Shown here one piece after another: positions 1 through 34,501 of a DNA stretch of 34,501 nucleotides. Positions within the stretch are counted from its first letter, which is position 1, and every line of letters begins with the position of its first letter. The stretch comes from Faecalibacillus intestinalis (GTDB lineage Bacteria; Bacillota_I; Bacilli_A; Erysipelotrichales; Coprobacillaceae): positions 1 through 34,501 of the forward strand of contig NZ_PYLQ01000027.1 of the NCBI RefSeq assembly GCF_003024685.1, written 5' to 3'. Below the pieces are notes generated by a model. That model saw only the letters and a list, made by a program, of their open reading frames with translations, was not told the origin of the DNA and did not search any database. The position numbers and the translations under genes are program-made.

Positions 1-157
1 CAAGTGGGAATCCAAATGTCATCCTATGTGAAAGAGGAGTGAGAACATTTGAATCATACACAAGAAATACATTAGACTTACAAGCAGTCCCAGTAATCAA
101 AGAATTGACACACTTACCAATCATTATCGATCCAAGTCATGCCGGAGGAAAATGGTG
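1..157 (+). repeat. Terminal direct repeat, left copy
   Basis: All 157 bases match 34345-34501. The repeat lies wholly inside aroF coding sequence and shows no features of a mobile-element end. It is most simply a circular-assembly overlap or the shared part of two aroF copies. Confidence 0.97.
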
Positions 158-338
158 GTTAGTAAATCCAATGGCAAAAGCAGCAGTCGCAGCAGGATGT
201 GATGGATTAATGATCGAAGTGCATAATAATCCAGAAAAAGCATTATGTGATGGACCACAATCATTAAAACCAGCCAAATTTGAACAATTGATGAAAGAAC
301 TAAAACCAATTGCTGATGCTGTTGGCAAAGAAATATAA
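1..338 (+). CDS. aroF: 3-deoxy-7-phosphoheptulonate (DAHP) synthase, 3' part
   Basis: Partial gene: the reading frame is already open at base 3 and stops at 336-338. DAHP synthase condenses phosphoenolpyruvate with erythrose 4-phosphate, the first step of the shikimate pathway. The 111 residues seen are the C-terminal part of the TIM barrel, including CERGVRTFE and DPSHAGGKW, which are typical of the type I-beta class. A GTG at 39 is internal, not a start. The first 157 bases are identical to 34345-34501. If the two ends are joined, the gene becomes 338 residues, the normal length for this family, in an unbroken frame. So this is either the 3' half of the gene that closes the window or the 3' half of a second copy identical over that stretch. 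Confidence 0.93.
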
Positions 339-339
339 A

Positions 340-360
340 AGTACCACCATTGGTGGTACT
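340..360 (-). terminator. Terminator of the DUF1287/SEC-C operon
   Basis: A perfect inverted repeat with arms AGTACCACCA and TGGTGGTACT around one base. Read on the minus strand the stem is followed by TTTTATATTT. It lies between the convergent stops of aroF and the minus-strand gene. The plus strand has no U-tract, so termination of aroF here is less certain. Confidence 0.8.
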
Positions 361-997
361 AAGAAATACGATAATGACCTATAATGTCATTTCTTTTTTC
401 TAAAATATCTTCTTCATAATAAAGTTGATGAGGATAAGCATGGTGAATCACAAAAGTGATTCCCTTTTTATTTCGATAATTAGAAACAATACCAATATGT
501 TTTTTAAAGATAACAATATCGCCACCTTGCCATTTATCTAAATCATAAATATCGAGAGTCAAAGATAGGGCGTGTCTTTTAAAATAAACATTTAAATTTC
601 TTACTCGTCGAAAATCAATATTTTTATCTGGATGTTCAACTTGATAACTTTGAGGATTTTCTCTAATATCTTGATCTACAAGAATTTGTAAATTATAACC
701 TGCATTCAATAAGCCAAAAGCGACAACATCACTACATACTCCATAATGATCTGTTGGGTAACCACCTTGATAATACTTACTTTTGTATTGAGGTTTTGTT
801 TCAATATATTTTCTAACGTTTTGTACAATATCACTTTGATCGTCAATACCATCATGATCTTGATCATTTATGCTTTTATAAGTTTGAATACCAAAATCAT
901 CATTTGTATATTTTGGATGAGGTAAAAGATTATTTTGATAAAAAATGTAAGTAAGAATCAAAATGATCGGTATGAAAATAAGAAAGAACTTCTTCAT
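359..997 (-). CDS. Membrane-anchored DUF1287 protein (NlpC/P60-like fold)
   Basis: A 212-residue protein with an N-terminal hydrophobic segment (about residues 4-20), so probably anchored with the domain outside the cell. The conserved features of DUF1287 (E. coli YijF family) are visible: YGVCSDVV with Cys88, an RRVRNLNVYF segment near 130-140, WQGGDIVIFKKHIGIVS with His167, and a later IHHA. Cys88 and His167 fit the Cys-His pair of NlpC/P60-like enzymes; that activity is inferred from fold. A D-rich loop (about 45-56, DQDHDGIDD) looks like a calcium-binding loop. Its ATG overlaps the stop of the upstream SEC-C gene as TAATG, so the two are probably translationally coupled. The substrate is unknown. 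Confidence 0.82.
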   Translation of the reverse strand: MKKFFLIFIPIILILTYIFYQNNLLPHPKYTNDDFGIQTYKSINDQDHDGIDDQSDIVQNVRKYIETKPQYKSKYYQGGYPTDHYGVCSDVVAFGLLNAGYNLQILVDQDIRENPQSYQVEHPDKNIDFRRVRNLNVYFKRHALSLTLDIYDLDKWQGGDIVIFKKHIGIVSNYRNKKGITFVIHHAYPHQLYYEEDILEKRNDIIGHYRIS

Positions 998-1662
998 TAT
1001 TTACCACAACATTTTTTATATTTTTTACCACTTCCACAAGGACAAGGATCATTACGCCCCACTTTGATGACTTTTGTTGGTTTTTTCTTACCAAAATCAT
1101 TTTGTTGCTTTTCAATTTGAGCATATTGTAAAGCAAGTTCTTCTTCATTTATTGCTTTAAAAAGCTCAATGACATGATGAATAATATTTTCTGTTTCAAT
1201 ATTATATTCGATAGATAGAGGTAAATGTTTTTGAATCATATTTTTTAATTCTTGTAAGTTATTTTGTTTATAAATACACGAAAAATAAGCATCCATAATT
1301 TCATAATCATAAGGGTAACGTTCAAGCAATTCTTGAAAATATGAAATTCCTTGATCATTATCTTGATAAAAATAAGATAAAGCTAAGTTTTTAAAAAAAG
1401 GGCAAAGATATTTATCATCTTTAAAATAATTAATAAAGTCTTGATGAAATTCTATACTTTCTTGATATTTCTTTTCTTGAATAAAAAGTTGACTTAATTG
1501 ATTGAATTTTTCTTGAAGATGATAATTAAATCCAATGAGTTGACCAAGTTCCAATAAACTTGGTTGATTTTCAAGATAAGCTTTAAATTCATTCCATAAT
1601 TGGTAAAGATCATTTAAATGATTTGTATTTTCTATTTCTTTTAATAATATTTCTTTTTCCAT
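997..1662 (-). CDS. SEC-C zinc-motif protein with helical repeat N-terminus
   Basis: 221 residues. The last 20 carry a clear SEC-C motif ([16 protein letters not shown]), the zinc-binding element also found at the end of SecA. The preceding 200 residues are helix-rich and tetratricopeptide-like ([34 protein letters not shown]), suggesting a protein-binding scaffold. The start is supported by a GGAGG ribosome site about 8 nt upstream on the minus strand. It is first in a two-gene unit with the DUF1287 gene. SEC-C proteins with TPR-like parts are common and mostly uncharacterised; no enzymatic function is claimed. Confidence 0.85.
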
Positions 1663-1704
1663 GAGAAATCCTCCTTTTTTAAATCATATCATATTATGTC
1701 ATAT

Positions 1705-1733
1705 TTGGTAAAAACAAAACTATTGTGTATAAT
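1705..1733 (+). promoter_or_regulatory. Probable sigma-A promoter for the membrane-protein pair
   Basis: TTGGTA, 17-bp spacer, TATAAT. The -10 ends 17 bp before the ATG at 1751, so the leader is very short. The -10 is a perfect consensus. Confidence 0.6.
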
Positions 1734-1750
1734 AGTTGTGGTGAGAAAAT

Positions 1751-2584
1751 ATGGATCAAAAACATAAATCAAATTTAATTATTACATGTTTATGCCTGAT
1801 AATCGTTTTTGTTTCTTTACTAACAATGTATGATAATTTTTCTTTTCATACATATAATACAAAAACGTATTATGATTATTTTTTATCATTAAATCATCAA
1901 GGCTTTACTTTACAGGATTATGAGCTTTATAAAGATCAATCAAATTATCATTGTGGAGATGGGACACTTGTTTTAGGAAAAATCGATTCTCTTGTAGACG
2001 GACAAGATATTGATGTCATAATTCAAATAAATAGAAAACAACATATTGATTATTCTTTAAAATATTTAGAGGGTGGAAGTTATTCTTTAGAAAATAAGGA
2101 AGATTTAAAAAATATAAAAGAAATTAAAAATGTTCAGTTAATCATCAAAGATGATAATCAAAAGACGGTTTATCAACATACTTTAAAATTAAAACAAGTT
2201 GAAAAATTATCATGTTCTTCAAAAACATTTAAAGTAGAAAATGCATGTATCAGTGATGATTTTATGAGGCTTGGGTATTTAACGTCTACAGATGAAGATT
2301 TATTGAAGAAATATCCAAATATTTCATTAGAATATCGTTATTTAAAAAGTAATAAATTAAATGATAAAAATGATAAGAATTATGTTGTATTTAAAAAAAT
2401 AAATGGAAAGACTAAAGAAATTGTTAATCAAAAAATCTATCAAACATATAACCATGATTTAAATCAAGGATCTTTAAAAAAGAAAAAATTAAGTGTTGTT
2501 ATTATTTTATCAAAAGATCAAAGTCAAAAAAGTTATGTTTTCAAATTAAACTTTTCAAAGGAAAATGGTGGTTTGTATGAATAA
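1751..2584 (+). CDS. Hypothetical single-pass membrane/extracellular protein
   Basis: 277 residues, family not recognised. One transmembrane segment near residues 9-27 follows a short basic N-terminus (MDQKHKSN), so the remaining 250 residues are probably outside the cell. The outer part is rich in Lys, Asp, Asn and Tyr with alternating hydrophobic residues, suggesting beta structure, with several GKI/NGK-type turns. The start is the first ATG, with a weak GGTGAG ribosome site. The stop overlaps the start of the next gene by 8 bases, so they form one unit. No catalytic motif is visible. Confidence 0.7.
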   Translation: MDQKHKSNLIITCLCLIIVFVSLLTMYDNFSFHTYNTKTYYDYFLSLNHQGFTLQDYELYKDQSNYHCGDGTLVLGKIDSLVDGQDIDVIIQINRKQHIDYSLKYLEGGSYSLENKEDLKNIKEIKNVQLIIKDDNQKTVYQHTLKLKQVEKLSCSSKTFKVENACISDDFMRLGYLTSTDEDLLKKYPNISLEYRYLKSNKLNDKNDKNYVVFKKINGKTKEIVNQKIYQTYNHDLNQGSLKKKKLSVVIILSKDQSQKSYVFKLNFSKENGGLYE

Positions 2585-3032
2585 AGAAAGATACTTAAAA
2601 TTAAAAAAAGATTTTATTGTTTTATATCTTGCAAGAAATGGAATCATGACTTTTTTAATTACACTTTTTACATTTAGTTTGGATTTATCGAATTATTATC
2701 AAATATCCTTTCCAGCAATAATACCATACATCTTTTTTAATAATATTTTTACATTAATGTATTTTTGTTTATTATGGATTTTTAATTATTTGCTTTTTGA
2801 ATTGTTTAAAATCATTAATGATTGGTATGATGAAAATCATTATCAAACATTAAAATTTATGTATCATGAACATAATTATTCAATCTCATGGATGATATAT
2901 GTAATCATGGCTATTTTACTTGTTATTATACAGATTGTTCAATTGCCAACATTATTTCATATAGATGCTTATTTGATGTTTGGATTTATGATTTTACGTT
3001 CACTGAAACAAATATATAAAAATAGACTCTAA
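2577..3032 (+). CDS. Hypothetical integral membrane protein (about four segments)
   Basis: 151 residues from the ATG at 2577. An ATG 12 bases earlier adds only MVVC, and the chosen start overlaps the previous stop (ATGAATAA), typical of coupling. Hydrophobic stretches near residues 18-37, 44-70, 100-119 and 125-140 suggest four membrane segments. No family recognised. The conserved coupling to the preceding single-pass protein suggests the two act together at the membrane (inference). Confidence 0.68.
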   Translation: MNKERYLKLKKDFIVLYLARNGIMTFLITLFTFSLDLSNYYQISFPAIIPYIFFNNIFTLMYFCLLWIFNYLLFELFKIINDWYDENHYQTLKFMYHEHNYSISWMIYVIMAILLVIIQIVQLPTLFHIDAYLMFGFMILRSLKQIYKNRL

Positions 3033-3043
3033 GAGTCTATTTT
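3019..3043. terminator. Bidirectional terminator between the membrane pair and sspI
   Basis: Arms AAAATAGACTC (3019-3029) and GAGTCTATTTT (3033-3043) around TAA. A/T tracts on both flanks serve both convergent genes, whose stop codons lie inside the hairpin. Confidence 0.85.
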
Positions 3044-3231
3044 AATAAATGACTAAGACTGTCAAGTAATTCATCTTTTGAGCTTAAAGAATTATAATAA
3101 GTTTCAAAAAGAACACCAAGCCCTGGTAAGACGGTTTCTTCTTTAGAAGCAATACCACTTTCAATAATCTCTTTAAGTTCACTACTTGAACAAGCATGTA
3201 GTCTCTGAAATATAGCTTGTCGAATATCCAT
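3037..3231 (-). CDS. sspI: Small acid-soluble spore protein SspI
   Basis: 64 residues starting MDIRQAIFQRLH. The SspI hallmark LPGLGVLFE is present in full (about residues 36-44), preceded by an ELKEIIESGIASKEE helix and followed by the usual short C-terminal helix. SspI is a minor spore protein of Bacillus made late in the forespore; here it is strong evidence that the host forms endospores. The ATG at 3231 is chosen because AAGGAGTG lies just upstream on the minus strand; the open frame continues 16 codons further upstream without a ribosome site. In B. subtilis sspI lies next to ysgA (rlmP) and pheST; the same neighbours occur here, which supports the call. I could not identify a forespore sigma-G promoter with confidence. 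Confidence 0.92.
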   Translation of the reverse strand: MDIRQAIFQRLHACSSSELKEIIESGIASKEETVLPGLGVLFETYYNSLSSKDELLDSLSHLLK

Positions 3232-3277
3232 TTTATCACTCCTTAAAAAGAGTGACCCAAAAAGGAGAAAAATATAC

Positions 3278-3946
3278 ATGGTAGAAACTAAAATAATTAT
3301 TTTAGATCAACAAGAAATTGTTTATAAAATTCATTATAAAAGAATTAAGAATTGTTATTTAAGAGTAGAAAAAGGAGAAGTGGTAATTCGTTGTTCACCG
3401 CTGTTTCCTCAAAGTGAAATAGAAAAATTGATTAGAAATCATCAAGAAGAAATACTTGAACAAATAAAAGGATATGTTCCTAAATATAACTATCAAGAAG
3501 ATGGTTATGCTTATTTGTTTAATCAAAAATATCAAATTGTTTTAAAAGATATGAATATCAAAAAATGTGCCATTCATGATCGTCAAATCTATGTTTATTC
3601 AAAAAATATCCAAGCAACCATTGAAATGTTTTTAAAACAAGAATTGATGAATTATTTAAAAGAAAGAATAGATTTTTATTTAAGTACGAGCTTTCATCAT
3701 GTTTTTCCTGAAATTCAAATTAAGAAAATGAAAAGAAGATGGGGTGCTTGTTTTTATCAAAAAAATAGAGTGTGCTTTAATTTAGTATTAGCACATATTG
3801 ATTATGCTTTAATTGATTATGTTATTGTTCATGAACTTTGTCATTTTCTTGAAGCAAATCATTCAAAAGCATTCTATCATGAAATAGAAAAAAGAATGCC
3901 AGATTATAAAGAAAGAGAAAGATTATTAAAGGATGTGGGTATATGA
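3278..3946 (+). CDS. YgjP-like M48-type metallopeptidase (DUF45/SprT-like)
   Basis: 222 residues. The zinc-peptidase signature HELCH is at 185-189, with His195 (EANHSKAFY) as third ligand and Glu186 as catalytic base. The family element KMKRRWGACFYQKNRVCFNLVLA lies at about 150-172, and the N-terminal half has the beta-rich YgjP fold. Members are predicted metal-dependent hydrolases; the substrate is unknown. AAAGGAG lies 10 bases before the ATG. It diverges from sspI across only 46 bases and overlaps the next gene by ATGA, so it heads a coupled plus-strand run of four genes. Confidence 0.88.
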   Translation: MVETKIIILDQQEIVYKIHYKRIKNCYLRVEKGEVVIRCSPLFPQSEIEKLIRNHQEEILEQIKGYVPKYNYQEDGYAYLFNQKYQIVLKDMNIKKCAIHDRQIYVYSKNIQATIEMFLKQELMNYLKERIDFYLSTSFHHVFPEIQIKKMKRRWGACFYQKNRVCFNLVLAHIDYALIDYVIVHELCHFLEANHSKAFYHEIEKRMPDYKERERLLKDVGI

Positions 3947-4659
3947 TTACGTCAATGCAAAATAAAACGGTTAAAGAATTATTAAAATTAAAACAAAAGA
4001 AATATCGAAAAGATTATTATTTAGTAGAAACAAATCATTTAGTAGAGGAAGCAATTAAAGCTAAACAAACAGATTTGATTATTTCAACTGAACCGGTTGA
4101 TTTAGGTGTAGAAAATTTAGTGGTATCTAAAGAAATTATGGAAAAACTTGCTTTTACTAAAACACCTCAACCTATTATGGCAAGATGTTTTATTCAAAAA
4201 GATAAGAAATTAGTTGATGGAAAAAGATATTTGATTTTAGATTATCTACAAGATCCTGGAAATATTGGAACACTTATTCGTACAGCACTTGCTTTTGGCA
4301 TAGATCAAGTGATTTTATCTAATGAATGTGTGGATCTTTATAATGATAAATTACTGCGATCAATGCAAGGAGCACACTTCCATCTTTCTTGTCTTTATGG
4401 GAATTTAAAAGAAATTATTCCTGCTTTAAAAGAAAAAGGTGTCTGTGTTGTAGGCAGTGCTTTAGAAAATGGAAGGCCTATTCATGAAATTAAAAAACAA
4501 GAAAAAATGGCCTATGTTTTAGGAAATGAAGGGAATGGGATGGAAAAAGAGATTATCGACATTTGTGATCAAATTGCCTATATTCCAATTACAACCATTG
4601 AATCATTAAATGTGGCTGTGGCAGGAAGTGTTATGATGTATCATTTTCAAGGAGAATAG
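3943..4659 (+). CDS. rlmP: SpoU/TrmH-family RNA 2'-O-methyltransferase (RlmP/YsgA-like)
   Basis: 238 residues with an N-terminal substrate-binding domain (about 1-85) and a SPOUT methyltransferase domain. The three SpoU motifs are intact: DPGNIGTLIRTA with Asn107 and Arg113, LGNEGNGM at 193-200, and SLNVAVAGSV at 221-230, which form the knotted SAM pocket. Members 2'-O-methylate ribose in rRNA or tRNA. The closest functional guess is B. subtilis YsgA (RlmP, 23S rRNA), because ysgA lies with sspI and pheST there and the same set is linked here. The ATG overlaps the previous stop by 4 bases. TrmH-like tRNA specificity cannot be excluded from sequence alone. Confidence 0.85.
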   Translation: MITSMQNKTVKELLKLKQKKYRKDYYLVETNHLVEEAIKAKQTDLIISTEPVDLGVENLVVSKEIMEKLAFTKTPQPIMARCFIQKDKKLVDGKRYLILDYLQDPGNIGTLIRTALAFGIDQVILSNECVDLYNDKLLRSMQGAHFHLSCLYGNLKEIIPALKEKGVCVVGSALENGRPIHEIKKQEKMAYVLGNEGNGMEKEIIDICDQIAYIPITTIESLNVAVAGSVMMYHFQGE

Positions 4660-4661
4660 AT

Positions 4662-5447
4662 ATGGATAAGATATTATTTTTTGACATTGACGGGACACTA
4701 GGACAACATGGTGTTATTACAGAATCAAATTTAAAAGCACTGCATTTATTAAAAGAAAAAGGATATAAGACTTTTATTTGTACGGGAAGAGCTCCATTTT
4801 ATGCAAGTCGTTTATTCGGTAATCTTGTAAGTGGGATTATTAGCTGTAATGGACGCTATATTCTTTATGAAGGAAAGAAGCTTTATAGTAGAGCATTTAC
4901 GAAGGAACAATTAGATTATTATGTACATAAGCTTGATCAAGGAAAACTAGGGGCGATGTTTGTTAGTGATGATAAAGCTTTAAAATATCATTTAGATCAA
5001 AAACAAGAAGTTGATTTAGAAAAGGAATATGGTATTGAACATCTTGTTGATTCTTTAGAAGGAGATTTTTATACATTTGATATGTTTTATCAAAGTCAAG
5101 AACATTATCAAACAATGGTTGAAATCTTTAAAGAAGATTTAATTATTAATGATCATGGCGGAATGGGTTCTTGTGATTGTTCAACAATTGAATTTGATAA
5201 AGGCAGCGCGATTGCCTATCTATTAGATTATTTCCATATTGATAAGGATAGTGCTTATGCATTTGGCGATGGTTATAATGATCAAGCGATGTTTAGAGAA
5301 GTAGGACATGGCATTGCGATGGGTAATGCAGTAGATGTTTTAAAAGAAAAGGCAACTTATGTGACTGATGATTTTGATCAAGAGGGAATAATCAAAGCAT
5401 TGTATCACGAGGGGGTGCTTCATGAATGTACGTGTACGAAAAAATAA
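4662..5447 (+). CDS. Cof-type HAD-IIB family phosphatase
   Basis: 261 residues with all four HAD motifs: DIDGT (Asp8, Asp10), TGR (Thr41), Lys180 of EFDKGSA, and GDGYND (Asp203, Asp207). The large C2B-type cap between about 85 and 170 is typical of Cof/YidA sugar-phosphate and flavin-phosphate phosphatases. The substrate cannot be read from sequence. It starts 2 bases after the methyltransferase stop, and its last 22 bases overlap the AraC gene, so it sits in the middle of a four-gene unit. Confidence 0.9.
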   Translation: MDKILFFDIDGTLGQHGVITESNLKALHLLKEKGYKTFICTGRAPFYASRLFGNLVSGIISCNGRYILYEGKKLYSRAFTKEQLDYYVHKLDQGKLGAMFVSDDKALKYHLDQKQEVDLEKEYGIEHLVDSLEGDFYTFDMFYQSQEHYQTMVEIFKEDLIINDHGGMGSCDCSTIEFDKGSAIAYLLDYFHIDKDSAYAFGDGYNDQAMFREVGHGIAMGNAVDVLKEKATYVTDDFDQEGIIKALYHEGVLHECTCTKK

Positions 5448-6250
5448 AATTGGATGAACATTTACCTATTAAAATATTAGATTTGTATTATGAAAGTAGT
5501 GAAGAAAATGTTGAAAAACATTGGCATAATAGTATAGAAATATTGGTTCCTATATTAGGTAAGGTAGAAATATGGGATAATGGACATATGATTAGAAGTC
5601 AAAATGTTGATGTTTATATTATTAATAGTAAAAATATTCATGGGATTTCTTTTGTAAGCGGGTATGAGGTTTATAAAGGATATGGCATTCAAATTAATTA
5701 TGATTATATTAAAAGCATATTTCCTTTGATTGATCATTATGAATTTGTACAACCAGATGGAGAAGTTTCCCGGGAAATAGTACGAACAATCTATAGAATA
5801 GTCGATATTTATGATGATGATAAAGAGTATGGTCATATTGCGATTAAAGGTCTAACAGATATATTAATGTATATACTTTTAAAAAAATTACTTGTAAGAA
5901 AAAAATATGTACTTCAAGAAAATGAAATAAATAATAATAAAATAGTGAAGATTGTTAATTATATTGATCAACATTATAAAGAAAACTTAAGTATACAAGT
6001 ATTAGCTGATCATTTTTATGTTTCACAATCTTATTTATCAAGATATTTTAAACAAAATTTTGGAACAACAATTAAAAAATATATTGATAGTGTTAGATTG
6101 GAAAAAGCAATTAATGATATATTACATACTAATCTATCGATGACAGATATTGCTTATAATAATAGCTTTGCGAATCCTAAATCATTTAATAGAATTTTTA
6201 AAAGAATTTATAAAATGACACCTCATGAATATCGAAAGTTATTAAAATAG
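5426..6250 (+). CDS. AraC-family transcriptional regulator, cupin sensor plus two HTH motifs
   Basis: 274 residues. The N-terminal half is a cupin-like sensor (HWHNSIEILVP near 31-41, later NSKNIHGI). The C-terminal 100 residues are the AraC DNA-binding domain: first helix-turn-helix LSIQVLADHFYVSQSYLSRYF, and second in LSMTDIAYNNSFANPKSFNRIF followed by KMTPHEYRK. The start at 5426 follows GGGGGTG with 8-base spacing and overlaps the HAD gene in another frame. The likely targets are the surface-enzyme genes directly downstream on the same strand (inference from position). The ligand is unknown, probably a sugar or related small molecule as in many cupin AraC proteins. Confidence 0.9.
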   Translation: MYVYEKIKLDEHLPIKILDLYYESSEENVEKHWHNSIEILVPILGKVEIWDNGHMIRSQNVDVYIINSKNIHGISFVSGYEVYKGYGIQINYDYIKSIFPLIDHYEFVQPDGEVSREIVRTIYRIVDIYDDDKEYGHIAIKGLTDILMYILLKKLLVRKKYVLQENEINNNKIVKIVNYIDQHYKENLSIQVLADHFYVSQSYLSRYFKQNFGTTIKKYIDSVRLEKAINDILHTNLSMTDIAYNNSFANPKSFNRIFKRIYKMTPHEYRKLLK

Positions 6251-6323
6251 AGTTTATTAGTTCAAATAAAGACCTATTATAAAGAGTAATAAATGATATA
6301 CTTTTTTTAGGGAGGAAATTCTA

Positions 6324-7799
6324 ATGAAGAATACAAAAAGATTTTTGCTTTGTTTTGTGATGCTATTTTCACTTGCGATAGCGCCTGTCTATGCAGTAAA
6401 TAGTAATCATGTACTTAATGGAACTTATTCTTTAATTGTAGATGAATATGATTGGGGAGTAGCAACACCAAGAGTAATTGTAAATGTTGATCAAGAAATA
6501 ACGACAATTGATAAAGATGTTTTAAAGGTTGTAGAAACTAAAGAAAATGCTGAAGATTTTCAAAGAACAATTGTAGATGCTTATATTTCTGATCAAAATG
6601 GTCAAAAAGTAGAAGGTGCTTCAAAATATTTTACAATTGATTTAAAAGTAAGTCCAACAGAAGGAAGTCCTTTCATTTATAAAAGTTTTAATGAATGGGC
6701 AGATCCTTATTATTTAACAATTTCATTAAAAGAAAATAAAGAAATAATTGATGGTCAAAATGAATATGATACTTTAAATATTGATACAAATTATACATCT
6801 CGTTCTTTATCTGCGGGAGATCAATTTGATTATTCAGGTAGATATCAAGCAACAGATGGAACAAATTATAGTTTTGCTACATATTCACCAGCAAAAGATG
6901 ATCATAAAAATGCTTTAGTTGTATGGTTAAATGGTGGAGGAGAAGGTGGTACAAATCCTCAAATAGCAGTATTGGGAAATAAAGTGACAGGTTTAATTAG
7001 TCCAGAAATTCAAGAAAAACTTGGTAATGCTTATGTTTTTGTTCCACAATGTCCAACGCTTTGGATGGATGGTTATGGTGATTTTGAATTTACTGAATCA
7101 GGATTAAAATTTACACCAAGACATACACCTTCAACATATGTAAAGAGTTTAATGGAATGTATTAAAGCGTATGTTGATAGTAATGATGATATTGATACAA
7201 GTCGTATTTATATTGGTGGATGTTCTAATGGTGGGTATATGACAATGCAAATGGTTTTATCGTATACTGATTATTTTGCTGCAGCTTTTCCAATTTGCAC
7301 AGGTTTTGATGCTAGTGATTTAAGTGAAAAAGATGCTCAAAAACTTAAAGATTTTCCATTATTTATTACGTATTGTGAAAATGATGATACGTTAGATCCA
7401 AATCAATTTTCAAGACCACTTATTGAAAAATTAAAAGCCGCTAACGCTACTAATCTTCATGTCTTTTCACCAGATGATGTTCATGATACATCAGGACTTT
7501 ATAATGGAGAAGATGGAAAACCATATCAATATTCAACACATTGGTCATGGATCTATGTGTTCAATGGAGAAGCCATTGAAGATGATACATCATTAGAATT
7601 ATTTTCATGGTTATCAAAACAAAGCAAACAAGTAAAAAATGAAAATGTAGAAATAGCAGATAAGGTTGAAGATTCTCAAAAAACAACAGAAAAAACAGCT
7701 GTAAAAACAGGAGACAATAGTCCAATATTTACTTATATGTCATTATTAGCTGTTGCAAGCTGTGCTTATTTGCTTATTGCACATAAAGAATATGAATAA
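6324..7799 (+). CDS. Secreted, cell-wall-anchored alpha/beta-hydrolase (esterase) with VKTGD sorting signal
   Basis: 491 residues. A signal peptide (MKNTKRFLLCFVMLFSLAIAPVYA) leads to a beta-rich domain (about 27-160) and a prolyl-oligopeptidase/PHB-depolymerase-like hydrolase. GGCSNGG gives nucleophile Ser301; YCENDDTLDP supplies the Asp and DDVHDTSG the His of the triad. After a charged stalk the C-terminus has VKTGD (460-464), a hydrophobic stretch and a short charged tail: a sortase-type signal, non-canonical because LP is absent. GGAGG lies 8 bases before the ATG. The same tail occurs on the next two surface proteins, and the AraC regulator is immediately upstream. The substrate is unknown; acyl or feruloyl esters on gut polysaccharides are possible (inference). 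Confidence 0.87.
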   Translation: MKNTKRFLLCFVMLFSLAIAPVYAVNSNHVLNGTYSLIVDEYDWGVATPRVIVNVDQEITTIDKDVLKVVETKENAEDFQRTIVDAYISDQNGQKVEGASKYFTIDLKVSPTEGSPFIYKSFNEWADPYYLTISLKENKEIIDGQNEYDTLNIDTNYTSRSLSAGDQFDYSGRYQATDGTNYSFATYSPAKDDHKNALVVWLNGGGEGGTNPQIAVLGNKVTGLISPEIQEKLGNAYVFVPQCPTLWMDGYGDFEFTESGLKFTPRHTPSTYVKSLMECIKAYVDSNDDIDTSRIYIGGCSNGGYMTMQMVLSYTDYFAAAFPICTGFDASDLSEKDAQKLKDFPLFITYCENDDTLDPNQFSRPLIEKLKAANATNLHVFSPDDVHDTSGLYNGEDGKPYQYSTHWSWIYVFNGEAIEDDTSLELFSWLSKQSKQVKNENVEIADKVEDSQKTTEKTAVKTGDNSPIFTYMSLLAVASCAYLLIAHKEYE

Positions 7800-7807
7800 T
7801 ATTTAAG

Positions 7808-7839
7808 AGTCAAGGATTGAAAAATCTTTGACTTTTTTT
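7808..7839 (+). terminator. Terminator of the esterase gene
   Basis: Stem AGTCAAGGATT/AATCTTTGACT with GAAA loop, one G-U pair, then six or more T. Confidence 0.92.
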
Positions 7840-7876
7840 GTAAAAAAATACATTTGGATAGAAAAAGACCGATTTT

Positions 7877-7920
7877 ATGCATGTTTTTGACATGCATGTA
7901 AGCGCTTTATTTTATATAAT
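7877..7920 (+). promoter_or_regulatory. Operator-like palindrome, promoter elements and cre-like site upstream of the MBL-esterase gene
   Basis: A perfect inverted repeat ATGCATGT-N5-ACATGCAT occupies 7877-7897. TTGACA (7887-7892) straddles the loop and right arm; TTTTAT 17 bases later or TATAAT at 7915-7920 could be the -10 (the latter 22 bases away, so the pairing is unsettled). TGTAAGCGCTTTA at 7897-7909 resembles a CcpA cre half-site but lacks the conserved late C. A regulator bound here would cover the promoter. Confidence 0.55.
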
Positions 7921-7942
7921 AATAGAAAAGGAGGGAATATGG

Positions 7943-10837
7943 ATGTTTACAAAAAAGGTATTTATTAGTTCTTTAAGTATTATGTTTGCACTAAGTGGGA
8001 TAAGTGTTGTACAAGCTCAAAATACTGGAGAACAAAAAACAAATTCAGATATTTCTGAACTATTAACGCTTGATGAAAATAATAGCGAATTTTTAAAAAC
8101 GTTAATGAAAGATGGATATGCTGAATTAGGAAGGTACAAAGTCGAAAAAATCAAAGATAATGTTTATCATTGGGATGAAGGAACAAAGAAACTTCCTGGT
8201 GGAGCAACTGATGAAAATGGGGCAATGAATAATCCATCATCAATGTATTTTGTGTTATCAGAAGATGGTGTTGTATTAGTTGACTTAGGAAATGGTTCCC
8301 AAAATGAAGAAGATATTCAAAACGCTAAAACAATTGTTGAATCTATGACAGGTGATAAACATTTATCAATTATCATTACACATAGTCATGGTGATCATAC
8401 TGGTTTTGGTAGATCAAAAGAAGTTTTTAGTAATGTAACAGTAGACAATGTATATGTAAGTGATGCTGATTATGATGTTGCATTTGAAGCTATTTCTCAA
8501 TTTGATGGCAAAATAACAAAAGTACATAGTGGTGAAACAGTTGATATTTATGGTGCACCTTATGAATTTAATGTTGTTAATGCACATACTGAAGGTTCAT
8601 TAATGATTACTGATGAAACACATGAAGCATTATTTACAGGTGATACTTTCGGTAGTGGATTTATTTGGGCACTTTTTGAAACAAATGGTGGTAATCCACT
8701 TGCTGCATTAGATAAAGGATGTTCACTTGCTAGAAAGATTTTAAATAATAATCCATCTCTATCTATTTTAGCAGGTCATCGTTGGCAACAATTCTGGGAA
8801 GATAATGCACAAAGACCAAATGAAATGTCAATTCAATATTTCAATGATATGGCTCAAGTTATTAGTGGTTTATTAGATGGTACAACTATTTCAAATAGTT
8901 ATACAGCAGCATCTTGGGCACCAGATGCAGTTGAACTTTCAAGTAATGGTGCAAAAGCAAAAATCGATACATTACCTAAATATATTGAAGCTTATAAAAA
9001 AGCAGTTAATCAAATGCAAGAAGCTTATGTTTATAGTGGTAGTGATCAATTAAGTATTGAATCAGCAAATGCAGCTGCTGCACCTACATTTGTTGTTTAT
9101 CCTGATGGTAATATGTCTGATGAAGAAGCAGAAAAATATATTGAAGCATCAGGTATTAAAGAAATTGTTAATCGTTCAGCAAGTAAAGTTTATGTAGCAA
9201 GACCAGCTAATGGTGTTGAATTTACAAGTGATGATGTTCAAGGATTTGAAGCAATCGTAGGTAAAATAGGTGTATCTAGTAACTTTAAATTAATTGGAAT
9301 TGGTAATGGGGCTACATTCATTAATCAAAATTTAGCTTCTTATATGAACTTTGTTTCTGGTCTTGCATTAGTTAATCCAGAAAAAGGTATGGATGTTAAT
9401 GTTTCAGTACCAACTTATTTAGTAACTGATAATGATGAAATTGTAAATACTTATGTAAAAGCAAATAGTGCAACTAAAACTGAAGATGGTTATTATGTAA
9501 ATCCAGAAAGCCATTATGAAGTTGTTGCAGTTAATAAGGATACTGGTTTAGATGCAGTTTCTGCAACAAAAGATGCTTGGGAAAAAGTACTTAAGAAATT
9601 TGGTAGAATTGGAAATTATAGTGATGTTTATAAGGAAACAGCTACTTGGTATTCACGTCCTTTAATTTCAGGTAATAAAGAAGCTGATCAAGCAAGAAAA
9701 TATCAATATTTTGATTCTGTAGATGCTATTGATAATATTGATCGTTATGTTAATACACAAGATTTAGATAATGATGGTATTGATTCATTATGGTATGAAT
9801 ATATTCCTGAACAATCAAAAGATGCTAAAGAAGGTAGTGTTCCTGCAGTTGTTTTATTCCATGGAAATACAAATGATCCAAGAACACAATATGATACATC
9901 TGGTTGGGCACAAATTGCTAGTGAAGAAGGCGTTATTCTTATTTGTCCTGAATGGCAAGGACACACTTATCAAGGATATACATATGATCCAATGACAGAT
10001 GATTTAAATGCTACTGCAGATTCAGATGTTATTACAATGTTAAAACTTACTGAAGAAAAATATCCACAAATTGATCAATCAAGAGTTTATATTTCAGGAT
10101 TATCAGCAGGAAGTATGAATACAACAAATGCTGGTTTATCTGATTCAAAATATTTTGCAGCAGCAGCAGGTCACTCAGGTCCATTTGGAGCAAGTGAATT
10201 AAATAAAAAAGCAGTTGCTGAAAATAAAGATAAATATGATATGCCTATTATCTACTTTACAGGTGATGGTGATGAATATTGTAAAGGTGCATTTGATACA
10301 ACTGAATCAAATGGAGGATTACAAGTTGCACAACTTTATCAAGAATTAAATGATATGGAAGTAACACAACTTGAAGATGTTTTAGAAGCAGATGCTTATT
10401 TATATGGAGTTCCTTGGACAAAACGTTATACAATTGAACCTACAGCTGAAAATATTGCTAAAATTGATGTAGGAGCAATGGAAAATGCTAAAGGTATAGA
10501 AATTAGCATGGCTCGTATTTATGGATGGGGACATTGGAACTATACTCCTGATGCTAAATTGATGTGGGAATTCATGAGTAAATATGCTCGTGATGTTAAT
10601 ACTGGTGAAACAATTCGTTTAGATAAACAAACACCAGAAACACCAACTAACCCAGATCAAAAACCATCAGATTCTAATGAACCAACAAAAACACCAGCTA
10701 AAAACGATACAGTGACTTCTACAACTACAAACGTTAAAACAGGTGATTCAACACAAGTAATGCCATTGGCTGTCTTTGCATGCTTGTCTGCATTGGCTTT
10801 TATCCTTGTAGTAAAAAAGAGTAAAAAAAATAATTAA
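7943..10837 (+). CDS. Surface-anchored fusion: metallo-beta-lactamase-fold hydrolase plus alpha/beta-hydrolase
   Basis: 964 residues from the ATG at 7943, which has AAAGGAGGG 7 bases upstream and begins a signal peptide (MFTKKVFISSLSIMFALSG...VQA). The open frame extends 22 codons upstream without support. The first enzyme domain (about 45-330) has a full metallo-beta-lactamase metal site: HSHGDH at 147-152, His215, Asp234 in TGDT and His279 in AGHR. A linker domain follows (about 370-590), then a calcium-loop-like DLDNDGID (607-614). The second enzyme domain (about 620-900) has GLSAG with Ser721, TGDGD (Asp775 or 777) and His864 in WGHW, a likely esterase triad. A Pro/Thr-rich stalk leads to VKTGD (931-935), a membrane segment and KKSKKNN. 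Both active sites look intact. The two activities may act in series on one extracellular substrate (inference); neither substrate is known. Confidence 0.88.
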   Translation: MFTKKVFISSLSIMFALSGISVVQAQNTGEQKTNSDISELLTLDENNSEFLKTLMKDGYAELGRYKVEKIKDNVYHWDEGTKKLPGGATDENGAMNNPSSMYFVLSEDGVVLVDLGNGSQNEEDIQNAKTIVESMTGDKHLSIIITHSHGDHTGFGRSKEVFSNVTVDNVYVSDADYDVAFEAISQFDGKITKVHSGETVDIYGAPYEFNVVNAHTEGSLMITDETHEALFTGDTFGSGFIWALFETNGGNPLAALDKGCSLARKILNNNPSLSILAGHRWQQFWEDNAQRPNEMSIQYFNDMAQVISGLLDGTTISNSYTAASWAPDAVELSSNGAKAKIDTLPKYIEAYKKAVNQMQEAYVYSGSDQLSIESANAAAAPTFVVYPDGNMSDEEAEKYIEASGIKEIVNRSASKVYVARPANGVEFTSDDVQGFEAIVGKIGVSSNFKLIGIGNGATFINQNLASYMNFVSGLALVNPEKGMDVNVSVPTYLVTDNDEIVNTYVKANSATKTEDGYYVNPESHYEVVAVNKDTGLDAVSATKDAWEKVLKKFGRIGNYSDVYKETATWYSRPLISGNKEADQARKYQYFDSVDAIDNIDRYVNTQDLDNDGIDSLWYEYIPEQSKDAKEGSVPAVVLFHGNTNDPRTQYDTSGWAQIASEEGVILICPEWQGHTYQGYTYDPMTDDLNATADSDVITMLKLTEEKYPQIDQSRVYISGLSAGSMNTTNAGLSDSKYFAAAAGHSGPFGASELNKKAVAENKDKYDMPIIYFTGDGDEYCKGAFDTTESNGGLQVAQLYQELNDMEVTQLEDVLEADAYLYGVPWTKRYTIEPTAENIAKIDVGAMENAKGIEISMARIYGWGHWNYTPDAKLMWEFMSKYARDVNTGETIRLDKQTPETPTNPDQKPSDSNEPTKTPAKNDTVTSTTTNVKTGDSTQVMPLAVFACLSALAFILVVKKSKKNN

Positions 10838-10862
10838 ATGATTTAAAAATGTTAAGGGGAAT

Positions 10863-10893
10863 AAAAGTGGGATGAATGTTCATCCCACTTTTT
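10863..10893. terminator. Bidirectional terminator between two surface-protein genes
   Basis: Fourteen-bp perfect arms (AAAAGTGGGATGAA / TTCATCCCACTTTT) around TG, with A/T tracts on both sides, between convergent genes. Confidence 0.93.
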
Positions 10894-10912
10894 ATGCAAA
10901 AAATATTATAGA

Positions 10913-11611
10913 TTATTTTTTAGATGATTTTTTCTTATAAACAACAATACCAATAATGACAACAACACTGACAACAAGAAGTGAAACATAAGGAGTGATA
11001 TTTGTATTATCTCCTGTTTTTACAGCTGTTGAAGATGTTTGTTTTACAGTTGTTTTGTTATTTGTATCATTTTTAACAGTTTCAGTTTTATCTGTTTTAT
11101 CAGGATTTATTGGAGTTGGTGTCTCTAAAATATGAACAGGTACATAAACTGTTTTAAATGAACTCAATTCTTCTCCTTTAGAAAAACTAAAAACCATTTC
11201 AATTTGTTCGATTTGAGACCAATTAAATGTTTGATTATCAGGACCAATAAGTGTTTTTATATTTTTTAATTCGTTATTACTAATAGTGATAGTCCCGTTT
11301 CCACTATCATCAACTGCCTTGTCAGGTTTAACATAAATAGATCCTATAGAAGATCCGTTACTATAAATATACATTTCTAATAGTTCAACTTTTGTATCTT
11401 TTGCTTGAACATTAAAAACAATATCATTTTCTCCATCCCATGTAGATGATACCAATGTTAATGATGGTGTTTCTGTTAAAGTCTCATTACTTTCTTCAAT
11501 TTGATTTTCATTTTGTACTTCTTCTAATGCATGAATATTTGTTGTAAAAAACATTGAGGCTGTCAATGAAAATGACAACAAGGATGCTAAAAATAATTTT
11601 TTCTTTTTCAT
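10913..11611 (-). CDS. Small secreted cell-wall-anchored protein with VKTGD sorting signal
   Basis: 232 residues. A signal peptide (about 1-28, ending near IHA) is followed by an acidic segment, a beta-rich domain (about 50-165) and a Thr/Lys/Asp-rich stalk. The end is AVKTGDNT, a hydrophobic stretch and KKKSSKK, a sortase-type signal like those of the two preceding surface enzymes. No catalytic motif is seen, so an adhesin or accessory role is possible; no family recognised. AAAGGAG lies 6 bases upstream of the ATG. It is transcribed from its own promoter and has an 11-bp inverted repeat in its leader. Confidence 0.8.
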   Translation of the reverse strand: MKKKKLFLASLLSFSLTASMFFTTNIHALEEVQNENQIEESNETLTETPSLTLVSSTWDGENDIVFNVQAKDTKVELLEMYIYSNGSSIGSIYVKPDKAVDDSGNGTITISNNELKNIKTLIGPDNQTFNWSQIEQIEMVFSFSKGEELSSFKTVYVPVHILETPTPINPDKTDKTETVKNDTNNKTTVKQTSSTAVKTGDNTNITPYVSLLVVSVVVIIGIVVYKKKSSKK

Positions 11612-11636
11612 AAATATCTCCTTTCTTTTTAAAATG

Positions 11637-11679
11637 TTTCAATCTAAAGGAATCTTATTTAAGATCAATTAGATTGAAA
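11637..11679 (-). promoter_or_regulatory. Nested inverted repeat in the leader of the surface-protein gene
   Basis: Perfect 11-bp outer arms (TTTCAATCTAA / TTAGATTGAAA) enclose a second hairpin ATCTT-ATTT-AAGAT. It lies just downstream of the predicted transcription start (near 11688, minus strand) and upstream of the ribosome site. It may be an operator or a 5' stem-loop that affects mRNA stability or translation. Confidence 0.6.
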
Positions 11680-11694
11680 ACCATCTTTAATTTA

Positions 11695-11723
11695 ATTATC
11701 TTCCTTTGCTTAAGGGGTGTCAA
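11695..11723 (-). promoter_or_regulatory. Sigma-A promoter of the surface-protein gene
   Basis: On the minus strand, TTGACA, 17-bp spacer, GATAAT. A perfect -35 and one mismatch in the -10. It points toward the gene starting at 11611, giving a leader of about 75 nt. Confidence 0.8.
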
Positions 11724-11758
11724 TGAGATTGTTACTATGATTTTGTTTTAAGTTGGGG

Positions 11759-11786
11759 TTGTTTTCATCATAAATTTTGATATAAT
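11759..11786 (+). promoter_or_regulatory. Promoter of the pheST T-box transcript
   Basis: TTGTTT, 16-bp spacer, TATAAT; the leader then begins near 11793. Confidence 0.7.
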
Positions 11787-11794
11787 AATGGGGT

Positions 11795-12006
11795 ATATAA
11801 ATCGTTGATATGGATTAGTAAATAAAGGATGCTGTTTTAGAGAGGGAGAGAAGCTGGAAACTCCTACAGATAGTTTATTGAATTCACCATGGAGAGCACC
11901 TAATCAGTGACGTGAGACTGCGTTAATGTTTAATTAAGAGCATGTTTTAAACATGAATTAGGATGGTACCGCGATCAACTCGTTCCTAGAGGAATGAGTT
12001 TTTTTA
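11795..12006 (+). promoter_or_regulatory. T-box riboswitch, phenylalanine-specific, upstream of pheST
   Basis: The leader has a stem I region with the specifier TTC (Phe) at 11883-11885 in the context GAATTCACC. The conserved T-box GGATGGTACCGCG is at 11961-11973, ready to pair with the uncharged tRNA acceptor end. A terminator follows (AACTCGTTCC-TAGA-GGAATGAGTT, then T-run, 11977-12005). Uncharged tRNA-Phe should stabilise the antiterminator and turn on pheST. Confidence 0.93.
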
Positions 12007-12025
12007 TATTTAAGGAGGAAATAAA

Positions 12026-13063
12026 GTGGAAAATGAATTATTAAAAATTAAAGATGAAGCTTTAGAAAAAATTGAAGCTTGTACATCTTTAAAAGAATTA
12101 AATGATATTCGTGTTCTTTATTTAGGGAAAAAAGGTCCTATTCAAGAAGCAATGAAATCAATGAAAAACATGGACCCAGATCAAAGAAAAACATTTGGTC
12201 AAACAAGTAATAAAGTAAAACAAGAATTATCAAAATCTGTTGAAGATAAAAAAGAAGTTTTAGAACATCAAGCAATTATTGATAAAATCAATAGTGAAAC
12301 TATTGATTTATCATTACCAAGTTATAAATTAGATCAAGGAACAATGCATCCTTTATCAATCATTGTTTCTCAACTTGAAGAATTATTTTTAGGTATGGGA
12401 TATCAAATTGCTGAAGGTCCAGAAGTAGAAAGTGATTACTTCAACTTTGAATTAATGAACTTACCAAAAGGACATCCTGCCAGAGATATGCAAGATACTT
12501 TCTATATTGATGAAAATACTTTAATGAGAACACATACTTCTCCAGTACAAGCACATACCTTACTTGCTGCCAAAGGGAAAGGACCTATTAAAGTTATTTG
12601 TCCTGGTAAAACATATCGTAGAGATGATGATGATGCCACACATTCACATCAATTCATGCAATGTGAAGGTCTTGTTGTTGATAAAAATATCACGCTTGCT
12701 GATTTAAAAGGAACATTAGAAGTTTTCGCAAGAAAATTCTTTGGGGAAAAACGTGAAATTAGATTACGTCCATCTTACTTCCCATTTACTGAACCATCAG
12801 TAGAAGTAGATATCTCTTGTCATCATTGTGGTGGTAAAGGATGTGCTATGTGTAAAGGAACTGGATGGATTGAAATCTTAGGTGCTGGTATGGTTAACCC
12901 TAAAGTTTTATATATGTGTGGTTTTGATAGTAAAGAATATCAAGGTTTTGCATTTGGAATTGGAATCGAACGTGTTGCTATGTTGAAATACGGTATTGAT
13001 AATATTCGTGATTTCTATAATGATGATTTAAGATTCTTAAACCAATTCCAAAGAGAGGAGTAA
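12026..13063 (+). CDS. pheS: Phenylalanyl-tRNA synthetase alpha subunit
   Basis: 345 residues, normal for bacterial PheS. An N-terminal coiled coil (about 1-90, tRNA-binding arm) precedes the class II catalytic core: motif 2 around [24 protein letters not shown] and motif 3 [13 protein letters not shown]. The CHHCGGKGC-type Cys cluster before the last motif is normal in Firmicute PheS. The start is GTG at 12026, 7 bases after AAGGAGG. It forms the alpha2-beta2 enzyme with PheT, encoded 4 bases downstream, and is controlled by the Phe T-box. Confidence 0.98.
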
Positions 13064-13067
13064 GAAA

Positions 13068-15458
13068 ATGGAAGTCAGTTTAAATTTATTAAATAAATAC
13101 GTTAAAATAGATGATCAAGATCCAAAAGAACTTGCTGATAAAATTACTTCAATTGGTTTAGAAGTAGAAGGAATGCATTCCTTAGCCAATGGAAACAATA
13201 TGACAATTGGTTATGTCAAAGAATGTATCGATCATCCTGATAGTGATCATTTACATGTCTGTCAAGTTGAAGTAAGACCGGGAGAAGTGACTCAAATTGT
13301 TTGTGGAGCACCAAATGTCGCTGCTGGACAAAAAGTTATTGTAGCTAATCCTGGATGTGATTTAGGAGAAGGTTTTGTTATTAAACAAAGTACCATTCGT
13401 GGACAAGAATCTAACGGGATGATTTGTTCGATGGCAGAACTTGGTTTAGATCAACGTTTATTATCTCCTGAAGATAAAGATGGCATTCATGTTTTAGATG
13501 AAAATGCACCTGTAGGAAAAGATCCTTTAGAATATTTAGGTTTAAAAGATACAATTTTAGATATTGGTTTAACACCAAATAGAGCGGATTGTATGGCTTT
13601 AACTTCACTTGCTTATGAAGTGGCTGCTGTTTTAAAAAGAGACGTTAACTTACCTGAAATTAAAGAAAAAGGAATGCCTGGAAGCAGCATTGAAGTTAAA
13701 GTAGAAACTGAATTATGTCCATTCTTTGGGGCTAAACTTGTCAAAGGTGTCACAACAAAAGAATCACCAGCATGGCTTAAAACGGCATTACTTGCTTCTG
13801 GTATTAAACCAATTAATAACATTGTTGATATTTCTAACTATGTTATGTTAGAAACAGGTCAACCAATCCATATGTATGATTATGATAAATTAACTAAAAA
13901 AGAATTTATCGTAAAAACAGGATTTGATGAAAAAGCAATCTTATTAGATGGTGAAGAATATAAATTAGAACCTCAAGATATCATTGTTTCAACAGATAAT
14001 GGTGTTGGTTGTGTCGCAGGTGTTATGGGTGCTGATAGTACTAAAATTGATGAAAACACACAAAATATTGTCATTGAAGTAGCTACTTTTGATGGACCAA
14101 GTTTAAGAGAAACAGCAAGACGTTTAAATTTATTAACAGATGCTTCTCAACATTATATTAAAGGGGCTTTAAATACTGCTAATTCTTTAAATATTTTAGA
14201 AAGATGTGCTAACTTATTAGAAGAACTTGCTGATGCTAAAGAAATCTATGAAACTGTTTCAACAACTCTTTATATTGAAGATAAATATGTTTCAGTTTCA
14301 ACTCAACAAGTTAATGGATTACTTGGAACAAACATTCAAACAAATGAAATCGCAGAAATCTTTAATTCATTAAAATTCAAATATGAATTAAAAGAAGATA
14401 CATTTAATGTTAAAATTCCAACTTATCGTAATGATATTACGATGGCAGCTGATTTAATTGAAGAAGTTGTGCGTATGTATGGTTTTGATAACATTCCATC
14501 AACTTTACCAGAAATGTCTATGACAATTGGAAAAAGAACAGAAATCCAAGAAAAGAAACATATGATGAAAGTCTTATTAAAAGATTTAGGATTACATGAA
14601 ACATTAACATATTCATTAACATCACCATCACTTGTTCATGATTTCAATATTTTCCATGATCAAGAACCAGTAAAACTTGCAATGCCTTTAGGTGAAGAAA
14701 GATCTGTTACAAGACAATCAATTATTGGATCATTATTACAAGTTATCAATTATAACCAATCAAGAAATATGAAAGATGTTCATTTATATGAATTATCAAC
14801 AACATATTCAAAAGGTGTTGAATTACAAAACCTTGCGATTGCATGTACTGGTGAATACCATGGGTTATCATTTAAACAAATTTCATACAAAGCAGATTAT
14901 TATTTAGTTAAAGGATTTGTAGAAACAATCTTTGAAAGATTAGGAATTAATGAATCTCGTTATCGTTTAGAACGTGTAGAAAGTGATAATCAATCATTCC
15001 ATCCTGGACGTAGTGCTTATATTAAAGTACAAAATGAAGTGGTTGGGGTCGTTGGACAAGTACATCCACTAATGGAAAAGAAATATGATGTGAAAGATGT
15101 TTATGTTGTAGAACTTAACTTATCAGCATTATTAAATATCAAGACTGGTAAAGTTAAATATCAACCAATTCCACAATATCCATCTGTTTCAAGAGATATT
15201 GCTTTAGTGATGGATGAATCAGTTCCAGCAAATGATGTTTGTCAAAAAATCATTAAGTCAAGTAATAAACTTGTTAAAGCAACAAACATCTTTGATGTTT
15301 ATGTTGGAGAACATGTAGAAGCTGGTAAAAAATCAGTAGCTATTAATTTAACTTTCCAAGATGATAAGAAAACATTAAAAGAACAAGAAATTAATGAAGC
15401 TATGGAAAAAATCTTAAAAGCTGTTGAAAAAGATTTTGGAGCAGTACTTAGAGGATAA
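13068..15458 (+). CDS. pheT: Phenylalanyl-tRNA synthetase beta subunit
   Basis: 796 residues, full length. Domains in order: EMAP-like tRNA-binding domain (about 39-150, DHLHVCQVEV...CGAPNV), B3/B4 editing domain (about 205-370), B5 (about 400-470, YRNDITMAADLIEEVVRMYG), the catalytic-like core, and the FDX-ACB anticodon domain (about 703-795, YPSVSRDIALVMDE). It hydrolyses mischarged Tyr-tRNA-Phe and completes the heterotetramer with PheS. GAGGAG lies before the ATG. It is the second and last gene of the T-box operon, followed by a strong terminator. Confidence 0.98.
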   Translation: MEVSLNLLNKYVKIDDQDPKELADKITSIGLEVEGMHSLANGNNMTIGYVKECIDHPDSDHLHVCQVEVRPGEVTQIVCGAPNVAAGQKVIVANPGCDLGEGFVIKQSTIRGQESNGMICSMAELGLDQRLLSPEDKDGIHVLDENAPVGKDPLEYLGLKDTILDIGLTPNRADCMALTSLAYEVAAVLKRDVNLPEIKEKGMPGSSIEVKVETELCPFFGAKLVKGVTTKESPAWLKTALLASGIKPINNIVDISNYVMLETGQPIHMYDYDKLTKKEFIVKTGFDEKAILLDGEEYKLEPQDIIVSTDNGVGCVAGVMGADSTKIDENTQNIVIEVATFDGPSLRETARRLNLLTDASQHYIKGALNTANSLNILERCANLLEELADAKEIYETVSTTLYIEDKYVSVSTQQVNGLLGTNIQTNEIAEIFNSLKFKYELKEDTFNVKIPTYRNDITMAADLIEEVVRMYGFDNIPSTLPEMSMTIGKRTEIQEKKHMMKVLLKDLGLHETLTYSLTSPSLVHDFNIFHDQEPVKLAMPLGEERSVTRQSIIGSLLQVINYNQSRNMKDVHLYELSTTYSKGVELQNLAIACTGEYHGLSFKQISYKADYYLVKGFVETIFERLGINESRYRLERVESDNQSFHPGRSAYIKVQNEVVGVVGQVHPLMEKKYDVKDVYVVELNLSALLNIKTGKVKYQPIPQYPSVSRDIALVMDESVPANDVCQKIIKSSNKLVKATNIFDVYVGEHVEAGKKSVAINLTFQDDKKTLKEQEINEAMEKILKAVEKDFGAVLRG

Positions 15459-15460
15459 TC

Positions 15461-15490
15461 AAAAGAGGTGTCAAACACACCTCTTTTTTT
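15461..15490 (+). terminator. Terminator of pheST
   Basis: Arms AAAAGAGGTGT and ACACCTCTTTT with a CAAAC loop, then a T-run. It may also stop the convergent minus-strand gene. Confidence 0.92.
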
Positions 15491-15499
15491 ATGGAAAAG

Positions 15500-16765
15500 T
15501 TAAAAGAATAGTTTTCTAATTTGACGATAATATTGTCTACCAACATTAAGATCACTTGGTGTTGAAGAAAATGTCATAGTATAACGTGAATCATTAAAAA
15601 AAGTAGTTGTTGGATGTTTACCTGTATGATTTAAAATAATTCCATAACGACTTAAAGTATCAATAGATTTCTTTGAAAGACCTTCATTGACTAATAAGTT
15701 AAAAATATCTGTTAAATATCTATTTCGATTACCAACAGGAGGATTTTGTTCAAGAATTGTATGAATGATTTGTTGTTGTTTTTGATTATGATTATTTTTA
15801 AGTTCTTCTTTTAAAAGATAAAGAAGAAGATCTCTTTGTTCACCTTTGTAAAATTCTTTTTCGTTTCCTTTTAATATTAAAGGATAATATCCTTGTTGTT
15901 TAATATAACTTCCTAATTCTTCATTTTGATTTTCTAAAATCAATATTTGATTATTTAAATCATCAATATTTTTTTGTAAATTCTTTTTCTTATCTTCTAA
16001 AGCTAAGACTTGTTGTTCAATAGAAGAATTTTCGAGAAAATCATTTTCTTTATGATTTTCAATTATTTTTTTAATAATATGATGTTGAAAATCTTTCATA
16101 TTATAAGGAAATGAATATGTACGTTGTAAAACATAACTTTGAATTTTTATTTTTACTTTCTCAATAAATTCTTGAGGAGATTCTTTTTTTAAAAAAGAAA
16201 TTTTTTGAAATTCATGATTTAAATAAAGAATATAACTATTATTTCTTAAATGAAAATGTTTTTGAAATGCTTGATGAAAATTTTCATCTTCGCTTGTAAG
16301 AATATAAGCTGTTGATTGAATTTCAGTTAGAATCTCATTTTTAAAATCTTTTAAAGACATATTTAAATAAATAACAGGAAGAATTGTTTTATTTTCTATA
16401 AATTCAATGACTTGATTTAAATCATTCATATTTTTGATATTTGGTTGAATATATGAAAAATGATTATTGTTTAAAAAATGATATTTCTTAAGATATGTTA
16501 TTAAATCGATAAATTGATTATTACGTTTATTAATAGAAAGACATATATTTTGTTTTGTTTCGTTAAAAATATATTCATAATCATTATTTTGATATTGAAT
16601 ACAAAAAGCAATCGCTGATTCATCATGATAAATTGTGCAATTCTTTAAATGAATGATCAATGAATCTAATATAAATTCATCTAAATAAAATAAATCTTGA
16701 ATTATTTTTGTAAATTGAATAATAGTTAGATTTTTTACAGCAATCAAAGTTGATAAATGCTTCAT
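15500..16765 (-). CDS. Unknown protein: alpha/beta domain, coiled coil, helical domain and basic C-terminal domain
   Basis: 421 residues, family not recognised. Visible parts: an N-terminal domain (1-125); an alpha/beta segment starting LPVIYL (129-134); a coiled coil (about 248-290, repeated Lys/Asn/Leu heptads); a helical segment NEKEFYKGEQRDLLLYLL (301-318) with a following IIHTILEQNP; and a basic C-terminal domain with GKHPTTTFFNDSRYTMTF (382-399), whose layout recalls small RNA-binding folds such as HicA (speculative). The ATG overlaps the stop of the upstream gene by 4 bases. The upstream protein shares the LPxIxL, coiled-coil and NxKEY/F segments in the same order but lacks the C-terminal domain, so they look like unequal paralogues. 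No signal peptide or membrane segment; probably cytoplasmic. Confidence 0.72.
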   Translation of the reverse strand: MKHLSTLIAVKNLTIIQFTKIIQDLFYLDEFILDSLIIHLKNCTIYHDESAIAFCIQYQNNDYEYIFNETKQNICLSINKRNNQFIDLITYLKKYHFLNNNHFSYIQPNIKNMNDLNQVIEFIENKTILPVIYLNMSLKDFKNEILTEIQSTAYILTSEDENFHQAFQKHFHLRNNSYILYLNHEFQKISFLKKESPQEFIEKVKIKIQSYVLQRTYSFPYNMKDFQHHIIKKIIENHKENDFLENSSIEQQVLALEDKKKNLQKNIDDLNNQILILENQNEELGSYIKQQGYYPLILKGNEKEFYKGEQRDLLLYLLKEELKNNHNQKQQQIIHTILEQNPPVGNRNRYLTDIFNLLVNEGLSKKSIDTLSRYGIILNHTGKHPTTTFFNDSRYTMTFSSTPSDLNVGRQYYRQIRKLFF

Positions 16766-17829
16766 AGTTGATGTTTCCTTTCAATAGACTTTAAAAGATC
16801 TCTTTTACGATAAGTATCATCAGGAGATAAATTCATTAAAGTTTTATGAATGATTGAAAAAATAAAGTCTTGATATTCTTTATAATTATCTTGATGAATC
16901 GTAATTAATGGAGATTCATCGTATTGTTTTAATAGATGATGATATTCTTGATTTATGTTTGTAAGTTTTTCAAGAATATCTTTTTTATTTTGGTATTCTT
17001 TTTGTAAATCAATGATGTCATTTTCAATATTCTTTATTTCATTTAAGAATAATTCTTGAACTTCTACAGATGATAATGCATCATCTTGATAAGATTGTAA
17101 AAGTTCAAATTGTTGAAGTTCCGAAAAAGAATAAAATTCATTTTCTTGCAACATATAATAACGAATATGTTGAATAAGCGTTTGTAGAAAAGATTTTTCA
17201 TAAAATATTTTTTCTTTTTCATGATTTGGATAATTGATTTGTACATAATTAACTTCTCTATTTGTATGAATGACGATAATATGACACATTCCATAGAGTT
17301 CTTGGTTTAAAATAAAGGGATTAACAAGACATTTTTTATTTTTGTATAAGATGATTATTGGTAAATGATATGATTTTTTTAATAGTTGATTGACTGTTCT
17401 TTCATTAATAAAATGAGGTGTTGATTGTATTGATAAATCATGGTCTTTTTGAATATAATTACTTTCTAAAATCATTGGAAATATTTTAGGAATTGAGATT
17501 TTAGAGATATATTTAGATTCATTTGATATTTCTTTATAGAAAGAAAGTTCAAGAATTTCTTGTTGATAATGATAGAGTATTTCTATTGTAAATTGATTTT
17601 TTTTGTAATTATGATCAGTAATAAATTGAATTCCTAAAATATTTTTAGTTTTAAAATCTTTAATTTCTAAGCTTTTATGTTTTTCTTTTAAAGAATAGTA
17701 TAAAGAATGATCATAATTCAAATCTTTCATTTTATTTTTTGTATGTTGTAACCAATAAATCACTTGTTCAATTAATAAAGATGGTGTCATTAATTCATTT
17801 ACTTGTACCTTTGTATAATAAAATAACAT
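16762..17829 (-). CDS. Unknown protein, shorter paralogue of its downstream partner
   Basis: 355 residues, family not recognised. Order of parts: N-terminal domain (1-150), an alpha/beta segment from LPIIIL (156-161) through LVNPFILNQELYGMCHIIVI, a coiled coil (about 260-302), and a C-terminal helical segment NYKEYQDFIFSIIHKTL (315-331). Each has a counterpart in the 421-residue product of the next gene. The ribosome site AAAGGAG lies 7 bases before the ATG. A terminator for the upstream gene lies at 17881-17905, so this pair needs its own promoter in the roughly 50 bases between; I see no convincing one. The constant neighbour and ATGA overlap suggest a two-subunit complex (inference). Confidence 0.7.
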   Translation of the reverse strand: MLFYYTKVQVNELMTPSLLIEQVIYWLQHTKNKMKDLNYDHSLYYSLKEKHKSLEIKDFKTKNILGIQFITDHNYKKNQFTIEILYHYQQEILELSFYKEISNESKYISKISIPKIFPMILESNYIQKDHDLSIQSTPHFINERTVNQLLKKSYHLPIIILYKNKKCLVNPFILNQELYGMCHIIVIHTNREVNYVQINYPNHEKEKIFYEKSFLQTLIQHIRYYMLQENEFYSFSELQQFELLQSYQDDALSSVEVQELFLNEIKNIENDIIDLQKEYQNKKDILEKLTNINQEYHHLLKQYDESPLITIHQDNYKEYQDFIFSIIHKTLMNLSPDDTYRKRDLLKSIERKHQL

Positions 17830-17880
17830 AATATTCTCCTTTAGCTACTATCTTAATTTAAGCACATATTTCAATAATAA

Positions 17881-17905
17881 AAAAGAACTATCTTTTAGAT
17901 AGTTC
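17881..17905 (-). terminator. Terminator of the ThrE-tmcAL operon
   Basis: Minus-strand stem GAACTATCT/AGATAGTTC with a three-base loop, followed by TTTT and more A/T. It overlaps the end of tmcAL. Confidence 0.85.
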
Positions 17906-19033
17906 GATAACAGGAATATTTTGAAATTCTTTTTTGATCATTTGATGATCTATTAAAGATAATAATTTTGATGATTTAATTTCTAAATCTAAAGCAGGAT
18001 GTTTATAAGATGAAAGATTTGTAATTATATGATAAGAACATGTTTTTTTGATTGTTTTTAAATACTTTTGTCCTTTTTGATTCATTTTTAAAACAAGAAT
18101 ATAATCAATAGGAAAACAGTTTTTGATTTCATCCTTTGTATTATTCATTAAAATGTGTAATAACATTCTTTGGATTCTAGTTTTTGTATAACGTTTACTT
18201 GTAAGCGAATTTACAAGTTCTTCATAACTATTAGTATCAAAGATAACTTTCTTTAATAAGTTCTCTATGCCTTCATCAACTAAATGTATTTTTTTTAAAT
18301 GATGAATATCTTGAATAATAATTTGGTATTTTAAATAATCAAAGAAATTACTTTGATCATATAAATGATCATAATAAGACATATCTAATAAATAATCATG
18401 TACATCTTGTTTTTCTTTTAAGGCTTTACGTAAAGCTGTAGCAGAAGCTATTTTTGTAAGAGAGGTATCATGATAATCATTTGATCTTTGAATACAATGG
18501 AGACAAATAGGATAATCATGATTGATGACTTCTTTAACATATCCTAATCCTAATAAATCATTAGGGGTTTGAATACTTTTATTTAATAGAAGGCTTAATG
18601 CTTGATTACAGGCATCAGGATAACGTAATCCTTGTTTCATTGCATTTTTGACATATTGATCATAATCAGCTGGATTATTTTTAATCGCAGAAGCTATTTC
18701 TTTAAATAAATGAATATCCCCACATTCACTACCAAAAACAAGATCAGTAATTCCTATATGATAAAGTAAATCAATCGCTCCTTTACAAAAATAATCAGCA
18801 CTTTGATTGACATAGGCAAAAGGGAGTTCGATAACTAAATCTACGCCATATTTAATAGCAAGTTCACTTCTTTTAAATTTATCAATAATTGCGACTTCTC
18901 CTCGTTGAACATAATTACCAGACATAATAGCAATTGTTAAATCGGGCTTTACCATTTCTTTTGCTTTTTGTAAGTGATAAAGATGTCCGGTATGAAAAGG
19001 GTTATATTCAACAATGATTCCTAATATTTTCAT
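17888..19033 (-). CDS. tmcAL: tRNA(Met) cytidine acetate ligase
   Basis: 381 residues, typical for TmcAL (B. subtilis YlbM). The nucleotidyl-transferase motif is FHTGHLYHL with HTGH at 14-17, after MKILGIIVEYNP; SGNYVQRGE and GSECGD are also family signatures. TmcAL uses acetate and ATP to make N4-acetylcytidine at the wobble position of elongator tRNA-Met. It overlaps the upstream exporter gene by ATGA, is third in a coupled minus-strand operon, and is closed by a terminator. Confidence 0.95.
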   Translation of the reverse strand: MKILGIIVEYNPFHTGHLYHLQKAKEMVKPDLTIAIMSGNYVQRGEVAIIDKFKRSELAIKYGVDLVIELPFAYVNQSADYFCKGAIDLLYHIGITDLVFGSECGDIHLFKEIASAIKNNPADYDQYVKNAMKQGLRYPDACNQALSLLLNKSIQTPNDLLGLGYVKEVINHDYPICLHCIQRSNDYHDTSLTKIASATALRKALKEKQDVHDYLLDMSYYDHLYDQSNFFDYLKYQIIIQDIHHLKKIHLVDEGIENLLKKVIFDTNSYEELVNSLTSKRYTKTRIQRMLLHILMNNTKDEIKNCFPIDYILVLKMNQKGQKYLKTIKKTCSYHIITNLSSYKHPALDLEIKSSKLLSLIDHQMIKKEFQNIPVIELSKR

Positions 19034-19479
19034 AAATGATAGTCCTTTTGTTTAATGGTTTTAATAACTTTAAAGAAAGTTGAAACAATTAAAATTGCAG
19101 TTGCAAGTGCTAGAGCTGTTCCTACTGTTTGAAAAAGAGAATCAAGAAATAAATCTTGATCATGTGAAATCAAATAAAGCATTGTTTGATAAATTCCTTT
19201 CCCAGGGACAATGGGAAAACAACCAACAACAATAAAAATAGTTGCAGGAGCTTTACATATTCTTGCCATAATTTCACTAAATAAAGCTACCACGATCATC
19301 GCACATAAATTTGACATAATATTACTTAGATAGGGTATCACCAGTAAATAAACGATCCATCCTAGCATCCCACCAAGAGAAGCTAAAAGTGCATAAGGCA
19401 GACGACGATGTACTCTAAAAACAAAAGCAAATCCTAAACACCCTAAGAAAGCACTTAAACATTGAATTACTTGTTCCAT
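19030..19479 (-). CDS. ThrE-type threonine/serine exporter, small subunit (DUF3815, YjjB-like)
   Basis: 149 residues, about four membrane segments. The pattern GCLGFAFVFRVHRRLPYALLASLGGMLGW and the VGCFPIVPGKGIYQTM segment are typical of the C-terminal half of ThrE. In this genome, as in E. coli YjjP/YjjB, the exporter is split in two genes. TAATG joins it to the larger subunit. Threonine/serine export is the classical role; dicarboxylate export has been reported for YjjPB, so the substrate is uncertain. Confidence 0.9.
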   Translation of the reverse strand: MEQVIQCLSAFLGCLGFAFVFRVHRRLPYALLASLGGMLGWIVYLLVIPYLSNIMSNLCAMIVVALFSEIMARICKAPATIFIVVGCFPIVPGKGIYQTMLYLISHDQDLFLDSLFQTVGTALALATAILIVSTFFKVIKTIKQKDYHL

Positions 19480-20234
19480 TAAATCAATCCTTTCAATAAA
19501 ATACGTATCAATCCAACTCCTAAAGCAATTGCTGTTGCAATAAAAAAAGCTTCAACAAGACGTGCTTGCCCGGAAACATAGTTTCCATCGATAATATCTC
19601 TTAAACTATTGGTAATTGCAATTCCAGGAGTTAAAATCATTAGACAACCAATAATTGTCGCATCTAGATTATAAATCAAATGAAAATGATAAAACAAAAT
19701 CGCTAAGATAGTTAAAAACATACTTGTTAGTGTTGTACGCATTAATGAATTAATTCCTAAAATCTCATTGATCCATATAAAAAAATACATTAAAAAACCT
19801 ATGATTCCAGCAATAATTCCTTCATGAAGTCCACCTCCAAAAAAAATAGCATAACCTCCAGCCCCTAAACCATACCCTAAAAGAACAAGTGGCATGATAG
19901 GGTGTAAGGAATTGATAGCCTGTATTTGTTGTTCAATAAAATCATTAGTAGGTGTTTCATTACAGATTTTTCTAACAAGATCATTTAAAGCACAAACAGC
20001 ATCAAGGTTTGTACGATTTTGTAAAGTTCTTTTAGTAAGAGAAGTACTTGTTCCATCTTGAAAAGTAACACTCATTGTAAAATAAGTAGGAAGAGCAAAA
20101 ACACCTATATCTTGAAAGCCATAGCTTTGACACATACGTTCTAGACTTTCTTCTACACGGTAAATTTCAGCACCATTTTTAAGTAATAATTTACCGATTT
20201 CAGCAATATTTTTTATTAATAATTGTTCGTTCAT
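19479..20234 (-). CDS. ThrE-type threonine/serine exporter, large subunit (DUF1212, YjjP-like)
   Basis: 251 residues. The cytoplasmic N-terminal part has the family signature GAEIYRVEESLERMCQSYG (about 20-38) and a later FTMSVTFQDGTSTSLTKR-like strand, followed by about five membrane helices with GYAIFFGGG and LTPGIAITNSLRDI. It pairs with the 149-residue protein to form the full exporter. It is first in the operon; GGTGA precedes the ATG. It diverges from the pseudouridine synthase gene. Confidence 0.9.
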   Translation of the reverse strand: MNEQLLIKNIAEIGKLLLKNGAEIYRVEESLERMCQSYGFQDIGVFALPTYFTMSVTFQDGTSTSLTKRTLQNRTNLDAVCALNDLVRKICNETPTNDFIEQQIQAINSLHPIMPLVLLGYGLGAGGYAIFFGGGLHEGIIAGIIGFLMYFFIWINEILGINSLMRTTLTSMFLTILAILFYHFHLIYNLDATIIGCLMILTPGIAITNSLRDIIDGNYVSGQARLVEAFFIATAIALGVGLIRILLKGLI

Positions 20235-20255
20235 TTTTTTATTTCACCAAAAGTT

Positions 20256-20264
20256 AGTATAACA
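20256..20264 (-). promoter_or_regulatory. Extended -10 promoter of the exporter operon
   Basis: On the minus strand TGTTATACT: extended TGN plus TATACT, with no good -35. Located 22-30 bases before the ATG at 20234. Confidence 0.5.
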
Positions 20265-20331
20265 ATTATTAAGTATTTAGGAAAGAAAAAAAGTATGTTT
20301 AAAAGGTATTTTTTAAAAAAATAAAAACAGA

Positions 20332-20359
20332 TTGCAAAGATATAAAAATTAGGTATAAT
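20332..20359 (+). promoter_or_regulatory. Promoter of the pseudouridine synthase gene
   Basis: TTGCAA, 16-bp spacer, TATAAT, ending 26 bases before the ATG at 20386. Confidence 0.7.
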
Positions 20360-20385
20360 AACTTTTGACAAAGTAGGTGAAATAA

Positions 20386-21105
20386 ATGGAAAGATTACAA
20401 AAATATATTGCTTCAAGTGGTTATACATCAAGAAGAAAAGCAGAAGATTTAATTAGAGAAGGTAGAGTTTCTGTTAATGGTCAAGTTGTAACTGAACTTG
20501 GAACTAAAGTTAAATCTGGAGATGTTGTTTTAATTGATGGAGAAGCTATTGTTGGTGAAAATAAAGTTTATTATCTTTTTTACAAACCACAAGGATGTGT
20601 TTGTACATTAGATGATGAGTTCGATAGACCAAAAGTAATTGATTACTTCGAAGAAGTTGAAGAAAGAATTTATCCTGTTGGACGTTTAGATTTCGATACA
20701 ACAGGTGCTTTAATTATGTCTAATGATGGTGATTTTGCAAATATGATCATGCATCCAAGAAGCCACTTAGAAAAAATCTATGAAGTAACAATTAAAGGTC
20801 TTATTAAAGGTGAAGATTTACATCATTTAGAAAAAGGTGTTTATTTAGAAGGTAAAAAAACAATGCCTTGTAAAATCAAAGTCACTTATAAAGATATGGA
20901 ACATAAAACAACTGTTTTAAAAATTAAACTTTATGAAGGAAAAAACAGACAAGTTAAAAAAATGTTTGAAAGTGTGGGACATCCAGTAAAAAGATTACAT
21001 CGTATTTCTGTTGGTTGTGTCAATTTAAAAGGATTACGTCCTGGAGAATATCGTCGTTTAAAACCACAAGAAGTAAAAGATTTAAAAAAATTAGTTGGAA
21101 AATAA
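20386..21105 (+). CDS. rluB: RluB-family 23S rRNA pseudouridine synthase
   Basis: 239 residues. An N-terminal S4 RNA-binding domain (MERLQKYIASSGYTSRRKAEDLI) is followed by the RsuA/RluB catalytic domain with YKPQG and GRLDFDTTG, catalytic Asp102, and a closing KNRQVKKMFESVGHPVKRLHR motif. It isomerises a uridine in large-subunit rRNA; RluB is most likely, though RsuA/RluE/RluF members are close. GGTGA lies 7 bases before the ATG. It is transcribed alone and away from the exporter operon. Confidence 0.93.
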   Translation: MERLQKYIASSGYTSRRKAEDLIREGRVSVNGQVVTELGTKVKSGDVVLIDGEAIVGENKVYYLFYKPQGCVCTLDDEFDRPKVIDYFEEVEERIYPVGRLDFDTTGALIMSNDGDFANMIMHPRSHLEKIYEVTIKGLIKGEDLHHLEKGVYLEGKKTMPCKIKVTYKDMEHKTTVLKIKLYEGKNRQVKKMFESVGHPVKRLHRISVGCVNLKGLRPGEYRRLKPQEVKDLKKLVGK

Positions 21106-21158
21106 AATTCGACATCATTTTTATGCGTGAGTGCTTATACTAATTGTTGGTGATGGAA

Positions 21159-21389
21159 ATGAGAGTACAAATTATTGATGATAAACAATTAAAAAACTGT
21201 AGTATTTGTAAAGCAACGGATGAATGGGTAGAAAATATATGTGTTAATGGGATTGAAGGATTATATTGTGTTAAATGTGATACGCTCACATTGTATGAAC
21301 CCCTTCCTTCAAAACTTGTTTATTTAGCTTTTAAGAAAAAATGTATGCAAATAAAAGAAATGAAAACCAATAATCAGTTGACAATGTAA
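21159..21389 (+). CDS. Small double-CxxC zinc-knuckle protein, unknown
   Basis: 76 residues from ATG 21159, chosen because GGTGATGG lies about 5 bases upstream; TTG 21144 and ATG 21153 are alternatives in frame. Two Cys pairs, CSIC and CVKC, separated by about 25 residues, look like a small zinc ribbon. The tail is basic (FKKKCMQIKEMK). No family recognised. No strong promoter or terminator separates it from the pseudouridine synthase 50 bases upstream. Its 3' end contains the -35 of the thrS promoter. Confidence 0.65.
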   Translation: MRVQIIDDKQLKNCSICKATDEWVENICVNGIEGLYCVKCDTLTLYEPLPSKLVYLAFKKKCMQIKEMKTNNQLTM

Positions 21390-21405
21390 AATATTGTATT
21401 AGAAT
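21378..21405 (+). promoter_or_regulatory. Promoter of the thrS T-box transcript
   Basis: TTGACA, 16-bp spacer, TAGAAT. The -35 lies inside the last codons of the zinc-knuckle gene. Confidence 0.75.
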
Positions 21406-21414
21406 AAAAACGTA

Positions 21415-21622
21415 AATAAAAAAAGCAATGATTTAGGATATGTTTTATAAATGATTTGATTTAGAGAAAAGGTGGTTGGTGAAAACCTTGAGAATGTTTA
21501 TAAGATACTCCCTAATAGCTACACTTGAAAAAGATTGTCGTTAACTGCGTTAAAGTTTTGAGGCTGAAAAGCAAATTAAGGTGGTACCACGAAACTCTCG
21601 TCCTTTGGATGAGAGTTTTTTA
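21415..21622 (+). promoter_or_regulatory. T-box riboswitch upstream of thrS
   Basis: The conserved T-box GGTGGTACCACG is at 21580-21591. The terminator hairpin AACTCTCGTCC/GGATGAGAGTT with T-run spans 21594-21620. The likely specifier is ACT (Thr) at 21507-21509; this is less certain than the two Phe specifiers because the flanking pattern is looser. Uncharged tRNA-Thr would permit read-through into thrS. Confidence 0.9.
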
Positions 21623-21639
21623 TGTAAAGGAGAAGGAAA

Positions 21640-23388
21640 ATGGTAGATTTTAAAGAAAATGAACAATTAAATACATTAAATCACTCTTGTGCCCATGTGA
21701 TGGCACAAGCAATCAAACATCTTTATCCTCAAGCTAAATTTTGGGTAGGTCCTGTTGTAGCTGAAGGATTCTATTATGATGTCGATTTAGGTGATGAAGT
21801 TGTTAGTGATGAAGCAATCGCTAAAATTGAAAAAGAAATGAAAAAAATCTGTAAAGATGGTAAAAGAATTGTTCGTCGTGAAATTTCTAAAGAAGAAGCT
21901 TTAGAAATGTTTAAAGATGATGAATATAAATTAGATTTAATTTCTAATTTAAAAGATGGAACAATTACTTGTTATAGTCAAGGAGATTTTACTGATTTAT
22001 GTAGAGGTCCTCATGTTGAAACAGTTAAAATGTGTAAAAACTTTAAATTAATCAAACATTCTGGTGCTTATTGGAAAGGTGATAAAAACAATAAAGTTTT
22101 ACAACGTATTTATGGTGTTTGTTTTCCAACTGCTGAAGAATTAGAAGAACACTTAAATTTATTAGAAGAAGCTAAAGAAAGAGATCATCGTAAAATTGGT
22201 AAAGAAATGGAAATCTTCATGGTTGATGATTTAATTGGTAGAGGTCTTCCAATGTATTTACCAAAAGGATATGCTATCTGGCAAAAACTTGAAAGATACA
22301 TCAAACAAAAAGAAAAGAAATTAGGTTACTTACATGTATTAACTCCTGCTGTAGGAACAGTAAACTTATATAAAACATCAGGACACTGGGATCATTATAA
22401 AGAAAATATGTTCCCACAAATGGAAATGGATGGAGAATCATTTGTTTTACGTCCAATGAACTGTCCTCATCATATGATGATTTATGCAAATAAATTACAT
22501 TCTTATAAAAACTTACCAATTCGTATTGGTGAAATTGCTCATGACTTTAGATATGAAGCATCAGGAGCTGTTAAAGGTATTGAAAGAGGAAGACATTTCT
22601 GTCAAAACGATGCTCATTTATTTGTAACACCAGAACAAATTAAATCAGAATTTAAAGGTGTTATCGATTTAATCTTAGATGTTTATAAAGATTTCAATAT
22701 TACAGATTATCGTTGTGTTTTATCTCTTAGAGATCCAGAAGATAAAGAAAAATATCATGATGATGATGAAATGTGGAATAAAGCAGAAAATGAATTACGT
22801 GAAGTAATGAATGAACTTGGTATTGAATATACTGAAGAAATTGGGGAAGCTGCTTTCTATGGTCCTAAATTAGATGTTAATGTTAAACCAGCTATTGGTA
22901 ATGAAATCACTTTATCAACTTGTCAATTAGACTTCTGTTTACCAGCTAAGTTTAACTTAACTTATGTTGCGGAAGATGGAACTAAGAAAACTCCTGTTGT
23001 TTTACACAGAGCTATTTTAGGTTCATTAGATCGTTTCATGGCTTATATCTTAGAAGAAACAAAAGGAAACTTACCATTATGGTTAGCTCCTACACAAGTC
23101 AAAGTATTACCTGTTAAAAATGAATATCATTTAGATTACGCTAATGAAATTTATCAATTATTATTAGATGAAGGTTTTGAAGTAGAACTTGATTCAAGAG
23201 ATGAAAAATTAGGATATCGTATTCGTGAAGCACAAATGCAAAAAGCAAACTATATCCTTGTTTTAGGTAATAATGAACGTGATGAAAGAACTGTAACTTA
23301 TCGTAAACATGGTGAACAAAAAGCAACAACTGTTACTATTGATGAGTTTGTTTCAATGTTAAAACAACAAATTAAAGATAAAAAATAG
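21640..23388 (+). CDS. thrS: Threonyl-tRNA synthetase without TGS domain
   Basis: 582 residues. The usual ThrRS (about 640) begins with a TGS domain; here the protein starts directly in the N2 editing domain. The editing site is intact: HSCAH (His15, His19), and Asp119, Cys121 and His125 of TDLCRGPH. The class II core follows with motif 1 (around GVGTVNLYKTSGHW), RPMNCPHHM with a zinc Cys, and motif 3 LHRAILGSLDRF, then the anticodon domain (about 480-582). The ATG follows AAAGGAGAAGG. No in-frame upstream start would add a TGS domain, since the T-box lies there. TGS-less forms are known in Mollicutes relatives. Confidence 0.97.
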   Translation: MVDFKENEQLNTLNHSCAHVMAQAIKHLYPQAKFWVGPVVAEGFYYDVDLGDEVVSDEAIAKIEKEMKKICKDGKRIVRREISKEEALEMFKDDEYKLDLISNLKDGTITCYSQGDFTDLCRGPHVETVKMCKNFKLIKHSGAYWKGDKNNKVLQRIYGVCFPTAEELEEHLNLLEEAKERDHRKIGKEMEIFMVDDLIGRGLPMYLPKGYAIWQKLERYIKQKEKKLGYLHVLTPAVGTVNLYKTSGHWDHYKENMFPQMEMDGESFVLRPMNCPHHMMIYANKLHSYKNLPIRIGEIAHDFRYEASGAVKGIERGRHFCQNDAHLFVTPEQIKSEFKGVIDLILDVYKDFNITDYRCVLSLRDPEDKEKYHDDDEMWNKAENELREVMNELGIEYTEEIGEAAFYGPKLDVNVKPAIGNEITLSTCQLDFCLPAKFNLTYVAEDGTKKTPVVLHRAILGSLDRFMAYILEETKGNLPLWLAPTQVKVLPVKNEYHLDYANEIYQLLLDEGFEVELDSRDEKLGYRIREAQMQKANYILVLGNNERDERTVTYRKHGEQKATTVTIDEFVSMLKQQIKDKK

Positions 23389-23417
23389 TTTATATTTTTA
23401 AGATATGGTATACGTAG

Positions 23418-23451
23418 AAGCTCAATTTTTAAATAAAGAATTGAGCTTTTT
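23418..23451 (+). terminator. Terminator of thrS
   Basis: Arms AAGCTCAATT/AATTGAGCTT with an 11-base loop, followed by a short T-run. Confidence 0.82.
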
Positions 23452-23459
23452 ACATAAAA

Positions 23460-23488
23460 TTGACAAAAGAAAATACTATTTATATAAT
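23460..23488 (+). promoter_or_regulatory. Consensus sigma-A promoter of the TetR gene
   Basis: TTGACA, exactly 17 bp, TATAAT: a full-consensus promoter, suggesting strong expression unless repressed. Confidence 0.92.
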
Positions 23489-23494
23489 ACTAAT

Positions 23495-23509
23495 GAGATA
23501 GAGTATCTC
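23495..23509 (+). promoter_or_regulatory. Probable TetR operator
   Basis: Perfect inverted repeat GAGATA-GAG-TATCTC at the transcription start, 6 bases after the -10, fitting autorepression by the TetR protein encoded next. Confidence 0.7.
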
Positions 23510-23526
23510 TATAAAGTGAGGAAATT

Positions 23527-24162
23527 ATGATAATAAAAAAGTCAGAAAAAGATGAACGCAGAGAGAAAATTATAGATGTTGCTTTTCGTCTTTTTGTAGA
23601 TAAAAAAATCGAATCTGTAACAATGGGAGAAATAGCAAAAGAAGCAGGAATTGGAAGAGCAACATTGTTTCGTTATTTCCCAGGAAAATTAGAACTTGTT
23701 ATTGCGGTAAATACAAAAGAATGGAAAGAATATTTTGATGAATTAGATCAAAAAAGACCAATGAGTTCAGTAGGAGATATACCAGCTATTGGTCGTTTGA
23801 TTTTTACATTAGATAGTTTTATTGAAATGTATCAAACGCATAAAGCTCTTCTTCGATATAATGATAATTTCAATCATTATGTATCTCATTCAGGAAGAAA
23901 AGATTTACAAATGGATGAATTTAATCAAGCACTTTTTTCAGCAAATACACGTTTTCATATGATGTATGAAAAAGCCAAAGAAGATAAAACGTTTAAAACA
24001 GATATGGCAGAAGAAGAGTTTATGAGAGTAACAGTTCATACAATGATGACAGCTTGTGCATATTATGCAGGAGGTTTTATTTGGGGTTCTAAAGAAAATG
24101 AAGACTACACACCAGAGTTGATCAAATTAAAAGAAATGATTCTTGCATATGTCAAAGCATAA
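23527..24162 (+). CDS. TetR-family transcriptional regulator
   Basis: 211 residues. The N-terminal TetR helix-turn-helix is clear: REKIIDVAFRLFVDKKIESVTMGEIAKEAGIGRATLFRYFPGK in about residues 12-54. The C-terminal ligand domain is all-helical and divergent (YDENF-type ligand pockets cannot be assigned). GTGAGG precedes the ATG. A full-consensus promoter with a palindrome at the start site suggests it represses itself. No transporter gene is adjacent downstream on the same unit, so its other targets are unclear. Confidence 0.9.
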   Translation: MIIKKSEKDERREKIIDVAFRLFVDKKIESVTMGEIAKEAGIGRATLFRYFPGKLELVIAVNTKEWKEYFDELDQKRPMSSVGDIPAIGRLIFTLDSFIEMYQTHKALLRYNDNFNHYVSHSGRKDLQMDEFNQALFSANTRFHMMYEKAKEDKTFKTDMAEEEFMRVTVHTMMTACAYYAGGFIWGSKENEDYTPELIKLKEMILAYVKA

Positions 24163-24249
24163 ATAGATAATAAAATTTATATATTTGATAAGTGTTTATA
24201 TTTTTAAGAAAATATTTATAAAAACAGGTAAAGTTTTAAAATTTAAAAG

Positions 24250-24333
24250 AATAGGATTGTTTACAATCAATGTTTTGCGGGTGGTAAAAACGATGGATAA
24301 CGCATGTAGAGGGTATCGAAAAGATACCTTTTT
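24250..24333 (+). promoter_or_regulatory. Structured leader ending in a terminator, upstream of a peptide gene
   Basis: GATTGT-TT-ACAATC hairpin (24255-24268), then a G-rich stretch GCGGGTGGTAAAAACGATGG, then a terminator: AGGGTATC-GAAAA-GATACCTT with T-run (24310-24333), 25 bases before a small ORF. The leader may be an attenuator or the end of a short RNA. It matches no riboswitch class I can name. The rest of 24163-24250 is A/T-rich with nothing clear. Confidence 0.45.
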
Positions 24334-24358
24334 ATAAAAAATAATAAGGAGTGTTCTT

Positions 24359-24466
24359 ATGAAAAACATCGAAGAATTATCAAAGAAAATAAAACTTACA
24401 GAAACTGAGAAAGAAATGTTTGAATTATTGTCGATACCATGGAATCCATGTATTAAAAATAGATGA
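24359..24466 (+). CDS. Small peptide gene (35 residues), unknown
   Basis: Starts at an ATG 6 bases after AAGGAGTG, an excellent ribosome site. The N-terminal 25 residues form a charged amphipathic helix (MKNIEELSKKIKL...EKEMFELL), then a short SIPWNPCIKNR tail with single Trp and Cys. This leader-plus-core look resembles RiPP or signalling-peptide precursors, but no maturation enzyme is nearby, so this is speculation. It is placed between a terminator-bearing leader and the promoter of the type III antitoxin. It could also be a remnant of a longer gene. Confidence 0.5.
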   Translation: MKNIEELSKKIKLTETEKEMFELLSIPWNPCIKNR

Positions 24467-24484
24467 ATAATCTTAATAAATCAA

Positions 24485-24513
24485 TTGTATTTTGAGACAA
24501 AAATTGCTATTAT
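24485..24513 (+). promoter_or_regulatory. Candidate promoter of the antitoxin RNA
   Basis: TTGTAT, 17-bp spacer, TATTAT, about 20 bases before the repeat array. TTGAGA at 24492 is an alternative -35 with poor spacing. Confidence 0.5.
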
Positions 24514-24534
24514 AACAGTGGAGAAATTGTCTTC

Positions 24535-24727
24535 AAAAATCAGGAGATTCCCTGCCAAATAGTGGGAGCTAAAAAATCAGGAGATTCCCTGCCAAATAGT
24601 GGGAGCTAAAAAATCAGGAGATTCCCTGCCAAATAGTGGGAGCTAAAAAATCAGGAGATTCCCTGCCAAATAGTGGGAGCTAAAAAATCAGGAGATTCCC
24701 TGCCAAATAGTGGGAGCTAAAAAATCA
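24535..24727 (+). repeat. Tandem array of five 37-bp repeats
   Basis: Units begin at 24541, 24578, 24615, 24652 and 24689, each starting CAGGAGATTCCC and ending AAAAAAT, with no differences. Unit length is not a multiple of three and frames are broken by stops, so the array is not coding. There are no spacers, so it is not CRISPR. Confidence 0.97.
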
Positions 24728-24729
24728 TA

Positions 24730-24747
24730 GATTTCTTATAAGAAATC
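24730..24747 (+). repeat. 18-bp perfect palindrome after the repeat array
   Basis: GATTTCTTATAAGAAATC lies between the last repeat and the terminator. It may fold in the antitoxin RNA tail or serve as a protein site. Confidence 0.7.
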
Positions 24748-24757
24748 AAATACTTAT

Positions 24758-24784
24758 ACGAAGAGATAACCTCTTCGTTTTTTT
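24758..24784 (+). terminator. Terminator between antitoxin RNA and toxin gene
   Basis: ACGAAGAG-ATAAC-CTCTTCGT plus a run of seven T. In this family partial read-through sets the low toxin:antitoxin ratio. Confidence 0.92.
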
Positions 24785-24807
24785 ATTATCTAAAAGGAGC
24801 TATATTT

Positions 24808-25353
24808 ATGAAATTATATGAAATTGATAGTCAATATATGGAATATTTATACAAAGCAGATTCAAAAGTTTTAATACATAATAGTGGAAATCATCAAAGA
24901 AAATTTATTGCTATAAAAGTATTAATAAATGGTTATAAGTATTTTGTTCCCTTATCTTCACCTGATAAAAGAGATTATTTTAATGATCAAGATGGTCATA
25001 AAAAAGTTCAATTTACACGAGTTCCAACTATTAAAAGAATATTTAATGGAAATCCAACGGTTGAATCATATCTAGGAAAGTTATTATTTAATAATATGAT
25101 TCCTGTTCCTGAAGGATGTTATCATGAGTTTAATATTTTTTTAGAAAAAGATTTAAAGTATAAGGGATTATTAATAGATCAAGTTCAGGTTTTAAGAAGT
25201 TTTAAAAATCAAGAGGATATATTGAGACGAGCACAAATTGTTTATAAACTGAAAAAAAGAAAATCTTCTTATAATTATATAAAATTAGCAACGGTTGATT
25301 TTGAATTATTGGAAAGAAATTGTGATGAATGGAATAAGGTGTTTATAAAATAA
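24808..25353 (+). CDS. toxN: Type III toxin, ToxN/AbiQ-family endoribonuclease
   Basis: 181 residues, close to known members (about 170-180). Family features: N-terminal MKLYEIDSQYMEYL, the core strand FIAIKVLINGYKYFVPLSSP with Ser50, Ser51 and Lys54 at the position of the ToxN/AbiQ active-site Thr/Ser-Ser-Pro-Lys segment, then FNNMIPVPEG, a QVQVLRSF helix and the ending DFELLERNCDEW. ToxN enzymes cut RNA at A-rich sites and cause abortive infection or growth arrest when unmasked; some protect against phages. AAAGGAG precedes the ATG. The repeat array and terminator directly upstream give the diagnostic type III layout. Known from family: mechanism; inferred: that this copy is active. Confidence 0.93.
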   Translation: MKLYEIDSQYMEYLYKADSKVLIHNSGNHQRKFIAIKVLINGYKYFVPLSSPDKRDYFNDQDGHKKVQFTRVPTIKRIFNGNPTVESYLGKLLFNNMIPVPEGCYHEFNIFLEKDLKYKGLLIDQVQVLRSFKNQEDILRRAQIVYKLKKRKSSYNYIKLATVDFELLERNCDEWNKVFIK

Positions 25354-25416
25354 GGATGTTAATGATTTGTTCAAAAAAATATACTATAATAATGTAAGAA
25401 ACGAAAGGAGAGGCTT

Positions 25417-26301
25417 ATGAAAAAATATTTAGCGTTTGATGTTGGGGGAACATCTGTCAAATATGCTGTTGTAAATGAAGAAGGAGAAGTGTCTTCATCA
25501 AATAAATTTAAAACACCAGATACATTAGAAAAAATGTATCAAGAAATAGAAAATGTAGCTCATGAATATCAAGATATAGAAGGAATTGCTTTATCAATGC
25601 CAGGAGCTGTTGATAGTGATGGTGGTATTATTTATGGTTCAAGTGCTATCGATTATATTCATGGTCCAAATATTAAGGAAGATTTAAAACAACGTTTAAA
25701 TAAAGATGTTGAATTTGAAAATGATGCTAACTGTGCAGCCCTTGCAGAAGTATGGAAAGGTGTTGCATGTCATGAAAATGATTGCTGTTTTATTGTTAGT
25801 GGAACAGGAATTGGTGGAGCAGTTATTAAAGATCGTCATGTTCATCATGGAAATGCATTACATGGTGGAGAATTTGGTTATATGATTATGAGATATGATC
25901 AAGATGAAAAGAAATATTATACATGGTCAGATGATGGATCAACAGTTGCGGTAACTAAAAGAGTGGCTAAGGAACTAGACGTTGATTATCATACTTTAGA
26001 TGGTAAAGAAGTTTTTGATCAAGCGGATAATAATGAAGTTTATAAAAAATATGTTGATGAATATTATCGTACTCTTGCAATGGGTATTTATAATTTACAA
26101 TATGCTTATGATCCAAGCATGATTATTATTGGTGGAGCTATTTCATCAAGAAGTGATTTATTAGATAAAGTCAATGAACAATTAGATATTATTTTTTCTC
26201 AATTAACGCATGCACATGTACGACCAAATATTAAAGTATGTCAATTTGGAAATGATGCGAATTTAATTGGAGCAACATATCATTATATTCAAAGACATTA
26301 A
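25417..26301 (+). CDS. ROK-family sugar kinase
   Basis: 294 residues. The phosphate-binding DVGGTSVK is at 8-15, followed by EFENDANCAALAE (about 107-119), GTGIGGAV and GEFGYM. The usual ROK zinc cluster (CxCGxxGCxE) is missing; the equivalent region reads MIMRYDQDEKKYYTWSDDGS, so this is a zinc-free member. It phosphorylates a hexose or aminosugar; specificity is unknown. AAAGGAGAGG lies before the ATG. It is 10 bases upstream of the TIM-barrel gene, a likely operon that suggests sugar-phosphate metabolism. Confidence 0.9.
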   Translation: MKKYLAFDVGGTSVKYAVVNEEGEVSSSNKFKTPDTLEKMYQEIENVAHEYQDIEGIALSMPGAVDSDGGIIYGSSAIDYIHGPNIKEDLKQRLNKDVEFENDANCAALAEVWKGVACHENDCCFIVSGTGIGGAVIKDRHVHHGNALHGGEFGYMIMRYDQDEKKYYTWSDDGSTVAVTKRVAKELDVDYHTLDGKEVFDQADNNEVYKKYVDEYYRTLAMGIYNLQYAYDPSMIIIGGAISSRSDLLDKVNEQLDIIFSQLTHAHVRPNIKVCQFGNDANLIGATYHYIQRH

Positions 26302-26311
26302 GGAGGATTTT

Positions 26312-26983
26312 ATGAATAAAGCAATACCTAAAATTAATACACAACTGAGAAGTCATACAATTCTTGTACCTGAAGTTTATCGTGAAGCTACAGGAGTTTT
26401 AATTAATGGAAAAAGAATTAAATCACTGGTTTTTTCAACAGATGTAGCGGTGATTGCTAATTGTAATGCGGATGCTGTTATTGCGGTTTATCCTTTTACA
26501 CCAACAATTCAAATTACAGAAGCAATTATTTCAGTTGCTCAAAGACCTGTTTTTGTTGGTGTTGGTGGTGGAACAACTGCCGGTAAACGTGTTGAATCGA
26601 TTGCTTTAGATGCAGAGTTACATGGAGCAACAGCTGTTGTTTTAAATGCACCAACAGCAACTGAATTTGTTCAAAATCTTGCAGATGATATTGATATTCC
26701 TGTTGTTTTAACAATTGTTTCTTTAAATGAAGATTTAGAAAAAAGAATGTTACATACGAAAGCAAATATTATAAATGTATCTGGAGGAAAAGATACTGTT
26801 AAAATTGTTAAAAAATTAAGAGAAATTGATCCTAATTTCCCTATTATTGCTACTGGTGGACCAACAGAAGAAACAGTTAGAGAAGTTATTCAAGCAGGAG
26901 CAAATGCTGTAACCTTTACACCACCTACAAATGGTGAAATCTTTAAAGGAATGATGGAAGAATATCGACATAGATATGATTAA
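26312..26983 (+). CDS. TIM-barrel protein of the ribulose-phosphate-binding type, function unknown
   Basis: 223 residues from ATG 26312 with AAGGAGG 7 bases upstream; the open frame extends 15 codons into the kinase gene without support. The strand-helix pattern of a TIM barrel is visible, with phosphate-loop-like ends VGVGGGTTAGK (about 82-92), INVSGGKDT and IIATGGPTEETVREVIQAGANAVTFTPP. Related Firmicute proteins are annotated only as putative hydrolases or are compared with NanE-like epimerases; the reaction is not established. Cotranscription with the ROK kinase points to a sugar phosphate substrate (inference). Confidence 0.75.
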   Translation: MNKAIPKINTQLRSHTILVPEVYREATGVLINGKRIKSLVFSTDVAVIANCNADAVIAVYPFTPTIQITEAIISVAQRPVFVGVGGGTTAGKRVESIALDAELHGATAVVLNAPTATEFVQNLADDIDIPVVLTIVSLNEDLEKRMLHTKANIINVSGGKDTVKIVKKLREIDPNFPIIATGGPTEETVREVIQAGANAVTFTPPTNGEIFKGMMEEYRHRYD

Positions 26984-27004
26984 GAGGAGAAATCCTCTTT
27001 TTTT
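26982..27004 (+). terminator. Terminator of the ROK/TIM-barrel operon
   Basis: AAGAGGA-GAAA-TCCTCTT followed by T-run. Confidence 0.9.
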
Positions 27005-27008
27005 GTAG

Positions 27009-27037
27009 ATGACAATTGAAATGATTTTCTATATAAT
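27009..27037 (+). promoter_or_regulatory. Promoter of thyA-folA-plsC
   Basis: ATGACA, 17-bp spacer, TATAAT, ending 21 bases before the thyA ATG. Confidence 0.75.
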
Positions 27038-27058
27038 TGACAAAGAGAGGTGAATGAA

Positions 27059-27946
27059 ATGAAACAATATTTAGATATGTGTCAATATATATTAGAAAAT
27101 GGTCAAGATAGAGATGATCGTACAGGAACAGGAACACGTAGTGTTTTTGGTTATCAAACACGTTATGATTTAACAGATGGTTTTCCTTTACTTACAACAA
27201 AGAAAATGTTTTTAAGACCTATTGCTGAAGAATTATTATGGTTTATTAAAGGAGATACTAATATAAAATATCTTGTTGATAGAAATGTGAAGATTTGGAA
27301 TGAATGGCCTTATGAAGCTTTTAAGAAAAGTGAAGATTTTCATGGAGAAACTTTAGAAGAATTTGTTGCTAAAATCAAAGAATTACCAGCAGATGATCCA
27401 TTTGTTGTTAAATATGGTGAATTAGGACCAGTTTATGGTAGACAATGGCGTAATTTTAATAATGAAGGTATTGATCAAGTAGCAAAACTTGTTGATTCAT
27501 TAAAAAATAATCCATTTTCAAGAAGACATATTATTTGTGCCTGGAATCCAGCAGAAGTTGATGAAATGGCACTTCCACCATGTCATGCTTTCTTACAATT
27601 TTATGTAAGCAATGATAAAAAATATTTAAGTTGTCAATTATATCAAAGAAGTGCAGATACATTTTTAGGAGTACCATTTAATATTGCATCTTACGCTTTA
27701 TTTACAGCAATGCTTGCTCAAGTATGTGGGTACAAACCAAAAGAATTTGTGCATACTATAGGAGATGCTCATATTTATAAAGATCATTTTGATGTTGTTA
27801 AGGAACAAATTTCTAGAACTCCTTATCCTAAATGTCAACTTGTTTTAAATCCAGAAGTTAAATCTATTTTTGATTTTACAATAGATGATATTAAAATTGA
27901 AAATTATCAATCTCATGGTAGACTTGTTGGAAAGGTGAGTGTCTAA
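27059..27946 (+). CDS. thyA: Thymidylate synthase
   Basis: 295 residues from ATG 27059, with GAGGTG 6 bases upstream; a GTG at 27050 overlaps that ribosome site and is less likely. Signatures: [43 protein letters not shown] with catalytic Cys175, and [22 protein letters not shown]. It methylates dUMP with methylene-tetrahydrofolate, yielding dihydrofolate. An insert around residues 85-115, as in the longer Lactobacillus enzyme, explains the size. The stop overlaps folA (TAATG); the product of one is the substrate of the other. Confidence 0.97.
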
Positions 27947-28416
27947 TGATTTCTATTATTGTAGCAACAGATGATGATTTATTAATTGGTAAAAAAGACT
28001 CTTCTAATGGAATGCCTTGGCATAATAAAGAAGATTTACAACATTTTAAAAAAACAACACTTCACCAAACAATTTTAATGGGAAAAACAACATACATGGC
28101 AATAGGAAGACCACTTCCTCATAGAAAAACAATTGTTGTAACCCGTGGTGAATTAGATGATGAACGTGTAGAAGTAAGACATGATTTAGTGGAAACGATT
28201 CAAGAATATAAAAATAAAAAGGAAGATTTATTTATTTGTGGAGGGGCTTCTATTTATAAGCAAGCACTTCCTTATGTAGATGAACTAATGATTTCTAGAA
28301 TACCAGGAAAACATGAAGGTGAAACCTATTTTCCAAGTTTTGACGAATATAATTTTCAATTAGAAAAAGAAACACAAATGGAAACGTTTGTCTTACAAAT
28401 CTATAAAAAGGGATGA
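27946..28416 (+). CDS. folA: Dihydrofolate reductase
   Basis: 156 residues. Signatures: N-terminal IIVATDDDLLIGKK, NGMPWHNKEDLQHFK, MGKTTYMAIGRPLPHRKTIVVTR and the ICGGASIYKQALP NADPH site. It regenerates tetrahydrofolate consumed by ThyA and is translationally coupled to it by a one-base stop/start overlap. Length and motifs are normal. Confidence 0.96.
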   Translation: MISIIVATDDDLLIGKKDSSNGMPWHNKEDLQHFKKTTLHQTILMGKTTYMAIGRPLPHRKTIVVTRGELDDERVEVRHDLVETIQEYKNKKEDLFICGGASIYKQALPYVDELMISRIPGKHEGETYFPSFDEYNFQLEKETQMETFVLQIYKKG

Positions 28417-28420
28417 TGAT

Positions 28421-29134
28421 ATGAAAAGAATAATTTTAGTTGTCTTAAGATGTATTTTTAAATTACCTTATTGGTGGTTTTATAAGTTAAAACAATATCA
28501 AAATAAAGAAAAATATCCAACAATTGATGAAGGATATCAATTTATACATAATGTTGCTGATGAAATTGTTAAAAAAGCAAGAGTAGATTTAGAATGTTAT
28601 GGTTTAGAAAATCTTCCTCAAGAAAATGGATATCTCATTACTCCTAATCATCAAGGATTATTTGATATTGTGGCTGTTTTTAAAACACATGATAAAACAG
28701 CTAAATTTGTATTAAAAAAAGAATTAGCATCTACAATTTTAATTAAAGATGTTGTTAAAACATTAGACTATTATGCTTTAGATCGTAGTAATATTAGAGA
28801 TGGTGCCAAAATGGTTAAAAACGTTTCTAAAGAAATAGAAGCTGGTATGAATTATGTTATTTATCCAGAAGGAACACGTTCTAAACAAGGTAATAAAATA
28901 GGTGAATTTAAAGGTGGAACCTTTAAAATTGCTTTAAAATCTCATTGTCCAATTGTTCCAGTAGCAATGATTGATTGTTATCAAGTATTTGATAACAATA
29001 CAATTAAACCCGTAAAAGCACAAATTCATTATTTAAAACCAATTGAATATGATGAATATAAAGATTTAAAAACACCTGAAATTGCTGCTCTTGTTCAAAG
29101 TAGAATTCAAGCGTGTATGGATGAGTATTGTTAA
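28421..29134 (+). CDS. plsC: 1-acyl-sn-glycerol-3-phosphate acyltransferase (PlsC family)
   Basis: 237 residues from ATG 28421, 4 bases after the folA stop. The open frame starts 11 codons earlier inside folA without support. Acyltransferase motifs: NHQGLFD (Asn76 to Asp82, the HX4D catalytic pair His77/Asp82), YPEGTRSKQG, and the following VPVAMID. An N-terminal hydrophobic helix (about 3-20) would dock it to the membrane. It makes phosphatidic acid from lysophosphatidate in phospholipid synthesis. Linked in one unit with thyA-folA and the hydrolase downstream. Confidence 0.93.
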   Translation: MKRIILVVLRCIFKLPYWWFYKLKQYQNKEKYPTIDEGYQFIHNVADEIVKKARVDLECYGLENLPQENGYLITPNHQGLFDIVAVFKTHDKTAKFVLKKELASTILIKDVVKTLDYYALDRSNIRDGAKMVKNVSKEIEAGMNYVIYPEGTRSKQGNKIGEFKGGTFKIALKSHCPIVPVAMIDCYQVFDNNTIKPVKAQIHYLKPIEYDEYKDLKTPEIAALVQSRIQACMDEYC

Positions 29135-29790
29135 TGTTTATACATGTAAATGGTGTGCGCTTGTTTTATGAAAAACAAGGAACAGGGAAACCTTTAATTT
29201 TACTTCATGGAAATGAAGAAGATCATCGTATTTTTGATGAAGCTATAGAATTATTAAAAAAGCATTATACTGTTTATGCTGTTGATTCTAGAGGACATGG
29301 TCAAAGTGATAAAGTTCTAGAATATCATTATCTAGATATGGCAAAGGATATTCAAGAAATGATTGAACAACTTGAACTAAAAGATATTTCTTTAATGGGA
29401 AGTAGTGATGGAGCAATTATTGGTTTATTAATAGGAAGTCTTTATCCAAAACTTGTAGATCATTTAATTCTTGCAGGAGTCAATGTTAAACCCAATGGTG
29501 TTATATTAGAAGTTTATCAAGAAATGAAGGAGCAATATCAAAAAACAAAAAATCCTTTAATTAGAATGATGTTAGAAGAACCCCATATTTCTAATCAACA
29601 ACTTCATCAAATAGAAGCTAAAACATTACTGCTTGCAGGAAGTGATGATTTAATTAAATTAGATCATATTGAACGTATTTCACATCATATTAAAAACTGT
29701 GAGTTTAGAATTCTCGAAGGAGAAGATCATAGCAGTTATATTATTCATAACAAAAAGATTGCTAAAATTATATTAGAAGAATTAAAATAA
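29134..29790 (+). CDS. Alpha/beta-hydrolase fold protein
   Basis: 218 residues. The start is ATG 29134, overlapping the plsC stop as TAATG; a TTG two codons earlier is unlikely. HG oxyanion element LILLHGNEEDH, nucleophile elbow GSSDG with Ser91, acid around AGSDD (171-172) and His199 in GEDHSSY give a complete triad. No signal peptide, so cytoplasmic. The substrate is unknown; position after plsC makes an ester or lipid-like substrate possible but unproven. Confidence 0.87.
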   Translation: MFIHVNGVRLFYEKQGTGKPLILLHGNEEDHRIFDEAIELLKKHYTVYAVDSRGHGQSDKVLEYHYLDMAKDIQEMIEQLELKDISLMGSSDGAIIGLLIGSLYPKLVDHLILAGVNVKPNGVILEVYQEMKEQYQKTKNPLIRMMLEEPHISNQQLHQIEAKTLLLAGSDDLIKLDHIERISHHIKNCEFRILEGEDHSSYIIHNKKIAKIILEELK

Positions 29791-29793
29791 AGG

Positions 29794-29832
29794 GGATGTT
29801 ACGAAATAATTTAAATCGTAACATCCTTTTTT
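29794..29832 (+). terminator. Terminator of thyA-folA-plsC-hydrolase
   Basis: Eleven-bp perfect arms GGATGTTACGA/TCGTAACATCC with an 11-base loop and TTTTTT. Confidence 0.93.
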
Positions 29833-29857
29833 GTTATAAATTCTAACTAAAAAATAG

Positions 29858-29971
29858 AATATTGATATCTTATCAATAATATTTATTTCCTACTAATTAA
29901 TTCCTCGAATGTTATAGTTGAGGAATTGTTGTAATTAGATACAATTGTTTCTTATAATAGAATAATTGTAT
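29858..29971. repeat. Intergenic stretch with three successive hairpins
   Basis: TATTGATA-TCT-TATCAATA (29860-29878); AATTCCTC...GAGGAATT (29899-29927); ATACAATT...AATTGTAT (29939-29971). A promoter-like TTGTAA-N18-TATAAT (29929-29958) overlaps the third. No ORF is seen. It may be an untranslated RNA or a degraded element. Confidence 0.5.
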
Positions 29972-30019
29972 TATAAAGATACTTAAAATTTCTATTTTTA
30001 ATGTCTTTTTATTTTACAA

Positions 30020-30056
30020 AAGAAAAGACTGTTGTTTTTTTATATGTCAACAGTCT
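30020..30056 (-). terminator. Terminator of the HD/RsmF operon
   Basis: Arms AGACTGTTG (30026-30034) and CAACAGTCT (30048-30056). On the minus strand the stem is followed by TTTTCTTTT. Confidence 0.8.
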
Positions 30057-30081
30057 GAAATAAAGAACCATTAAGTTTTTT

Positions 30082-30543
30082 TTATTTGTTAAGAAGTAAT
30101 GATGCTTTTTCAATATATTTTTGATGATATTCATCAAAAATACAATCAGGATCATGATAATAAGTTTCTAAAACATCACACATTTTAAGTAGTTCACTAT
30201 ATTGATCATGAACTTTATTTTTAGTTGAATGATTTTTAATAGCTTGAACGATAATATCTATTTCTTCATTTTCAAACAAAAAACTTTCTTCTAACATCTT
30301 TCTAGCAAGTTCACTTGAAAGTTGAGCGTGATTAAATGAGGTATTGTTTTTATAAACGGAATAATCATGTAAAAGTCCCATAATAGCGCATAGTTCACAG
30401 TCTAATTGTACATACTGACTATAGGCAATACATAAGGTTGAAACGCCAAATAGATGACGATAGCCTTGTCTTTTTTTGTTTCCAAAACAGTTTTTTTCAA
30501 GTTCTTGATATACGATTTTTTCAATTTCTAAATATCTTTTCAT
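30082..30543 (-). CDS. HD-domain phosphohydrolase
   Basis: 153 residues. HD metal ligands: His30, the HD pair His59-Asp60 in GLLHDYS, His72, His105 in NHSTK and Asp123 in MCDVLE. The family hydrolyses phosphate esters, often nucleotides or second messengers; the substrate is unknown. Its ATG overlaps the stop of the methyltransferase gene (ATGA), so it is the last gene of a three-gene minus-strand operon. Confidence 0.87.
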   Translation of the reverse strand: MKRYLEIEKIVYQELEKNCFGNKKRQGYRHLFGVSTLCIAYSQYVQLDCELCAIMGLLHDYSVYKNNTSFNHAQLSSELARKMLEESFLFENEEIDIIVQAIKNHSTKNKVHDQYSELLKMCDVLETYYHDPDCIFDEYHQKYIEKASLLLNK

Positions 30544-31850
30544 CGTCTAAGTCCTTTAGGATATAAATTTTTAACTTGATTATTACTTTCTTTATAGAAA
30601 GAAAGTGGATAACCATCTACAAAAATAACACCATAGCCTTTTTGATTATTTCCTTTCAAGGTTAAACCAGAAAGATAATCTTTTACTTCTTGACTATCAC
30701 ATTTAAAATTATAAGATCTTTTAACATCATCTTTATTTAAAGTAAGAGCAAGTGAAAGACTTGGTTCAAATCTTCCTTTTTTACATTCTCCTAAATAAAG
30801 ACCATTTCTTAAAACTTTGATTGGAAGTTCAGGAAAATGATTTAAAATAGCATAGACATGATTATTTGATTGATAAAGATAAGGTGGTACAGGAATATTT
30901 AAGTTTTCTTGATAAAACTTTTGAACAAGTTGTAGCTGTTCTTTCTTTAAATTTGGTTTTAAAATTTTTTCTTTTGAAATAGCTGTTTCTGTTGTTTTTT
31001 GTAACATGGCTATAAATTGTCCTTCACCACGATTAATGTGAGGGTACATTCTAATGGTTCCTTCAATAAAACCATCAGACATTCCTTCTTTTTTATTAAT
31101 TGGAAGTAATTTCATACCTAATTCATTGATCATATATTCAACTTGTTTTTCATTTTCATCTAAAGAATAAGTACATGTAGAATAAATTAAAATGCCATCT
31201 TTTTTAAGCATCTTATATGCTTGATCAATTAAGTTTCTTTGAATATAAGCACACTCATTTATCTTTTGCATTGACCAAGTATCAATTGCTTCTTTATCTT
31301 TTCTAAACATACCTTCTCCAGAACAAGGAGCATCTAAAATGATTTTATCAAAGAAACTTTCAAACTTCATTTTTAAAGGATCACAATTCGTCACAATTGT
31401 ATTTTTTAAACCAAATCTTTCAATATTACTTGATAAAATAGAAGCACGTAATTTAGAAATATCATTAGCAATCATTAATCCTTCATTAGAAAGACGGCTG
31501 GCAACATAACACGTCTTACCTCCAGGAGCACCACACATATCTAAAACATAATCATTTTCTTTAATATCTAAACAAGCGGCTACGCTCATAGCACTTGGTT
31601 CTTGAATATAATAAAGTCCACACATAAAATAAGGACTTTTACCTAGTGGATAATGAAGATAATCAAAATAATAACCACCATCTACATAAGGATGTTTTTC
31701 TATATATTGATGATTTAAATGATTTAAAACATCCTTTTTTAAAGGATTTAAATAAAATCCTTTAACTTCATTTTCATTTAAAGAATTCATAAAAGCATCA
31801 AAATCATCTTTTAATAATTCTTTCATTCTTTCAATAAATAACTCATTCAT
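30540..31850 (-). CDS. rsmF: RsmF-like rRNA (cytosine-5)-methyltransferase (NOL1/NOP2/Sun)
   Basis: 436 residues. The SAM-binding motif VLDMCGAPGGKT is at about 102-113. Cys176 in DAPCSGEGMF and Cys226 in YSTCTYS are the two Cys of the m5C mechanism (release and nucleophile). YIQEPSAMSVA precedes the core, and a C-terminal PUA/RsmF-type domain (about 300-436) follows. It methylates cytosine in rRNA; RsmF-like is likely, exact site unknown. It overlaps both neighbours, each an HD protein, by stop/start overlap. Confidence 0.92.
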   Translation of the reverse strand: MNELFIERMKELLKDDFDAFMNSLNENEVKGFYLNPLKKDVLNHLNHQYIEKHPYVDGGYYFDYLHYPLGKSPYFMCGLYYIQEPSAMSVAACLDIKENDYVLDMCGAPGGKTCYVASRLSNEGLMIANDISKLRASILSSNIERFGLKNTIVTNCDPLKMKFESFFDKIILDAPCSGEGMFRKDKEAIDTWSMQKINECAYIQRNLIDQAYKMLKKDGILIYSTCTYSLDENEKQVEYMINELGMKLLPINKKEGMSDGFIEGTIRMYPHINRGEGQFIAMLQKTTETAISKEKILKPNLKKEQLQLVQKFYQENLNIPVPPYLYQSNNHVYAILNHFPELPIKVLRNGLYLGECKKGRFEPSLSLALTLNKDDVKRSYNFKCDSQEVKDYLSGLTLKGNNQKGYGVIFVDGYPLSFYKESNNQVKNLYPKGLRR

Positions 31851-32431
31851 TATTCTTTCCCCTCAATAAAATAAGTAGCTTCCATATCAGCAACACTTAA
31901 TGCAAAAGCAATAGGAAACATTTCAAAAGCTTTTCCAACATTTCTAGCATCTTCATTTCCAGAAAAGCCCATATGATATCTAATCGCAAAAGCTTCTTCT
32001 CTTGTAAGACGCATATAACCACTAATCATATAAACGCTTTTTTCTCCATGACCATATGGCAATTGATCATCATATTCATAGTTTGGTACTTGAATCCATT
32101 GACCATCTTTTTTAACATTACGTGTTCCCTTTTTATAACAATTAATTTTACATAAATCATGTAATAATGAAACAATCGCAATTGTTTCTTCACTATAATT
32201 CATTTGATATGTATCTTTCACTCTTTCTCTTTGAAGATAATCTTTCAAACAATCATAAACATTTAAACTATGTTCAAGTAATCCACCATCATAGCTTCCA
32301 TGAAATCGTGCACTGGCAGGTGCTTCAAAGAAATCAGAATGTGGAGATAATAAATATTCAAGAAGTTTTTCGCTTCCAGGTCTTTTTATATTTGTTTTAT
32401 ATAATTCTATAAATCTTTCTTTATTTGTCAT
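31850..32431 (-). CDS. HD-domain hydrolase, first gene of the operon
   Basis: 193 residues from the ATG at 32431, chosen because AGAGGA lies 6 bases upstream on the minus strand; 12 further upstream codons are open but the ATG at 32437 would sit against the ribosome site. HD ligands: His54 in LLEHSLNVY, His91-Asp92 in SLLHDLCKI, a His in GHGEKS, and Asp in VADMEATY. These resemble HD nucleases/phosphohydrolases; substrate unknown. The stop overlaps the methyltransferase start (TAATG). Confidence 0.87.
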   Translation of the reverse strand: MTNKERFIELYKTNIKRPGSEKLLEYLLSPHSDFFEAPASARFHGSYDGGLLEHSLNVYDCLKDYLQRERVKDTYQMNYSEETIAIVSLLHDLCKINCYKKGTRNVKKDGQWIQVPNYEYDDQLPYGHGEKSVYMISGYMRLTREEAFAIRYHMGFSGNEDARNVGKAFEMFPIAFALSVADMEATYFIEGKE

Positions 32432-32451
32432 AAGCATTCCTCTTTTTTTAT

Positions 32452-32480
32452 ATTTTATCGAAAACATGCTTTTTCTTCAA
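32452..32480 (-). promoter_or_regulatory. Promoter of the HD/RsmF operon
   Basis: On the minus strand TTGAAG, 17-bp spacer, TAAAAT. Confidence 0.6.
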
Positions 32481-32534
32481 TAAAAGTATGAAATAAAATA
32501 TCAAGGACATACTAGAAATGAAAGAAGGAATAAA

Positions 32535-33038
32535 ATGAAAAGATATATTATAACTTTGATACTTTTAATAACTTGTACTTTTACTTTAACAGGCTGTAGA
32601 AATCAAACAACTGATAGTGGTTTTAAAGGAAACGTAGAAATTGCTTGGGATGATGTAAAGGATGATTTTGATCAAATAGATCAAGATGTTGAAAATGATA
32701 CTTCTAAACAAGATGTTAAAGCCTTAACACAAACAATTTTAGATGGTTATGATAAAATCAAAGAAGGAATTACTCAAGATAATCAAGAAGAAGCTAAAAA
32801 AGTTTACGCAGCTGCGAGTCGATTAGAGTATATAGAAAAAAATACAGATCAAAAGTTATCAAGTGAAGAAAAAGAAATTTTAGAATTAGGAAAGAAAACG
32901 AAAACATTGATGATGCATTATTATGGAAATGGGGAAGGTATTTTTCAAGATGCTGTAGATGATGTAGAAAATGGGATTGATCGTGTAAAAAATTTCACAG
33001 AAGAAAAATGGAATGATTTTAAAGATAAATTAGAGTAG
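32535..33038 (+). CDS. Small lipoprotein, helical, unknown function
   Basis: 167 residues. A lipoprotein signal peptide with lipobox LTGC (Cys21) would give a lipid-anchored protein on the outer face of the membrane. The mature part is acidic and helix-rich (DDVKDDFDQIDQDVEND, later DDVENGIDRVKNFTEEKW), with no catalytic motif. GAAGGAATAAA precedes the ATG. It is a single gene with its own terminator. Family not recognised. Confidence 0.82.
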   Translation: MKRYIITLILLITCTFTLTGCRNQTTDSGFKGNVEIAWDDVKDDFDQIDQDVENDTSKQDVKALTQTILDGYDKIKEGITQDNQEEAKKVYAAASRLEYIEKNTDQKLSSEEKEILELGKKTKTLMMHYYGNGEGIFQDAVDDVENGIDRVKNFTEEKWNDFKDKLE

Positions 33039-33054
33039 GGAATACTCTTTTTTT
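33032..33054 (+). terminator. Terminator of the lipoprotein gene
   Basis: AGAGTA-GGGAA-TACTCT followed by a T-run; the stop codon lies in the stem. Confidence 0.88.
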
Positions 33055-33063
33055 ATTTTTTGC

Positions 33064-33092
33064 TTGTTTTATAATAAAGGTCTTGTTATAAT
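33064..33092 (+). promoter_or_regulatory. Promoter of the tRNA-Leu/tRNA-Gly unit
   Basis: TTGTTT, 17-bp spacer, TATAAT, 14 bases before the first tRNA. Confidence 0.8.
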
Positions 33093-33106
33093 GATAAGGC
33101 ACACAA

Positions 33107-33193
33107 GCCCGAATGGCGAAATTGGTAGACGCAGCAGACTCAAAATCTGCCGGTGTAACAGCTGTACCGGTTCGAGTCCGGTTTCGGGCACCA
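33107..33193 (+). tRNA. tRNA-Leu (anticodon CAA)
   Basis: Acceptor GCCCGAA pairs with TTCGGGC. Anticodon loop CTCAAAA gives CAA, reading UUG. The long variable arm is typical of Leu. The T-arm has GGTTCGAGTCC. CCA is encoded at 33191-33193. Confidence 0.97.
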
Positions 33194-33198
33194 TACTT

Positions 33199-33272
33199 GC
33201 GGGTGTAGTTCAATGGTAGAACTTCAGCCTTCCAAGCTGACTACGTGGGTTCGATTCCCATCACCCGCTCCA
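33199..33272 (+). tRNA. tRNA-Gly (anticodon TCC)
   Basis: Acceptor GCGGGTG pairs with CACCCGC. Anticodon loop CTTCCAA gives TCC, reading GGA/GGG. Discriminator T, then an encoded CCA. Five bases after tRNA-Leu, so cotranscribed. Confidence 0.97.
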
Positions 33273-33280
33273 AGTGATGA

Positions 33281-33305
33281 AAACATCTCTAATGAGATGT
33301 TTTTA
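33281..33305 (+). terminator. Terminator of the tRNA unit
   Basis: AAACATCTC-TAAT-GAGATGTTT, T-run. Confidence 0.9.
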
Positions 33306-33324
33306 TTATATTTAAAACAAATGG

Positions 33325-33353
33325 TTGACAGATGATAACAATTTGTATACAAT
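33325..33353 (+). promoter_or_regulatory. Promoter of the aroF T-box transcript
   Basis: TTGACA, 17-bp spacer, TACAAT. Confidence 0.9.
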
Positions 33354-33359
33354 GTAATC

Positions 33360-33627
33360 ACATTTGATATAAATACTGTGAAAAGAAAGAGTAGACGTTG
33401 ATCTTTAGCGTAGAGATTTCCTGGTAGGTGAAAAGGAAAGTAGAGATTTTTGTTGAATTCATCTTGGAGTAGAGTGTTGAACAGTTTTAAGTAGGCATCT
33501 CCGGTTACACCCGTTAAAGTGGAAGAGTATGATTGTACTCGATGAGGTTAGTATAGTAATATACTAATAAACAAAGGTGGTATCACGAAGCGATAGCTCT
33601 CGTCCTTAGAGGATGAGAGCTTTTTTA
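33360..33627 (+). promoter_or_regulatory. T-box riboswitch, probably phenylalanine-specific, upstream of aroF
   Basis: Specifier TTC (Phe) at 33458-33460 in GAATTCATC, the same context as in the pheST leader. The T-box GGTGGTATCACG is at 33576-33587, with a T replacing the C of the common GGTACC form. Terminator: AGCTCTCGTCC/GGATGAGAGCT with T-run (33595-33626). Uncharged tRNA-Phe would raise DAHP synthase and so aromatic amino acid synthesis. Confidence 0.92.
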
Positions 33628-33665
33628 TTTATATCAAGGGAAATGAAGAAAAGGGGACAAGTAAT

Positions 33666-34501
33666 ATGATTATTGTAATGAAATCAACAGCATCTAAAGA
33701 AGATGTAGAAAAAGTATCAGGATCAGTAGAAAAATTAGGGTTAAGAGTAAATGTTGTAAATGGGGCAACACAATCTGTTATTGGAATTATTGGAGATACA
33801 ACAAAAGTAGATCCTGAATCAATTGAAGTAGATCCAGCTGTAGAAAAAGTAATGCATGTATCAGAACCATATAAATTAGCGAATAGAGCTTTCCATCCAG
33901 AAGATTCAGTTATTGATGTCGGTGGCGTTAAAATTGGTGGAGGACATTTAGCTGTTATTGCAGGACCATGTTCAGTAGAAAGCAAGGAGCAAGTGATTGA
34001 AATCGCTAAAGCAGCCAAAGCAGCAGGAGCTAATCTATTAAGAGGTGGAGCATTCAAACCAAGAACATCACCATATGCTTTCCAAGGAATGGGATCAGCG
34101 GGATTAGATATTCTAGTAGCAGCTAAAGAAGCAACAGGATTACCAATCGTATCAGAATTGATGGATGCAGAATACTTAGATGAATTCATTGAAAAAGTAG
34201 ATTTGATTCAAATTGGAGCAAGAAACATGCAAAACTTCGACTTGTTAAAGAAAGTCGGGAAAGCAACAAAGAAACCAATCTTGTTAAAAAGAGGGTTGAG
34301 TGCAACATTCCAAGAATGGATCATGTCAGCAGAATATATCATGGCAAGTGGGAATCCAAATGTCATCCTATGTGAAAGAGGAGTGAGAACATTTGAATCA
34401 TACACAAGAAATACATTAGACTTACAAGCAGTCCCAGTAATCAAAGAATTGACACACTTACCAATCATTATCGATCCAAGTCATGCCGGAGGAAAATGGT
34501 G
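33666..34501 (+). CDS. aroF: 3-deoxy-7-phosphoheptulonate (DAHP) synthase, 5' part
   Basis: 278 residues before the window ends; no stop. An N-terminal ferredoxin-like regulatory domain (about 1-70, MIIVMKSTASKEDVEKV) precedes the type I-beta barrel: AGPCSVES, RGGAFKPRTSPYAFQG, IGARNMQNF, LLKRG and CERGVRTF. The metal and phosphate ligands visible in these motifs look intact. AAGGGGAC lies 7 bases before the ATG. The N-terminal domain suggests allosteric feedback by an end product or prephenate/chorismate. Its control by a Phe T-box adds transcription-level feedback. The last 157 bases repeat the window start, as noted for the 3' part. Confidence 0.96.
   Translation, partial: MIIVMKSTASKEDVEKVSGSVEKLGLRVNVVNGATQSVIGIIGDTTKVDPESIEVDPAVEKVMHVSEPYKLANRAFHPEDSVIDVGGVKIGGGHLAVIAGPCSVESKEQVIEIAKAAKAAGANLLRGGAFKPRTSPYAFQGMGSAGLDILVAAKEATGLPIVSELMDAEYLDEFIEKVDLIQIGARNMQNFDLLKKVGKATKKPILLKRGLSATFQEWIMSAEYIMASGNPNVILCERGVRTFESYTRNTLDLQAVPVIKELTHLPIIIDPSHAGGKW
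34345..34501 (+). repeat. Terminal direct repeat, right copy
   Basis: Identical to bases 1-157. Joining the copies gives a 34,344-bp circle with aroF restored in frame. Confidence 0.97.

Follow-up and report, generated by a model that had tools for sequence, protein, structure and literature searches.

A putative surface protein of Faecalibacillus intestinalis combining a metallo-beta-lactamase-fold hydrolase, a degenerate esterase domain and a serine esterase

Results and discussion

A single gene of Faecalibacillus intestinalis encodes a 964-residue chain in which an apparently intact metallo-beta-lactamase (MBL)-fold hydrolase and a serine esterase are bridged by a degenerate copy of the esterase fold (Table 1). 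Each domain belongs to a known fold, while the combination is new, conserved and recurrent across the order Erysipelotrichales. The gene lies in a window of 34,501 bp, the whole stretch of DNA that was analyzed. A preliminary description had proposed that an MBL fold and an esterase are fused in this one chain, and the open reading frame, Pfam matches and predicted model all bore this out. The residue numbers it gave for the seven metal ligands and for the Ser and His of the esterase triad were also correct.

Table 1. Features of the gene and its surroundings (positions in the window)
Feature	Position	Strand	Remarks
AraC-type regulator gene	5426..6250	+	approximately 35% identical to AraC genes directly downstream of the MBL-esterase gene in L058 and L059
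EstA-type surface esterase gene	6324..7799	+	upstream gene; Ig-like and alpha/beta-hydrolase domains, AVKTGD sorting signal
Perfect inverted repeat, TGCATG-7 nt-CATGCA	7878..7896	+	adjoins the cre-like site
cre-like (CcpA) site, TGTAAGCGCTTTAT	7897..7910	+	directly upstream of TATAAT
TATAAT	7915-7920		just downstream of the cre-like site
Ribosome binding site, AAGGAGG	7928..7934	+	
MBL-esterase CDS	7943..10837	+	964 aa; components from signal peptide to sorting signal are listed in the next five rows
Signal peptide, residues 1-25 (MFTKKVFISSLSIMFALSGISVVQA)	7943..8017	+	by inspection of the sequence
MBL-fold domain, residues 58-345	8114..8977	+	ligands H147, H149, D151, H152, H215, D234, H279
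Middle domain, residues 368-600	9044..9742	+	degenerate alpha/beta-hydrolase; GIGNGATF, N455 at the nucleophile position
Serine esterase, residues 602-896	9746..10630	+	PHB depolymerase / feruloyl-acetylxylan esterase type; S721, D777, H864
C-terminal sorting signal	10730..10834	+	NVKTGDS, hydrophobic stretch, KKSKKNN

The two putative catalytic domains

The Pfam model Lactamase_B matched residues 98 to 243 (E = 3.4e-10). The predicted model of the domain has the alpha-beta/beta-alpha sandwich of the fold and superimposed on MBL structures with Z scores of 18 to 20 (up to 19.8) over 210 to 260 residues. The HxHxDH motif (H147-S-H149-G-D151-H152) is kept in all alignment rows that span it, and H215, D234 and H279 complete the metal site. 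All seven ligands are retained in relatives down to approximately 30% identity, the sole exception being a Gln for H215 in the first MBL domain of locus L069, and the bridging-type Asp, D234, is present in every row. Judging by these residues, the domain is apparently a binuclear metal hydrolase with an intact-looking site. Since enzymes with the same metal set hydrolyze very different bonds, the ligands do not reveal its reaction, and the nearest sequence profiles, LACTB2, glyoxalase II and GOB-18, have no single common function. The fold, the full set of binuclear ligands and the bridging Asp are shared with glyoxalase II, LACTB2 and lactonase-type MBLs (PDB 4ad9, 1xm8, 2xf4 and 5i0p); unlike these, the domain studied here is secreted inside a multidomain chain and carries the motifs NNPSSMY and GHRWQQ, which it has in common with its own relatives.

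In the esterase domain, Pfam Peptidase_S9 matched residues 656 to 748 (E = 2.9e-7). The nucleophile elbow GxSxG is formed by G719-L-S721-A-G723, and S721, D777 and H864 are kept throughout the alignment. The triad Asp, left unnumbered in the preliminary description, is most likely D777, since this residue is kept in all 21 rows spanning the position and D775 is not. The model of the domain superimposed on the PHB depolymerase 9byu with a Z score of 26.9 (rmsd 2.6, 248 residues) and on feruloyl and acetylxylan esterases with Z scores of 21 to 24. The NCBIfam model NF050058 (extracellular type 1 scl-PHA depolymerase) gave an E value of 1.1e-21, its 77.5 bits lying below the cut-off of 150. With PHB depolymerases and CE1-like feruloyl and acetylxylan esterases (9byu, 8daj, 9j07, 5x6s, 8jh8) the domain shares the fold, the Ser-Asp-His triad and the HGN oxyanion region, at 14 to 19% identity to the structures; it differs from them in that its chain also carries an MBL domain and a dead version of the fold. 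The earlier proposal that both active sites are complete thus stands, with ligands and triad conserved in relatives. As both are conserved down to approximately 30% identity, the alignments indicate that neither site is a product of chance.

A degenerate esterase between the two

The region from about residue 370 to 590, left unassigned in the preliminary description, is indeed a separate domain, and structure prediction now assigns it as a degenerate alpha/beta-hydrolase. Folded alone it reached a pLDDT of 90.6 (full-chain model: pLDDT 89, pTM 0.83) and matched the feruloyl esterase 8jh8 with a Z score of 14.8 at 3.0 A over 175 residues. The nucleophile position, 455, is occupied by N, D, K, S, E or T in relatives, and no Ser or His of the domain is conserved (at least 70%) among those aligned; for these two reasons we call the domain a pseudo-esterase, with a predicted alpha/beta-hydrolase fold. 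That structure prediction might expose one of the domains as non-enzymatic had been foreseen at the outset, and this proved true of the middle domain only, the MBL and esterase sites being intact. A reading of the domain as a flavodoxin, which came from Foldseek on the full model, was dropped after the domain had been folded alone.

No convincing match to the middle domain was found among PDB sequences, and hhalign detected no sequence similarity between it and the active esterase. Because profile homology was undetected, the case for common descent of the two comes from the fold only. The middle domain and esterase occur together without this MBL in six other loci (L008, L009, L013, L064, L065 and L068), so the middle domain is a companion of the esterase.

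Predicted surface location and expression

The N-termini of four relatives (L006, L018, L021 and L057) resemble the signal peptide. At the other end of the chain, the VKTGD motif occupies residues 931 to 935. A DNA pattern found 14 such motifs genome-wide (one for the reversed control pattern), 13 of which lie 31 to 41 amino acids from the C-terminus of their ORF, and four sortase genes in the genome exceeded the cut-off. The features of a sortase substrate are therefore present: a C-terminal motif, a hydrophobic stretch, a basic tail and a sortase in the genome. The cut-off of the LPXTG anchor domain TIGR01167 was narrowly missed (15.3 versus 15.9 bits). We infer that the protein is anchored by sortase on the outer face of the cell. 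The view of the chain as wall-anchored was thus right in that a sortase-type signal is present, although its class is VKTGD and not LPXTG. The convergent gene at 10913-11611 (minus strand) encodes a small surface protein of 232 amino acids with a signal peptide and an AVKTGD sorting signal, for which no Pfam match was found; together with the EstA-type and MBL-esterase genes, it makes three genes in a row with a VKTGD-class signal.

Although the reading frame is open over 7877-10837, we favor 7943 over 7877 as its start: AAGGAGG precedes 7943 by 8 bases, and translation from 7877 would begin inside the promoter and cre-like region. The cre-like site deviates from the consensus used at two positions; in five of five nearest relatives such a site lies 40 to 58 bases before the start, and the L057 copy is perfect. 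In the same stretches, the site was found upstream of 4 of 67 other genes, and the chance level is 7 to 10% per shuffled upstream region. From this site we predict that expression is repressed by glucose. The inverted repeat is a possible operator.

Neighboring genes

The upstream EstA-type esterase, with an Ig-like N-terminal domain (PF18435), represents a type found in many members of the order (58 of 315 genomes). In L050 and L052, relatives of it form part of the MBL-esterase chain, whereas in this window it stands as a gene of its own. It is absent beside the MBL-esterase gene in L057, L058, L059 and L018, and we therefore rejected a conserved gene neighborhood as proof of function. The closest relatives have no one common neighborhood, except for an AraC gene in some; the identity of these to the AraC-type gene here is weak evidence of orthology because the AraC family is large. 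RpiR-type regulators adjoin L056, L064, L068 and L069 as identified by Pfam, and others as recognized by eye; GH1-like genes adjoin L012, L055 and L065, also by eye. L097 lies in an L-rhamnose locus (PTS, rhamnosidase, RhaB, RhaA, RhaD and lactaldehyde reductase) and L096 neighbors a rhamnosidase and a PTS. Both of these relatives are without the MBL domain, and no match to GH78 (rhamnosidase) was found in the present genome. The neighbors of relatives point to carbohydrate catabolism, with the rhamnose link limited to relatives without the MBL.

Elsewhere in the window, T-box leaders precede the phenylalanyl-tRNA synthetase genes (11796-11990) and a DAHP-synthase-like gene (33369-33610). The first and last 157 bases of the contig (1-157 and 34345-34501) have the same sequence, which is part of a DAHP-synthase-like gene. 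Contigs C26 (96%) and C27 carry further copies at their ends, so that a circular contig was rejected in favor of an assembly break at a repeated gene.

Distribution and repeated fusion

Of 315 Erysipelotrichales genomes, 12 from two families (G000, G005, G014, G061, G063, G065; G106, G116, G120, G123, G142, G143) encode the series of MBL, middle domain and esterase; the G063 copy is divided between two contigs, and the G143 copy is truncated within the esterase. Approximately 470 further genomes, sampled within the class and phylum, gave only generic MBL or single-domain matches. No match to the MBL-esterase was found in viral contigs, and plasmids gave only single-domain matches below 35% identity. 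The combination had been called unusual, which holds outside the order in the sampled genomes, but within it the combination is a conserved family feature. No description of an MBL-esterase fusion in these bacteria was found in the titles and abstracts of the literature matches. A further parallel, to judge from title and abstract, is with the multimodular carbohydrate esterases of gut bacteria, such as fused acetyl-feruloyl esterases (PMC7110780), which likewise carry several ester-cleaving modules per chain; that type joins serine esterases together, whereas the chain described here adds a metal-dependent MBL domain.

Added modules in some chains are of the EstA, PF00756, COesterase or GDSL type. 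Chains of the second family are longer, through EstA modules (L050, L052), a carboxylesterase (L055), or PF00756 with SLH or choline-binding repeats (L051, L054). The chain encoded at L052:281-7105 has 2274 residues and runs from an EstA-like module through the MBL, pseudo-esterase and esterase to two EstA modules. The esterases of L062 and L063 group with the MBL-fused clade and their MBLs with a different MBL clade, each placement being highly supported, and the L060 chain combines an MBL with a PF00756 esterase. Because of this mismatch and this second fusion, we conclude from the trees, which are small and have some long branches, that MBLs and esterases appear to have been paired more than once.

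Two other groups of proteins were observed. Genes for large secreted proteins, each containing two MBL domains (L093:6803-10111, L069:4277-7282 and L011), lie beside paired RpiR-like regulators. Cytoplasmic tandem genes of approximately 590 amino acids (L100 to L104) are related to the middle and esterase part, and their operon partners, recognized by eye, are DapA-like, PdxA-like, transporter and BNR/sialidase-like genes.

Function and alternative explanations

The best explanation, on which we are evenly divided between belief and doubt, is that the protein is a glucose-repressed, wall-anchored deacylase of carbohydrate-linked compounds in which the MBL forms a second hydrolytic center. Sortase would fix the chain on the outer face of the wall, where the PHB depolymerase/CE1-like esterase would remove acyl groups from esters. 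The dead esterase copy may support the live one as a scaffold or help it to bind substrate. For its part, the MBL domain would hydrolyze another ester, lactone or thioester bond in this class of substrate, both centers would act on one captured molecule, and the released sugars or acids would be used when glucose is scarce.

Other explanations were weighed against this. The MBL could act independently, for instance in detoxification or in quorum quenching of the lactonase type, and merely share the anchor of the esterase. Its profile matches to glyoxalase II, LACTB2 and similar hydrolases, a weak match to the AidB lactonase model and the existence of stand-alone and double-MBL relatives all fit such a role, but different MBL lineages have repeatedly been joined to esterases, and neither the cre-like site nor the sugar-type regulators suggest signaling; we consider it unlikely. 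Somewhat harder to accept is degradation of polyesters or hydroxyalkanoates, with the esterase attacking a short-chain polyester and the MBL cleaving released oligomers or lactones. A PHB depolymerase is the best structural match of the esterase and NF050058 matches it, yet that score is half of the cut-off, the fold match to acetylxylan and feruloyl esterases is nearly as good, and it is sugar genes and regulators that recur beside relatives, hydroxyalkanoate pathway genes not having been noticed nearby.

It is very improbable that the MBL is a beta-lactamase giving protection from beta-lactam antibiotics, although it carries the HxHxDH motif and resembles BcII and further class B enzymes in structure. 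The bridging-type D234 in every row is as in glyoxalase II and lactonase-type MBLs, the class B cut-offs were missed widely (bla_class_B_core, 19.3 versus 100 bits; B1, 15.6 versus 200), and the fusion with esterases also speaks against this function. Hardly credible is a secreted flavodiiron-like protein made of the MBL and a flavodoxin: Foldseek did align the MBL-middle pair to F420H2 oxidase/ROO proteins, but at 14 to 18 A rmsd, and the middle domain alone matches alpha/beta-hydrolases. Flavodiiron proteins have the metal motif HxExDH, whereas the motif here is HxHxDH.

Returning to the deacylase, the preliminary description had proposed two steps acting on an extracellular substrate; of this, the recurrent fusions seen in the sequences favor a coupling of the two centers, while the substrate and the order of the steps are conjecture. 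A more specific proposal, which we regard as possible though doubtful, is that these proteins form a new class of Erysipelotrichales surface multi-esterases, in which a metal-dependent MBL and a serine esterase with a dead esterase domain between them would act successively on the same acylated glycoside or glycan and cleave a pair of bonds beyond the reach of serine esterases alone.

Conclusions

Chains with several esterases reach 2274 residues in this family, and the MBL lineage varies between fusions. The protein is a clean test case for why a dead esterase copy stays beside a live one. If both centers share a substrate, the chain would give gut bacteria a one-molecule route for stripping ester groups that hinder the release of sugars, and a group of MBL-fold proteins without an assigned function would gain one.
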